Assembly (NCBI GenBank): GCA_001802945.1
Contig: MHAK01000099.1
Span: 1-53,468 of the forward strand
Direction: 5' to 3'
Source of the DNA: Ignavibacteria bacterium RIFCSPLOWO2_12_FULL_56_21
Lineage (GTDB): Bacteria > Bacteroidota > Ignavibacteria > UBA10030
DNA length: 53,468 bases
Shown here: one piece after another, positions 1 to 53,468 of the stretch
Layout of the letters: every line of letters begins with the position of its first letter
Numbering within the stretch: position 1 is the first letter of the stretch
The notes under the pieces: model-generated
What the model was told of the DNA's origin: nothing
The model's input: the letters and a program-made list of their open reading frames with translations, nothing else
Database searches by the model: none
Translations under genes and position numbers: made by a program

Positions 1-1731
1 CGCGACGCCATAGAGGCGCCTGAAATAGTCGACGGGTCCTGCAAACCCGAGATGCTGAAGCTTTGTAATTCCCTCTTCCGCGTATGCCTTGACGGCTCTG
101 TAGAAAGCGGGAATAGGTTCAACGTAGCTTTCGGGGAAGGAACACACTATTCCGCCGCTGTACGACTGCTTCGCATACAATAAATTGTCGTGTCGAAGCT
201 CCGCCCATGAAGCGAGCTGCGTGTTCATTTTCTGTTGCCACCAGGCCGCAGTCCGCATGAAGGCGGGAAACTGCGAACGGTCGGCTGGAGGGTTCAATGT
301 TCGTATCGACTGCAGCCAGGCGTTATAAAGTGTGCTTGTCCAGAATGACTGATCGTAAGAATCTACGAGATACCGAAGTGCCGCAAGGTTGGAGCCGTAA
401 TGATATTCGTTCAACTCCGGTTCCAGCAGTTGTGCAGCACCGTCGTTGCCGAGCGCAAAGAGAATGTCGAGGGTAGAAGGGAGCATCCGGGTGACCTTCA
501 ACCCGTTGTAAACGATTCGGTCGTAGACAACGCTCGCCGTGACATACGAATCGATCACAAACCGCTGACCGAATATCATGAACGCGGACGGCGTTTGTAT
601 CTGATCGGGTGACATCGGATCTGTGATGAAGATCTGAGACAAGATCCGCTGACCCGCAAACGACTGATCTGTCAGCGTTTGCTGAAAGCGGCGGACCATG
701 GCAGTATCCGTCATTTCGTCGGCAGACACAAAGCCTGTTAAGCTCCTCATCGTTCGAAGGTCGTCATACGTGACGTTATCGGATTCTCCCACGAAATGGC
801 GAATGATATTGTCTGCACGTACGAGCCGCTCGAGCTGACCCGACCCTTCCAACGCCTCCAGCAGAAGGTAAGAATCGATCATCTGACGTTGAACGCTGCT
901 GTCTGATTGTACGGGTTTCCCATCAACCTCCGGGCTGGTCAGATACAGTTCCGTTCGACCCATCCAGATCATTGCCCGAAAATAGTTGCCCAACGCCTCG
1001 GAATCTGTGTAGTGCCCGCGAACTTTGAACTGACTGAAATCGATCGTTCGAGCTTCGTACGAAAAAAGCGGATACTGGGAAGGTGTCAAACTTCCGATGG
1101 AGGCGAGGAGTGGGTTCACCGTTGACCAGTTCTCAGAATAGTACGGTTGGCATGTTGTGCCAAGAAGAGTTCGGGCAACCGTGAGATACACATCGACGTC
1201 CCGGAGTGACAACCTCATCCCGGGAGTGTTGCCGTAAGCCGATTGGAGTGTCGGGAGATACGCATGCATGTGCAGCAGCAAAGAGTCGATCGTCGGAATA
1301 AGGTAATCCACCTCGACGTTCTTGAGAATGACGTCATACGACATGTGCATCGAGTGCAGTATCGCATCCGTCGACACAAATACGGGGAGATCCCTGTGAA
1401 ACAGCTCCACGAGAGCTTGTCCAAATGATTCGTATGTCAACCTTTCAGAAACCACAAAGCCGTGCGATTGAAAGAGAGATCGTTCATCCGAAGTCAGTGA
1501 GTAATACGACGAGATCGTATCGTAATACTGTCCTTCGGAAGGATTATAAGAAACGGTCGCGGTAAATATTCCGGCCTCATGGAGAGCTCGGAGCCCGGAG
1601 GCGTCGAGATTCTGGTGGGTCGACAGGAATTGCCGATACGCGTCGACGGTGAAAGAGCTCGGGGACTGTGCGGAGGATTCGAAGGGAAGAGCGACGAAGA
1701 TGAAAAAGGCACACGCGGAAAGAGCTTTCAT
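1..1731 (-). CDS. DUF3160 family secreted protein, 3' end outside the window
   Basis: The reading frame is open from the ATG at 1731-1729 down to base 1 (577 codons), so the C-terminus lies beyond the window. The first 22 or so residues are a signal peptide ending in ESSAQ, implying export. The assignment to DUF3160 rests on recognised sequence: a central VFVSTDAILHSMHMSYDVIL stretch and, near the visible end, WAELRHDNLLYAKQSY followed by ESYVEPIPAFYRAV, which is the hallmark block of the family. DUF3160 proteins are large secreted proteins of unknown biochemical function, frequent in Ignavibacteria-like and deltaproteobacterial genomes. No catalytic residues can be named. It faces away from the rest of the window, so it is probably not co-transcribed with anything shown here. 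Confidence 0.85.
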   Translation of the reverse strand, partial: MKALSACAFFIFVALPFESSAQSPSSFTVDAYRQFLSTHQNLDASGLRALHEAGIFTATVSYNPSEGQYYDTISSYYSLTSDERSLFQSHGFVVSERLTYESFGQALVELFHRDLPVFVSTDAILHSMHMSYDVILKNVEVDYLIPTIDSLLLHMHAYLPTLQSAYGNTPGMRLSLRDVDVYLTVARTLLGTTCQPYYSENWSTVNPLLASIGSLTPSQYPLFSYEARTIDFSQFKVRGHYTDSEALGNYFRAMIWMGRTELYLTSPEVDGKPVQSDSSVQRQMIDSYLLLEALEGSGQLERLVRADNIIRHFVGESDNVTYDDLRTMRSLTGFVSADEMTDTAMVRRFQQTLTDQSFAGQRILSQIFITDPMSPDQIQTPSAFMIFGQRFVIDSYVTASVVYDRIVYNGLKVTRMLPSTLDILFALGNDGAAQLLEPELNEYHYGSNLAALRYLVDSYDQSFWTSTLYNAWLQSIRTLNPPADRSQFPAFMRTAAWWQQKMNTQLASWAELRHDNLLYAKQSYSGGIVCSFPESYVEPIPAFYRAVKAYAEEGITKLQHLGFAGPVDYFRRLYGVA

Positions 1732-1917
1732 GGCACACCTCTGAGAAACGTGCAGAAAGGAGCACCTGATTCGGAAAGAAATGTACTCCGTCCCAAGCCA
1801 AACTTCAACTTTCGATTCTCAGAATTGACACCCATTTTCATGTACATTCTACGTCATGCGGTCGGATCTGTTTGTCGGATTGTTCAACTGATCATTCCCA
1901 TCCGAAGGTTGGAAGAA

Positions 1918-2117
1918 ATGAAATACTTTCTGTTGAAATATGCAGCCCTGATCTTGATTGTACTCCCCGTTCAATCCCAAGAAACGACCCGCATTATCTC
2001 ATTCTGAACACCGCCATAGGAGGAGCCTGGCCGGGAAACCCGGATTCAACGACGGTGTTCCCGCAGTATCATGATGTCGACTATGTGAGAGTGTACCAGC
2101 GCAAGGGATATTTCTAG
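1918..2117 (+). pseudogene. Collapsed GH16 (laminarinase-type) glycoside hydrolase remnant
   Basis: An ATG at 1918 opens a good signal peptide (MKYFLLKYAALILIVLPVQS) that stops at 2007. Starting at about 1983 in another frame, the sequence encodes NDPHYLILNTAIGGAWPGNP and then PQYHDVDYVRVYQ, ending at 2117. That is the last part of a family 16 glycoside hydrolase, whose C-terminus normally reads LILN.A.GG.WPGNPD...FP....VDYVRVYQ. The catalytic core with the ExDxxE motif is absent. The simplest reading is that one internal deletion fused the secretion signal to the extreme C-terminus out of frame, leaving a dead gene of about 200 bases. GH16 enzymes cleave beta-1,3- or beta-1,3-1,4-glucans, so the lineage has probably lost one secreted glucanase here. 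Confidence 0.75.
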
Positions 2118-2149
2118 CAACATCACGAATCGATTTCAGTGTCGATCAA

Positions 2150-2183
2150 AAGGCCCGGGTGAGTGCTCGGGCCTTCTTGTTTT
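2150..2183 (+). terminator. Rho-independent terminator after the GH16 remnant
   Basis: A perfect 8-bp stem (AAGGCCCG at 2150-2157 and CGGGCCTT at 2168-2175) with a 10-nt loop is followed by a T-rich tail (CTTGTTTT). It lies 32 bases after the remnant's stop, as would be expected of the ancestral gene's terminator. Confidence 0.75.
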
Positions 2184-2455
2184 CTGAAGTTCTTACAACA
2201 TCGCCGCAGATCTGCTTCATCGACGTCTGTCTCAGAACTGGTGTGATGCCCGGCACGTAAGGCTGCACATTGAAGAGGAAGATAGGTCCGCCCGTGGGCA
2301 TTACCTTGACTTTGCACTCAGTCTGAGCGAACTTTATGGACCGATTGGTTCTCTATATGACATGCCCGCCTGATTTCTTTCAGTCTGCGTCACACCGTGT
2401 GTACATTCCCTCCAACCTGAAACATGTGCGAACTTTCACCCTTGGGAGATCTCTC
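2184..2455 (+). other. Intergenic leader before the large repeat protein
   Basis: No gene is supported in these 272 bases. An in-frame ATG at 2336 could extend the next protein by 40 residues, but the added peptide is not signal-like and the natural signal peptide starts at 2456. A TTGACT at 2306-2311 could be a -35 element, but I see no matching -10 at normal spacing, so no promoter is called. Confidence 0.5.
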
Positions 2456-5400
2456 ATGAAGTCTTTCGTGCTCGGTTGTCTGCTTGCCGTTCTTTGCACG
2501 ATGGCATCAGCCCAGACAAACGTCTCCGGTACGATCAGCAAGGACAGCACCTGGACACTGTCCGCGAGTCCCTATGTTGTGACGGGGAATGTCATCGTCA
2601 ATACAGCATGGACACTCACTGTAGACTCAGGAGTCGTGGTGCGATTCCAAGGCAATACCAGTCTGATAGTCTACGGTTCGATTGCAGCGCGGCACGTCGT
2701 TTTTACCTCGGCGAAAGACACCGCGGGAGGTTCTCCCTCCAGGGGCGACTGGAATTCGATCCAAATCGGAGATTACAGCACCGCCGGTGACGGTTCGTTC
2801 GATACATGCGCGATCAAGTACGGGGGAACGAACTCGTTTCCTTCTGATGCCGCTAATGTCTTTGTCTACGGAGGAACGGCGACGTTTACTGGTTGCGACA
2901 TCTCTTTCTCGGAGAACTACGGGGTGATGTTCGCCGGCGGCTCGGCCGCTGTCAATGTCTCCTTCACGGGAAGCAGCGTTTTCTCGTGCGACTGGCCGTT
3001 GTCATATCGGGGGACTTCGGCGTTGTCGCTCAACGGCACGAACGTGTTGACAGGGAATACACATAACGGGATCTCATTGCGCTACTCAGAGCAGTCAGAT
3101 GCCCTCACTCTCCCGGCGGCATCAGTCCCGTATTACTTCCCCGGGAACTTCAACGTACGCGCCGCCGGTTCAATGACGATTGCATCCGGTAACATCTGCA
3201 AATTTGCTCAGTATGCGTCCTTGAACGTCGAGGGTGTCTTGCACGCGGTGGCGGCGGAGGGTGAGGACATCACGATTACGGCATATACCGACGACAACGC
3301 CGGCGGAGACACAAACGCGGACGCAACAGCTACGATTCCCGCCTCAAGCTATTGGGGCGGAGTGCTCTTCCAAAACTCCAGCGTTGATTCGTCGTGCGTC
3401 ATGCGACGTTCACACGTTCGATTCGCCGGGGCCTACAGGATCGGCGGCATCTCAATGTATAATGCGAGCCCAACCGTCGACAGCTGCGATCTGGCCAACA
3501 ATTTTTTTGGCGTCATGATGCAATCGGTGTCGAACCCGGTGTTTTCGAACAACGTCATCGGTTCGAGCGAGCTAGTGCCGATCGCCATTTCCTTCGCTGC
3601 GAATCCGGTCCTTTCGAATAATTCGTTCTCCTTCTCCGACAACCGGTATGACGCCATTGGACTCCTGGGCGGCACTCTGCCGGCGAATGCGACGCTACCG
3701 ATTCGGTCTATCACGAACATTGACAATGTTTCATACCTGTTGCTTGAAGACGTGGTCGTTCCCGTCGGGAGGGTCCTGACGATCCACGAGCGCGTTGTGA
3801 TCAAGGCGATAAACGACAATACCTATGTGTACGGTAGTCCGCGCATGACGATACAGGGCAAACTCATTGCGAGCGCCTCATCGGATTCGACAAGCATAGT
3901 CTTTACGTCGGCGCGGGACGACAATTTCGGAGACCCGTTCGATACAAACAAGGATGGAACGAGCACGGCGCCGCAAAGCGGTGATTGGGGCGGCATCGTA
4001 TTCGAAGGGTCGAGCGATGACTCGTCCGTCATGAATTTCTGCAAGATGAAGTACGGCAGGCTTCCAGGGACGTACTACAACACACGATATATCGGCGACG
4101 GCGCGATCACCATGGTGAATGCCAGCCCGACAATCTCCAATTGCGAGATCAAAGACGTTGTCTATGGCATTTACGCTTTCCAGTCGTCGAATCCAAAGAT
4201 CCTCAACACTACGTTTGTCAATACGCAGTATACTCCCGTTGCTATGTCGATCTCGGCGGACCCCACATTCTCCGGGAATATCTTCACGAACGTCGCGTGG
4301 AGAGCCCTCGGGATTATCGGTGAAAATCTGGGTTTCAGCGGAACGATTCGAAAGCGCGATGTGGCGGGTTTCGCGAACATTACCTACGTGCTCCTCGAGG
4401 ACGTCACGGTGAATTCCGGAACTGAAGTCACGGTCGACCCGGGCGTCGTCATCAAGATGAATAACTCGGGATTCTTCATCAACGGAGGCTTCAGGGCAAA
4501 GGGAACTGTGGCCGGTGGCATGGTCGTATTCACGTCGTTAAAGGACGACAACGTCGGGAATCCACAGGATTCCAATGGTGACGGTTCCTCGACGGCTCCT
4601 GCAAAAGGGGACTGGAAGACGATCCAATACCAAGGAACGAGCAACGACGGGTTCGCGCTGCTTGACAGCTGTACCATTCAATACGGCGGCAATTACGGAA
4701 GCAATTTTGGCAACGTCACATATGTGGATGCCGGCGGAGTTTTCTCGAATTCACTGTCCACCGACTCGTACCAATACGGTCTCTCCTGCGACGGCGGTTC
4801 GCAGCCGACAATAACCGGCGTTGATATCAGAAACAGCCGACTCGACCCCATTGCGATGTCGCTGAAGGCTGACCCGATCTTCACGAACATTACGTTCGCG
4901 GCCAACAGAAGCAACGGCATCAAAATATTGGAGGGGTCTTTATCGTCCAACGCCAGGCTACGGAAGCGCAGTGTGGCCGGATTCCCGAACATTGCCTACA
5001 TCGTTGAGTATCTCACCGTCGGGCAGAACGCAATTCTCACCATCGACCCAGGCGTGATCATCAAGTTCCCCGCTGGATACTATCAGCGATACATCACCGT
5101 CGAAGGGGGGTTGAAGGCGGAGGGCTCCGCAGCGCAGCACATCACATTCACTTCGCTGAATGACGATTACGCCGGTGACACAAACAACGACGGCAATACC
5201 GCAACACCGTCGCGGGGCGATTGGTACACGATCGCATTCACACCGACGAGCAACGACACCGCCAACGTCTTGCGTAACTGCGACATTCTCTATGGCGGCC
5301 AAAACGGCAGTTGGGACCCGAGCTACAAAGACTACGGCATGGTGCAGGTGAACAGCTCGCATGTGGTGATCGACTCCTGCTACTTCCAGCAATCGGCGAA

Positions 5401-7837
5401 GACCGCCATCGGAGTCTATGGAAGTGCAGATCCGATTATCACGAATTGCCAGATCAGCAATGTGGAGCTGATGCCGGTCAGTATGAGCATGTTCTCAAAT
5501 CCGGTGTTCGCGAACAACCTTGCACTGAATGTCGGTTACATGGCTTTGGGTATTGTGCCGGAGACGTATGCGGTCAACGCCACGATCCCCATGCGTAATT
5601 TTGGCGGCTACACGAACATCACGTATATGTTGATGACGGGTGCCTATTCGATCGTTCCAACCGTAAATTCCGGTACGACGATCACGGTTCCTGCCGGAGT
5701 GGTCTTCAAGTATTGGCCGATCGGTGCCGGAGGGAACCGATTCCAGGTCAACGGCTCGCTCGTTGTTGCCGGCACATCGGGATCTCCCGTTGTGTTTACC
5801 GACCCTCGGGACGACGCCTACGGCAATCCGATGGATTCGAACGGCGACGGCTTCTTGACCGTTCCGGAGATTGTCTCCTGTCCCGGCATCTCGTTCGCAG
5901 ACGTGAGCGACGATAGTCTCAGCTCGATCAAGTATGCGATGATCCGTTACTTCGATACCGGCATCTCGCTGCAACAAGCGTCGCCGGCGATCGAGCATTG
6001 CACGTTTGTTCGCAACAATTGGGGCGTCCTGCTCAACGGCGTTTCGTCACCATCCTTGGACAGCTGCGCTTTTGTCGACCTGGAATATGCTCCGATGTTG
6101 ATTTCCCTGGTCTCGTATCCGAGATCGACTCCGGGAAACACCATCGCGGGATCTACGTATCGGGGCATTGGAGTCGTGGACGAAACACTTGCGCAGGATA
6201 TTACGCTTCAGAAAAGGAACTTTGCCGGCATCACAAATATCCCGTACGCCTTCGACCACTACACCGTGGGAACCGGGGCCGTCATGACCGTCCAGCCCGG
6301 AGTTATCCTGAAATTCCGGCCGGGGGGATGGCTCTCGGTAAAGAAGGGCCTGATGGCACTTGGAGGAAATCATCCTGACAGCACGATCGTCTTCACGGAC
6401 CTCCACGATGACTATTACGGAGGGGACACGAACGCCGATAGCTCGGACACGAATCCTGATGTACAGTATGGGTATTCCAACTGGAACGGCCTTGTGTTCG
6501 AAGGCGAAGCGCTCGACCCATTGTGCCAAATGGATCATACGGTCGTCCGGTATGCGACGTATTACTGGAGCAGCACTGCCAGCGGCATTCGCGTCAACAA
6601 CGCATCGCCGACGATCATGCACAGCGTGCTGTCGAAGAATAAGGTCGGCCTGTCGATCATCGGATCGTCCAATCCGGTCATTCAGTATTCCGACATCTAC
6701 GAGAACTGGGAATTCGGCGTCAATTATCCGTCGCCCGTGTTCTCAGTCGATGCCCGCTGGAACTGGTGGGGCAGCAATACCGGCCCAACCCACTCTTCGA
6801 ATCCTGCCGGCACCGGGGACGACATATCGAGCGGCATCAATTATACTCCGTATCTAACGACGGGATCGGGCAATCCAATCGCCGGCGATGTCAGCCTGAA
6901 CGGACGTGTGCAGGCATTTGACGCATCGTTGATCCTGAAATATTCGGTGAATCCGCATGGCGTTGATTCTCTCAGCGCACGACAGATACAAGTGGGTGAT
7001 GTCAGCGGTAACGGCGGTCCGGACACTGTGGCGGTCACCCCGTACGACGCGTCTCTGGTGCTTCAATACGTCGTCGGGCTCGTTGGGGCATTTCCAGTCG
7101 AGGTCAATCGCATCGCACATCCCGATGCATTGAAGGATCAGCCATATGCGGTTGAGAAGCAGGTGTCGGCCTCATTGACGCTTGGCTCCTCTGCGGCAAA
7201 ACGGGGCGTGCGAGTGACAATTCCCATGGAGATTGCGGATGTTGCCGGAGTCGCCTCGATCCAGGCCATCGTGCGATTTGACCCCGACGTGTTGACGGTC
7301 GATAATGTAGCGCCCTCGGGTATCGGTACAGGATTGAACTTCACTTCCTTTATCGACAAAGGCGAGATCAGGTTGGCTTTTGCTGGGGATAGAATCCTGG
7401 AAACGGGCGGGAGATTGGCGGAGCTGTCTTTCCAGGTGTCTGAAGAAGTCCGAGGGAAAGTGTCGACTCCCGTCACGATCACGCATGTTCTGGCGAACGA
7501 GCAGAACCTGACAGCGCGGGCGGTGGGCGGAACGATCGACGTTACCGGAAAGCCCGAATCGTTCGCGCTGTTCCAGAACTACCCGAATCCGTTCAACCCG
7601 ACGACAACGATCAGTTTCCAGGTTCCTGATGACCGTTCACGCATACGCGTGGTCATCTTCAATCTGCTCGGCCAGCAGGTTCGCACGCTGGAGGACGGAG
7701 TGCGCGACGCGGGAGTGCACAAGATGGTGTGGGACGGTCGGAATGACGCGGGCGTCGCTCAACCGAGCGGAGTGTACCTCTGCCAACTGCGCTCCGGGTC
7801 GTTCGTGCAGACGCGCAAATTGACGATGATGAAATGA
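2456..7837 (+). CDS. Giant secreted repeat protein with dockerin-like, cohesin-like and type IX sorting domains
   Basis: 1793 residues. The start at 2456 is chosen because it begins a clear signal peptide (MKSFVLGCLLAVLCTMASAQ) behind a GGGAG ribosome site. Residues of roughly 20 to 1450 form seven units of about 200 residues. Each has a VDPGVVIKF-type strand, a VFTS..DD segment, an Asp-rich loop such as DSNGDGSSTAP and a GDW..I.F strand, resembling a right-handed beta-helix. Bases 6886-7083 encode two dockerin-like repeats (GDVSLNGRVQAFDASLILKY and GDVSGNGGPD...YDASLVLQY). Bases of about 7163-7545 encode a cohesin-like beta sandwich. The end (7556-7834) is a type IX sorting domain with QNYPNPFNPTTTISF and a final GVYLCQL..G...Q.RKL. 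It is probably a surface-anchored or released protein whose ligand is unknown. It forms an operon-like pair with the three-cohesin protein 49 bases downstream. Confidence 0.85.
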   Translation: MKSFVLGCLLAVLCTMASAQTNVSGTISKDSTWTLSASPYVVTGNVIVNTAWTLTVDSGVVVRFQGNTSLIVYGSIAARHVVFTSAKDTAGGSPSRGDWNSIQIGDYSTAGDGSFDTCAIKYGGTNSFPSDAANVFVYGGTATFTGCDISFSENYGVMFAGGSAAVNVSFTGSSVFSCDWPLSYRGTSALSLNGTNVLTGNTHNGISLRYSEQSDALTLPAASVPYYFPGNFNVRAAGSMTIASGNICKFAQYASLNVEGVLHAVAAEGEDITITAYTDDNAGGDTNADATATIPASSYWGGVLFQNSSVDSSCVMRRSHVRFAGAYRIGGISMYNASPTVDSCDLANNFFGVMMQSVSNPVFSNNVIGSSELVPIAISFAANPVLSNNSFSFSDNRYDAIGLLGGTLPANATLPIRSITNIDNVSYLLLEDVVVPVGRVLTIHERVVIKAINDNTYVYGSPRMTIQGKLIASASSDSTSIVFTSARDDNFGDPFDTNKDGTSTAPQSGDWGGIVFEGSSDDSSVMNFCKMKYGRLPGTYYNTRYIGDGAITMVNASPTISNCEIKDVVYGIYAFQSSNPKILNTTFVNTQYTPVAMSISADPTFSGNIFTNVAWRALGIIGENLGFSGTIRKRDVAGFANITYVLLEDVTVNSGTEVTVDPGVVIKMNNSGFFINGGFRAKGTVAGGMVVFTSLKDDNVGNPQDSNGDGSSTAPAKGDWKTIQYQGTSNDGFALLDSCTIQYGGNYGSNFGNVTYVDAGGVFSNSLSTDSYQYGLSCDGGSQPTITGVDIRNSRLDPIAMSLKADPIFTNITFAANRSNGIKILEGSLSSNARLRKRSVAGFPNIAYIVEYLTVGQNAILTIDPGVIIKFPAGYYQRYITVEGGLKAEGSAAQHITFTSLNDDYAGDTNNDGNTATPSRGDWYTIAFTPTSNDTANVLRNCDILYGGQNGSWDPSYKDYGMVQVNSSHVVIDSCYFQQSAKTAIGVYGSADPIITNCQISNVELMPVSMSMFSNPVFANNLALNVGYMALGIVPETYAVNATIPMRNFGGYTNITYMLMTGAYSIVPTVNSGTTITVPAGVVFKYWPIGAGGNRFQVNGSLVVAGTSGSPVVFTDPRDDAYGNPMDSNGDGFLTVPEIVSCPGISFADVSDDSLSSIKYAMIRYFDTGISLQQASPAIEHCTFVRNNWGVLLNGVSSPSLDSCAFVDLEYAPMLISLVSYPRSTPGNTIAGSTYRGIGVVDETLAQDITLQKRNFAGITNIPYAFDHYTVGTGAVMTVQPGVILKFRPGGWLSVKKGLMALGGNHPDSTIVFTDLHDDYYGGDTNADSSDTNPDVQYGYSNWNGLVFEGEALDPLCQMDHTVVRYATYYWSSTASGIRVNNASPTIMHSVLSKNKVGLSIIGSSNPVIQYSDIYENWEFGVNYPSPVFSVDARWNWWGSNTGPTHSSNPAGTGDDISSGINYTPYLTTGSGNPIAGDVSLNGRVQAFDASLILKYSVNPHGVDSLSARQIQVGDVSGNGGPDTVAVTPYDASLVLQYVVGLVGAFPVEVNRIAHPDALKDQPYAVEKQVSASLTLGSSAAKRGVRVTIPMEIADVAGVASIQAIVRFDPDVLTVDNVAPSGIGTGLNFTSFIDKGEIRLAFAGDRILETGGRLAELSFQVSEEVRGKVSTPVTITHVLANEQNLTARAVGGTIDVTGKPESFALFQNYPNPFNPTTTISFQVPDDRSRIRVVIFNLLGQQVRTLEDGVRDAGVHKMVWDGRNDAGVAQPSGVYLCQLRSGSFVQTRKLTMMK
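2713..6460 (+). repeat. Seven in-gene repeats of about 620 bases with Asp-rich loops
   Basis: Aligning the VFTS..DD landmarks by eye gives units near 2713, 3290, 3916, 4543, 5162, 5810 and 6407, so the period is about 577 to 648 bases. Six of the seven carry a DxNxDG-like loop (DTNADA, DTNKDG, DSNGDG, DTNNDG, DSNGDG, DTNADS) of the kind that binds calcium in EF-hand-like and thrombospondin type 3 loops. The first unit lacks it. The DNA copies are diverged, so the array is old rather than a recent tandem expansion. Confidence 0.75.
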
Positions 7838-7886
7838 ACGCGACATCGGTTGATCCTGTCCTCCAACGATTTCCTCGGAGAGAACA

Positions 7887-10460
7887 ATGAACAACCTTGT
7901 CGGTTGGCTGATCGCCCTTGCGTTGGTGGGACGCGCCTCCGCGGGTGATGTCAGGCTGTCGATTCCGGATACGACCGGATTGCGCGGCTCCTGGATAAAC
8001 CTTCCTGTTCAGGTCGATTCGAGCCTGACAGGCAGAAATGTCTTCGCATTCCAAATCGAAGTACAATTCAGCGCATATATCTTGGAATGCGACACGATCA
8101 TACTTGGGGGGACATTGACGTCCGCCGCAGGCATGACCGTGACCTTCAACCGCCCCGGCCCTGACCGGGTTGCGATCGCCGCCGCGGGCCAGTCGCCTCT
8201 GGCTGGAACTGGTCCGCTGGTGTACATTCGCTTCCGGATGAAGCAAAGCGGATACTCGTCGGTCGTTTTCACCGATGCGGCGCACAATGTCTTGAATGAA
8301 GGGGATCCCGCCGTCGTGCTGAAGAACGGGTACGTGAACGTCTCCGAACCCCCGACGATCATGGTGCAGCCCAACGCCGATGTCATCGCAGTCGGTGAGG
8401 TGAGGACATTCACTGTGTACGGCGGAACGCCGCCGTACACGTGGACAAGCACGCAACCTGGGGTCGCATCGTTGGACACGCTGGGAAATCTGACGGGTAT
8501 AAGCAGAGGTTTCGTCCGTGTGGTGGCCCACGACGCCGGCGGATTGACAGATACGACGGACGGATCGATTGAGGTCCGCGCAATGAAAGTGTCCGTCTCA
8601 GACACCGTTGTGTATGTGGGGACGACATTCGATCTGCCTGTTCGCGTGACGACCTTGAATGGACTTGGCATCACGTCTGGACGGATATCACTCACGTTTA
8701 ATGGAGATGTGATCCAACCGGTCTCCGTTTCGGTTTCTGGCGGTTTACTTGACGGTTATGGTTCCGCGAGCTCGAACACCGCGGTGAAAGGACGCGTTGA
8801 TTTCGCTTTTGCAGGCAGTTCACCGATCTCCGGTGCAGGCATTCTCGTCACAGTCCGGTTCAGCTCGCTGGTACAAGGCTATACTGAAGTGTCGTTCGCG
8901 CAGGCTTTGTTCAACGAGGATTTCCCCGCCAAAGTCGATAACGCAAGCGTCGGCGTGAACGCGCACTCATCGATCTATATTAACCCGCAATATGCCGACA
9001 TGATTGCCGGTGATGTCGTCCAATTCAACGCATCGAACGGCATTTCTCCGTACATCTGGTCAACGTCGGATTCGCTTGTCGCATCCGTCGACCAGGATGG
9101 CCGTGTCACTGCGCTGAAAAGCGGAAATGTCACAGTACTGGTCGAGGACGCCGTTGGCGCAAAGGGAACGACATACGTCCTTTCTGTCTATGACGCTCGG
9201 GTATCCGTGCCGCATGCATTTGTCAACGCCGGCGGTGAGGTGTCCGTCCCGGTCCGAATCGACCGTATGGGCGCAGGACACTCGGTCGTGGCCTATCAAC
9301 TGAGGGTGACGTTCGATTCGAGCGTCGTTCGGTACGCGGGTTTTGAAAGCTCCAGTTCACTTACCGCGGGATGGTCGACCATGGACCACGATGCGGGAAA
9401 TGCCGTAACGTTGGCATCGGCAAGTACCGGCGGATTCGGTTCCGCGGGACCGCTTGTCTATCTGCGGTTTGTGGGGCGTGCCTCCGGCTCGTTGGGCACA
9501 TACAGCGCATTGGTTATTGCGCAGATCATGCTGAATGAGGGGATTCCACATGCATTCAGCGTCAACGGAAGTCTATCACTCGGTCTCGTACCGCAAACGC
9601 CGGTACAGTACTCGCCTTCGGATGGGTCGGACCTGGTCAGCAGTACACCAACGCTGCTGTGGTCGACGGAGCAGTACGCCGAGCACTATCATCTTCAGGT
9701 TTCGGAAGATTCTGCAATGACGGCGCTGGTTGTTGACGATTCCACGGCAACCGACGGTCACCTGCAGATCGGGCCGCTATCGTCCCTTACTTTGTACTTT
9801 TGGCGAGTCAGAGCCGTGAATCTGATCGGCGCCAGCTCATGGAGCGGCGTATTCAGATTTACCACGGCCGTTACAGCTCCTTCGGCCCCCGAGCTCTGGC
9901 TCCCAGAAAATTATGCCACGAACGTATCGACGGAAGCTTCTTTGACGTGGAAAAGCGTCGCCACTGCGACGTCCTATCGACTTCAGGTCGCATACGACAG
10001 TCTCTTTACTGCACTTGCCTGGGACAATTCCGGCCTGACGGATACGACGAGCACGGTCTCCGGACTGCAGGTCGACACCGTGTATTACTGGCGTGTCAGT
10101 GCTACGAACGATGGAGGCGAGAGTGAATTTTCCGTTCACCGAAGTTTCAGGACAAGAGGGCCGACGAGTATCGCTGACGGAGGGGAGAATGTTCCGGCGA
10201 GCTTTGGACTCGCACAGAACTACCCGAATCCATTCAATCCCACGACGCGCATTGACTTCACGTTGCCGCAGGCCGAGTTTGTAACCGTAAAAGTGTTTAA
10301 CATTTTGGGGACAGAGGTCGCCACCTTGGTGCATGAACGGCTGGGTCAGGGGGCCCATCATCTGACGTGGGATGCGACCCGGAATCCAAGCGGAGTGTAT
10401 GTGTACCGAATGCAGGCGGGTTCATTCTCTCAGACGCGCCGCATGATTCTCGTAAAGTGA
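7887..10460 (+). CDS. Secreted protein with three cohesin-like domains, Ig/FnIII modules and a type IX sorting domain
   Basis: 857 residues with signal peptide MNNLVGWLIALALVGRASAG, preceded by a GGAGAG ribosome site. Three related beta-sandwich domains (about residues 20-150, 230-355 and 430-555) share the cohesin pattern: opening ...G....LPV.V, a middle F.I...F, and a closing G.LV.IRF.....G...V.F.......NEG. They are separated by two BIG2-like Ig domains (VASLDTLGNLTGISRG and VASVDQDGRVTALKSG). Two fibronectin type III domains follow, with YFWRVRAVN and YYWRVSATN. The C-terminus is a sorting domain with QNYPNPFNPTTRIDF. It is inferred to be an exported surface scaffold or adhesin. Cohesins classically bind dockerins, and the upstream protein has a dockerin-like pair, but in this phylum cohesin folds also occur as generic surface modules. 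Confidence 0.85.
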   Translation: MNNLVGWLIALALVGRASAGDVRLSIPDTTGLRGSWINLPVQVDSSLTGRNVFAFQIEVQFSAYILECDTIILGGTLTSAAGMTVTFNRPGPDRVAIAAAGQSPLAGTGPLVYIRFRMKQSGYSSVVFTDAAHNVLNEGDPAVVLKNGYVNVSEPPTIMVQPNADVIAVGEVRTFTVYGGTPPYTWTSTQPGVASLDTLGNLTGISRGFVRVVAHDAGGLTDTTDGSIEVRAMKVSVSDTVVYVGTTFDLPVRVTTLNGLGITSGRISLTFNGDVIQPVSVSVSGGLLDGYGSASSNTAVKGRVDFAFAGSSPISGAGILVTVRFSSLVQGYTEVSFAQALFNEDFPAKVDNASVGVNAHSSIYINPQYADMIAGDVVQFNASNGISPYIWSTSDSLVASVDQDGRVTALKSGNVTVLVEDAVGAKGTTYVLSVYDARVSVPHAFVNAGGEVSVPVRIDRMGAGHSVVAYQLRVTFDSSVVRYAGFESSSSLTAGWSTMDHDAGNAVTLASASTGGFGSAGPLVYLRFVGRASGSLGTYSALVIAQIMLNEGIPHAFSVNGSLSLGLVPQTPVQYSPSDGSDLVSSTPTLLWSTEQYAEHYHLQVSEDSAMTALVVDDSTATDGHLQIGPLSSLTLYFWRVRAVNLIGASSWSGVFRFTTAVTAPSAPELWLPENYATNVSTEASLTWKSVATATSYRLQVAYDSLFTALAWDNSGLTDTTSTVSGLQVDTVYYWRVSATNDGGESEFSVHRSFRTRGPTSIADGGENVPASFGLAQNYPNPFNPTTRIDFTLPQAEFVTVKVFNILGTEVATLVHERLGQGAHHLTWDATRNPSGVYVYRMQAGSFSQTRRMILVK

Positions 10461-10486
10461 CCCCATCCTTTTGAGGAGGAACGCGC

Positions 10487-11167
10487 ATGTTCCATCGACA
10501 GATCTCCACAGTGCTCGTCGTGCTTGGTGTGATTGTAAGCACGGCAGTGGCACAGGATGATTCAACGCACGCAAAGCTGGACACGCTGGTGGCCGGCCAG
10601 AAGCAGATCATCACCATGCAGGAAAAGATCTATGCAGAAGTCTATAGCGAGCCGCTTTCGAATAGATCCGCGGGCTTAGAACTGAATCCGGCCTTTCTCT
10701 TGTTGGCATCCGCGAACGAAGCGTTCGGTTTGAGTTCGGGACTTCAATTGTTCAGCATCGATCGTAAAGCCGAGATCGGCTTCCCCATATACTATTACAA
10801 GAGATCTGGGGACGACCCGCTGACGCATATGAATATAGACATGATGTACAGACGATTCCTGGGGAAGCATCAGGACGGGTTCTACATTTCTCTCGGATTG
10901 CGTTACACGCACCTGAAAGGCAAAAGGGAGACTTTCCTCGCTGATTACATCGGTAGTTCTTCGAACGAAATAGTGACTCAAAACAAAGTGGGAGCTCATT
11001 TCGGGATTGGCTATCGGTACTTCTCCTATTCGGGCTTCTTCTGGGGCGCGTCGCTGTATGCAGGAAGATATTTTTCGGGTGACGAGACGGGAGTTACAGG
11101 CGTAATGTCCGACGACACAAAAATGATTTACGATATCGAACTCTTGAAGTTTGGCATCGCTTTTTGA
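10487..11167 (+). CDS. Small outer-membrane beta-barrel-like protein
   Basis: 226 residues, with signal peptide MFHRQISTVLVVLGVIVSTAVAQ and an AGGAGG ribosome site just upstream. A short polar, possibly helical segment (residues 25-50) is followed by alternating strands rich in Tyr, Phe and Gly, such as GFYISLGLRYTHLKG and FGIGYRYFSYSGFFWGASLY, ending in a strand with terminal Phe (LLKFGIAF). That is typical of an outer-membrane beta barrel. No specific family was recognised. It lies 26 bases after the three-cohesin gene and before a terminator, so it is the last gene of the surface-protein operon. It could be a receptor or anchor for its neighbours, but nothing in the sequence proves this. 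Confidence 0.65.
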   Translation: MFHRQISTVLVVLGVIVSTAVAQDDSTHAKLDTLVAGQKQIITMQEKIYAEVYSEPLSNRSAGLELNPAFLLLASANEAFGLSSGLQLFSIDRKAEIGFPIYYYKRSGDDPLTHMNIDMMYRRFLGKHQDGFYISLGLRYTHLKGKRETFLADYIGSSSNEIVTQNKVGAHFGIGYRYFSYSGFFWGASLYAGRYFSGDETGVTGVMSDDTKMIYDIELLKFGIAF

Positions 11168-11259
11168 GGAGGCGTGGAAGAGGTCGCCCTCCCCAAATGC
11201 CATTGCCGCAAGAAAGAACAAAAAGCGCAAGACTGTGTAAGAGCTTGTATGTACGCGAC

Positions 11260-11294
11260 GAAGCCCGGTAGATCTCACCGGGCTTCGATCTTTT
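11260..11294 (+). terminator. Rho-independent terminator of the surface-protein operon
   Basis: A perfect 10-bp stem GAAGCCCGGT (11260-11269) and ACCGGGCTTC (11277-11286) with a 7-base loop is followed by GATCTTTT. The opposite strand lacks a T tail, so it acts on the plus strand. Confidence 0.85.
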
Positions 11295-11344
11295 GCGATG
11301 GGTAGAAGTCGCCGAAACGCGACTCTGCTACATGCGAGACAAGT

Positions 11345-11887
11345 TCAGCGTTTGAGTGTCCGGCAAGTCCACAAGGGGCGCTCGTTGTCGCGGTCGTCAA
11401 AATCGTACAGTATCAGACAATCCAACGTCGGGAGGAATCGAACATAACCCGATTCATCCACAAAGTCGCGCGGTTTCTGCACCATGCCGTAGACTGAAAC
11501 ACGAGATCCCGGCGAGATCGACGTGACATTCCCTGCATAGGTGTTGGGCGTCGGAAGCGGATTATCCAAAAAGGCTACGACGTTGACCACGTCGCCACCG
11601 TTGTTTCTTCCGGAAATCTGAATGTAGAGTTTCTCTCCGGGAATGATGATCGGCCGTTCCACGATTGTCCCGCGAAACATGACGGTCTTGCCCACCCATT
11701 GTTGTGCATCTTTATAGAGGAGTCTGTTCGCGAACGTGTAATCGGCCCGGTCGATGATCTTCTTGATCTGGTACGTGTCCAACGCGGTCGATTGGGCAAA
11801 AACACAAGGAGCGGCCGCCATCAGCGCGACGGATGCGATGAATGCGCGGGAGCGAAGGAGCGAGAGAATAGTGTGATGGGTAGACAT
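11345..11887 (-). CDS. Exported OB-fold-like protein of unknown function
   Basis: 180 residues. The N-terminus has a signal peptide ending in APCVFAQ (about residue 32). The mature part reads like a single small beta-barrel: VGKTVMFRGTIVERPII, then LYIQISG, VVNVVAFLD, and GSRVSVYGMVQKPRDF, with the spacing usual for periplasmic OB-fold proteins. No catalytic motif is visible and I cannot name a family. It is transcribed toward the surface-protein operon's terminator from its own promoter at 11912-11940. A role in binding an oligosaccharide, peptide or nucleic acid would fit the fold, but that is speculative. Confidence 0.6.
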   Translation of the reverse strand: MSTHHTILSLLRSRAFIASVALMAAAPCVFAQSTALDTYQIKKIIDRADYTFANRLLYKDAQQWVGKTVMFRGTIVERPIIIPGEKLYIQISGRNNGGDVVNVVAFLDNPLPTPNTYAGNVTSISPGSRVSVYGMVQKPRDFVDESGYVRFLPTLDCLILYDFDDRDNERPLWTCRTLKR

Positions 11888-11911
11888 GTGAGGTTGGCAT
11901 GCAGTTCGATC

Positions 11912-11940
11912 AAAGTACGCGTGCAGAACCCTGTAGTCAA
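11912..11940 (-). promoter_or_regulatory. Promoter for the exported OB-like gene
   Basis: Read on the minus strand: TTGACT (11940-11935), a 17-base spacer, TACTTT (11917-11912) followed by GA. The TACTTTGA run fits the Bacteroidota TAnnTTTG -7 element. The predicted start site is about 18 bases before the ATG at 11887. Confidence 0.6.
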
Positions 11941-11952
11941 TACGGAAACTGC

Positions 11953-11981
11953 TTGAAGCGGGGAGTCGGATTAGCTATATT
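11953..11981 (+). promoter_or_regulatory. Promoter of the tRNA-Leu locus
   Basis: TTGAAG (11953-11958), 17 bases, TATATT (11976-11981). It points into the first, defective tRNA-Leu copy at 12038. No comparably good promoter is seen closer to the intact tRNA-Leu at 12713, so this is probably the native tRNA promoter, now separated from the functional gene by the inserted array. Confidence 0.65.
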
Positions 11982-12037
11982 GTTGCCGTCGATGAGCATG
12001 CAGGACTGAGACCGTGCCCATGGACGATCTGGAAAAG

Positions 12038-12131
12038 GCCGAAGTGGCGGAATTGGCAGACTTGGCACGTGCCGGGATGTGCCTGAGGACGTGCCAAGCT
12101 GGACTCTAGATCCAATACGGTTCACCCCGTG
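12038..12131 (+). pseudogene. Defective tRNA-Leu copy 1 with a hairpin inserted in the D-arm
   Basis: The first 23-24 bases (acceptor strand and D-loop) match the intact tRNA-Leu at 12713. A 38-base insert then forms a perfect 10-bp hairpin (CTTGGCACGT 12061-12070, ACGTGCCAAG 12089-12098). After it the tRNA resumes with an anticodon arm and variable arm. The anticodon loop is changed to CTCTAGA, giving formal anticodon CTA at 12106-12108. The copy stops after the variable arm and joins directly to the last codons of a GIY-YIG gene (aagatttctgaag...), so the T-arm and 3' acceptor strand are missing. It is not a functional tRNA as encoded. Confidence 0.8.
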
Positions 12132-12255
12132 AAGATTTCTGAAGTCTAAAATTGGATAATAAAGTTTAAGAAAGTTAAGCTTCGTGGCATGAGCTTGGAA
12201 ACATGCTGCGGTGTGGCAAACTGTCGTAAAAGCCGAAGTGGCGGAATAGGCAGAC
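12131..12255 (+). repeat. 125-base direct repeat, copy A
   Basis: Matches 12612-12736 with four differences counted by eye. It holds the last codons and stop of a deleted GIY-YIG gene (RFLKSKIG), a spacer of about 70 bases, and the first 24 bases of the next tRNA-Leu copy. This repeat, together with the duplicated tRNA segment, shows that the locus grew by tandem duplication of a unit consisting of tRNA-like copy, GIY-YIG gene and spacer. The first unit then lost its gene. Confidence 0.85.
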
Positions 12256-12346
12256 TTGGCACGTGCCGGGATGTGCCTGAGGACGTGCCAAGCTGGACTC
12301 TAGATCCAATACGGTTCACCCCGTGTGGGGGTTCCCCGCTTCGGCA
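12232..12346 (+). pseudogene. Defective tRNA-Leu copy 2 with the same D-arm hairpin insert
   Basis: Both acceptor strands are present (GCCGAAG 12232-12238, CTTCGGC 12339-12345), so this copy spans a whole tRNA. It has the same 38-base hairpin insert in the D-arm and the same CTA anticodon loop as copy 1. The T-arm reads GGGGGTTCCCCG: the stem remains but the seven-base T-loop is cut to two or three bases. Loss of the T-loop and of the D-stem 3' strand makes normal tRNA function unlikely. A further scrap of the tRNA 5' region (ggcggaattggca) is seen near 12361-12375, just before the GIY-YIG gene. Confidence 0.8.
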
Positions 12347-12400
12347 CGGAATACATTTAGCGGCGGAATTGGCACTTGACGTGTGAATTGAGGTGGGGAG

Positions 12401-12640
12401 ATGTACTGGGTGTACGCACTGCTTTCGATCTTGGATGGAAGCATTTACGTCGGAATGACTCAAGATCTTGACCGGCGAATGGGGGAGCATCTTAGGGGCA
12501 AGGTGCGATCGACAAGATACCGCCGTCCCTTGAGACTGATCTATAGTGTGGAATGCTCTTCGCGGAAAGAAGCTCGTCGATTGGAAGTATATCTAAAGAG
12601 TGGCGAAGGGCGAAGATTTCTGAAGTCTAAAATTGGATAA
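12401..12640 (+). CDS. Standalone GIY-YIG nuclease-domain protein in the tRNA-Leu element
   Basis: 79 residues, a single GIY-YIG catalytic domain (UPF0213/UvrC-N type) with no added DNA-binding domain. The motif residues are visible: VY at 4-5 and YVG at 16-18 (the GIY and YIG parts), DRR at 24-26 with the catalytic Arg, His30, and Glu57 in SSRKEARRLE, the usual metal-binding Glu. A GAGGTGGGGAG ribosome site precedes the ATG. It lies inside the tRNA-Leu array, 72 bases before the intact tRNA, and has no promoter of its own that I can see, so it is probably read from the tRNA promoter at 11953. It aligns without gaps to the GIY-YIG protein at 36121 (36 of 67 positions identical by hand). Endonuclease activity is inferred from the family. 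Confidence 0.85.
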   Translation: MYWVYALLSILDGSIYVGMTQDLDRRMGEHLRGKVRSTRYRRPLRLIYSVECSSRKEARRLEVYLKSGEGRRFLKSKIG

Positions 12641-12736
12641 TAGAGTTTAAGGAAGTTAAGCTTCGTGGCATGAGCTTGGAAACATGCTGCGGTGTGGCAA
12701 ACTGTCGCAAAAGCCGAAGTGGCGGAATTGGCAGAC
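12612..12736 (+). repeat. 125-base direct repeat, copy B
   Basis: Counterpart of 12131-12255. It runs from the last codons of the intact GIY-YIG gene through a spacer of about 70 bases into the first 24 bases of the intact tRNA-Leu. The four differences are single substitutions, so the duplication is fairly recent. Confidence 0.85.
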
Positions 12737-12798
12737 GCGCTGGACTCAAAATCCAGTACGGTTCACCCCGTGTGGGGGTTCGACTCCCCCCTTCGGCA
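12713..12798 (+). tRNA. tRNA-Leu(CAA)
   Basis: Complete cloverleaf. Acceptor GCCGAAG/CTTCGGC (12713-12719, 12791-12797); D-stem GCG/CGC; anticodon stem CTGGA/TCCAG with loop CTCAAAA (anticodon CAA, reads UUG); long variable arm TACGGTTCACCCCGT, as class II tRNAs require; T-arm GGGGG-TTCGACT-CCCCC; discriminator A at 12798. CCA is not encoded. The five bases before it (caaaa) belong to the repeat spacer rather than to a native promoter region, showing that this copy was regenerated at the end of the inserted array. No U-run terminator is obvious downstream. Confidence 0.95.
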
Positions 12799-12878
12799 CA
12801 ATAGTAGGCAAGAATGTGGTTTTCGTCCACGGCGGCCGCCCGCCGCCTCGCTGGAGGCAGACATGTTCCACTGATACG

Positions 12879-15800
12879 ATGCGGGTTCGTCCATACTTTC
12901 TCGCCTCTTCCATCCTCATGTCCTGGCTTCTGCCGCAGACCTCGCCTGCGCAGAAAACCGGCCGTACCGATGAATCCTTCCTCGCTGGTCGCCGCGACTC
13001 TGTCTTCTTCCTAGAATCAAAATTCTTCGACCCTGCAACAGCCACAGTCGCAATCATAAGTGGGAGGTCGCTCTCCCCCGGGCGTGAATTCGTGGTCGAC
13101 GGTCGAAAAGGAACGGTTACGCTTATGCCGTCCGTCCTTCGTGATGAGATTCCGGATTCTGGATGGGTCGGTTTTGAAGTGTCCTATATCCCTGCGCCAT
13201 TCAGGTTCAAAGATCAGTACAGACTCCCGGTGGCAGAGGCCCTCGAGGGTCAGCGATCATCTGTGGCTGCTCCGTCTCGCACGGCCGCAAGGCGGGAGAA
13301 CGTTGGCGACTGGTTCGGGACGGGTCTTCAACGCAACGGATCGATCATGCGCGGCGTGACAATCGGGTCCAATCGGGACGCCGCGCTCACATCTGGTTTT
13401 CGATTGCAGTTGGCAGGCCCGTTGGCTGAAGATGTCAACGTTGTGGCCGCACTGACGGACGAAAATTCCCCTATCCAACCTGAAGGAACGACGCAGTCGC
13501 TGCGCGAGGTCGACAAAGTTGCCATCGACGTGTCGGGAAGGACGTATGCGGTCACGCTTGGCGATTTCGTGTATTCCAGAGATCGGGAAGCGGGAGGGAT
13601 GTTCGGCGTGATTGAAAGAAAATTTCAGGGAGCGCGCGCTGTCATGCACTTCGATGCCCTTCCGGCACATGCATGGAAGTCGGAGGTGGGTGTCGTCGGG
13701 GCGAGTTCGGGGGGAAGATACCACACCAATCGATTCCAGGGAAGCGAGGGAAACCAGGGCCCGTATCGTCTTACGGGACGATACGGTGAGCCGCGCATTG
13801 TGATCATCGCCGGATCGGAACGCGTAACCGTCAACGGAGAACGGATGACGCGCGGGGAAATCCAGGACTACGTGATCGACTATGGTTCGGGTGAAATCAC
13901 GTTCACCAGCAGGCGGCTTATCACGGCCGCAGCCCGCATCGTCGCCGACTTTGAGTATGCCGACCGGCAGTATGCACGTAATGTGGTCGGAGCATCTGTG
14001 TCCTCGTCCTCACCGGACAATCGGGTGATGGTCCGTGGGTCGATACTCCAGGAAAGCGATGACGACAACAGTCCTTTGGAAGTAAATCTCGATGCTGCTG
14101 CACGCGATATCCTCCGGAGAAGCGGTGCGGACAGACTCAGCGCATCGCTCTCCGGAGTGCAATACGCCGGGATCGATTCTGTGAGCGGGTTCGGCCGGGG
14201 ACAGTACATTCGGATAGACTCTGTCATCTCCGGAAGAGTGGTCTCGATTCTCCGGTTTGCACCGGGAGATTCGCTTGCGCTCTTCAGTGCCGCCTTTTCC
14301 CCTGTCGATGCGGTGCCGGCCGATTCAGCGGGATACAATCGCATCAAGACAGGCGAATATCAGTTCGCGGGGTTGGGGAAAGGCAGCTACATGCCCATTC
14401 GATTCATACCGTTGCCGCAGCAACAGCGCTTCATAAACACGGAAGTCAAAGTACAACTCCTGAAGGGACTGGCCCTCTCGGCTGAGGTTGCGGGAAGCCT
14501 TAACGACCGCAATCGTTTGTCAACTCTTGATGATGGGTCTTCGCAGGGGTCGGCTTCGGTCATCGGTATAACATATGCCGATCCGGACGCGGTCCTGGGA
14601 AGGGCGTCATTGGGCGCCTTGAAAGCTTCATACGTCCAGAGAACAATCGAAGCTGAATTTATAGCGCCCGACCGAATCAATGACGCCGAATTCGAGAGGA
14701 GGTGGGATTTGCCGGCCATTCGTGCTTCGCAGGAAGTTCTGCGCGAAGCGCGGGTGAGTCTATCCCCTCTGCCCGACATTCAATCGTCGGCAACATACGG
14801 AAGAGTGGAACGAACAGGCGACGTTACATCGGACAAAGCGGGGATTGACGCTTCGTTTGATGACTCTTCGTCCTTTCGACTTGCGGGAGGCGCGGAGCGC
14901 ATTCGGAGAACGCTGACAGTCTCCGACCTTCGATCGGAGTGGCTGCGACGACATGGAAACGCAAGCGTTCTATCGGCGTGGGGTCGACCTGGTACGCGGG
15001 TCATGCACGAAGAACGGCGCGAACGACTCGGTTCGGGGGGCGTGCTGATCGCCGGAAGTTTTCGCTATCTCGAGATTGCACCGCGGATCGAGAGCGCCGG
15101 GAGCGACAAGCTGACATGGAGCGCCGAAGTGCAGATGCGGACCGAAGATAGCACCTCAAGCGGAGCCCTTCGTCGAGCATTTAACGCACTCACGCAGCTC
15201 TACGAGGGGCAGTGGACGGCATCGGACGCCTTGTCGTCGAGCCTATCGTTGAGCTTCCGTTCCACCTCATTCTCGCAGGAATTCAGGCAGCGCGGAAATG
15301 CCGATCAGCGAACAATGTTGGTGCGATCGCAAACCCGGCTGTCGCCTTTGCGCAGAGGCCTGGAAACCGACATTTTTTACGAGTTCTCAAATCAACGATC
15401 ATCGCGCCTCGAGCGTGTCTTTGCGCGGGTTGCGCAAGGCACAGGCAATTACGCGTATCGCGGCGACCTGAACGGCAACGGTATTGCAGACGAGGACGAA
15501 TTTGCCCCCGTCCGGTTTGACGGCGACCATATTGTATTGATCGTGCCCGGCGAGACCTTGATCCCGGTAAACGACGTAAAGGCGTCCCTGCGGCTTCGAT
15601 GTGCGGGTTCGAAATTCGACCTTCCTTTGTGGATGCGCTCACTCTCAACGGAGACCTACCTCAGAGTGGAGGAACGGAGCACGGATTCTGACGCCTCGAA
15701 CATTTATGCCTTGCGACTTTCGGGTTTCCTCAAACAGTCATCCACGCTGACCGGTTCACAGGTCGCAACGCAGGATGTTCACGTCAATGAATACGACCCT

Positions 15801-16412
15801 GATCTGTCCATGCGGTTGAGAGTGCAGGAAAAACGAGGTTTGACGCAATTTCTTCAAAATCCGGAACGAACATACGGCAACGAAAGGTCGATACGCATTC
15901 GGGCAAAGCTTGGCGCCGAACTGGCAAATCAAACGGATGTCGCTGTGCGGCGTGATCGACTTCTTTCAGACGGATCGAACCCGCGGGAGCGGGACCTGAC
16001 GCTGCAATCCCTGCAATCCGATTTCACATACCGTATTGAGCGCCAATGGGAGGCCGGATGGTCTGTCGGAGCGGGCACGGCGGGGAACGCACACCCGGCG
16101 GCGCGCGGGAGTGCAGACATGAACGATCAATCCGTCCGCATTGTCTACGGTATTCCAGGGTCCGGACAACTTCGGGCGGAGATCCGCAGGGAAGAGGTCG
16201 TGCATGCAGCGGTCAGGAACGGATCCCTTGCCCAATCGCCCCAGTTCGAAATGACGGAAGGAAGGGTGGCGGGCAAATCGTGGATGTGGCAAGTGAACAC
16301 AGACCTTCGCATGACCGACCTCATTCAGGTAACTGTGTCGTATCTGGGCAGAAAGGAAGGGGAAGGAAAGATTGTGCACACGGCGCGTGCAGAAGCGCGG
16401 GCCGTTTTTTGA
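12879..16412 (+). CDS. Large exported surface or outer-membrane protein, family not named
   Basis: 1177 residues from the ATG at 12879, chosen because it begins a signal peptide (MRVRPYFLASSILMSWLLPQ...SPAQ). Earlier in-frame codons would translate the tRNA-Leu. An N-terminal region of about 300 residues has SIMRGVTIGSNRDAALTSGF and YAVTLGDFVYSRDREAGGMF. It is followed by a GEIQDYVIDYGSGEITFTSR block, a pattern I associate with large surface proteins of this phylum. The long C-terminal half alternates polar and aromatic residues, consistent with outer-membrane beta strands (for example SSLSLSFRSTSFSQEF). A short Asp-rich loop (DLNGNGIADEDEF) may bind calcium. No enzymatic motif is visible. 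It is probably a structural or secretion-associated outer-membrane protein, with function unknown. Confidence 0.6.
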   Translation: MRVRPYFLASSILMSWLLPQTSPAQKTGRTDESFLAGRRDSVFFLESKFFDPATATVAIISGRSLSPGREFVVDGRKGTVTLMPSVLRDEIPDSGWVGFEVSYIPAPFRFKDQYRLPVAEALEGQRSSVAAPSRTAARRENVGDWFGTGLQRNGSIMRGVTIGSNRDAALTSGFRLQLAGPLAEDVNVVAALTDENSPIQPEGTTQSLREVDKVAIDVSGRTYAVTLGDFVYSRDREAGGMFGVIERKFQGARAVMHFDALPAHAWKSEVGVVGASSGGRYHTNRFQGSEGNQGPYRLTGRYGEPRIVIIAGSERVTVNGERMTRGEIQDYVIDYGSGEITFTSRRLITAAARIVADFEYADRQYARNVVGASVSSSSPDNRVMVRGSILQESDDDNSPLEVNLDAAARDILRRSGADRLSASLSGVQYAGIDSVSGFGRGQYIRIDSVISGRVVSILRFAPGDSLALFSAAFSPVDAVPADSAGYNRIKTGEYQFAGLGKGSYMPIRFIPLPQQQRFINTEVKVQLLKGLALSAEVAGSLNDRNRLSTLDDGSSQGSASVIGITYADPDAVLGRASLGALKASYVQRTIEAEFIAPDRINDAEFERRWDLPAIRASQEVLREARVSLSPLPDIQSSATYGRVERTGDVTSDKAGIDASFDDSSSFRLAGGAERIRRTLTVSDLRSEWLRRHGNASVLSAWGRPGTRVMHEERRERLGSGGVLIAGSFRYLEIAPRIESAGSDKLTWSAEVQMRTEDSTSSGALRRAFNALTQLYEGQWTASDALSSSLSLSFRSTSFSQEFRQRGNADQRTMLVRSQTRLSPLRRGLETDIFYEFSNQRSSRLERVFARVAQGTGNYAYRGDLNGNGIADEDEFAPVRFDGDHIVLIVPGETLIPVNDVKASLRLRCAGSKFDLPLWMRSLSTETYLRVEERSTDSDASNIYALRLSGFLKQSSTLTGSQVATQDVHVNEYDPDLSMRLRVQEKRGLTQFLQNPERTYGNERSIRIRAKLGAELANQTDVAVRRDRLLSDGSNPRERDLTLQSLQSDFTYRIERQWEAGWSVGAGTAGNAHPAARGSADMNDQSVRIVYGIPGSGQLRAEIRREEVVHAAVRNGSLAQSPQFEMTEGRVAGKSWMWQVNTDLRMTDLIQVTVSYLGRKEGEGKIVHTARAEARAVF

Positions 16413-16511
16413 GAGGAGCGATAGACCGAAGGCCTTCAGTACTATTGTTCCTTGCGTTTCACACTCCAAAGCAGTACGTTTTCCCCCCGCTGGACCGCAA
16501 TCATTCCTGAG

Positions 16512-18491
16512 ATGACGATGGCCAAACCGAGTGTTGCCGTACCTTCTTCGCATATCACGTCCATCCTGAAGGAAGAGCGTTTATTCAAACCGTCAACGGC
16601 ATTTTCACGTTCGGCAGAAATCTCTTCCATCAAAGAATACCGATCGATCTACAATCGCTCTTTGCGGAATCCCGAGAACTTCTGGGCCGGAATAGCCTCT
16701 GAACTTCATTGGTTCAAAAAGTGGACGAAGGTTCTCCAATGGAAAACCCCGTTTGCCAAATGGTTCGTTGGGGGAAAGATCAATGTGTCCTACAATTGTC
16801 TCGACCGACATTTGACGACATGGAGGAAGAACAAGGCGGCCCTGGTATGGGAAGGGGAGCCCGGAGACTCGAGGACGTTGACCTATCAGGAGCTGCATCG
16901 CGAAGTGTGCAAGTTTGCCAACGTGCTGAAGAAGCTCGGCGTGCAGAAAGGGGACAGGGTCGCGATCTACATGCCACTCATTCCGGAACTCGCCGTCGCA
17001 ATGCTATCATGCGCAAGGATTGGCGCAACGCACTCGATCATCTTCGGCGGCTTCAGTTCGCAGGCCCTGGTCGACAGGATCAACGACGCGCAGGCGAAGC
17101 TCGTCGTAACAGCCGACGGTGGATTTCGTCGAGGTGCTGTCATAGCGTTGAAAAAGAGCGTCGACGAGGCGTTGAAGCAGACTCCGTGCGTCCAATCCGT
17201 CGTCGTATTCAAACGCACCGGAACGGAGGTTCACATGGAACCGGGCCGGGACTACTGGTGGGACGGCCTGATGGAGACGGCGGATGATCGATGCGAAGCC
17301 GAACGGCTTGATGCGGAACACCCATTGTACATTCTGTACACCAGCGGAAGTACAGGAAAGCCAAAAGGTGTGCTCCTTACGACCGGCGGTTACCTGACGG
17401 GGGTGTACATAACGACAAAATGGGTGTTCGATATCAAGGATACGGACACGTACTGGTGTACGGCAGACATTGGCTGGGTGACCGGGCATTCGTACGTCGT
17501 TTATGGTCCGCTTGCGAACGGCGCGACGTCCGTCATGTACGAAGGAGCGCCGAATTGGCCCGAACCCGACCGGTTCTGGAAGATCATCGATCGATATAAG
17601 GTTAATACTTTTTACACCGCTCCTACTGCGATCAGAGCATTTATCAGATGGGGAGAGCAGTGGCCCCTCAAACACGACCTGGGCTCGCTCAGGCTTCTCG
17701 GGACGGTTGGAGAACCTATCAATCCGGAGGCTTGGATGTGGTATTACCGGATCATCGGCAAGGGTAAGTGTCCCATAGTCGACACCTGGTGGCAGACGGA
17801 GACCGGTGCGATAATGATCACTCCCCTTCCGGGTGCGACGCCGTTGAAACCCGGAACGGCGACCCTGCCGTTTCCGGGCATCGATGTCGACATTGTCTCG
17901 AAAGATGGCCGGCCGGTCGGGAAGAATCAGGGCGGGTATCTGGTCATCCGGAAACCATGGCCGTCGATGCTGCGCACGATCTACAGAGACCCCGAACGAT
18001 ACAAGCGCCAGTATTGGAGCGAGATCAAGGGAGTGTACTTTACGGGGGACGGCGCTCGCCGGGACAAAGATGGATATTACTGGATCATGGGACGGGTGGA
18101 TGATGTGATCAACGTCGCGGGCCATCGGTTGGGCACCGCGGAGATCGAAAGCGCGCTTGTCAGCCACGAGGCGGTGGCGGAGGCTGCCGTGGTGGGGAGA
18201 CCGGATGAATTGAAAGGCTCCGCGATTTGTGCCTTTGTGACGCTTGAAGGTGGCAGGACGCCGACTCAGGCCCTGAAGGAAGTATTGCGCCAGCATGTGG
18301 CCAAGGAGATCGGGGCGCTGGCCAGACCGGATGAGATCCGCTTTTCCGAAGCGCTTCCAAAAACCCGCAGCGGAAAGATCATGCGAAGGTTGCTGAGAGA
18401 GATCGCCTCGACCGGGTCGGTATCGGGAGACACGACCACGCTGGAGGACTTTTCCGTTCTCGAAAAACTTCGCGCCGCCGAGGAGGAATAG
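16512..18491 (+). CDS. acs: Acetyl-CoA synthetase
   Basis: Activates acetate to acetyl-CoA through acetyl-AMP in the cytoplasm. About 659 residues, the normal Acs length. The ATP-binding loop [11 protein letters not shown], the adenylation core [14 protein letters not shown] and the C-terminal [13 protein letters not shown] are all present. The Lys in the last motif is the catalytic residue that protein acetyltransferases silence in this family. I start at the ATG at 16512 (MTMAKPS). An ATG at 16452 would add 20 residues not typical of the family, and neither has a strong ribosome site. It is followed at 3 bases by the alkyltransferase gene, so the two are co-transcribed. No regulator gene is nearby. 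Confidence 0.93.
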
Positions 18492-18494
18492 GCC

Positions 18495-19004
18495 ATGCCC
18501 CGGTTCTTCTGGTCGACGGTCGAATCACAGATCGGGACGATCTATGTCGCATCAACGGTCAAAGGAATATGCAAAATCGCCATACCGGGCGAGACAAAGA
18601 AGGATTTCATGACGTGGCTGGAGCGTCACGCCGACAAAGGTCCGATCGTCGAGGACCAGCAGAAGCATCGTAAGTTCGCCGATGAACTGAACAGGTATTT
18701 TGGCCGGAAACTGGTGAAGTTCCATGTGCGTCTCGACCTTCTTGGCACACCGTTTCAGCGTCGCGTCTGGAAGGAGTTGCGGAAGGTGCGTTATGGCACG
18801 ACCATATCGTACCGGGAACTATCGCGGCGAGTCGGCATGCCTCGCGCGTACCAGACCGTAGGTCGGGCCAACGGGGCGAATCCTCTTCCCATCGTCATTC
18901 CCTGCCATCGTATCATCGGAAGCGACGACAAACTTGTCGGGTATGCGGCTGGCATCAAGACGAAGGAATTCTTGCTGAGGCTCGAAGGAGCGTTGCTCGT
19001 CTGA
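18495..19004 (+). CDS. ogt: Methylated-DNA--protein-cysteine S-methyltransferase
   Basis: Repairs O6-alkylguanine by moving the alkyl group to its own cysteine, a one-use reaction. 169 residues. The C-terminal domain shows GTPFQRRVWKELRKVRYGTT, then ISYRELSRRVG (helix-turn-helix) and the active-site block NPLPIVIPCHRIIGS with acceptor Cys in PCHR. The N-terminal half is diverged, as usual. It begins 3 bases after acs, with GAGGAATAGGCC as a possible ribosome site inside the end of acs. The gene_symbol follows the common Ogt-type architecture; it lacks the Ada regulatory domain. Confidence 0.92.
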   Translation: MPRFFWSTVESQIGTIYVASTVKGICKIAIPGETKKDFMTWLERHADKGPIVEDQQKHRKFADELNRYFGRKLVKFHVRLDLLGTPFQRRVWKELRKVRYGTTISYRELSRRVGMPRAYQTVGRANGANPLPIVIPCHRIIGSDDKLVGYAAGIKTKEFLLRLEGALLV

Positions 19005-19158
19005 CGCAAAGTTGGTGTCAAGTACTTTGTTCCGAAGGTCTGCACGGTGCTCATGATACCGCTTGCCGACCTTCAGTTTTTTTGGTAGGTTGTAGACGCG
19101 TTGCCGCATATCCCCTCGGGCTGCGCATCATCGCTGTACATACTTCATCCGTCACCGA

Positions 19159-21396
19159 GTGCTCACCGTGTCGTTTCTTCGCGATTTGAATCCCGCGCAG
19201 CAGGATGCCGTCCGAGCCGTCAACGGTCCGGTGATGATCATTGCTGGAGCGGGGAGCGGGAAGACGCGTGTGCTGACGTATCGCATCGCCCATCTCATCT
19301 CGTGCGGCGTTCCGCCGTCGAGCATTCTGGCGCTGACATTCACGAACAAAGCGGCGCAGGAAATGAAACAGAGAATCGGCGTGCTCGCTGGCGACACGGC
19401 GCGCGACTTGTGGATGGGAACGTTCCATTCCATGTTCGCGAGGATTCTCCGCCGCGAAAGCACCCACCTCGGGTATACCCCGTCATACAGCATCTACGAT
19501 TCGGACGATTCCCTGGGCGCGGTGAAGCGCTCCATGGAACGGTTGCGGATCGCGACGCAGCAGTATCATCCGACGGCCATTCGCTCACGCATCAGTTTCT
19601 GTAAGAATCAGATGATCACTCCGTCGGCGGCGCAGGAACGGAGCAAGGACATCTTCGATGAGCAAGCGGCCCGCGTGTATTCCGAATACATACGGCTCCT
19701 GAAATCGAGCAACGCGATGGATTTCGACGACCTCCTCGTCAAGCCCATTGAGCTGTTTGAAGCGCATCCCGAAATCCTGGGGAAATACCAGCATAGGTTC
19801 ACATTCCTTCTGGTCGATGAGTTTCAGGATACCAACAGGGCGCAGTATAAAGTGATGCAACTCCTGGGCGAGAAATATCGGAACATCTGTGTGGTCGGAG
19901 ATGATGCCCAAAGCATTTATTCGTTCCGTGGAGCCGATGTGCGCAATATCCTGGATTTCACGAAGGATTATCCGGATTGTCAATCGTTCAAACTGGAGCA
20001 GAATTACCGTTCAACGAAATCCATCATTGGCGTCGCGGACGCTCTCATTCAGAATAACACCAACCGGCTGCAGAAGCACCTTTGGACGGATAACGACAGG
20101 GGCGATCCAGTCAAGGTCCTGCAATGTGCCGATGATCAAGATGAAGCGCTGAGGATCGTCCACATTGTGCAGGAGGAGGTGGGAAAACACAAGGCGGACC
20201 TGAAAGATGTTGCCATTCTCTACCGAACGAACGCGCAGTCGCGCGCAATCGAGGATGCTCTTCGCCGCAGTGGCGTGCCGTACACCATTGTCGGCGGTAT
20301 TCGCTTCTATGAACGAAAAGAGATCAAGGATGTTCTTGCATACCTTCGATTGCTGGCAAACCCAAAGGACCAGGAAAGCCTGCTGCGCGTCATCAATGTG
20401 CCGGCGCGGGGGATCGGTGATACAACCGTCGAACGGCTTCGGGCGTACGCGGAAACACTGCGCGTATCACTGCTCGAGGCTCTGAGTCATGCCGACGGAA
20501 TCACGGAGCTGTCCGAGCGCACCCGACGTTCCGTCAGACACTTTGGGTCGCTGATCGCCAAGTACAGCCACCTTCGCTCGCACATGGGACTGGGGGAATG
20601 GCCGCGGGCATTGGTCGATGAATTGGGCATTCTGACCGTTCTTAAAGAGGAACGCACGCCGGAGGCGATGGCGCGCTGGGAAAACATCCAGGAGCTCTTG
20701 TCCGCCCTGTCAGAATTCGCCCAGCAGGGAAGCAGTGCAACGCTGGAGGCATTCCTGGAAGAGGTGTCGCTCGTGTCGGACATCGACACTTGGGAAGGGA
20801 CGACCAACGCCGTAACGCTGATGACTCTGCATGCTTCCAAAGGACTGGAATTCCCGGTCGTGTGCGTTGCTGGATTGGAGGAAGGGCTGCTCCCGTTTGC
20901 GTCGTCACAAATGGATCCGGCAGACGTGGAGGAGGAGCGGAGACTCTTGTATGTGGGGATGACGCGCGCGCAAAGAAAACTCTACCTGGCGTATGCGCAC
21001 ATGCGATACCGATTCGGAGAGGCTACGTTCTCAGCCCCCTCCCGGTTCCTTGCCGAAGTTGGAGCCGATCACGTGGAGCACGAACATAAGCGCGTTCCCG
21101 TACGGGGAGGGATCCGTTCAACGGCCTCCGAACGCTCCGTTCGTTCGACCGCGCATCGTAAACCCCCGCGCGTTTCGGAGGATGGATTCACATCCGATGC
21201 GATGCCCGACTATGAATCGGAATCCCAGGAACTGACCGCGATCAAACGGGGCCACATGGTGCGCCACGAACTGTTCGGACGTGGAAAAGTAATCGAGGTA
21301 TCGGGGTCGGGAGAGGGAAGGAAAGCTGTGGTGCAGTTTGAAGATTTTGGATTGAAGAGCTTGATCCTCAAGTTTGCAAGGTTGCGGCCGGGCTGA
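19159..21396 (+). CDS. pcrA: UvrD/PcrA-type 3'-5' DNA helicase
   Basis: Superfamily 1A helicase acting in nucleotide excision repair and removal of stalled complexes. 745 residues with all motifs in order: Walker A GAGSGKTRVL near residue 30, motif II LVDEFQDTNRAQ, motif III GDDAQSIYSFRGAD, QNYRST, LMTLHASKGLEF, and motif VI EEERRLLYVGMTRA. The C-terminus ends in a Tudor-like segment (IKRGHMVRHELFGRGKVIEV), which in PcrA/UvrD binds RNA polymerase. The likely start is GTG at 19159 or the in-frame GTG at 19168 (SFLRDLNPAQ follows). It stands alone, with about 150 bases of non-coding DNA before it. Confidence 0.94.
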   Translation: MLTVSFLRDLNPAQQDAVRAVNGPVMIIAGAGSGKTRVLTYRIAHLISCGVPPSSILALTFTNKAAQEMKQRIGVLAGDTARDLWMGTFHSMFARILRRESTHLGYTPSYSIYDSDDSLGAVKRSMERLRIATQQYHPTAIRSRISFCKNQMITPSAAQERSKDIFDEQAARVYSEYIRLLKSSNAMDFDDLLVKPIELFEAHPEILGKYQHRFTFLLVDEFQDTNRAQYKVMQLLGEKYRNICVVGDDAQSIYSFRGADVRNILDFTKDYPDCQSFKLEQNYRSTKSIIGVADALIQNNTNRLQKHLWTDNDRGDPVKVLQCADDQDEALRIVHIVQEEVGKHKADLKDVAILYRTNAQSRAIEDALRRSGVPYTIVGGIRFYERKEIKDVLAYLRLLANPKDQESLLRVINVPARGIGDTTVERLRAYAETLRVSLLEALSHADGITELSERTRRSVRHFGSLIAKYSHLRSHMGLGEWPRALVDELGILTVLKEERTPEAMARWENIQELLSALSEFAQQGSSATLEAFLEEVSLVSDIDTWEGTTNAVTLMTLHASKGLEFPVVCVAGLEEGLLPFASSQMDPADVEEERRLLYVGMTRAQRKLYLAYAHMRYRFGEATFSAPSRFLAEVGADHVEHEHKRVPVRGGIRSTASERSVRSTAHRKPPRVSEDGFTSDAMPDYESESQELTAIKRGHMVRHELFGRGKVIEVSGSGEGRKAVVQFEDFGLKSLILKFARLRPG

Positions 21397-21419
21397 GCCG
21401 CCCTTTTTGACGATTCGCT

Positions 21420-21857
21420 CTACTCATCCCATCGCGACGAACTGACGACCACGATCCGGTGCCAGTATTCACGATGGATGTAGTGGGTGATGAGAGCCTG
21501 GAATGCCGCCACCCTTCCGGAAGGTACGATCACGTAGAAGACTGAAGGGGATCCGGTACGTCGGTGGAATTGGTCGAGAAAAACGTTGTATTGCGTGAGG
21601 GCGTGGTCGTTCTCAAAATCGTGGTCCCCAGTTTTTGCTTCCCCAATAACGTATCGCTTCGACACGGCATCGTAGGCATACACGTCCGGCGCTTTATCCT
21701 CCTGATCACCGTATCCATCGTTCAAAAGCTCCTGGGGCGTGAGAAATCCCCTGACGCCGTCGGCCGCGCTGACGGTGAACCCCTCATGCTGGAACACTTC
21801 AACCAATTCTTCAACGAGCGACCGGTGTTTCTCCAGGTCGGCGTCTTTCCGTATCAC
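21420..21857 (-). CDS. Small PD-(D/E)XK nuclease-like protein downstream of bshA
   Basis: 145 residues, no signal peptide. The central part reads DKAPDVYAYDAVSKRYVIGE followed by AKTG. Asp58 and Glu73-x-Lys75 are arranged as in the PD-(D/E)XK nuclease fold (Asp on one strand, ExK on the next), and flanking segments fit the alpha-beta core: an N-terminal helix LEKHRSLVEELVEVFQHEGF and a later QYNVFLDQF helix. Such proteins include restriction-like and Holliday-junction-like enzymes and also inactive relatives. It starts 6 bases after bshA ends, on the same strand, so the two are co-transcribed. No functional link to bacillithiol is evident. I did not recognise a named family. Confidence 0.55.
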   Translation of the reverse strand: MIRKDADLEKHRSLVEELVEVFQHEGFTVSAADGVRGFLTPQELLNDGYGDQEDKAPDVYAYDAVSKRYVIGEAKTGDHDFENDHALTQYNVFLDQFHRRTGSPSVFYVIVPSGRVAAFQALITHYIHREYWHRIVVVSSSRWDE

Positions 21858-21862
21858 GTGCG

Positions 21863-22999
21863 CTATTTGGCTCCGACCGTTTCGTGTGAAAGAATGCGCT
21901 GGTAGTACTGCTCATACTGTGTAACGATGCGTTCGCTGTCAAATTCAACCGCCCGACGTCTGGCTGACTGGGCGAACATCCGGTGTTTGGCGGGATTGGA
22001 CAGGAGGTCGATCGCGTAGCGGGCCATCCGGTCGATGTCTCCGATCTCGGCAATAAACCCCGTTTGACCGTGAACCTGGAGCTCGGGCAATCCGCCCACG
22101 CTCGAACTGATGATGGGCACTTCACAGGCCATTGCTTCGAGTGCAGAGAGGCCGAAGCTTTCGGACTGGCTCGGCATGAGAAAGAGATCTGCCGCCGACA
22201 GAAGTTCAACGATGTCGATCTGTTTTCCGAGGAAGTGGACTGAGTCTTGCAGGCCGAGCTCGCGAGTGAGGAGCTCACACTGCGAGCGGTCTGGTCCGTC
22301 GCCGATGAGCAGCAACGTGCTGTGCACTTTCTTGTGGACTTCGCCGAAGATTCTGATGACGTCCTGGACCCGCTTTACGGGACGGAAATTCGACGTGTGG
22401 ACGAGGATCTTTCCTCCCTCTGCACAATACCGCTTGCGTACGTGGTCAGCGGGGAGCCTGCGATAAAATGTCGTATCGACAAAGTTGGGGATGACTTCGA
22501 TGGCTTTGTTGATGCCGTAGTTTGTTAGCGTCTTTTCCCGAAGGAAGCGTGAGACTGCAGTCACGCCGTCGCTTTGTTCGATGCTGAATCGGAGGATAGG
22601 GAGGAAACTCGGCTCCAGCCCGACCAGCGTAATATCCGTGCCGTGAAGAGTGGTAACGACGCGGATGTCCGGGGCATGGAGGACCTGCTTGGCGAGATAT
22701 GCGCTGGTCGCGTGGGGGATAGCGTAATGACAATGGAAAATGTCGAGCTTTTCGTACTGGGCAACCTCAACCATCTTGCTGGAGAGGGCCAGCGTATAGA
22801 GGGGAAAATCAAAAAGGGGATAGCTGGACATTTCCACTTCATGGTAGAAGATGTTATCCTGGAATCCCGCAAGTCGCATGGGAATGGCATAGCTGATAAA
22901 GTGCACTTGGTGACCCCTGCGCGCGAGTGCCTTGCCAAGCTCGGTGGCGACGACGCCGCTTCCGCCATAGGTCGGATAACATGTAATTCCAATTTTCAT
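21863..22999 (-). CDS. bshA: N-acetyl-alpha-D-glucosaminyl L-malate synthase (bacillithiol pathway)
   Basis: First step of bacillithiol synthesis: joins GlcNAc from UDP-GlcNAc to L-malate. 378 residues of the GT4 glycosyltransferase fold. The N-terminus MKIGITCYPTYGGSGVVATE with GHQVHFISYAIPMRL is diagnostic for BshA. The HGTDITLVG loop, VIPNFVD, and the C-terminal nucleotide-sugar site PSQSESFGLSALEAMACEVP are also present. No bshB or bshC is visible in the window. The CoA-disulfide-reductase-like gene at 37978 also belongs to low-molecular-weight thiol redox chemistry. A promoter is proposed at 23006-23034, giving an almost leaderless message. Confidence 0.93.
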   Translation of the reverse strand: MKIGITCYPTYGGSGVVATELGKALARRGHQVHFISYAIPMRLAGFQDNIFYHEVEMSSYPLFDFPLYTLALSSKMVEVAQYEKLDIFHCHYAIPHATSAYLAKQVLHAPDIRVVTTLHGTDITLVGLEPSFLPILRFSIEQSDGVTAVSRFLREKTLTNYGINKAIEVIPNFVDTTFYRRLPADHVRKRYCAEGGKILVHTSNFRPVKRVQDVIRIFGEVHKKVHSTLLLIGDGPDRSQCELLTRELGLQDSVHFLGKQIDIVELLSAADLFLMPSQSESFGLSALEAMACEVPIISSSVGGLPELQVHGQTGFIAEIGDIDRMARYAIDLLSNPAKHRMFAQSARRRAVEFDSERIVTQYEQYYQRILSHETVGAK

Positions 23000-23005
23000 G
23001 GTATG

Positions 23006-23034
23006 ATGGTAGAGAGAAATGAATGGACATTCAA
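23006..23034 (-). promoter_or_regulatory. Candidate bshA promoter
   Basis: On the minus strand: TTGAAT (23034-23029), 17 bases, TACCAT (23011-23006). A start site about 7 bases further would fall at or next to the bshA ATG (22999), giving a leaderless transcript, and no ribosome site is seen before that ATG. The -10 is weak. Confidence 0.4.
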
Positions 23035-23250
23035 GGAATCGGATCGATCGTACGGGTAGATGACGCAGGTGTGGAGAATAGAAACAATGATTACGTGGTT
23101 GTAGAACGGTGGCTGTGAGCGTGAAGAATGGGCAGTGGAACGATTTCGGATGTATCGGCGTTCCTTCAATCGTTGGCAGTTATGGGAACTACCGTTTGGG
23201 TCCTTGACATTCCAGCTGGTTTGCCGTACCTTTGTGGAGGTTGTTTCGCC
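23035..23250. other. Non-coding gap between bshA and the SUF operon
   Basis: About 216 bases between the divergent bshA and rrf2 promoters. I see no gene, RNA structure or repeat that I can support here. Confidence 0.5.
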
Positions 23251-23305
23251 AAGAGTCATTTTGACTCTTTCTTTTTGGACCAATATAGGACCTGAATAGT
23301 CGTAT
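23251..23305 (+). promoter_or_regulatory. SUF operon promoter with two inverted repeats (probable Rrf2 operator)
   Basis: TTGACT (23261-23266), 17 bases, TATAGG (23284-23289). A perfect dyad ATAnGAC-N7-GTCnTAT at 23285-23305 overlaps the -10 and ends two bases before the rrf2 ATG. Its half-sites resemble the ATA..GAC form of IscR-type sites. A second palindrome, AAGAGTCA-ttt-TGACTCTT (23251-23269), overlaps the -35. A repressor bound at either would block polymerase, so autoregulation by the Rrf2 protein encoded next is the natural inference. The 5' leader would be only about 12 bases with no ribosome site. Confidence 0.7.
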
Positions 23306-23307
23306 TT

Positions 23308-23712
23308 ATGTTCCAGTTATCAAAGCGTGTTGAATACGGGCTGATCGCCCTTCGTCACATGGCCATGCATCCTACGGGACAGGTCTACACGGCGAAGGAG
23401 CTTGCCAAGGAATACGACATCCCCTATGAACTCTTGGCAAAAGTCTTGCAGAAACTGGCAAGGTCCGGCCTCATTTTCTCGCTGCAAGGCGTGCGGGGCG
23501 GTTACACGCTTGGCCAAGATCCCAACAAACTTTCCGTGGCCCATGTCATCCGCATCATCGAAGAAGAAAAACCGATGATTGCGGAATGTTATGTCGAAGG
23601 AGCGGACAGCTGTTCGATCTTCGATGTCTGCACGATTCGCAAGCCGCTCGGCAAGGTTCAGCGGAATCTGAACATTTTGTTCGATAAAATGACGATCCAG
23701 GAAATCATCTGA
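23308..23712 (+). CDS. Rrf2 family iron-sulfur transcription regulator of the SUF operon
   Basis: 134 residues. An N-terminal winged helix (LSKRVEYGLIALRHMAMHP, then AKELAKEYDIPYELLAKVLQ and GVRGGYTLG) is the Rrf2 signature. Three cysteines, Cys94, Cys102 and Cys108, lie in the cluster-binding loop (AECYVEGADSCSIFDVC), as in IscR, SufR or RsrR, so it should bind a [2Fe-2S] or [4Fe-4S] cluster and sense Fe-S status. The spacing (seven, then five residues) differs from the classical IscR C-x5-C-x5-C as I count it. It heads the SUF operon, and the dyad just before its ATG suggests self-repression. I leave the symbol empty because iscR and sufR cannot be separated by sight. Confidence 0.88.
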   Translation: MFQLSKRVEYGLIALRHMAMHPTGQVYTAKELAKEYDIPYELLAKVLQKLARSGLIFSLQGVRGGYTLGQDPNKLSVAHVIRIIEEEKPMIAECYVEGADSCSIFDVCTIRKPLGKVQRNLNILFDKMTIQEII

Positions 23713-23726
23713 CAAGGACATCGACC

Positions 23727-24125
23727 ATGTCTACTCCGCTCTCGATCTTCACAGACAACACGAAAGAGTTCCTGAAGTTCATGAAGTCGAGGTATACCCT
23801 GATCCACCAGTCGAATGTGTTCTTCCGGGACGTGCATTATGCGGTCATGGCATATCTCGAGCTCAACAAAGTCCATCCGCGGTATCTTGAATCAGAAGAG
23901 CTCACGCGCCGCGTGATCGCGCACCTTGAGCAGCAGGGATTGTTGAGGCCGATCGACGCTCGCACGTGGCTGGTCACGGTTCCCGAATTCAAACTCCCGT
24001 CGTCGAAACCCGCTGCACCAGCAAAGCCTGCTCCGGGAGCTGCATCACGACCGGCCGCACCCAAACCGGCCGCCGCCCCCGCGACACCGGTGGCTCCGGC
24101 ACCTCAACCGCCGCAAGGTTCATGA
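23727..24125 (+). CDS. Unknown SUF-operon protein with an Ala/Pro-rich tail
   Basis: 132 residues, not recognised. The first 90 or so residues look globular and helical ([20 protein letters not shown], then [20 protein letters not shown] and [15 protein letters not shown]). The last 40 are almost only Ala, Pro and Lys, a flexible tail. There are no cysteines, so it is not itself a cluster carrier. It sits 14 bases after rrf2 and 37 before sufB and so is in the operon. The helical part could be a winged-helix or a small adaptor, and the tail could tether it to a partner. Both are guesses. Confidence 0.7.
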
Positions 24126-24162
24126 ATACAAAGGGCACTGCCCTGAAATCGCATCACATATC

Positions 24163-25611
24163 ATGACCACTGAACCAAACACGATCGAAGATCTCGCCAA
24201 CCGGGAATACAAGTGGGGCTTTGTCTCCGATGTAGAGAGCGAATCCGCTCCCAAGGGTTTGGGCGAGGCTACGATCCGTTATATCTCGGCCCGAAAGAAC
24301 GAACCCGAGTGGCTGCTTGAGTGGCGGCTGAAATCGTACCGCCACTGGTTGCAGATGACGGAGCCGACGTGGGCGAATGTCCGCTATCCCAAGGTGGACT
24401 ACCAGGACATCATCTACTATTCAGCCCCGAAGAAGAAGCCTGGTTTGAAGAGCTTGAGCGAGGTCGATCCCGAGCTGCTCCGCACATACGAGAAGCTTGG
24501 CATTCCGTTGCGTGAACAGGAAATGCTTGCAGGAGTGGCGGTGGACGCTGTCTTTGACAGCGTGTCGGTTGCAACGACATACAAGGGAAAGCTCAAAGAA
24601 TTGGGAATCATCTTCTGTTCGTTTTCCGAGGCGGTCCAGGAGCACCCGGAACTTGTTCGCAAGTATCTTGGGTCGGTCGTGCCCCCAAACGACAACTTCT
24701 TCGCTGCGCTCAATTCTGCCGTATTTTCGGACGGATCATTCTGCTATATCCCGAAAGGCGTGCGTTGTCCGATGGAGCTTTCTACCTACTTCCGGATCAA
24801 TGCGGCGAACACGGGTCAATTCGAACGCACGCTGATTGTCGCAGAAGAAGGTGCGTATGTGAGTTATCTGGAAGGGTGCACGGCCCCTATGCGCGACACG
24901 AATCAACTGCACGCCGCCGTCGTGGAACTGGTGGCCGTCGGGGACAACGCGTCGATAAAGTACTCGACAGTGCAAAACTGGTATCCAGGGGACAAGGAAG
25001 GCAGAGGAGGAATCTACAATTTCGTCACGAAGCGCGGAAAGTGCATCGGACGCAATACAAGGATCTCGTGGACACAGGTGGAGACGGGTTCCGCCATTAC
25101 ATGGAAATACCCGAGCGTCATTCTGCAGGGGGACAACGCCGTCGGCGAATTCTATTCGGTGGCCGTTGTGAACAATCATCAACAGGCCGATACGGGAACA
25201 AAGATGATCCATATCGGCAAGAATACAAGGAGCACGATCGTTTCCAAGGGCATCTCCGCGGGGTTTGGCCAGAATTCATACCGAGGACAGGTTTCGATCA
25301 AGAAAGGTGCAACGAACGCCCGGAATTTTTCGCAATGCGATTCTCTGCTGCTGGGAGACACCTGCGGCGCTCACACTTTCCCCTATATCGAAGTACGGAA
25401 CACCACTTCAAAGGTCGAACATGAAGCGTCGACATCGAAGATCGGCGAGGATCAGATCTTCTACTGCAAACAGCGTGGACTTGCGGCGGAGGACGCCGTG
25501 AACATGATCGTCAACGGATTTTGCCGCGAAGTCTTTCGCGAGCTTCCGATGGAATTCGCCGTCGAAGCTCAGAAACTTCTCGGCGTTAGCCTGGAGGGAA
25601 GCGTCGGCTGA
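24163..25611 (+). CDS. sufB: Fe-S cluster assembly scaffold SufB
   Basis: 482 residues, the usual length. SufB is the scaffold subunit of the SufBC2D complex on which [4Fe-4S] clusters are built from SufS/SufU sulfur. Recognisable blocks: [15 protein letters not shown] at the start, [60 protein letters not shown], and the terminal beta-helix with [20 protein letters not shown] and [20 protein letters not shown]. The Cys residues needed for sulfur transfer lie in these blocks. It is followed at 39 bases by sufC and is part of the operon starting at rrf2. Confidence 0.96.
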
Positions 25612-25650
25612 TGCCGGCGCCACACGATACTGCGAAAGGAACGATGTCAC

Positions 25651-26412
25651 ATGCTTGAGATTCGAGACCTGCATGCCAGCATCAACGGCAATGAGATCCT
25701 GCGAGGCGTCAACCTCAGGGTGAACGCGGGCGAGGTGCACGCGATTATGGGTCCCAACGGCTCCGGAAAAAGCACGCTCGCAGCAGTGCTTGCCGGACGG
25801 GATGTCTATTCCGTGTCCCGGGGAACCGTAACGTATGAAGGAAAAGACCTCCTCGAGATGGACCCGGAGGAACGGGCTCGCGGCGGTGTCTTCCTGGCCT
25901 TCCAGTATCCGGTGGAGATCCCGGGAGTCACGAACTCGTATTTCTTGAAAACCGCATTGAACGCCATCCGAAAGCATCGGGGGTTGGAAGAGCTGGACGC
26001 TGTGGATTTTCTCAAGCTCATACGGGAGCGGATGCGGCTTGTGGACATGGAGGAATCTTTCCTGCACCGTCCGGTGAATGAGGGATTCTCCGGCGGTGAG
26101 AAGAAGCGAAACGAGATCTTCCATATGGCGGTCCTAGAACCGAAACTCGCAATTCTCGATGAGACCGATTCGGGCCTAGACATCGATGCCCTCCGGATCG
26201 TCGCCGATGGCGTCAATAAGCTTCGAAGAAAGGACAACGCAACGATCGTCGTAACACATTACCAACGTCTGCTGAATTACATCATTCCCGACTTTGTCCA
26301 CGTCCTAGTCGATGGCCAGGTGATGCGTTCAGGCGGCAAAGAGTTGGCGCTTGAGCTGGAGGAAAAAGGGTACGATTGGGTAAAAGAGACCCCTGAGAAC
26401 GTAACGACGTAG
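25651..26412 (+). CDS. sufC: SUF system ATPase SufC
   Basis: 253 residues, an ABC-type ATPase that powers SufBCD but does not transport. Walker [12 protein letters not shown], signature [10 protein letters not shown] and Walker [20 protein letters not shown] are all intact. The ETDSGLD form of the Walker B/D-loop is typical of SufC. The start at ATG 25651 follows AAAGGAACG as a ribosome site. It lies between sufB and sufD with 13 bases to the latter. Confidence 0.96.
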
Positions 26413-26425
26413 ACCGACGAACCAC

Positions 26426-27751
26426 ATGGGACAGCAGCACGCCTGGTACGAAAAGCAATTCGAGTCGTTTGAACGGAGCCTCAACGGGGATTCCCGCACT
26501 CCTGTGCACAAACTGCGTCGGTCGGCGATCACTCACTTCTTGTCGAGAGGATTTCCGACGACACAGGAAGAAGAATGGCGGTTCACGAACGTGCAACCCA
26601 TTGCGTCGCGGACATTCATCCCCTCGATTGGACGTCCGGAAGCCCGTCTGACAGCGGGGGATATCGACCGCCTGGCATTTCCAGCCGTGAATCGGGTCGT
26701 GTTCGTTAACGGCCATGTCGTTCCGGAGCTATCGTCGACCCGTTTGCCCCAGGGAGTGTTCGCCGGAAGCCTGGCAGTAGCGCGAAGGAATCACGCGTCC
26801 GTAATCGATCGTTACCTTGGGGCTTCAGTGCGTGGCACGGAATCGGCGTTCACGGCGTTGAATACTTCATTCCTGCAGGATGGCCTGTTCGTGCATGTTC
26901 CCGACGGCGTGGAATTGGAGGAGCCGATTGTGGCGGTGTTCATAGCGGCAGGCGCCTCGGGCGGCTTCGCGGCCCATCCGCGGAATCTTTTTGTTCTGGA
27001 TGAACGAGCGTCCGCCACGGTCACCGAGGTGTATGTTACGTTTGGGACCTCCGATTATCTCACGAATGCGGTGACGGAAGTCGACCTTTCGCCGGGCGCG
27101 CGCCTCGAACATCACAAAGTGCAATCGGAATCCCGTGACGCTTTCCACGTGGGATTCACACATGTCCGGCAGAAAACGTCGAGCGTTTTCCATTCGACGA
27201 GCGTGACCCTTGGAGGTTCGCTTGTGAGGAATGAACTGATCTCGGTGCTTTCCGGGGAATGGTGTGAATGCACGATGAACGGATTGTCCGTGGGTTCCGG
27301 CACCCAGCTTCTTGACAATCACACGACGATCGATCACGCCACGCCGAACGGGAGGTCATGGGAGGTCTACAAGGCGATCTTGGACGGCTCATCCAAGGGG
27401 ATCTTCAACGGCAAAATCTTCGTGCGAAAAGATGCACAGAAAACGGACGCGAAACAGACGAACAAAACGCTGCTGCTATCGGACAGTGCGACGATCGACA
27501 CAAAGCCTCAGCTGGAGATCTTCGCTGACGACGTTAAATGTACGCACGGCGCAACCGTGGGTCAGCTTGATGAGCAGCAAATCTTCTATCTTCGCTCCCG
27601 CGGCATTGGTGTGGACCAGGCGCGCGATCTTCTTACCACTGCGTTTGGACTTGAGGTCATCGAGCGGGTGAAGAACCCTTCACTTCGATCGTACATGGAA
27701 CGGATTCTGCGTCAGCGACTCCACGAAGAGAGAGTCCGGACAGCGCAATGA
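26426..27751 (+). CDS. sufD: Fe-S cluster assembly protein SufD
   Basis: 441 residues, paralogue of SufB that completes the SufBC2D scaffold and helps iron entry. It has the conserved end of the family: NHTTIDHATPNGRSWEVYKA, GKIFVRKDAQKTDAKQTNKT, KCTHGATVGQLDEQQIFYLR and SRGIGVDQARDLLTTAFG. The N-terminal third includes TTQEEEWRFTNVQPI, also typical. Its stop overlaps the sufS start by 4 bases (27748-27751), implying coupled translation. Confidence 0.95.
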   Translation: MGQQHAWYEKQFESFERSLNGDSRTPVHKLRRSAITHFLSRGFPTTQEEEWRFTNVQPIASRTFIPSIGRPEARLTAGDIDRLAFPAVNRVVFVNGHVVPELSSTRLPQGVFAGSLAVARRNHASVIDRYLGASVRGTESAFTALNTSFLQDGLFVHVPDGVELEEPIVAVFIAAGASGGFAAHPRNLFVLDERASATVTEVYVTFGTSDYLTNAVTEVDLSPGARLEHHKVQSESRDAFHVGFTHVRQKTSSVFHSTSVTLGGSLVRNELISVLSGEWCECTMNGLSVGSGTQLLDNHTTIDHATPNGRSWEVYKAILDGSSKGIFNGKIFVRKDAQKTDAKQTNKTLLLSDSATIDTKPQLEIFADDVKCTHGATVGQLDEQQIFYLRSRGIGVDQARDLLTTAFGLEVIERVKNPSLRSYMERILRQRLHEERVRTAQ

Positions 27752-29010
27752 TCACGCCTCCGACCACATCCGTCCCCATGTCCCCTCAGACGTTTGATGT
27801 GGAATCTTTGCGGGGTGAATTTCCCATCCTGAACGTCCTCGTCCACGGTCATCGGTTGGTGTATCTCGACAATGCTGCGACCTCTCAGAAGCCGCGCGCG
27901 GTCATTCGGTCGGAAGAGGAGTACTACCGAACGATGAATGCAAACGTACATCGGGGCGTTCATACACTGAGCGAGAAGGCCACGGCCCGGTATGAAGAAA
28001 GCCGGGAGTCCATTCGAAAGTATATCGGAGCCGGAAGCGCGAAAGAGATCGTGTTCGTGCGGGGTACGACCGAGGCAATCAATCTTGTCGCGGCGACATA
28101 TGGCAAAATGCATGTGGGGAAAGGTGATCATGTCGTCATCTCGGGGATGGAACATCATTCGAACATCGTCCCGTGGCAGATGTTGTGCGGCGAAACCGGT
28201 GCCTTGTTGCGGGTGATACCCTTGAACGACCGTGGGGAAGTGATCCTATCCGAGTATGAAAAGATTCTTGACGGCCCGGTGAAGCTCGTTGCCATAAGCC
28301 ATATTTCAAATGCCCTGGGAACGGTCAATCCAATCCGCGAGATGATTGCGTCGGCACATCGGCGGGGCATACCCGTGCTAGTGGACGGAGCGCAAGCGAT
28401 GCAGCACGGGCCGGTCGACGTTCGCGAACTTGAGTGCGATTTCTACGCTTTCTCAGGACACAAAATGTTCGGACCGACCGGCATAGGTATTCTTTTTGGA
28501 CGCGAAGCACTCCTCGAGACGATGCCGCCATACCAGGGGGGCGGCGATATGATCAAGTCCGTGACATTCGAGAAAACGATTTATAACGACTTGCCGCACA
28601 AGTTTGAAGCAGGGACCCCGAACATCGCAGGAGCCGTTGCACTCGGAACCGCAACGGAGTGGTTGTCCGGACTAGACTGGACCGCGATCGGACTCTACGA
28701 ACAGAACCTGTTGCAATATGCAACAGATGCTCTCTCCGACATGCCCGGTGTCCGGATCATTGGCACAGCAGAGCGGAAAGCCGGCATCGTTTCGTTCGTG
28801 ATGAACGACATACATCCTCATGACATCGGCACGATCCTTGACAGGGATGGTGTAGCGATTCGCACGGGCCACCACTGTGCTCAGCCGGTTATGATGCGTT
28901 ACGGCGTGCCCGCGACAGCCCGCGCTTCGTTTGCTCTGTACAATACGGCTTCGGAGGTGGATGCTCTCATTGCCGCACTGGGCCGGGTACGAGAGGTCAT
29001 GGGAATATGA
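27748..29010 (+). CDS. sufS: Cysteine desulfurase SufS
   Basis: Supplies sulfur for cluster assembly by removing it from L-cysteine with PLP. 420 residues. PLP Lys in SGHKMFGPTGIG, and the catalytic Cys in the short loop RTGHHCAQPVM, which marks group II (SufS-type) desulfurases. VYLDNAATSQKPRAVI is the typical N-terminal block. The start at 27748 overlaps sufD. An internal ATG at 27778 (MSPQTFDVESL) is another plausible start and matches most SufS N-termini better. It is coupled by a 4-base overlap to sufU, its sulfur acceptor. Confidence 0.95.
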   Translation: MITPPTTSVPMSPQTFDVESLRGEFPILNVLVHGHRLVYLDNAATSQKPRAVIRSEEEYYRTMNANVHRGVHTLSEKATARYEESRESIRKYIGAGSAKEIVFVRGTTEAINLVAATYGKMHVGKGDHVVISGMEHHSNIVPWQMLCGETGALLRVIPLNDRGEVILSEYEKILDGPVKLVAISHISNALGTVNPIREMIASAHRRGIPVLVDGAQAMQHGPVDVRELECDFYAFSGHKMFGPTGIGILFGREALLETMPPYQGGGDMIKSVTFEKTIYNDLPHKFEAGTPNIAGAVALGTATEWLSGLDWTAIGLYEQNLLQYATDALSDMPGVRIIGTAERKAGIVSFVMNDIHPHDIGTILDRDGVAIRTGHHCAQPVMMRYGVPATARASFALYNTASEVDALIAALGRVREVMGI

Positions 29011-29462
29011 CCTCGGGGGCGGAATCTCTCTACCAGGACATTATCCTCGACCACAATCGAAGTCCCCGCAATTTCCGCGTGCTGGATGGGGCCCATCGGA
29101 TCGTCGAGGCGTACAATCCTCTGTGCGGAGACCACTACACGATCTATCTGAAACTGGATGGTGAGATCATCAGCGACATCGCATTTCAGGGGTCAGGTTG
29201 CGCAATCTCCAAATCGTCGGCCTCTGTCATGAGCACGGTCGTCAAGGGAAAGACGCGGGAGGAGGCGGAGGCGTTGTTTACGGCGTTCCATCACCTTGTG
29301 ACCGAGGGCGCGGATGCCGGGGAGGATCTAGACCAGTACGGAAAATTGGCCGCTTTTTCCGGCGTGAGCGAATTCCCGGCCAGGGTCAAATGTGCGATTC
29401 TGGCATGGCATACAATGAAAAGCGCTCTGCACTCTGACGCGAAGACGGTTTCGACAGAATAG
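29007..29462 (+). CDS. sufU: Sulfur-transfer scaffold SufU
   Basis: 151 residues, IscU-fold protein that takes persulfide from SufS and hands it to SufBCD. Three conserved Cys positions are seen ([14 protein letters not shown] and RVKCAILAW), as is the SufU-specific insert around residues 85-110. The N-terminus [15 protein letters not shown] is the family hallmark. ATGA overlap with sufS. Presence of SufU beside SufS and absence of SufE in the operon suggest the Gram-positive-type SufS-SufU transfer route, which is common in this phylum. Confidence 0.94.
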
Positions 29463-29494
29463 TTTTCTACACGCAGGAAGATCAGGAGGATTCT

Positions 29495-29860
29495 ATGGAC
29501 GTTACCACGCAGGAAAGACCGGAAATCGCCGAGGAGGTATTCGTAACTCCCCGTGCTCTCGAGGAAGTGCGCAAAATCAGGAGTGAGAACAACATCCCCG
29601 AACATCACGTTTTACGGCTTGGCGTAAAGGGGGGCGGCTGTTCCGGCCTCTCGTACGTTTTGGCGTTCGACGAGAAAGAACGTCCAGGCGACAAAGTTTT
29701 CTCTTTCGCGGGCGTGTCAGTGATCGTAGACCCCAAGAGTTTGTTCTACCTGTCCGGAACCACTCTGGATTTCTCAGACGGACTGAATGGCCGGGGCTTT
29801 GTGTTCAACAATCCCAACGCCGCCCGTAGCTGCGGTTGCGGGAATTCTTTCGGTGTGTAA
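29495..29860 (+). CDS. A-type iron-sulfur carrier (SufA/IscA/ErpA family)
   Basis: 121 residues, delivers finished clusters to target proteins. The three ligand cysteines are present: one in [11 protein letters not shown] and two in the C-terminal SCGCGNSF. The start at 29495 has a strong AGGAGG ribosome site. It sits between sufU and sufT, so its job in this operon is as the carrier of SUF-made clusters. SufA, IscA and ErpA cannot be told apart by sight, so no symbol is given. Confidence 0.93.
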
Positions 29861-29861
29861 C

Positions 29862-30269
29862 GTGGAAGCCCAGCAAAAATCGGAACAGTCTGCATCGGCC
29901 ACGACGAGTTTTCCCGCAACGGTGATGGTTGGAAGCCGTGAAGTGCCGGTCGGATCGGAACTCGAATATCGTGTGTGGAACGCTCTGCGCGAATGTTACG
30001 ATCCGGAGATCCCGGTGAATATTGTCGACCTCGGCCTGGTCTATGAAATGAAAGTGGACGAAGAGATCACGGGAGAGGCGAACGTCTTCATTCGCATGAC
30101 GCTGACGGCTCCCGGCTGCGGCATGGGGCCGATGATCGCAGCGGATGTGAAACGGAGGGCCTCCATGGTGCACGGGGTGGCCAATGTCATGGTTGACCTT
30201 GTGTTCGACCCGATCTGGAATGTTGCGATGATGTCGGAAGCCGCCAAGCTTATGCTGAATCTGCCGTGA
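29862..30269 (+). CDS. sufT: SufT / MIP18 family (DUF59) Fe-S maturation protein
   Basis: Single DUF59 domain with ECYDPEIPVNIVDLGLVYEM and TAPGCGMGPMI, the signature of SufT and of the eukaryotic CIA2/MIP18 proteins, which help insert Fe-S clusters when demand is high. I place the start at GTG 29862 (VEAQQKSEQ), one base after the preceding stop. An in-frame ATG at about 29924 is possible and would give a shorter protein that still holds the whole domain. It is the last gene of the SUF operon, 27 bases before the terminator. Confidence 0.85.
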   Translation: MEAQQKSEQSASATTSFPATVMVGSREVPVGSELEYRVWNALRECYDPEIPVNIVDLGLVYEMKVDEEITGEANVFIRMTLTAPGCGMGPMIAADVKRRASMVHGVANVMVDLVFDPIWNVAMMSEAAKLMLNLP

Positions 30270-30295
30270 GGTCGCTGCTGTCGGGAGGAACTGAA

Positions 30296-30322
30296 GGGCC
30301 GGAGTGTTGCCGGCCCTTTTTT
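30296..30322 (+). terminator. Rho-independent terminator of the SUF operon
   Basis: GGGCCGG (30296-30302) and CCGGCCC (30310-30316) form a perfect 7-bp stem with a 7-base loop, followed by six T residues. It ends the operon that starts at 23308. Confidence 0.92.
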
Positions 30323-30350
30323 ATATCACCACTACTCTGCAGGAGGTTGC

Positions 30351-31103
30351 ATGGAAGCTCGTGATGTCGTGAACGCGATGGCGCGCTGGCTGCACGTGTT
30401 CGGGGGCGTATTGTGGATCGGCTTCATGATGTACTTTGTGATCATCATGAAACCCATGATGCCCACGCTGGATCCCCCCGTGCGTGCGGGATTGATGACG
30501 GCGTTGACTCCACGCATGACAAAATGGATGAGAGGCATAGTCGGCGTTACGGTGCTCACCGGTCTTATGCTCCTGGGGATCGTGTACCATTCCGGCGGAC
30601 TGATGTTCGAAACGGGAACGACGTGGAGCGCTTCATCGATAATTCTTGTGGTCCTTGCATTCGCGATGTTCGGCCCGTACGACCTCGTTGCCCGGTCGGG
30701 CGCCGGACGTAACGGATGGATCCTCGGTTCGGTCGCATTGCTGGTGATCATGGGCATGCAATACGCAATGACGGACATCGCGGGAATGACGTACCGGGCC
30801 GCCATGATCCATCTCGGCGTGATGTTTGCAATGATCCTCGCAGCGAACGGTTTTATGCGCATGATCCCCGCGCAGCGAAGGATGCTCGAGGCAATGACGG
30901 CTGGAAAGGCGCCGGATCCGGCCGACGTGGAGCAGGCTCAGATCCGTGCCGAACATAACGCATACCTGGCGCTTCCAGTCGTGTGGACGATGCTGAATCA
31001 GCACACGGTGGTTCCAGGAGCTTCCAGCAGCCTCTGGTTCCTGGGGATCCTCGCGTTCTCAACAGTTGTCGTATCCTGGACCTTGCGTCAGACATCAAAA
31101 TAG
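30351..31103 (+). CDS. Six-helix membrane protein resembling the urate oxidase N-terminal (PuuD) domain
   Basis: 250 residues with an AGGAGG ribosome site. Six hydrophobic segments are visible, starting with WLHVFGGVLWIGFMMYFVII and later GVTVLTGLMLLGIV, IILVVLAFAMFGPYDLV, ILGSVALLVIMGMQYAM, IHLGVMFAMILAANGFM and FLGILAFSTVVVSWTL. The R.LHVFGG..WIG...Y opening and the conserved His residues in helices resemble the membrane domain found at the N-terminus of PuuD-type urate hydroxylases, which may bind heme. The catalytic cytochrome c part of PuuD is absent. It starts right after the SUF terminator, so it is a separate transcription unit with the M28-like gene 12 bases downstream. Confidence 0.6.
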   Translation: MEARDVVNAMARWLHVFGGVLWIGFMMYFVIIMKPMMPTLDPPVRAGLMTALTPRMTKWMRGIVGVTVLTGLMLLGIVYHSGGLMFETGTTWSASSIILVVLAFAMFGPYDLVARSGAGRNGWILGSVALLVIMGMQYAMTDIAGMTYRAAMIHLGVMFAMILAANGFMRMIPAQRRMLEAMTAGKAPDPADVEQAQIRAEHNAYLALPVVWTMLNQHTVVPGASSSLWFLGILAFSTVVVSWTLRQTSK

Positions 31104-31115
31104 ACATACGGCGCG

Positions 31116-32561
31116 ATGAACACGTGTGCAGTTCATCTTGCTTTGACGTTGCTGGCATTCGTGGTCCCAGCCGGGAGCCAGCAGTCAGGGGAACGGAGGC
31201 TCGCCGGCCGGGTTTCCGAAGTCCGGCTTCGGAGCTCGGTGCGAGACCTCGTACGTCTTGGGAACAGGATGGGAGGCACGCCCTCAGGCGATGCTTCCGC
31301 TCAATACGTGGCCAGCACCTTTCAGTCGTACGGATTGAACGTCCGGATCACCGAAGGCCCGCCGGTGCCGACGTTCATGCACACCCGGTGGACGCTGAAA
31401 GTAGTGGAGCCTCGGAGTCTCCGTTCGATTGCTGCGTATGAGTGGCCGGCAGGGTTTTCTCCAGCGCTCCCGTTGGACACATTTGAGATAAAAAGTATGG
31501 TCGGCCTTCTCTCGGGGAAGGCAGCGGAAGTGAATACCATGATCCTCATGCGGGAAATGCCGGACGCAGATCTGTTCGAACGTTTTGCCGAACAGGGCAC
31601 GGGATGCGTGCTCGTCGCGGACAGTGTGAATGCACCGTCGTATGAGGACTCCGGGTTGATTCACAGCCTGCCGGGCGAAACGGAAGATACCTACCTCCCG
31701 GTTTTTTCCGTGTCGCGTCGGTTTGCGCGGACGGTTGAATCGGCGTTGGAACGGGGTTTGGTGGTCCGTGTGGTCGCGGGATTGTTAACGTCACGCGGAA
31801 CCGGCCGTCCGGTAACCGTGGAGGGTATTCTCGAAGGTTCGACGGATACTTCGATAATCGTCTGTGCTCACGGCGACGCAGATTCGGGCGGACCCGGTGC
31901 GGACGACAATGCTTCCGGTGTGGCAGGCGTGCTGGAACTGGCGAGGGTCATCTCATCCGGAATTCGGGGTAACATTCTGCCTCCGCCGCGATACGGGATC
32001 CGTTTTATCGTGTGGGGGGCAGAGATCGAGTCGACCCGGGAGTACATACGTGCACATGCGGACAGCATCGACAGAATCCGCCTGGTCCTGAACTTCGACG
32101 AGATCGGAACGGGAGCTGAACGCAATTGTCTCTACTTTGAAGGGAATGACCGTCCGATCAATCAACCTGTCCTGAGGATCATGCAGGACATCGCCGAGGA
32201 ATATGTCGGACGGCCTGGATTTTGGTCGGAAGCGACGACAAACCCTTCACAAGGCGGTACGGATTCGTATGTATTCGAACCCGCCAGCCTGCGCCGCCTT
32301 GGAGTTTCCGACGTGGAGATTCCCGCCATTACGATCTTCACAGCCGCATGGAATATGCCGAAGAAAATCCCGCAGACTCCCGGTTGGTCGACACGGGCGT
32401 GGAAAGGGAATCCCGACACTGTCATCGTCGATTACTCGCGTTACTATCACTCGTCCCGGGATCTTCCGGCCTTAACCACTGAACGAGAACCGTTCAACAT
32501 GGTGTGGGCGGTAAAGGCCGCACTGATCTCCTTGATACGGATCGCCTGGACTTCTCCTTGA
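31116..32561 (+). CDS. Exported M28-family peptidase-like protein with two altered metal ligands
   Basis: 481 residues, signal peptide ending near VVPAGSQQ. The M28 core is recognisable: VCAHGDADSGGPGADDNASG supplies the first His and bridging Asp, NFDEIG the second Asp. A PA-like insert (residues 100-220) precedes it. The usual GAEE pair is GAEIES, so the second Glu (metal ligand) is Ile. The last SDH motif is GTDSYVF, so the final His is Ser. By my reading two of the five zinc ligands are lost, so it may be a non-catalytic relative. Co-transcribed with the membrane protein upstream. Confidence 0.65.
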   Translation: MNTCAVHLALTLLAFVVPAGSQQSGERRLAGRVSEVRLRSSVRDLVRLGNRMGGTPSGDASAQYVASTFQSYGLNVRITEGPPVPTFMHTRWTLKVVEPRSLRSIAAYEWPAGFSPALPLDTFEIKSMVGLLSGKAAEVNTMILMREMPDADLFERFAEQGTGCVLVADSVNAPSYEDSGLIHSLPGETEDTYLPVFSVSRRFARTVESALERGLVVRVVAGLLTSRGTGRPVTVEGILEGSTDTSIIVCAHGDADSGGPGADDNASGVAGVLELARVISSGIRGNILPPPRYGIRFIVWGAEIESTREYIRAHADSIDRIRLVLNFDEIGTGAERNCLYFEGNDRPINQPVLRIMQDIAEEYVGRPGFWSEATTNPSQGGTDSYVFEPASLRRLGVSDVEIPAITIFTAAWNMPKKIPQTPGWSTRAWKGNPDTVIVDYSRYYHSSRDLPALTTEREPFNMVWAVKAALISLIRIAWTSP

Positions 32562-32597
32562 TTGGACCGGTGGAATTCAGTACGTTGGAGTCATCCG

Positions 32598-32804
32598 ATG
32601 GACCGATCACATTCCTCTAACCCGCAGGACCCACAAGCACTCCGTGTGTCGATTGCGCCGTTGACGGAAGTCCATCGACTGAGGAAGCCGGAAGAACCTC
32701 ACTACTGGCAGCTCTGCGTGAATTGCGGTACCAGGCTCGACGGACGCAAGTGTAAGCTTGTCTGTCATACATGCGGGTTCTATCATTCCTGCAGTGAACC
32801 GTGA
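32598..32804 (+). CDS. Small zinc-ribbon-like protein
   Basis: 68 residues from the ATG at 32598, which follows TTGGAG as a ribosome site. An earlier in-frame ATG at 32562 is less likely. The C-terminal half has four cysteines, two in CVNCG and two in CHTCG, with two further Cys nearby (KCKLVC, SCSEP): a probable treble-clef or zinc ribbon, ending [12 protein letters not shown]. Function unknown. It sits between the M28-like gene and folP and ends 34 bases before folP, so the two may be co-transcribed. Confidence 0.6.
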
Positions 32805-32838
32805 CCGCTTCTGATCCCCGATAGTTCCTTTCCGAAAG

Positions 32839-33696
32839 ATGTCGCTGACTCTCCGTTGCGGTACAATGTCGTACGACCTTGCGGCGCGCACCCATCTCAT
32901 GGGTGTGCTGAACGTTACTCCCGACTCATTTTCCGACGGCGGAAGGTTCCTCGATCCCGATAACGCATTTCGTCGGGCCATCGAGATGGAGGAGGGCGGT
33001 GCAGATTTCATCGATATCGGGGGCGAATCAACGAAGCCTGGTTCTGCGCCCGTCACGGTGGAAGATGAACTGCGGCGAGTCCTGCCGGTTATCGAACGCT
33101 GCAGCGGGCGTCTCACTGTTCCGATCTCTATCGACACGACAAAGTCTGAAGTCGCACGGGCAGCGATCGACGCTGGTGCGACGCTGATCAACGATGTCAG
33201 CGCGGGCGTTTTCGACCCCGCCATAGTGTCGTTGGCGGGCCGGTCGGACGTGCCGATGATCCTCATGCACATGCAGGGTACGCCTGCGACGATGCAGAAC
33301 CAGCCGATCTACGGGGATGTAACGCGGGAAGTCGCAGCATTCCTTGACGAACGGGCAAAGAATGCACAGGGCCTCGGGGTAAAGCAGGTGATCATCGACC
33401 CTGGTATTGGCTTCGGAAAGTCCCTGGAACACAATATCCGGCTGATCCGTGAGTTGCACATACTGACGACGAGCGGACACCCTGTTCTCGTGGGTGTATC
33501 GCGTAAATCGTTCATAGGTTCGATTCTCAACCTGCCCGTTGGTGATCGCATGGAAGGAACTGCGGCGGCGGTTGCAGCATGCATCTTCGCAGGGGCACAC
33601 ATCGTGCGTGTTCACGACGTTCGGGAGATGAAGCGAGTCGCCGTCATGTGCGATGCTCTGAAGCCCCTTCATGTCCGCGCGGACTTGACCTTGTGA
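32839..33696 (+). CDS. folP: Dihydropteroate synthase
   Basis: Joins p-aminobenzoate to dihydropterin pyrophosphate in folate synthesis; the sulfonamide target. 285 residues. Conserved loops: MGVLNVTPDSFSDGG, DIGGESTKPGS, ISIDTTKSEVA, PMILMHMQGTPATMQ, IDPGIGFGKSLEHN and the C-terminal GVSRKSF. An ATG at 32866 (MSYDLAARTH) is an alternative start. The stop overlaps the next gene's GTG by 4 bases, so folP heads a run of overlapping genes: folP, glycosyltransferase, pcm. Confidence 0.95.
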   Translation: MSLTLRCGTMSYDLAARTHLMGVLNVTPDSFSDGGRFLDPDNAFRRAIEMEEGGADFIDIGGESTKPGSAPVTVEDELRRVLPVIERCSGRLTVPISIDTTKSEVARAAIDAGATLINDVSAGVFDPAIVSLAGRSDVPMILMHMQGTPATMQNQPIYGDVTREVAAFLDERAKNAQGLGVKQVIIDPGIGFGKSLEHNIRLIRELHILTTSGHPVLVGVSRKSFIGSILNLPVGDRMEGTAAAVAACIFAGAHIVRVHDVREMKRVAVMCDALKPLHVRADLTL

Positions 33697-34376
33697 TATT
33701 CGCAACGCCAAGCATCGTCGTCCTGATTCCGGCATTCAATGCCGCGACCCCGCTTCGTGCACTGCTTGCCGAACTTCGTTGTCATGTCGATCCAGGTCGA
33801 ACAATCGTCGTAGACGACGGGTCCGCAGATGAAACGGCAGCGGTAGCCGCAACGGCCGGAGTTGAGGTGATTCGACATGTCGAAAATGCCGGGAAAGGGG
33901 GTGCGCTTCGTACCGGATTTGACTGGATCCTCGCCCATCGAACCTTCGATGCTGTCGTGACAATGGACGCGGACGGTCAGCACGACCCGGCTGATATGAA
34001 GTCGCTTATCGATGTGTGGACGAGGACGGAGGCCGGCCTCGTCGTCGGGTGGAGGAAGAGGGCGGGGACTCGCATGCCTATGTCCCGGAGGCTTTCCAAT
34101 AAAATGACGTCATTTCTGGTGCGGGCAAGAACAGGTCAGGATATTCGCGACAGCCAGTGCGGTTATCGATTGATCACACGTCGTACGCTCGAAGAAGTTC
34201 GGTTCCTCGCGAACGGTTTCGAGGCGGAGACGGAGTTTATACTCCGCGCAGGTGCAAAGGGTATACAGATCACTTCTGCCCCCATTCATACGATCTACTC
34301 AAGGGAACGGAGCTTCATGACGCATTGGAAGACGACAAAAGCGTTCGTGCGGGTTCTTCTCGGTGAATACACATGA
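33693..34376 (+). CDS. Family 2 glycosyltransferase (dolichyl-phosphate-mannose-synthase-like)
   Basis: 227 residues from the GTG at 33693, which overlaps the folP stop (GTGA). Earlier in-frame codons would only translate the end of folP. GT2 motifs: VVLIPAFNAATPL, IVVDDGSADETAA, the DXD-like metal site MDADGQHDPADM, and DSQCGYRLITRR with the catalytic region. It is short and has no transmembrane helix after the catalytic domain, unlike polyprenyl-phosphate transferases of the GtrB type, so a soluble or peripheral enzyme is likely. The acceptor is unknown. ATGA overlap with pcm. Confidence 0.85.
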   Translation: MIFATPSIVVLIPAFNAATPLRALLAELRCHVDPGRTIVVDDGSADETAAVAATAGVEVIRHVENAGKGGALRTGFDWILAHRTFDAVVTMDADGQHDPADMKSLIDVWTRTEAGLVVGWRKRAGTRMPMSRRLSNKMTSFLVRARTGQDIRDSQCGYRLITRRTLEEVRFLANGFEAETEFILRAGAKGIQITSAPIHTIYSRERSFMTHWKTTKAFVRVLLGEYT

Positions 34377-35011
34377 ATCGACTTCTCAATGAAAGAAAAG
34401 ACCTGATCGAGACACTCAGGTCAAAGGGAATCCGCAACGAACGCGTACTGAAAGCTCTCGGCAAGGTTGAGCGCCAGCTTTTCGTCCTGCCGCCATTTGC
34501 CAGGAAGGCGTACGAAGACACGGCTCTTCCGATCGCGAGCGGTCAGACGATCTCCCAGCCGTACACCGTTGCGTTCATGACGGAACAGCTCGACCCGAAG
34601 TCGGATGGCAAAATACTGGAGATCGGCACGGGTTCGGGGTATCAAGCGGCGGTGCTTGCCGAACTTGGATGCCGTGTGTTCACAATAGAGCGCCATATGG
34701 AGCTGCATCTTCAATCCCGAAAACTTCTTGAACAGCTGGGATATCGAGTGGCATCGAAGTGCGGCGACGGAACCGTCGGATGGACTGAGTTTTCCCCTTA
34801 TGACGGGATCATCGTCACAGCCGCAGCTCCACAGGTACCGGACCCGCTCATCAGCCAACTCGCCGACGGTGGACGGTTGGTCATCCCTGTTGGAGATACG
34901 GAAACACAAGATCTGCGCGTGATCACCAAAACCGGCGAAACGCTTGAGCAACGGGATGTCCATGGTTTCAAATTTGTTCCGTTGATCGGGAAAATGGGCT
35001 GGGAGCGCTAG
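34373..35011 (+). CDS. pcm: Protein-L-isoaspartate O-methyltransferase
   Basis: Uses SAM to methylate isoaspartyl residues so that damaged proteins can be repaired. 212 residues. ALPIASGQTISQPYTVAFMT is the PCMT hallmark, followed by the SAM loop LEIGTGSGYQAAVLAELG and the post-motif DGIIVTAAAPQVPDPL. The start at 34373 overlaps the glycosyltransferase stop by 4 bases. The gene ends 26 bases before miaA. Confidence 0.93.
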   Translation: MNRLLNERKDLIETLRSKGIRNERVLKALGKVERQLFVLPPFARKAYEDTALPIASGQTISQPYTVAFMTEQLDPKSDGKILEIGTGSGYQAAVLAELGCRVFTIERHMELHLQSRKLLEQLGYRVASKCGDGTVGWTEFSPYDGIIVTAAAPQVPDPLISQLADGGRLVIPVGDTETQDLRVITKTGETLEQRDVHGFKFVPLIGKMGWER

Positions 35012-35037
35012 CAGCGGTTTCCTTGCAACCTGCATCC

Positions 35038-35979
35038 ATGCACGTCCCACTCGTACTTGCCATCGTTGGTCCGACGGCCGCAGGAAAGACTCCTCTAGCG
35101 GTTCAGTTGGCTCAACTCCTTTCAGGCGAAGTGCTCTCCGCGGATTCCCGCCAGATCTATCGGTATCTCGACATCGGGACTGCAAAGCCGACACCTTCGG
35201 AACGACAGGGTATTCCTCATCATTTTTTGGATATCCTGGACCCGAATGCGCCATACAACGCAGGTCAGTTTGGAATTGAAGCGCGTGACTGCGCCGCGGA
35301 GGTTGCCGTAAAAGGAAACCTGCCGATCCTCGTCGGCGGCTCCGGACTGTACGTCCGCTCATTCGTCGACGGGTTGTTCACCGGACCCGGAAAGGATATG
35401 GATCTTCGATCAAGACTTCAGGAACTGCTGGACGAAGAAGGGGAGGCGGCGCTGTATGCAGAGTTGAGGAAAGTGGACCCGGTAGCAGCCGCAAAACTGG
35501 AATCCGGAAAACCGCGCCGGGCAATGAGGGCATTGGAGGTCTTTTATACGACCGGCAAACCTATCTCGGAGCATCACAAGGAGCAGATACCGCAGGGTGT
35601 GGTTAAGGTGCTGCAGATCGGGTTGCAGATTGAAAGGGAAGAATTGCACAGACGTATTGACGATCGGGCGGCCCATATGATCGAACGAGGTCTGGTGGAT
35701 GAAGTACGATCGCTTCTTGCCCGTGGTTACGACCGTTCACTGAACGCACTGAATACCGTCGGTTACAAAGAGGTTCTTGACTTGCTTGATGGCAAAAGCG
35801 GCGAGAAGGAGATGCTTGAGAGTATTCGGCGCAACACGCGCCGATTCGCGAAACGTCAGATGACCTGGTTCCGCGCGGACAAACGTATTCATTGGATCAC
35901 CGCAGGAAAGCAGACAGCGCTAAAGAAACTCGCGGGCGAGATCGTTGAGCACATGAAGCAGGAAGAAGGTGTTCATTGA
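35038..35979 (+). CDS. miaA: tRNA dimethylallyltransferase
   Basis: Adds a dimethylallyl group to A37 of tRNAs that read UNN codons. About 313 residues. The P-loop reads GPTAAGKTPLA, then EVLSADSRQIYRYLDIGTAK, GGSGLYVRSFVDGL and GYKEVLDLLDG. I choose the ATG at 35038 because family members begin a few residues before the P-loop. A TTG at 35023 is possible. Its last bases contain the -35 of the tRNA-Pro promoter (35976-35981). Confidence 0.94.
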   Translation: MHVPLVLAIVGPTAAGKTPLAVQLAQLLSGEVLSADSRQIYRYLDIGTAKPTPSERQGIPHHFLDILDPNAPYNAGQFGIEARDCAAEVAVKGNLPILVGGSGLYVRSFVDGLFTGPGKDMDLRSRLQELLDEEGEAALYAELRKVDPVAAAKLESGKPRRAMRALEVFYTTGKPISEHHKEQIPQGVVKVLQIGLQIEREELHRRIDDRAAHMIERGLVDEVRSLLARGYDRSLNALNTVGYKEVLDLLDGKSGEKEMLESIRRNTRRFAKRQMTWFRADKRIHWITAGKQTALKKLAGEIVEHMKQEEGVH

Positions 35980-36004
35980 ATTCAATGCAATGGAATTGTA
36001 TATT
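35976..36004 (+). promoter_or_regulatory. tRNA-Pro promoter, now upstream of the tRNA fragment
   Basis: TTGAAT (35976-35981), 17 bases, TATATT (35999-36004) followed by TG, giving TATATTTG, the Bacteroidota TAnnTTTG form. It lies 12 bases before the broken tRNA-Pro 5' fragment at 36017, exactly where a tRNA promoter belongs, and 350 bases before the intact tRNA at 36355. Confidence 0.75.
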
Positions 36005-36016
36005 TGATCTTGTAAT

Positions 36017-36032
36017 CGGGGCGTGGCGCAGC
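36017..36032 (+). pseudogene. tRNA-Pro 5' fragment left by insertion
   Basis: CGGGGCGTGGCGCAGC is identical to the first 16 bases of the intact tRNA-Pro (36355-36370). With the preceding T at 36016 and 36354 the match is 17 bases. It breaks in the D-loop and is followed at once by GC hairpins instead of the rest of the tRNA. It is the left copy of a direct repeat bounding the GIY-YIG insertion. Confidence 0.88.
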
Positions 36033-36035
36033 GCC

Positions 36036-36092
36036 GTCCCGTCCGTGCAACGGACGGGACGTGCGTCCTCGTCCCCGCCTACGGCGGGGACG
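36036..36092 (+). repeat. Two strong GC-rich hairpins at the left end of the tRNA-Pro element
   Basis: First hairpin: GTCCCGTCCGT (36036-36046), loop GCA, ACGGACGGGAC (36050-36060), 11 bp perfect. Second: CGTCCCCGCC (36070-36079), loop TAC, GGCGGGGACG (36083-36092), 10 bp perfect. They replace the tRNA body after the 16-base fragment. In RNA they would be very stable. In the tRNA-Leu locus a 10-bp hairpin occupies the equivalent position in the D-arm. Confidence 0.88.
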
Positions 36093-36120
36093 GGACCTGG
36101 CGTCAGGGGGAAAGGGCGCT

Positions 36121-36378
36121 GTGTATTGGGTCTATGTTCTAGAAAGTCAGCTGAACGGTCGTTTTTATGTTGGTCATACGAATGACCGGGACAGGCGGGT
36201 TGAGCAGCACAATCGAGGCGAGGTGAAATCAACTCGGCCACATAGACCGTGGATCTTGGTTTACTCTGAAGCTTATGCAACACGCAAAGAAGCAATGCGG
36301 CGTGAACGCGAGATCAAGAGCAGGAAGAAGCGGAAATACATTGAAGAACTGATTCGGGGCGTGGCGCAGCCTGGCTAG
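36121..36378 (+). CDS. Standalone GIY-YIG nuclease-domain protein ending inside tRNA-Pro
   Basis: 85 residues from the GTG at 36121, which follows GGGGGAAAGGG. A longer start at 36061 would translate the hairpin and is rejected. GIY-YIG residues: VYWVY at the start, FYVG at 15-18, DRR at 24-26, His30 and Glu57 in ATRKEAMRRE, then a basic tail IKSRKKRKY. The last seven codons (RGVAQPG) and the TAG stop (36376-36378) lie within the tRNA-Pro gene, starting exactly at its first base. RNase P cutting at the tRNA 5' end would therefore remove the stop codon from the message. It aligns with the protein at 12401 at 36 of 67 positions. It is probably read from the tRNA promoter at 35976. Confidence 0.85.
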   Translation: MYWVYVLESQLNGRFYVGHTNDRDRRVEQHNRGEVKSTRPHRPWILVYSEAYATRKEAMRREREIKSRKKRKYIEELIRGVAQPG

Positions 36379-36429
36379 CGCGCTTGGTTCGGGACCAAGA
36401 GGTCGCGAGTTCGAATCTCGCCGCCCCGA
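36355..36429 (+). tRNA. tRNA-Pro(CGG)
   Basis: Complete cloverleaf. Acceptor CGGGGCG/CGCCCCG (36355-36361, 36422-36428); D-arm GCGC...GCGC; anticodon stem CTTGG/CCAAG with loop TTCGGGA (anticodon CGG, reads CCG); T-arm GCGAG-TTCGAAT-CTCGC; discriminator A at 36429. CCA is not encoded. The CGG start of the acceptor fits prokaryotic tRNA-Pro. Its 5' end overlaps the GIY-YIG reading frame, and a terminator follows at 36471. Confidence 0.95.
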
Positions 36430-36470
36430 CTTTGAATAACTACCCGGTTGCGTGAGGAACAATGTTGAAT

Positions 36471-36503
36471 GAGGCCCGATCGTTGATCGGGCCTCTGTTT
36501 TTT
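36471..36503 (+). terminator. Rho-independent terminator after tRNA-Pro
   Basis: Perfect 11-bp stem GAGGCCCGATC (36471-36481) and GATCGGGCCTC (36485-36495) with loop GTT, followed by TGTTTTTT. It ends the tRNA-Pro transcript. Confidence 0.93.
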
Positions 36504-36587
36504 CGGCGTGGCTCTCAATTGAGCGTTGCTCCCCCGGCAGACCGTTGTGAGAGACACGGCAACGGATTTCCCGATTTACGGTCAAAA

Positions 36588-36616
36588 TTGAAACTCCCCG
36601 CGGATTTGGCTACATT
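36588..36616 (+). promoter_or_regulatory. der promoter
   Basis: TTGAAA (36588-36593), 17 bases, TACATT (36611-36616). The start site would be about 36623, only some 11 bases before the GTG start of der. Confidence 0.6.
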
Positions 36617-36633
36617 ATCTGTACCAACCTTTT

Positions 36634-37965
36634 GTGAGACCCTTCGTGCCCGCCTCAGCTACCGCCATTGTTGCAATTGTCGGACGTCCGAATGTGGGCA
36701 AATCGACGTTGTTCAACCGCCTCATCGGCGAACGGGACGCCATTGTATTCGACACGCCCGGTGTTACGCGCGACCGCAAGTACGGCACGGTCGAATGGGC
36801 TGGCACAACGTTTACGGTCATCGATACCGGCGGTTATGTGCCACGCTCCGAAGATGTGTTCGAGCGGGCCATTCGTGAACAGGCCCAAGCGGCGATTGAA
36901 GAAGCGGACGCAGTTGTCTTCCTTGTGGATGCAGTCGATGGCGTCACTCCGCTGGACCGAGAGCTCGCCGGGATACTTCGGACCTCCCGAAAACCGATCT
37001 TTCTTGTTGTGAACAAAGTCGACTCGGAGCGGCGCGAGGCGAATGCTCCGGAGTTCTACGAGCTGGGGCTGGGGGAGCCGGTTTCAATCGCCGCCCTCGG
37101 TGGAAGACAGATTGGCGACTTCCTGGATCGTCTGACAGGCACATTCAAGAAACGGGGACGCGCTTTGCCCGCCGACCGCCGTTTGAAGGTTGCCATCGTC
37201 GGCAAACCGAACGTCGGGAAATCGTCTCTGGTAAACGCTCTTCTGGGTACAAATCGTCAGGTCGTTACCGAAGTCCCCGGAACCACCCGGGATCCGGTGG
37301 ACGCCATCTACAACCATGAGGGAGAAGAGATCGTCCTGGTGGATACCGCCGGTTTGCGGAAACAGAGCAAGATCACAGAAAGCATTGAGTTCTATAGCAC
37401 GATCCGGACGCTCAAGGTACTTCAGCGATGCGATGTTGCCGTCATTGTGTTCGACGGCAAGTCGGGCGTTGATAAGCAAGATCAGCACATCGTTGAAGCG
37501 GTGGCGGAGCGGAGACGTCCCGCGCTGATCGCTGTGAACAAATGGGACCTGGTGGAAAAGGAGACGAATACGGCGCGGGCGTATGATGTCGCCATTCGTG
37601 ACGTGCTCGGCGTCCACGATTACCTCCCGACGGTGTTCATCTCCGCTCTGACAAAGCAACGAATAGGCAAAGTCATCGACCGCGCAAAGGAGATCAACAG
37701 GGAAGCTGCGCGAAAGATCGCTACGAGTAAGCTCAACAAGTTGATCATGACCGAGATTGAACGGACGCCTCCGCGGACCACATCATCGAAGGAGATCCGG
37801 ATCAAGTACATCACTCAGGTGCGAACGAGCCCCCCGCTGTTCGCATTTTTCTGCAATGAACCGACACTCATACAAGAATCGTATCGCCGATTTCTGGAGA
37901 ATAAACTCCGTGAACACTTCGGGTTCGAAGGTGTCCCGCTAGGCATTGCATTCAAGACGAAATAG
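36634..37965 (+). CDS. der: Ribosome-associated GTPase Der (EngA)
   Basis: Essential for 50S ribosome assembly. 443 residues with the two tandem G domains that define Der: GRPNVGKST, DTPGVTRDR and DTGGY in the first, GKPNVGKSS, PGTTRDPVD and DTAGLR in the second. They are followed by the KH-like C-terminal domain (RTSPPLFAFFCNEPTLIQES). Start at GTG 36634, with a further in-frame GTG at 36646. Own promoter at 36588. Ends 12 bases before the flavin reductase gene. Confidence 0.95.
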   Translation: MRPFVPASATAIVAIVGRPNVGKSTLFNRLIGERDAIVFDTPGVTRDRKYGTVEWAGTTFTVIDTGGYVPRSEDVFERAIREQAQAAIEEADAVVFLVDAVDGVTPLDRELAGILRTSRKPIFLVVNKVDSERREANAPEFYELGLGEPVSIAALGGRQIGDFLDRLTGTFKKRGRALPADRRLKVAIVGKPNVGKSSLVNALLGTNRQVVTEVPGTTRDPVDAIYNHEGEEIVLVDTAGLRKQSKITESIEFYSTIRTLKVLQRCDVAVIVFDGKSGVDKQDQHIVEAVAERRRPALIAVNKWDLVEKETNTARAYDVAIRDVLGVHDYLPTVFISALTKQRIGKVIDRAKEINREAARKIATSKLNKLIMTEIERTPPRTTSSKEIRIKYITQVRTSPPLFAFFCNEPTLIQESYRRFLENKLREHFGFEGVPLGIAFKTK

Positions 37966-37977
37966 CGCTGGCGACCA

Positions 37978-39339
37978 ATGAGACGCATTGTTATTGTTGG
38001 AGGTGTGGCGGCCGGACCCGCGGCAGCTGTCCGGGCGAAGAAGATCGACCCCAACGCCGTCGTGATGCTCCTTGAACAGGGTGAGCACATTGCGTACGGC
38101 GTATGCGAGCTCCCGTATCTCGTTTCGGGCGAGATATCGGACACGGCAGTGCTCCGCCCGTATGACGCAACGCGATTTGCCCGGAATTACGGAGTGGAGG
38201 TGCGCGTATTCAATCGGGTAGAGGAGGTGGTCCCCGCACGACGCGAGCTCGCCGTTCGGGATCTCTTCCGCGGGCCCGTCGAGGTGATTCCGTACGACCG
38301 GCTGATTCTTGCGACAGGATCGTACTCGACTCCGTTGGGCTTGGCGGGTGAGCGGGCACCCAATGTCTTTCGCATGAAATCGCTCGATGACGCTCAATCA
38401 CTGTGCAGGTGGATCGACGGACGTCGTCCGGCCACGGCAGTAATTGTAGGGGGCGGGTATATCGGCATGGAAACTGCAGAGGCCCTGCGGCTGCGTGGAT
38501 GCGGGGTGACGGTCGTGGAATCGGCCGTAGGCGTTCTGCATGACATGGATGAATCTCTTTCCAAGCATGGGCTCGACATTCTCCGTCGCCACGGCATCAA
38601 TGTTCAAACAGAGACACGGGTTGTTGAGCTCGCGGCAGATGCAAAGGGGAATGTGGGCAAAGTGGTGACCAACAATGGTTCTCTGCCCTCGGACATCGTT
38701 GTGATTACTGCCGGCGTAACTCCTGAAACATCCCTTGCCGAACAAGCAGGCGCCCGGCTGGGTGAGTTGGGAGGCGTGCGGTGTGACGCTCGCCAGGAAA
38801 CGACGGTGTCGGGCATTTTTGCCGCGGGGGATTGTTGCGAAGTCCGGGACGCGGCAACGAGTCGCTGGTCGTATATGCCGCTGGCAACCATAGCAGCGCG
38901 TCAAGGACGCGTGGCCGGAGAAAATGTCGCGGGCGGATCGGCGGAGTGCAAAGATGCCGTCCGGGCGGTAGGGATCCGACTATTCGAAACTGACCTTGTT
39001 CAGGTAGGAGCAACGGTGCAACAGGCCAAAGAAGCAGGCATAGCCGCTTTGGAGCAAACCATCGAGTCTACGGACAGAGTGCCATTTCTTAAGCATGCCA
39101 GGCCGACCTCGATCAGACTTGTCACCGAGGCACAAACGGGCCGGATGCTGGGTGGTTCCGTTGTCGGAGGTCCGGGTTCGGCACAGACGGGGACGATGAT
39201 CTCATTGGCCGTGCATGAACGGTTGACCTCGGATGCGTTCATGCGTCTCGACCATGTGTATGCTCCGCCCATGTCGCCGTTCAAAGATCCCGTTGCGATC
39301 GCGGCCCGCCGATTACACGCAGAAAGGACCGACCGATGA
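37978..39339 (+). CDS. CoA-disulfide-reductase-like flavin oxidoreductase
   Basis: 453 residues, two-dinucleotide-binding-domain flavoprotein. FAD loop IVIVGGVAAGPAAAVRAKKI at the N-terminus, NAD(P)H loop AVIVGGGYIGMETAEAL near residue 155, FAD motif GIFAAGDCCEV. The single active-site cysteine is Cys43 in AYGVCELPYLVSG, the position used by CoA-disulfide reductases and NADH oxidases. It probably reduces CoA disulfide or a related thiol; NADH oxidase or persulfide reductase activity cannot be excluded. ATGA overlap with upp downstream. The presence of bshA elsewhere in the window suggests that bacillithiol and CoA thiols coexist in the cell. Confidence 0.85.
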   Translation: MRRIVIVGGVAAGPAAAVRAKKIDPNAVVMLLEQGEHIAYGVCELPYLVSGEISDTAVLRPYDATRFARNYGVEVRVFNRVEEVVPARRELAVRDLFRGPVEVIPYDRLILATGSYSTPLGLAGERAPNVFRMKSLDDAQSLCRWIDGRRPATAVIVGGGYIGMETAEALRLRGCGVTVVESAVGVLHDMDESLSKHGLDILRRHGINVQTETRVVELAADAKGNVGKVVTNNGSLPSDIVVITAGVTPETSLAEQAGARLGELGGVRCDARQETTVSGIFAAGDCCEVRDAATSRWSYMPLATIAARQGRVAGENVAGGSAECKDAVRAVGIRLFETDLVQVGATVQQAKEAGIAALEQTIESTDRVPFLKHARPTSIRLVTEAQTGRMLGGSVVGGPGSAQTGTMISLAVHERLTSDAFMRLDHVYAPPMSPFKDPVAIAARRLHAERTDR

Positions 39340-39971
39340 AAGGATTCAGCAGGCTCACGGTGATCGACCATCCTCTCGTCAAGCGGGATGTCGCGCTGCT
39401 TCGTGATCGTCGGACTCCGAGTCATCAGTTCAGGGCGGTTCTCCGTCGGACGGCAAGCCTCATGGCCTATGAAGTGACGAGGGCTCTGCCGACGCGAGGC
39501 GTCAAACTGAGTACGCCTTTGGAACGAACACGCGGTACGGTCATCGCTCAGAAAGTCGTTCTTGTACCCATCCTGAGAGCCGGACTTGGTCTGGTCGGAG
39601 GGTTTGTGGAGGTTCTTCCTGATGCAAGAGTAGGTCACATCGGCCTCTACAGGGACGAACAGACGCTTCAACCCGTCGACTATTATTTCAAAGTCCCGCG
39701 TCATCTTGGCACAGCTCTCGTGATCATTCTGGACCCGATGCTCGCGACAGGGGGGAGCGCAGCGGCAGCGATCGGCTATCTGAAGCGGAAGGGGGCAAAA
39801 GACATTTGTCTCGTCAGTCTCGTGGCGGCCCCTCAGGGCGTTCGAACGGTACTTCGTGCCCATCCTTCCGTGCGCCTGTATACCTGTGCCCTCGACAGGA
39901 CATTGAACAAGCATGGATATATTTTGCCGGGATTAGGCGACGCCGGCGACAGGCTCTTTGGGACCGAATGA
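39336..39971 (+). CDS. upp: Uracil phosphoribosyltransferase
   Basis: Salvages uracil with PRPP to UMP. 211 residues. ILRAGLGLVGGFVEVLPDAR, the PRPP loop VIILDPMLATGGSAAAAI and the uracil-binding C-terminus GYILPGLGDAGDRLFGTE are all typical. Overlaps its upstream neighbour by 4 bases and the next gene by 4 bases, so it lies in the middle of a tightly packed operon. Confidence 0.95.
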   Translation: MKGFSRLTVIDHPLVKRDVALLRDRRTPSHQFRAVLRRTASLMAYEVTRALPTRGVKLSTPLERTRGTVIAQKVVLVPILRAGLGLVGGFVEVLPDARVGHIGLYRDEQTLQPVDYYFKVPRHLGTALVIILDPMLATGGSAAAAIGYLKRKGAKDICLVSLVAAPQGVRTVLRAHPSVRLYTCALDRTLNKHGYILPGLGDAGDRLFGTE

Positions 39972-41008
39972 ATCGAACGGCACACATTATGAGAGCAGTT
40001 GCTCTGTGCTTCATTGCGCAGAGTGCATTCGCCCAGCCTGTGCCGAATGGAGAGCTCGATTGTCTGTTGCAGCGGGGTATCAGAAGTGTCCTCCTTCAGT
40101 CCTATGATGAAGCGGAATCGACGTTTGCAGCCACGACCGAACGGTTTCCGGAAAGTCCTGCTGGCCCCCTGTTTCATGCCGCGGTGCTTCATCAGCGGGC
40201 CGGCGACCTAGGAATCGAATTCAACTCCGGGATGTTCGATTCTTTGTTGACACTCGTGCACGTGCGTTGCGACGTTCGCACTTCGCGAGACCCCTTGTGG
40301 AACAAGTCGATTCTCGCGACGGCCAAAGGAATGCTCGCCGTTGAGGCGGCGGAAGAGGGTTCATGGGTGATCGTCATTCGGGACGCGATCGCTTCTTCAT
40401 CGCTTGCCGAAGAGGTGCTCGGGACGGATTCTACCATGTACGATGCTGCTCTTCCGCTCGGCAACTACTATTACTGGAAGACGAGGAAGACGGAATTCCT
40501 GACATGGCTGCCGTTCGTAGGAGACATGCGGGATCGGGGTATCGCGTTGCTCAGGAAATGTGCCGAGCATGGTCGTTATCAACGATATGCGGCACTCAAC
40601 AGCTTGGTTTGGGTGCTGATCGATGCGGCTAGGGTCGACGAAGCGATCGTCGTCGTCAACACAGGGTTGGATGCGTTTCCCCGAAATAGAACGTTCCTAC
40701 GGGGGCTTGCAGCATGCCAGGAACGTATGTCAGACCCGCTGCAGGCGGCTGCAACGTGGTTGGAAGTGATCGCGACGTTGTCGAACGAGCGCCACACTGG
40801 TACGTTTGCAGAATACGCATCGCGCATCAATCGCGCACGATGTTTGCTGGCGGCGCGTCAGTATGCAGAATGTCGTCAGGAGCTTGACCGGGCCGCAAGG
40901 GTGGAGATACGCTCGGTACCTGAGTGGATGAAAGCTCGCATGGCCGCCAAGCGTACCGAGGAATCAGAGGTTGGCGACGCGCTGGCTCGCGCCATGAGCA
41001 GCCGCTGA
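39968..41008 (+). CDS. Exported TPR-like protein
   Basis: 346 residues from the ATG at 39968, which overlaps the upp stop (ATGA). It starts with a signal peptide (MRAVALCFIAQSAFAQ). The rest is helical with repeats of TPR type, for example SYDEAESTFAATTERFPESP and DEAIVVVNTGLDAFPRNRTF. No catalytic motif. TPR proteins of this kind act as periplasmic scaffolds. The partner is unknown, and its coupling to upp is probably incidental. Confidence 0.65.
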   Translation: MNRTAHIMRAVALCFIAQSAFAQPVPNGELDCLLQRGIRSVLLQSYDEAESTFAATTERFPESPAGPLFHAAVLHQRAGDLGIEFNSGMFDSLLTLVHVRCDVRTSRDPLWNKSILATAKGMLAVEAAEEGSWVIVIRDAIASSSLAEEVLGTDSTMYDAALPLGNYYYWKTRKTEFLTWLPFVGDMRDRGIALLRKCAEHGRYQRYAALNSLVWVLIDAARVDEAIVVVNTGLDAFPRNRTFLRGLAACQERMSDPLQAAATWLEVIATLSNERHTGTFAEYASRINRARCLLAARQYAECRQELDRAARVEIRSVPEWMKARMAAKRTEESEVGDALARAMSSR

Positions 41009-41050
41009 GATGAACATGCGACGAAACTGTCACGCGAAGGATGTTTCCCG

Positions 41051-43249
41051 ATGACCCCGGGTATCGTCATCAATGGACAGTATCAGAAGAAGCTGGACGA
41101 CTTGCTCGTCGCCTGCCGGAAGAACTTGCGGTCACTTGATGAAGACCTGATCAGCCGGGCGTTTGCCATGTCGCTTGAAGCGCACAAACACGACCTGCGG
41201 GCCTCCGGGGAGCCGTATTTCCTTCATCCGTATGAAGTGGCGCTGGTCGTTGCGAAGGAGATCGCACTCGACGATGTCTCCGTTGCCTCCGCGCTCCTTC
41301 ATGACGTCGTTGAGGATACACGATTCGAGCTGAAAGACATTCGCGCCGAATTTGGGGACGCGATCGCGGACATTGTCGACGGCGCAACGAAGATCACGGA
41401 TATCTTCGAAAGTCATGAGGTCACCCAGGCGGAAAGTTATCGCAAACTGCTGTTATCGATGGTGAACGATATTCGGGTGATGTTGATAAAATTCGCGGAC
41501 CGGCTGCACAACATGCGAACGCTGGAATATCTGCCACCCGACAAGCAGCAACGCATGGCCCGCGAAACCCTGGAGATCTACGCGCCGTTCGCACACCGCT
41601 TTGGTCTGGCGAAGATCAAATGGGAGCTTGAGGACCTTTCGTTCAAGTATCTTGACAGGAAAGAATACGACCTGATTGCGCGACAGATCAAGGTTACGCG
41701 CAAGGAACGCGAACATTACATCAACAAGTTTGTTCAGCCGATCAAAAAACGTCTCGAACGCGAGGCGATTGCCTACGAGATCGAGGGGCGCCCAAAGCAC
41801 ATCTATTCGGTGCATAACAAGATGTTGAAGCGTGCAAAACCCCTCGAGGAGATCTACGATCTGTTCGCTGTGCGCATCATTCTCGACACCGAGGACAATA
41901 ATGATTGTTTCCTCGTCTATGGCGTCGTTTCAGAGTTGTATAAACCCATTCCGGAACGATTCAAAGACTACATCTCCGTCCCAAAGAAGAACGGATATCA
42001 ATCCATCCACACAACAGTCGTCGGACCCGAAGGCCGACTTGTAGAGGTCCAGATCCGAACGCGTCAAATGCATGCGGTTGCAGAACGGGGAGTGGCCGCC
42101 CACTGGCTTTACAAAGAGGGTACTGCGCTTCTCTCCAAGGAGCTCGAGGGCTGGATCAACTGGGTGCGGGAGATCTTTGAACAAAAAACGGACGATGCTC
42201 CGCGGGAGTTGATGGAAAGCTTCAAGCTGAACCTATATCAGGACGAGATCTATGTCTTCACGCCAAAAGGCGACCTCAAGATCCTGCCCCGAAATTCAAC
42301 CCCGATAGATTTTGCCTTCGAGATCCACTCCAACGTTGGCGTGCATTGCATTGGCGCGAAGGTTAATGGTCGCATCGTGCCGCTGAACACGATACTCCGA
42401 AGCGGAGATCAGGTCGAGATCATTACGTCGAAATCCCAGAATCCGAACCCGGATTGGGAACAGTTCGTCGTTACTCACAAGGCGAAATCGTCAATCCGAC
42501 GCTGGATCCGGGAAGAGTCGAGGAAGAAGGCGGACTCAGGGAAGGAACTTTTCGAAAAAAAACTCAAACGGGCCAAGCTGCACTACAGCGAGGACGATCT
42601 GACGAAGTTTGTGCATCAGATGCGGTTTGACAATCTCCACGACTTCTATGCCGCCGTTGGAGAGGGTAAAGTCGACGCGGACGCGGTTGTCGAACAGCTT
42701 GAGTTGAGGGCAAAACACCCCACGCAGGAATTCAAGGGTACTCCGGAGGAGACGCAAACGCTCTTCACGAAATTCCTGAGCAGTGCGAGGGAAATGGCGA
42801 CCGGAATCACGATTTTCGGTTCCCATGAAAACCTGATGCACCAGTATGCGAAATGCTGCAACCCGATCCCGGGTGACGAGATCGTCGGATTTGTCACAAC
42901 CGGGGAGGGGATCAAGATCCACAGAAAAGACTGCAAGAATATCATTTCCCTTCGTCTTGTCGAAAGCGCACGACTCGTCGATGTAAATTGGCCTCCATCA
43001 AGCGGGGCGGACTTCATCGTTGCCGTGCACGTTTCGGGGAAGGACCGCCCGGGCCTCCTGAGCGACGTTACCCATGCCATTTCCACGTTTCAAAACACGA
43101 ATATCCGGAGCGTGAACATGGATTCAAAAGGGCCGATTTTCGACGGTCAGATTATTCTGTTCGTCAAGGACACCGAGCATCTGGCGAGGATCATCGAAAA
43201 GATCAAGAAGGTTCCGGGGATCATCGAAGTGGACCGATTCGTCGGATAG
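41051..43249 (+). CDS. rel: Bifunctional (p)ppGpp synthetase/hydrolase
   Basis: Makes and degrades the stringent-response alarmone. 732 residues, full length. HD hydrolase domain with ALLHDVVEDT (His84-Asp85) intact, synthetase domain with IYSVHNKMLKRAKPLEEIYD and RFKDYISVPKKNGYQSIHTT, TGS domain starting YVFTPKGDLKILPRNSTPID, zinc-finger-like segment with CCNPIPGDEIVGF, and C-terminal ACT domain (DRPGLLSDVTHAIS). Both active sites look intact, so it should be bifunctional. Followed 3 bases later by ruvX. Confidence 0.95.
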   Translation: MTPGIVINGQYQKKLDDLLVACRKNLRSLDEDLISRAFAMSLEAHKHDLRASGEPYFLHPYEVALVVAKEIALDDVSVASALLHDVVEDTRFELKDIRAEFGDAIADIVDGATKITDIFESHEVTQAESYRKLLLSMVNDIRVMLIKFADRLHNMRTLEYLPPDKQQRMARETLEIYAPFAHRFGLAKIKWELEDLSFKYLDRKEYDLIARQIKVTRKEREHYINKFVQPIKKRLEREAIAYEIEGRPKHIYSVHNKMLKRAKPLEEIYDLFAVRIILDTEDNNDCFLVYGVVSELYKPIPERFKDYISVPKKNGYQSIHTTVVGPEGRLVEVQIRTRQMHAVAERGVAAHWLYKEGTALLSKELEGWINWVREIFEQKTDDAPRELMESFKLNLYQDEIYVFTPKGDLKILPRNSTPIDFAFEIHSNVGVHCIGAKVNGRIVPLNTILRSGDQVEIITSKSQNPNPDWEQFVVTHKAKSSIRRWIREESRKKADSGKELFEKKLKRAKLHYSEDDLTKFVHQMRFDNLHDFYAAVGEGKVDADAVVEQLELRAKHPTQEFKGTPEETQTLFTKFLSSAREMATGITIFGSHENLMHQYAKCCNPIPGDEIVGFVTTGEGIKIHRKDCKNIISLRLVESARLVDVNWPPSSGADFIVAVHVSGKDRPGLLSDVTHAISTFQNTNIRSVNMDSKGPIFDGQIILFVKDTEHLARIIEKIKKVPGIIEVDRFVG

Positions 43250-43252
43250 GCC

Positions 43253-43696
43253 ATGTCGATCGTCATTGCACGCATCATCGGCATAGATTACGGGGAGCGC
43301 AGGATCGGTATTGCCCTCAGCGACCCCCTGGGCATCACGGCTCAACCCTGGGGAGCGGTCGACAATTCTCCCCAAGGTATGGTCGCCCTGAAAAACCTGG
43401 TAACGCGCGAAGGCGTGAAAACGGCAGTCGTTGGAATGCCCCTCAATCTCAGGGGGGAGAAGGGAAGGAAAGCCGAGGAAGTCGAAGCATTTATCGGACG
43501 ACTTCGTGATGTGACGGGATTGGAAGTGCTGACGTGGGATGAGAGATTCACGACGTCCATCGCACAACAAACCTACCGGGACATGGGTGCGAAACGCAAA
43601 GACCGGTCGACCAGGGACGGCAGGATCGACGCAATGGCTGCCGCCCTTATTCTCCAGGGATTTCTCGACAGCGCAAAGCACTCCCGCGCCTGTTGA
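43253..43696 (+). CDS. ruvX: Holliday junction resolvase-like RuvX (YqgF)
   Basis: 147 residues, RNase H-like fold nuclease implicated in Holliday-junction resolution or 16S rRNA 5' end processing. GIDYGERRIGIALSD has the catalytic Asp, GMPLNLRGEKG and TWDERFTTSIAQ supply the others, and DRSTRDGRIDAMAAALILQG ends the fold. Starts 3 bases after rel and ends 3 before mtgA, so the three are co-transcribed. Confidence 0.9.
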   Translation: MSIVIARIIGIDYGERRIGIALSDPLGITAQPWGAVDNSPQGMVALKNLVTREGVKTAVVGMPLNLRGEKGRKAEEVEAFIGRLRDVTGLEVLTWDERFTTSIAQQTYRDMGAKRKDRSTRDGRIDAMAAALILQGFLDSAKHSRAC

Positions 43697-43699
43697 ACA

Positions 43700-44650
43700 A
43701 TGGAAAACTCCACGGGTAAAGGCCCGAGCGACCAATTGAATCAGGCCCCGGTGCGCCCAAAGCCTTTCGAATGGGTACGGGCTCATCCTTATCGGGCGGC
43801 GGGCATCGTAGTAGGCCTTCTGGTGATGCTCGACCTCGCGACATTGCCGTTCGCGGATCTGGCGAAATTGGAGCAACGCAACCCGGGGGTGACTGCCTTC
43901 CAACAAACCTGGCTTGAATCACAGTCGGCAAACAGGAAACGCGCCGCCATCGCAAAACGGTGGGTTCCGCTTTCTTCGATCTCCGAACACTTGCTCGCCG
44001 CCGTCATCGTTGCAGAGGATGGTACGTTCTGGAATCACGAGGGGTTTGACTGGTTTGAGTTCAAGGAATCTCTGGTCCGGAATGTGCGTGAGATGCGGAG
44101 CGCCAGAGGTGCCAGCACCATCACGCAGCAGCTGGTGAAGAACTTGTATCTGTCCTCTTCGAAGAATCCTGTGCGGAAGCTGAATGAATGGATCCTGACA
44201 TGGTACGCCGAACGAGTGCTTTCGAAGCGCAGGATCCTTGAATTGTATGTGAACGTTATCGAATGGGGTCCGGGCCTGTATGGTGCCGAAGCTGCAGCCC
44301 AGAGGTACTATGGAAAGTCGGCCTCGTTGTTGTCCCGAGCAGAGGCAGCGTGCCTTGCCGCCGTCATTCCGGCCCCGAGACGATATTCACCCGTTGGCAG
44401 TTCGCGCCTGGTGGCGCGCCGATCGAAGCAGATCCTCAATCGTTTGATTGCACGGGATCGGGTGCGTGGTCGGGTCGAAGTGGAAGAGGCCGACACGACG
44501 CAGGAGATACCTGTCCCTTCGTTGCCGGATAGCTCCGGCGCGGACAGCATGGTCTCGCCTTTTCCTCCAGTGCCGGAGGATGCCGATACGACGTTCCCCG
44601 CAGACACTGGACAATCACGCGATACGACCGGTGTACACCATGGACTATAA
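43700..44650 (+). CDS. mtgA: Monofunctional peptidoglycan glycosyltransferase
   Basis: Polymerises lipid II without a transpeptidase domain. 316 residues. One N-terminal transmembrane helix (AGIVVGLLVMLDLATLPFA), then the GT51 domain: catalytic Glu in VAEDGTFWNHEGFDWFEF, RGASTITQQLVKNLYLS, and RILELYVNVIEWGPGLYGAE with AAQRYYGKSA. A low-complexity acidic tail of about 60 residues follows the domain. The stop overlaps the next gene by 11 bases. Confidence 0.93.
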   Translation: MENSTGKGPSDQLNQAPVRPKPFEWVRAHPYRAAGIVVGLLVMLDLATLPFADLAKLEQRNPGVTAFQQTWLESQSANRKRAAIAKRWVPLSSISEHLLAAVIVAEDGTFWNHEGFDWFEFKESLVRNVREMRSARGASTITQQLVKNLYLSSSKNPVRKLNEWILTWYAERVLSKRRILELYVNVIEWGPGLYGAEAAAQRYYGKSASLLSRAEAACLAAVIPAPRRYSPVGSSRLVARRSKQILNRLIARDRVRGRVEVEEADTTQEIPVPSLPDSSGADSMVSPFPPVPEDADTTFPADTGQSRDTTGVHHGL

Positions 44651-45290
44651 GGATATCGACGAACTGATCGACGAAGGGGAGGGTTTTGAACTGGAATTCA
44701 AGCGGAAGGTCACGTCTCCAAAAAAGATCGCTCGTACGTTGATAGCGTTCGCAAACACCCGCGGAGGGACGATCCTCTTCGGGGTCGATGACGATCGTAC
44801 GGTGGTCGGCGTTGGAAGCGAAAAGGAAGAGATGGAGATGATCCACACAGCGGGAGACTATTTTTGCGAACCCCCGATCGTGCCGGAGATTGATGTCGTT
44901 TCGTACAGGGGTCGCGACGTCATAGTGGCCACCGTCGCGGAAAGCGCAGTCAAGCCCCATGAATTGGTGCGTGATGAAGAGGAGAATGGGGATTCGCGTG
45001 TATTCATCCGGGTAAACGACAAGACCGTCGCGGCTAGCAAGGAAGTCATACGGATACTCAGGTCGGAACATCCGGATGCGCCGCCGTTGCGCATTGCGAT
45101 CGGAGACACGGAGCGGAGACTCTTCGAGTATCTTGATCAGCATGAGCGGATCACCGTCCGCCAATTTGGCGACCTGGTGAACATCTCAGCACGAAGGGCG
45201 TCGCGTTCATTGATCCAGCTGGTTCGCGCAGGCGTGTTGCGCGTTCACACACATGAGAAGGAAGAGTACTTTACGAGGGCCTTTGACTAG
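44640..45290 (+). CDS. AlbA_2 (Schlafen-type) putative DNA-binding protein
   Basis: 216 residues from the ATG at 44640, overlapping the mtgA end by 11 bases. Residues 1-120 form an AlbA_2 domain: EGEGFELEFKRKV, then ARTLIAFANTRGGTILFGVD with DRTVVGVGS. Its C-terminal part looks like a winged helix (LFEYLDQHERITVRQFGDLV, then ISARRASRSLIQLVRAGVL). This arrangement occurs in putative transcription regulators. Target and signal unknown. Last gene of the rel-ruvX-mtgA run. Confidence 0.75.
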   Translation: MDYKDIDELIDEGEGFELEFKRKVTSPKKIARTLIAFANTRGGTILFGVDDDRTVVGVGSEKEEMEMIHTAGDYFCEPPIVPEIDVVSYRGRDVIVATVAESAVKPHELVRDEEENGDSRVFIRVNDKTVAASKEVIRILRSEHPDAPPLRIAIGDTERRLFEYLDQHERITVRQFGDLVNISARRASRSLIQLVRAGVLRVHTHEKEEYFTRAFD

Positions 45291-45311
45291 ACGCACTCTC
45301 GGAAACCGGCC

Positions 45312-45860
45312 TTAGTGTTGCGCGTTCTGCGAACGAAAACGGCGGGACAACTCATAGAGGGCGATTCCAACAGCCACAGCAACATTGAGCGAGTCTTTCG
45401 AACCATACATCGGGATTTCGAGCACATGCTCACACATTCGGAGAACGTCCGCGGAAACTCCGACAACCTCGTTGCCGGCCACAAGGGCAAGCGGTCCGGT
45501 CGGGAGCTTCCAAGAGTGGAGCGGCACCGAGCCGTGCGTCACCTCGAGGCCGCACAGCAGGTATCCCTCGGATTTGAGAGTTTTCAGCCCTTCTAGCGGA
45601 CTTCGAAAATATCGCCAGGGGACAGTCGACGTTGCTCCCAGGGCGGTTTTATCAATCTCTTTCCGAGGCGGCTTCGGAGTATATCCGGTCAGTATCAATT
45701 CTCGAATGAAAACAGCGTCTGCTGTGCGGAAGATCGACCCTACATTGTAAAGACTACGGATATTGTCGAGTACTGCGCAAACGGGCAAACGGTCCATGTC
45801 AGCAAAGCGGCCCCGGCTCTTGCGACGTTCTGTCAATTCTTCATTCGTCATCTTTATCAT
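45312..45860 (-). CDS. SpoU/TrmH family RNA 2'-O-methyltransferase
   Basis: 182 residues with the SPOUT trefoil-knot motifs: VLDNIRSLYNVGSIFRTADA (motif 1), LALVAGNEVVGVS (motif 2) and IPMYGSKDSLNVAVAVGIA (motif 3). It methylates ribose of a tRNA or rRNA. TrmH, TrmL and RlmB cannot be separated by sight; it lacks the N-terminal substrate-binding domain of RlmB, which favours a tRNA target. It is transcribed convergently with the AlbA_2 gene and divergently from cmk. Confidence 0.88.
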   Translation of the reverse strand: MIKMTNEELTERRKSRGRFADMDRLPVCAVLDNIRSLYNVGSIFRTADAVFIRELILTGYTPKPPRKEIDKTALGATSTVPWRYFRSPLEGLKTLKSEGYLLCGLEVTHGSVPLHSWKLPTGPLALVAGNEVVGVSADVLRMCEHVLEIPMYGSKDSLNVAVAVGIALYELSRRFRSQNAQH

Positions 45861-45916
45861 GACAGAACTTAGCCGAAATCGCCTTCAGAATCTGCTCGAA
45901 TATGGCATCACCTCGG

Positions 45917-45945
45917 TTGCCTGACTGGCAGAATTTCAGTATATT
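45917..45945 (+). promoter_or_regulatory. cmk-ispH promoter
   Basis: TTGCCT (45917-45922), 17 bases, TATATT (45940-45945). Start site near 45952, about 17 bases before the TTG start of cmk. Confidence 0.6.
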
Positions 45946-45968
45946 TTAAGCCCGATTTCATTGAATAA

Positions 45969-46649
45969 TTGAAACCGCTCGTCATCGCAATCGACGGACC
46001 CGCAGCGTCGGGGAAAAGCAGCACTGCGCGTCTGGTCGCACGGGCGCTCGGGTTCTTGCATATCGACACGGGGGCGATGTACCGCGCAGTGACATTCAAA
46101 GTACTTCGTTCGGGCGTCGATCCGACGGATGAAGCGGCTGTGGTCGACGTCGCGCGTGCAACGAAAGTGGCCCTGGTACAGTCGCCACAGGGGATCAGGG
46201 TCTTCCTGGACGATAAAGATGTAACGTCGGAGGTCCGGGCGCCCGACGTTACCCGCACGGTCAGCTCGGTCAGCAGTTATCCAGGCGTCCGGGAAGTCAT
46301 GGTCCGGCTCCAACGTTCGCTTGCGGCCAAAGGGGGTGTGGTTCTTGAAGGAAGAGACATCGGAACGGTGGTTCTTCCCTCGGCGGACCTCAAGATTTTC
46401 ATGATTGCGAACGTCACGGAACGGGCGCGGCGGCGAAAGCGGGACTTAGCGTCGGCGGGCATCGAAGCCGAGGAGGATGCGCTGGTCCGGGAGATCGCTG
46501 AACGCGATCATCGTGATGCGACACGAGCTGCCAGTCCAATGAAGAAAGCAGACGACGCTGTGGAAGTCGACACTTCCAATTTGACGATCGAGGAGCAGGT
46601 GGACTTTATAGTGAAGAAGGCCCGGGCGGTGAGCAGGCGGCGTTCATGA
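45969..46649 (+). CDS. cmk: Cytidylate kinase
   Basis: Phosphorylates CMP and dCMP. 226 residues from a TTG start at 45969 (no ATG in a suitable place). P-loop GPAASGKSSTARLVA, HIDTGAMYRAVT, LEGRDIGTVVLPSADLKIF, and ERDHRDATRAASPMKKADDA are all typical. The ATGA overlap with ispH implies coupled translation. The order cmk, ispH, rpsA is conserved in various bacteria. Confidence 0.94.
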   Translation: MKPLVIAIDGPAASGKSSTARLVARALGFLHIDTGAMYRAVTFKVLRSGVDPTDEAAVVDVARATKVALVQSPQGIRVFLDDKDVTSEVRAPDVTRTVSSVSSYPGVREVMVRLQRSLAAKGGVVLEGRDIGTVVLPSADLKIFMIANVTERARRRKRDLASAGIEAEEDALVREIAERDHRDATRAASPMKKADDAVEVDTSNLTIEEQVDFIVKKARAVSRRRS

Positions 46650-47551
46650 AAGTGACCGTTGACAGGTTTTCCGGATTCTGCTGGGGCGTCGTGCGTACCA
46701 TCGAGATCGCCGAGCAGGAGCTTTCCAGGCAGGAGCCCCTGTATTCACTGGGCGAGATCATCCACAATCCTATGGAGATCCAGCGCCTTGGCGACAAAGG
46801 TCTTTCGACGATTACTGTCAACGAGATGGAGAAGGCGAAGGGGGGACACATCCTGATCCGCGCTCATGGAGAGCCTCCTTCGACGTACTCGCGCGCTGAA
46901 GAACTGGGCATCACGATTATTGACGCCACGTGTCCGGTCGTAACGAAGGTTCAGGAGCGAATTAGAAAATTCTTTCTGGAAGGCTTCCAAATCGTCGTCT
47001 TTGGCAAAAAAGAACATGCTGAAGTGATCGGCCTTGTTGGACAGACACAGGGTCAAGCCGTCGTCATCAAATCGCTAGAAGAGACCGACCGGGTCCAACT
47101 CAACAGAAAGACGGTCTTGTTCTCGCAAACAACGATGGACAAAGCGACGTTCTATGCCATTCGGGACGCCCTGAAAGCGAAGATCAAAGACCTTGTCGTC
47201 GGATCGATTGAAGATGAAGCGATCGATTTTCACGCCAAGGATACGATCTGCGGACAAGTATCCGGAAGAGACAAGAAGATCCGGGAATTTGCCAGATCGA
47301 ACGATGTCGTCGTCTTCGTCGCAGGCAGACACTCTTCGAACGGTAAGGTGTTGTTCGATATCGTGCGCTCGGAGAATGCACGGACGCATTTCATCGAAGA
47401 TATTGCGGAACTGGAACCTGCGTGGTTCGCTGGGGCAGGGACCGTCGGTATCACGGGGGCGACGTCCACGCCGCAATGGCTCATGGAACGCGTCCGCCAG
47501 GAAATCGAACGCCGGTATGTTCCGGCGACAGAATCTGTACAGTCATCCTAA
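46646..47551 (+). CDS. ispH: 4-hydroxy-3-methylbut-2-enyl diphosphate reductase
   Basis: Last step of the MEP isoprenoid pathway, a [4Fe-4S] enzyme. 301 residues. Three cluster cysteines: GFCWGV near residue 12, DATCPVV and DTICGQV. SLGEIIHNPMEIQRLGDKG and GITGATSTPQWLMERV are also typical. It needs clusters, presumably from the SUF operon in this window. Overlaps cmk by 4 bases and is followed, after a structured leader, by rpsA. Confidence 0.94.
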   Translation: MKVTVDRFSGFCWGVVRTIEIAEQELSRQEPLYSLGEIIHNPMEIQRLGDKGLSTITVNEMEKAKGGHILIRAHGEPPSTYSRAEELGITIIDATCPVVTKVQERIRKFFLEGFQIVVFGKKEHAEVIGLVGQTQGQAVVIKSLEETDRVQLNRKTVLFSQTTMDKATFYAIRDALKAKIKDLVVGSIEDEAIDFHAKDTICGQVSGRDKKIREFARSNDVVVFVAGRHSSNGKVLFDIVRSENARTHFIEDIAELEPAWFAGAGTVGITGATSTPQWLMERVRQEIERRYVPATESVQSS

Positions 47552-47647
47552 ATCACAAACCATTCACACACACAAACAGCAACAGCCGCAGGACAGAGTC
47601 CCGCCCGCGTTGTGATGACTGACGCGAAAGGACGAATGGACGGCGGT

Positions 47648-47679
47648 GTTTCCGCGACAACGCGGAAACTTTCAGGAGG
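47648..47679 (+). promoter_or_regulatory. rpsA leader hairpin and ribosome site
   Basis: GTTTCCGCG (47648-47656), loop ACAA, CGCGGAAAC (47661-47669): a perfect 9-bp stem four bases before the AGGAGG ribosome site (47674-47679). No T-run follows, so it is not a terminator. A stem at that position is a likely site for translational control, perhaps by S1 itself. Confidence 0.55.
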
Positions 47680-47683
47680 TTGA

Positions 47684-49408
47684 ATGTCAGCCGGCAAAAA
47701 CGGCGGGTACAACGTTGACGAAGGCGGTTATTCGGAAAGCGAGTACCAGCAGCTTCAAAAAATGTATGAAAGCACGATGGGCTCGATCACCGCTCAGGAG
47801 ATCGTCAAGGGCCGTGTAGTGCATATCAGCGATGACCATGTCGTCGTCGACATCGGATTTAAATCCGAGGGCTCCATCTCCGTCACGGAATTCCCGAACA
47901 TCAAGGACATGAAGGTCGGTGATGAGATCGAGGTCTTCCTCGAAAGCGTCGAGAACAAGGACGGACAACTTGTCCTTTCCCGGAAGCGGGCGGACTTCAT
48001 GCGGATCTGGGAGCGTGTCGTACGCTCGCACACTACCGGCGAACTCGTGCGTGGACGGTGCGTGCGGCGGACAAAGGGAGGACTCGTGGTCGATCTGTTC
48101 GGCCTCGATGCATTCCTGCCCGGCTCACAGATCGACGTCCGGCCGGTCCGCGACTTCGACAAGTATATTGGCGAAGAAATGGACTTCCGAGTGGTCAAAG
48201 TCAACCATCCCTCGGAGAACGTGGTTGTCAGCCACAAGGTGCTCGTTGAAGAAGAACTCGCCACGCAGCGTAAGGCAATCCTCGAGAAACTGGAAAAAGG
48301 ACAGATCCTTGAAGGCCATGCAAAAGCCATCACCGATTTCGGCGTGTTCGTTGACCTCGGCGGTGTCGATGGCCTGGTGCACATCACGGACCTTTCCTGG
48401 GGACGCGTCAATCATCCCTCGGAAGTCGTCAAGCTTGACCAGACGGTCAACGTGGTGGTGCTCGATTACGATGCGGAAAAGAAGCGCATTTCGCTCGGCA
48501 TGAAACAGCTCCTGCCGCATCCGTGGGAGAATATCCATACGAAATACCCGGTGGGCACAAAGATTAACGGTAAGGTCGTGTCGCTGACGGATTACGGCGC
48601 CTTCGTTGAGATCGAGAAGGGTATCGAAGGTCTGATCCATATCTCAGAGATGAGCTGGACACAGCATATTAAGCATCCTTCGCAGGTCGTGTCGATGGGA
48701 CAGATGATCGACGCGATCATCCTGTCGCTCGACAAGGAAGGGAAGAAGATCTCTCTCGGCATGAAGCAGTTGGAGCCGGACCCTTGGACGACGCTAATGC
48801 AGAAATATCCGATCGGATCGCGGCATACGGGCTCCGTCCGGAATCTGACCAATTTCGGCGTGTTCGTCGAGCTGGAAGAAGGGGTCGATGGCCTGGTGCA
48901 CATTTCCGACCTTTCGTGGACGAAAAAGATACGTCACCCGGGCGAAGTGGTCAAAAAGGGGGACAAGCTCGACGTCATTATCTTGAGCATCGACGTCGAA
49001 CAGCGGCGCATTTCGCTGGGACACAAACAGTTACAGGACAACCCATGGGACGGCTTTGAGAACGCGTACAAGGTTGGCACCGACGTGGAAGCAAAGATCG
49101 TGCGCATCATCGAAAAAGGCGTGATCGTCGAACTTCCGCTGGGTGTTGACGGCTTCGTTCCCATTTCGCAGCTTTCGCAAACGCCCGTCAAGAACATCGC
49201 GGATTCGTTCAAGCCGGGTGAAGCGTTGCAGCTCAGCGTCATCGAGTTCGACAAGGAAGGGAAGAAGATCGTTCTGTCCGCCCTGGAATATCTGCGGGGC
49301 AAGGAACAGAAGCTTGTGGACGACTATGTAGCGTCCCACAAGTTGACGCCCATGACGATGAAGGATGTGTTGACGACTCCGTTGCCGTCGGACGAATCAG
49401 CGAACTGA
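47684..49408 (+). CDS. rpsA: 30S ribosomal protein S1
   Basis: Binds mRNA and helps initiation on weak ribosome sites, useful in a genome where many starts lack one. 574 residues with six S1 OB-fold domains of about 70 residues. The last four have the RNA-binding signature: TDFGVFVDLGGVDGLVHITD, TDYGAFVEIEKGIEGLIHIS, TNFGVFVELEEGVDGLVHIS and EKGVIVELPLGVDGFVPIS. Start at ATG 47684 with a strong AGGAGG site. It is followed by a terminator. Confidence 0.95.
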   Translation: MSAGKNGGYNVDEGGYSESEYQQLQKMYESTMGSITAQEIVKGRVVHISDDHVVVDIGFKSEGSISVTEFPNIKDMKVGDEIEVFLESVENKDGQLVLSRKRADFMRIWERVVRSHTTGELVRGRCVRRTKGGLVVDLFGLDAFLPGSQIDVRPVRDFDKYIGEEMDFRVVKVNHPSENVVVSHKVLVEEELATQRKAILEKLEKGQILEGHAKAITDFGVFVDLGGVDGLVHITDLSWGRVNHPSEVVKLDQTVNVVVLDYDAEKKRISLGMKQLLPHPWENIHTKYPVGTKINGKVVSLTDYGAFVEIEKGIEGLIHISEMSWTQHIKHPSQVVSMGQMIDAIILSLDKEGKKISLGMKQLEPDPWTTLMQKYPIGSRHTGSVRNLTNFGVFVELEEGVDGLVHISDLSWTKKIRHPGEVVKKGDKLDVIILSIDVEQRRISLGHKQLQDNPWDGFENAYKVGTDVEAKIVRIIEKGVIVELPLGVDGFVPISQLSQTPVKNIADSFKPGEALQLSVIEFDKEGKKIVLSALEYLRGKEQKLVDDYVASHKLTPMTMKDVLTTPLPSDESAN

Positions 49409-49428
49409 TCCATCGTGCGGTACACATC

Positions 49429-49464
49429 AAAGAGTTGTCTGACTCGTTCGGGCAACTCTTTTTT
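49429..49464 (+). terminator. Rho-independent terminator after rpsA
   Basis: AAAGAGTTG (49429-49437) pairs with CAACTCTTT (49453-49461), with a 15-base loop and a T tail. Starts 20 bases after the rpsA stop. Confidence 0.88.
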
Positions 49465-49500
49465 GTTATTCTCCCAGGTTGTATCTTGAACTCAGACACC

Positions 49501-50850
49501 ATGCCTGAAGCGATTCCCAAACGGGTTGCCGTGCACACGCTCGGCTGTAAGCTGAACTACGCCGAAACGACGACGATCGGCAGACAATTCGCGCGGGCAG
49601 GGTATGACGTCGTAGGTTTCGGTGAACCGGCGGACATCGTCGTTCTCAATACCTGCAGCGTGACAGAACGGGCCGATAGAGAATGCCGTCAGCTCGTCCG
49701 CCGCGCGCTTCGCACGTCGCCCAATGCGTTCGTGGCGGTGGTCGGATGTTATGCGCAGTTGCAGCCGGAGGAGATCGCGGGTATCGATGGAGTGGACCTC
49801 GTCGCCGGTACTGCGGACAAATTCGATCTACTCGCACATATCGGTGACGCACGAAAGAATGTGCGGACAGAGGTCGTCGTCCGACGTATTTCAGAGGCGG
49901 TCAATGCGCATGCGGCCACTTCAGTCGGGGCAGACCGGACACGAGCATTCTTGAAGGTGCAGGACGGATGTGATTATACGTGCGCGTTCTGTACGATCCC
50001 GCAAGCACGCGGAGCAAGCCGCAGCCTTGGTGTGAGCGAAGTGTTGTCGGAAGCCAGATCGCTGGTCGAATCGGGTTATCGAGAGGCCGTGCTCACAGGG
50101 GTGAATACGGGCGATTACGGTCGGAAAAACGGTACAACTCTATTGGCGTTGCTCAAGCAGCTTGTTCAAGTTGATGGCCTGGAAAGGATCCGCGTTAGCT
50201 CCATCGAGCCTAACCTCCTCACCGATGAACTTTTGGAATACTGGATAAACGAGCCCAAGCTGTGTAAACACTGGCACATGCCGCTCCAGTCAGGGTCGGA
50301 TTCCGTGTTGGCGGATATGCGCAGACGATATCGTTCTTCGTGGTATGCCGATCGAGTGCGCATGATTGCGGATGCGGTCCCCGATGCCGGGATCGGCGCC
50401 GACGTGATCGTCGGATTTCCGGGCGAAAACGATTTGCATTTCCGGGAGACGGAACAATTCCTGTCCGATCTTCCGGTCACGTACCTCCATGTCTTTCCAT
50501 ATTCAGAACGTCCAGGGACTCTTGCGATCATCATGCCGGGTTCGATTGAGCCGCGGATTCGGACGGACAGGGCCGAACGTTTGCGTCTCCTGAGCGTCAG
50601 GAAAAGACGCGCGTTCCATGAATCGTTTGCGGGCAAGATTGTCGAAGTGCTTGTTGAAGGCAGGTCGTTCGACGGTGAAGCCGTGGGTCTGACGGACAGG
50701 TATGTGAAAGTACACTTCCCATCGTCCGTCGACAGGACAAACGAGCGTTTGCAGGTGGAGATCGTCAGGGCCGAAGACGATGCATGTGCCGGCCGGCTGG
50801 CGTTACACGAAGAAGCATTGGTCTTCCAGGAAAGTGGCCATGCCGCGTAG
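49501..50850 (+). CDS. mtaB: tRNA t6A37 methylthiotransferase
   Basis: Radical-SAM enzyme that converts t6A37 to ms2t6A37 in tRNAs reading ANN codons. 449 residues from the ATG at 49501 (longer upstream starts lie within the rpsA terminator). The N-terminal MTTase domain has HTLGCKLNYAET and LNTCSVTERADREC, the radical-SAM domain CDYTCAFCTIPQARG (CxxxCxxC), and the end is a TRAM domain. The CKLNYAET form points to MtaB rather than MiaB. Needs two Fe-S clusters. Overlaps the next gene by 11 bases. Confidence 0.92.
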   Translation: MPEAIPKRVAVHTLGCKLNYAETTTIGRQFARAGYDVVGFGEPADIVVLNTCSVTERADRECRQLVRRALRTSPNAFVAVVGCYAQLQPEEIAGIDGVDLVAGTADKFDLLAHIGDARKNVRTEVVVRRISEAVNAHAATSVGADRTRAFLKVQDGCDYTCAFCTIPQARGASRSLGVSEVLSEARSLVESGYREAVLTGVNTGDYGRKNGTTLLALLKQLVQVDGLERIRVSSIEPNLLTDELLEYWINEPKLCKHWHMPLQSGSDSVLADMRRRYRSSWYADRVRMIADAVPDAGIGADVIVGFPGENDLHFRETEQFLSDLPVTYLHVFPYSERPGTLAIIMPGSIEPRIRTDRAERLRLLSVRKRRAFHESFAGKIVEVLVEGRSFDGEAVGLTDRYVKVHFPSSVDRTNERLQVEIVRAEDDACAGRLALHEEALVFQESGHAA

Positions 50851-51559
50851 TATCACGCTCATCCTCATTCTCTTGACGGGAACACTGTCCGTATCCGGAC
50901 AGTGGAAACTCGAAGAGCCCGGCCATCCGGCTGTCATGCATTCGTTGCAGATGCAGGTGAATCCGTTTCCCGACCGGAAATCAGTGACACTAGCGATCGT
51001 GGCTTCGTTGGTCCTGCCGGGACTCGGCGAGTACTATGCCGGAACGTTCTCGTCGACGGGTAAGTATTCTTTTACGGCTGAAGGCGCGATTTGGCTGACG
51101 TACGCGGGCTTTCGTCGACATGGGACGTGGGTGCGGAATGACGCCCGCTCATACGCCATTGAGCATGCGGGCACTGTGATGGACGGGAAAGATGAAAAGT
51201 TCGAGGTCGACATTGGCAATTACAGCTCTCTCGATGAATATAATCGGGCGAAAATCAGCAGGCGCGAGCCCGAGCTTATGTATTCCGACCTATCGTATCG
51301 CTGGCAATGGGATACTGATGCAAGCCGCATGTACTTCAGGGATCAAAGGATACGGAGCGACGAGATCCTGAATAATTCAAAATTTCTTATTGCCGCAGCT
51401 GTTGTCAACAGGCTGATTTCAGCATTTTCGGCTGGACGCGCTGCGGCCGCATATAATCGTGCATTACGACCGTCTTTCTCCTGGGAAGCCCAGATCGTGC
51501 CCCAGTGGGATCCAACCGGCCGTGAAGGCCTGGCATTGCAGGTGAGTACATCATGGTAG
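50840..51559 (+). CDS. Exported membrane-associated protein, DUF5683-like
   Basis: 239 residues from the ATG at 50840, overlapping mtaB by 11 bases, with signal peptide MPRSITLILILLTGTLSVSG. A hydrophobic segment ASLVLPGLGEYYAGTFSSTG resembles the DUF5683-type SAxLPGLGQxYxG motif of Bacteroidota membrane proteins. A second (SKFLIAAAVVNRLISAFSAG) lies near the C-terminus. No catalytic residues. Function unknown; it ends 24 bases before a terminator. Confidence 0.6.
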   Translation: MPRSITLILILLTGTLSVSGQWKLEEPGHPAVMHSLQMQVNPFPDRKSVTLAIVASLVLPGLGEYYAGTFSSTGKYSFTAEGAIWLTYAGFRRHGTWVRNDARSYAIEHAGTVMDGKDEKFEVDIGNYSSLDEYNRAKISRREPELMYSDLSYRWQWDTDASRMYFRDQRIRSDEILNNSKFLIAAAVVNRLISAFSAGRAAAAYNRALRPSFSWEAQIVPQWDPTGREGLALQVSTSW

Positions 51560-51582
51560 ACTCACCCACTGCAAATCCCAGG

Positions 51583-51606
51583 TCCCGCGCTTAAGCGGGA
51601 TTTTTT
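51583..51606 (+). terminator. Rho-independent terminator after the mtaB operon
   Basis: TCCCGC (51583-51588) and GCGGGA (51595-51600) with loop GCTTAA and then six T. The stem is short but the T-run is complete. Confidence 0.8.
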
Positions 51607-51619
51607 GTTACGAGCCTGC

Positions 51620-52348
51620 ATGCAGAACTGGAAGATCGTCCTCGAATACGACGGAACGGCGTTCTCGGGATGGCAAATACAGCCAAACGAACGGACCGTT
51701 CAGGAAGAGCTCGAGCGAAGCATGCGCCAGATCTGCGGGATTGATGTCCGGGTAAGCGGGGGCGGAAGGACGGATGCAGGTGTTCATGCAGGCGGCCAGA
51801 CGGCTTCGTTCGCCACCGAAAAGAGCTTCCGGCCTTCGGAGTTGCTACGGAGCCTTAATGGTGTGCTTCCGGAAGACATAGCCGTCATTTCTGCAGAAGA
51901 AGTGGATCAGCGATTTCATGCCCGATACAGCGCCGTTGCCCGAAGATACAGGTACACGATAATGCGAAGGCCGACTGCTCTCCTGCGGAGACAATCTTGG
52001 GAGATCGGATGGAGGCTGGACGAAGGTCTGTTGAGTCAATGCGCGAACATGTTCTGCGGTGAACAGGATTTTCAATCTTTTTCCAAGACGAACACCGACG
52101 TTGAACATTTTCGGTGCACTGTTCAGGAATCGCGATGGGCGATGGACGAAGATCGACTCGAATATTGGGTGAAGGCGAACAGGTTTCTGTACGGGATGGT
52201 CAGAGCGATGGTGGGAACGATGGTGGAGATCGGACGCGGATACCGGCCGATGGACGAGCTTTCGAAAATCATGGCAGCCAAAGATCGGTCCCAAGCAGGT
52301 ATGGCAGCACCGGCAAAAGGTCTATGCCTCATGTCGATAGAGTACTAG
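51620..52348 (+). CDS. truA: tRNA pseudouridine(38-40) synthase
   Basis: Isomerises U38-40 in the anticodon arm of many tRNAs. About 242 residues. Catalytic Asp52 in GGGRTDAGVHAGGQTASF, N-terminal LEYDGTAFSGWQIQP, and RFLYGMVRAMVGTMVEIGRG near the end. Start at ATG 51620; the TTG at 51605 lies in the terminator. The last tRNA-maturation gene in the window, following miaA and mtaB. Confidence 0.94.
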   Translation: MQNWKIVLEYDGTAFSGWQIQPNERTVQEELERSMRQICGIDVRVSGGGRTDAGVHAGGQTASFATEKSFRPSELLRSLNGVLPEDIAVISAEEVDQRFHARYSAVARRYRYTIMRRPTALLRRQSWEIGWRLDEGLLSQCANMFCGEQDFQSFSKTNTDVEHFRCTVQESRWAMDEDRLEYWVKANRFLYGMVRAMVGTMVEIGRGYRPMDELSKIMAAKDRSQAGMAAPAKGLCLMSIEY

Positions 52349-52366
52349 TTGGTGTACGTACGGCTG

Positions 52367-53188
52367 ATGAGAACCCGATTCATTGAATGTTTGATGGGCT
52401 GTGTGTTGCTGCTCGGCGCAGAAGGTTGCAGCGGCTCGCTAGGATTCAACATTTTTCCTGATTCAAAAGACGTTGAGCTGGGAAAGCAGGTTGATGAAGA
52501 AATCAGGAAAAACCCCAAGGAGTATCCGATACTGAAGGATAGGCCGGATGTGCAGGCTTACGTCGAAGAAGTGGGTAGAAAGGTCCTGAGTTCGCCCGAC
52601 ATCAAGAAGAAAGGTATTTACGCATATCGATTCGAGATCATCCAGGACGACAAGACCATAAACGCATTCTGCACGCCAGGGGGCTACATTTACGTGTATA
52701 CTGGCTTATTGAAGTTCCTCGACAATGAGGCGTCCTTGGCAGGCGTTATAGGCCATGAAATAGCCCATGCAGAAAGACGTCATGCCACCCGGCGGATGAC
52801 GACGCAACTCGGATACCAGGTCTTGCTCAGCGTCGTGCTTGGCGACAATGCTTCCTCAACGTCTGAAATCGCGGGAAACCTCTTCACTGGACTGGCACTT
52901 CTCAAAAACAGCAGAGGAGACGAGGAAGAAGCAGATACCTATTCCTTTACGTATTTGCGCTCAACTCCTTATTTTCCAGGGGCTATTCGCTTTTTCTTCG
53001 AGAAGATACAGGTCCAGAAGGGAGGTGCACAGGGTGGGTCTTTTGAGAGACTCCTGACCACGCATCCCATGCCCCAGGACAGGTTTGATCACATCGCAAA
53101 GATGTTAGCGGATGTCGGCGACCCGCAGGCGATAGAAGAAAACCTTTTCAGTGTCCGATACCTCGAATTTAAGAACGGACTCCCCTAG
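52367..53188 (+). CDS. M48-family metallopeptidase, probable lipoprotein
   Basis: About 273 residues. Zinc motif HEIAH (His130, Glu131, His134) with the third ligand in RGDEEEADTYS. Quality-control peptidases of this type (BepA/YfgC-like) degrade misfolded outer-membrane proteins. The N-terminus has a hydrophobic segment and Cys21 (LLLGAEGC), a loose lipobox, so it may be a lipoprotein. Start at ATG 52367; the TTG at 52349 just after truA would add six residues. No TPR domain follows, unlike BepA. Confidence 0.85.
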   Translation: MRTRFIECLMGCVLLLGAEGCSGSLGFNIFPDSKDVELGKQVDEEIRKNPKEYPILKDRPDVQAYVEEVGRKVLSSPDIKKKGIYAYRFEIIQDDKTINAFCTPGGYIYVYTGLLKFLDNEASLAGVIGHEIAHAERRHATRRMTTQLGYQVLLSVVLGDNASSTSEIAGNLFTGLALLKNSRGDEEEADTYSFTYLRSTPYFPGAIRFFFEKIQVQKGGAQGGSFERLLTTHPMPQDRFDHIAKMLADVGDPQAIEENLFSVRYLEFKNGLP

Positions 53189-53189
53189 A

Positions 53190-53203
53190 GGGAGCATGCT
53201 CCC
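53190..53203. repeat. 14-bp perfect palindrome before trpD
   Basis: GGGAGCATGCTCCC, a perfect palindrome directly after the M48 stop and 4-10 bases before the candidate trpD start. No T-run follows. It could be an operator or a translational hairpin. Confidence 0.5.
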
Positions 53204-53206
53204 GGA

Positions 53207-53468
53207 TTGAATGTGATACAATCGATCATAACTAAACTGGTGAACCGGGAGAGTCTTTCCCAGAACGAAGCTGCCGCGGCGATGGAGGAGATCATGACGG
53301 GGATGGCGACGGAAAGCCAGATCTCCGCCTTCTTGATAGGCCTTCGCATGAAAGGTGAGACTCCGGAGGAGATCGCAGGTTGTGCTTCCGTTATGCGCTC
53401 AAAAGCGGTCAAGATCTCTTCGCGCCATGAAATTCTCTTGGATACATGCGGCACAGGAGGCGACCAAT
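53207..53468 (+). CDS. trpD: Anthranilate phosphoribosyltransferase, 5' part only
   Basis: Attaches ribose-5-phosphate to anthranilate in tryptophan synthesis. About 87 codons are visible, with the N-terminal helical domain (AFLIGLRMKGETPEEIAGCA) and the PRPP glycine loop DTCGTGGDQ at the window edge. The start is TTG 53207 or GTG 53213, in the same frame; no ATG is available. The remainder lies outside the window. Confidence 0.85.
   Translation, partial: MNVIQSIITKLVNRESLSQNEAAAAMEEIMTGMATESQISAFLIGLRMKGETPEEIAGCASVMRSKAVKISSRHEILLDTCGTGGDQ

Follow-up and report, generated by a model that had tools for sequence, protein, structure and literature searches.

Small GIY-YIG nuclease genes paired with broken and intact tRNA copies: a probable family of isotype-specific homing elements in bacterial tRNA genes

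Integrases and genomic islands that target tRNA genes insert in the tRNA gene and restore it by means of a tRNA piece that they carry. Group I introns in tRNA can carry GIY-YIG homing genes, and REP/RAYT units and mitochondrial double-hairpin elements have short GC hairpins that are tied to a small enzyme or lie in tRNA surroundings. The nearest known system to the locus described here is SegB of phages T4 and T6, a free-standing GIY-YIG homing endonuclease within phage tRNA clusters that is reported to cut within tRNA genes, to drive tandem amplification of the tRNA-segB segment via recombination and to have no preference among tRNA isotypes (PMC13096335).

Here we analysed a 53,468-nt stretch of DNA (hereafter the window) in which a small nuclease gene is flanked by two copies of tRNA-Pro, one broken and one intact, all on the forward strand. 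A promoter-like sequence of tRNA type (35976..36004), recognised by its letters, with TTGAAT at 35976-35981 and TATATT at 35999-36004 spaced by 17 nt, now precedes the broken copy; 12 nt further on, nucleotides 1-16 of that copy (36017..36032) match the intact tRNA at 16/16 positions, an arrangement that agrees in coordinates and letters with the preliminary description of the locus. The copy breaks in its D-loop at an insert (36033..36096) with hairpins at 36035-36061, whose 12-bp stem is perfect, and at 36070-36092, and then resumes with tRNA nt 17-21, CTGGC (36097..36101); five letters are weak by themselves, and a tRNA-Pro(GGG) copy at another locus (L174) is a parallel case that resumes past its hairpins likewise. 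The nuclease gene follows (36121..36378), an open reading frame of 85 aa with a GTG start, whose product matches the GIY-YIG family PF01541 at E 5.3e-18 and 65.5 bits, against a curated cut-off of 22.6. Its last codons overlap the intact tRNA-Pro(CGG) (36355..36430; Rfam tRNA, 64.3 bits), with the stop codon inside the D-loop of that tRNA, and a terminator-like hairpin with a T-run, read off the sequence, lies at about 36471..36503; gene, complete tRNA and terminator are all as earlier described.

Two features take on a different meaning from the one first given to them. The 17-nt direct repeat that was said to bound the element (36016-36032 versus 36354-36370) is exact, but it consists of one flanking T and tRNA nt 1-16 and belongs to a broken tRNA copy that continues past the hairpins, for which reason we rejected a target-site duplication. 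The two GC hairpins after the D-loop break are both present but together form one double-hairpin unit, and the same unit is found in other broken tRNA copies. When it was aligned with eight others, both sides had changed in 7 of the 19 consensus pairs, and the RNA fold of 36012-36125 has z = -5.0, none of 200 shuffles being as stable. This fold, together with the pairing of nuclease gene and partial tRNA at 111 of 117 tRNA-linked loci (see below), places the Pro-unit pattern beyond chance. As proposed, the element has no integrase: no open reading frame longer than 132 aa overlaps the 338-nt insert, whose GIY-YIG frame alone was scanned against Pfam. In Rfam, the Pro unit and the Leu unit described below gave only tRNA above cut-off and no intron family at E <= 1.

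The predicted empty sites were found in 9 of the 13 compared loci, where tRNA-Pro comes directly after miaA and the gap between them is 46-117 nt (375 nt in the window) and holds neither tRNA piece nor hairpin; several of them have TATATT-like boxes 5′ of tRNA-Pro. They were also found in a genome of the same genus (G001), whose tRNA-Pro is identical to that of the window over 76 nt, with no 8-nt tRNA piece and no 6-bp hairpin in the 301 nt 5′ of it, and with a frame downstream that has lost the YIG motif. The tRNA-Asp is likewise identical between this genome (G000) and G001, and at both the miaA-tRNA-Pro and the tRNA-Asp locus one and the same site is seen occupied in some cases and empty in others, in comparisons across genomes rather than strains. 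Given these identities, a resistant allele, in which the element would bring a recoded tRNA, is unsupported.

A second unit of the window, also on the forward strand, lies at tRNA-Leu(CAA), at 12.04-12.80 kb. It opens with a broken tRNA-Leu copy (12038..12131) that has a D-loop hairpin and is fused near the T-arm to the 3′ relic of a GIY-YIG gene; relic and spacer (12132..12231) lie in a repeat (12131-12255 versus 12612-12736, 97%). There follow another broken tRNA-Leu copy (12232..12347), which again has a hairpin in its D-loop and is changed in the anticodon and T loops, a second GIY-YIG nuclease gene (12401..12640; domain 12404-12637) and the intact tRNA-Leu(CAA) (12713..12799), an array that Tandem Repeats Finder did not detect. 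Each of the five small GIY-YIG genes in this genome has a tRNA close by, and the two remaining GIY-YIG matches of the genome are frames of 635 aa (UvrC-sized) and 340 aa. Hairpin-bearing partial tRNAs whose fetched 3 kb contains no GIY-YIG gene were found for Gln and Trp in this genome and in five more cases in the same genus, and these nuclease-free copies are perhaps relics.

The pairing extends well beyond this genome, and the survey of small GIY-YIG genes for an adjacent tRNA and tRNA fragment, as earlier proposed, was strongly positive. Among pooled homologues, 136 of 183 rows are within 800 bp of a tRNA, on the same strand in 136/136; tRNA fragments are near 18 of the remaining 47 rows, and 29 of the 183 have neither nearby. 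At the tRNA-linked loci (117, with each combination of locus and isotype or anticodon counted once) the median distance to the tRNA is 43 bp, 114 being within 250 bp, and at 111 the same tRNA is present again as a partial copy, compared with a mean of 9.1 in a control with tRNA of another isotype. The parts can thus occur independently, as the partial tRNAs without a GIY-YIG gene attest; these cases and the 29 tRNA-free rows speak against the interpretation first given, by the refuting condition that came with it. Similarly built units are found across several bacterial phyla, at a wide variety of tRNA genes. The single-contig genome G165 carries tandem Pro units equal at 316/317 and 317/317 positions and, for Ser, three identical 323-nt units, and the cultured Algoriphagus yeomjeoni has a tRNA-Lys array (L094). 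The 5′-end and D-loop arrangement first described holds for the Pro unit of the window but not for the family: the nearest intact tRNA is upstream of the nuclease gene at 76 of 117 loci and downstream at 41, the carried tRNA piece is the 5′ or the 3′ part depending on the unit, and hairpins are also found in the anticodon or T arm.

The loci were all found by similarity to the window protein, so the tRNA association describes the clade of that protein; archaeal and Bacillota relatives (the latter L102, L107 and L123) are not at tRNAs. Matches among relatives comprise 30 returned loci and 40 stretches (one a duplicate, one extending a known locus), weaker ones being mostly left out, and the phylum search added 22 new loci and 20 hand-picked stretches, chosen partly for long contigs and arrays. 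The 183- and 117-row counts leave out other proteins (L005, L007), repeats (L008, L040, L248, L256), loci of other queries (L128-L245) and GIY-YIG frames below 66 aa; one preliminary tRNA-neighbourhood survey includes the repeated locus L040, the same as L018, and some short matches. The isotype label is that of the nearest intact tRNA and may mislabel in clusters (L103).

A hairpin with pieces of the same tRNA on both sides is present at 57 of the 117 loci (control 0.2), and on at least one side at 88 (control 4.5); the mapping, which is blind to loops longer than 10 nt such as that of the window's own Leu hairpin, gave none at 29. Hairpins affect the D, anticodon or T arm, many of them replacing an arm rather than being inserted, and their positions (given as the tRNA positions on the two sides) recur by isotype, with exceptions. 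For Asp the position is 51 and 60 in 6 of 9 loci, the other 3 having no mapped position; for Pro it is 27-28 and 45-46 in L021, L026, L046 and L052, the window's own Pro(CGG) hairpin, at 16 and 17, being the exception; for Gly(TCC) it is 27 and 43 in both loci; for Asn it is 34-36 and 47 in three of the order's genomes but 23 and 34 in four Verrucomicrobiota loci; and for Ala it deviates in 2 of 5 loci.

The common plan and covarying stems of the double hairpins in many tRNA copies, insertion points that fall in loops, and copies in G000 and G001 that lack a nuclease gene within the stretch fetched would all suit a reading in which it is the hairpins that move, as a REP-like or double-hairpin element mobilised by the GIY-YIG enzyme, with tRNA loops as landing sites that are visible in spare copies only. 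We consider this unlikely, because exact matches to the junction pattern are not seen dispersed in the genus, many sites are arm replacements and positions recur by isotype. The evidence on dispersal depends on the pattern that is searched. Hairpins with a CCCG foot number 20 in 34.5 kb of flanks more than 250 bp from any tRNA, contig ends included. A loose hairpin pattern has 12 forward matches in this genome, 2 of them (C12 and C99) at tRNA units, and 11 in G001; these 11 and the other 10 fall in 19 stretches, 7 with a tRNA, one more with a GIY-YIG gene and 11 with neither, so that the loose pattern gives no sign of confinement. The strict junction pattern has five exact matches in the genus, each of them inside a broken tRNA copy or next to a GIY-YIG gene, and outside the genus its 2 matches, unexamined, do not exceed chance (5 in the reversed control); confinement to tRNA or nuclease loci holds for the strict pattern and in this genus only.

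The strong RNA fold, the frequent replacement of the anticodon or T arm and the strict same-strand rule, which permits co-transcription, could also indicate a protein whose substrate is tRNA or tRNA-like RNA, with the broken copies serving as decoys or antitoxin-like RNAs of a toxin-antitoxin or defence unit. This we regard as very improbable: GIY-YIG enzymes are DNA nucleases, most of the broken copies inspected are missing an end and would be unable to form a tRNA fold, and a terminator-like hairpin separates tRNA from nuclease in one array (G218).

The protein itself is well conserved. Across the 117 tRNA-linked rows Y15 (116/116), R25 (117/117), H29 (117/117) and E61 (116/117) are kept, in domain numbering with the domain starting at residue 2, and the conserved Tyr, Arg and Glu are the catalytic residues of GIY-YIG nucleases. 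The two tRNA-linked pairs with sufficient changes have dN/dS of 0.22 and 0.14, whereas the tandem pairs at L042 and L059, 99% identical, have two amino-acid changes each and zero silent ones. Furthermore, proteins cluster by isotype: the protein tree needs 33 isotype changes, where shuffles average 82.3 and none of 200 is as low, and the nearest homologue from another host family has the same isotype in 69 of 117 cases (shuffles: mean 12.5, maximum 28 in 2000) and a different one in 48, including the window's protein, figures that take in horizontal and vertical spread together, so that the clustering may also reflect a unit inherited vertically at one locus. Built on 78 columns, the trees contain few supported forks, and one took 127 rows, 36 without an isotype label. 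A neutral history, in which tRNA genes duplicated in tandem, the nuclease gene was carried along as a passenger and the hairpins are later decay, would account for tRNA pieces that are direct repeats, for tandem arrays and for decayed nuclease copies (G001), but is hardly credible given near-invariant nuclease positions, low dN/dS in both usable pairs, recurrence in several phyla, perfect hairpin stems at recurring positions and clustering by isotype.

Collectively, we think it probable that these units are isotype-specific homing elements, a family of minimal mobile units in tRNA genes that rebuild the tRNA. The unit consists of a small free-standing GIY-YIG nuclease gene and a partial copy of whichever tRNA gene it lies at. 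The nuclease would recognise the tRNA gene of one isotype and break it; the broken ends would pair with the two tRNA copies that flank the donor nuclease gene, and repair would copy the gene in, leaving, as the anatomy suggests, an intact tRNA on one side and a partial copy on the other. The host would retain its tRNA and the element, lying on the same strand as that tRNA, would gain a home that does no harm. The GC hairpins in, or replacing, the D, anticodon or T arm may, at a guess, leave the spare copy with neither nuclease site nor tRNA function and keep it from recombining readily with the intact copy, and tandem arrays might arise from repeated rounds or unequal exchange. In the mobile, tRNA-restoring element first suggested, the tRNA-linked GIY-YIG unit that leaves a whole tRNA and the empty sites are observed, while the mobility is inferred and cutting of the tRNA gene, in the D-arm or elsewhere, is putative. 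Since the tRNA adjacent to the element has the same sequence as the element-free tRNA, the homing reading leaves escape from self-cutting unexplained.

The 85-aa protein has no second domain in Pfam, and its isotype specificity is therefore without an obvious reader. A variant of the homing reading, to which we give the least credence, is that the broken tRNA is transcribed and, held by its hairpins, binds the GIY-YIG protein, its tRNA pieces pairing with the matching tRNA gene. Such guiding, if true, would explain the isotype specificity of a single 85-aa domain, the persistence of the partial copy and hairpins, and the shared strand of nuclease and tRNA.

If the homing reading is right, the tRNA genes of many bacteria would host little-noticed minimal selfish elements that solve the essential-gene problem by rebuilding, with a set of very small nucleases whose target seemingly depends on isotype. 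Clusters of broken tRNA copies would be explained, and tRNA-gene homing would become testable in bacteria.

A tblastn search of 50,697 phage records with the window protein (E <= 1e-3) matched 5, no T-even phage among them, and 2 of 72,556 plasmid records matched, none of these phage or plasmid matches covering more than 80% of the query; IMG/VR gave 3 partial matches. Among PDB sequences (E <= 0.01) only 1zg2 and 1ywl matched (E 2.9e-11 and 1.2e-8), UPF0213 single-domain proteins that share size range and domain with the window's protein; the Bacillota relatives found here are not at tRNAs. The titles and abstract openings of the open-licence PMC literature, among the matches listed, gave no report of chromosomal tRNA-linked GIY-YIG units with hairpin-bearing tRNA copies.

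Compared with tRNA-targeting islands, insertion and restoration are the same, but the window's 338-nt insert has no room for an integrase, and unlike in those islands the carried tRNA piece of the GIY-YIG units can be either the 5′ or the 3′ part. Group I introns share the GIY-YIG nuclease and the tRNA context, whereas the functional tRNA of the window is contiguous and uninterrupted. The enzyme of REP/RAYT units is a Y1 transposase rather than a GIY-YIG protein, and the window's hairpin junction pattern is, within the genus, limited to tRNA or nuclease loci. SegB is likewise a free-standing GIY-YIG nuclease adjoining tRNA genes, but is phage-borne, while the window's unit is chromosomal, encodes 85 aa, belongs to an isotype-clustered family and has hairpin-bearing partial tRNA copies. 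If our reading of these sequences is right, the GIY-YIG units would form the chromosomal counterpart to the recently described phage SegB-tRNA amplification.

The preliminary description had proposed a GIY-YIG mobile element in a tRNA-Pro gene between miaA and der, with the tRNA restored downstream, and all the parts that it named were found where it had placed them. One copy of the direct repeat (36016-36032) consists of nt 1-16 of tRNA-Pro(CGG) preceded by a single base. It is followed directly by a double hairpin (36033-36096), after which CTGGC corresponds to nt 17-21 of the same tRNA; together these pieces indicate a broken tRNA copy, split in the D-loop, behind the promoter. The GIY-YIG gene follows (36121-36378), and its reading frame ends within the intact tRNA-Pro(CGG) (36355-36430).

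The sole other tRNA detected in the window, tRNA-Leu(CAA) (12713-12799), belongs to a second unit, a partial tandem array (12038-12799). Upstream of a GIY-YIG gene starting at 12401 are two broken tRNA-Leu copies (12038-12131 and 12232-12347); both have a D-loop hairpin, and a GIY-YIG 3′ relic separates them. A 125-nt stretch of the array is present twice at 97% identity, indicating duplication. The anticodon loop of both broken copies is CTCTAGA, with CTA instead of CAA.

The source genome has seven PF01541 frames. Five are small, and each of these has a tRNA within its fetched flanks, which extended to at most 1.5 kb; the tRNAs are Pro, Asp, Leu, Ser and Asn. Of the two larger frames, one of 635 aa (UvrC-sized) lies in a locus without a tRNA, and the other, of 340 aa, has a tRNA about 1.4 kb off. 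We found matches to the window nuclease in 39 of the 41 genomes of the relatives' set, the source genome counted, and a tRNA in 26 of the 30 loci returned from relatives. With 40 more stretches and the source genome's loci added to these 30 (one locus repeated, some matches short), 74 of 84 matches have a tRNA, always on the same strand (74/74). Of 198 genomes sampled across the phylum, 91 match at E <= 1e-8, a few of which also belong to the relatives' set; in 42 new loci of this sample a tRNA accompanies 52 of 60 matches (two loci counted twice), again on the same strand (52/52).

Among named genomes (51 loci), 32 of 64 matches are tRNA-linked, all 32 on the same strand; these come from Bacteroidota, Ignavibacteriota, Fidelibacterota, Verrucomicrobiota, Planctomycetota, Chloroflexota, Zixibacteriota, a Falkowbacteria genome, a gammaproteobacterium and one unplaced genome. 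The archaeal and Bacillota matches have no tRNA in the fetched loci; the archaeal homologues are of the same small GIY-YIG type (loci L101, L105, L109, L111, L113-L117, L120, L122, L124, L127). Pooled and with repeats removed, 136 of 183 rows lie within 800 bp of a tRNA (same strand, 136/136), and the remaining 47 comprise 18 with tRNA fragments, several at contig ends, and 29 with none. Three loci from the source genome's order (L035, L053, L054) form a supported GIY-YIG clade for which neither a tRNA nor a tRNA fragment was found in the vicinity. We estimate that a random gene would lie within 250 bp of a tRNA in about 1% of cases, given some 45 tRNAs in 3.4 Mb; in the 117 tRNA-linked loci, a set selected for having a tRNA, 114 have one within this distance.

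The nuclease itself is conserved. Catalytic-type positions are kept in 116-117 of the 117 tRNA-linked rows. Two of the tRNA-linked pairs had enough substitutions for an estimate, and their dN/dS values are 0.22 and 0.14. In two tandem pairs of 99% identity the sole differences are two amino-acid changes per pair, and in one pair they are two silent changes.

In 111 of the 117 tRNA-linked loci, the surroundings of the nuclease gene hold another, incomplete copy of the locus's own tRNA, scored as an exact shared run of at least 11 nt, against a mean of 9.1 with a tRNA of another isotype. A hairpin has same-tRNA pieces on both sides in 57 of the 117 loci (control 0.2) and on at least one side in 88 (control 4.5), with none mapped in the other 29. 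In an earlier count over L001-L127, within 350 nt around nuclease genes, genes with a tRNA within 250 bp had 222 hairpins in 59.6 kb, 82 of them with a CCCG foot, versus 21-29 and 0-2 in three shuffles. Flanks without such a tRNA had 77 (20 CCCG-foot; 34.5 kb), and control stretches at the der start 25 (2 CCCG-foot; 19.6 kb).

Hairpin positions, given as the tRNA nucleotides on either side, recur within isotype. For six of the nine Asp loci the hairpin lies between nt 51 and 60, and for the remaining three no position could be mapped; in Pro it lies at 27-28|45-46 in L021, L026, L046 and L052, with exceptions at 28|51 (L097) and in the D-loop (the window unit and L085). Both Gly(TCC) loci have 27|43; Val has 32|43, 30|44 or 28|46; and three of five Ala loci, one each from the window's order, Fidelibacterota and Chloroflexota, have 26-28|42-44. 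Asn hairpins lie at 34-36|47 in the window's order, 23|34 in four Verrucomicrobiota loci, and 28|36 and 49|55 in one Saprospiraceae genome; Met hairpins at 38-39|48 in two Verrucomicrobiota loci and 28|45 in another genome; and Ser(GGA) hairpins at 21|22 in L059 and after nt 21 in L118.

Stem sequences vary yet complementarity is kept, for example in the six Asp hairpins, and in an alignment of nine double hairpins 7 of the 19 consensus pairs have changes on both sides. All five exact matches to the double-hairpin junction in the genus are located either within broken tRNA copies or next to a GIY-YIG gene; two further matches lie outside the genus, and a reversed control pattern gave five, none in the genus. 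Partial tRNA copies that have a double hairpin inside or alongside them, in fetched stretches that contain no nuclease gene, occur in the source genome (Gln, L162; Trp, L167) and in the same-genus genome G001 (Thr, L170; Val, L172; Pro(GGG), L174; Arg, L176; Pro(TGG), L178), and such copies may be either remnants of units or non-autonomous versions of them. A longer hairpin family (CGTCCCGCC...GGGCGGGACG, 41 nt) occurs at L160 (contig C5) and L168 (contig C123) of the source genome, neither of which showed a tRNA over the length fetched.

Two or more nuclease genes are present in 17 of 116 loci, and long contigs display the arrays in full. In G165 (one contig; arrays L268 and L269), three units at Pro(CGG), equal between neighbours at 316 and 317 of 317 positions, run tRNA 1-28, hairpin, tRNA 46-52, nuclease gene, with a single intact tRNA at the array end; at Ser(TGA), three identical 323-nt units each contain a D-loop double hairpin, with the junction to the nuclease at nt 35. 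The Pro(TGG) array of G218 (3.3-Mb contig; L270) is the mirror image: the intact tRNA leads, and four units follow it, each made up of a terminator-like hairpin, the nuclease gene, about tRNA nt 20-28, a hairpin, and nt 46 to the end. This anatomy is the outcome expected if DNA with one side of the tRNA enters the tRNA gene.

The empty sites that the preliminary description predicted do exist. Among 30 fetched der loci, der is preceded by miaA and tRNA-Pro(CGG) in 12 (source genome counted), while 15 lack a tRNA-Pro at that place; we compared 13 of the 15 that bear it, omitting L205 and L207, which have no miaA. In nine of the 13, miaA directly precedes tRNA-Pro at 46-117 nt, with no 10-nt tRNA piece or 7-bp hairpin before the tRNA and no 10-nt piece in the 200 nt after it. 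The other four are G005 (171 nt, hairpin in the gap), G014 (downstream fragments), G009 (occupied) and the source genome, where the unit accounts for 338 of 375 nt. G021, G009 and G040 carry another nuclease lineage 3′ of the same tRNA-Pro. In G001, miaA is followed by a tRNA-Pro identical over 76 nt to that of the source genome, with no 8-nt tRNA piece or 6-bp hairpin in the 301 nt upstream and, downstream, a frame from another lineage in which the YIG motif is no longer present.

At tRNA-Asp, six of 30 returned loci have a GIY-YIG gene, namely those of G000 (the source genome), G004, G006, G012, G022 and G034. A further 18 carry no GIY-YIG gene and, over the stretch fetched, no 12-nt tRNA piece; the remaining loci have tRNA pieces or no called tRNA. 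The G001 locus has tRNA 5′ pieces followed by hairpins without a nuclease gene, and G030, outside the 30, also has a tRNA-Asp GIY-YIG gene.

A tree of the GIY-YIG proteins (117 rows over 78 columns, from a quick search, with few supported forks) requires 33 isotype changes, versus a shuffled mean of 82.3 (0/200 as low); a first tree (127 rows, 36 unlabelled) needed 26 versus 64.4 (0/200). The nearest homologue in another host family has the same isotype for 69 of 117 proteins (shuffled mean 12.5, maximum 28 in 2000) and a different one for 48, the window protein included. Vertical descent at a fixed locus would also give rise to such clustering.

We consider break and repair the most likely model. 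It is consistent with the arrays and the empty sites as well as with both unit orders, the strand rule and the isotype clustering. The nuclease, judging from its family and from SegB, would break its cognate tRNA gene; a donor with the nuclease gene between two copies of the same tRNA would serve as repair template, and repair, requiring no homology beyond the tRNA, would leave the nuclease gene with an intact tRNA on one side and a partial copy on the other. SegB has been reported to cleave within tRNA genes and to drive tandem amplification (PMC13096335). Our best guess is that the hairpins strip the spare copy of nuclease target and tRNA function. The intact tRNA is not recoded, so recoding does not account for its escape from cutting; how such escape comes about is also discussed for SegB (PMC13096335).

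Among the open-licence articles listed, we found no report of chromosomal units of this kind. Phages have free-standing GIY-YIG homing enzymes beside tRNAs. In contrast to those phage systems, the units described here are chromosomal, minimal and isotype-clustered, and they carry hairpin-bearing broken tRNA copies and probably rebuild the tRNA.
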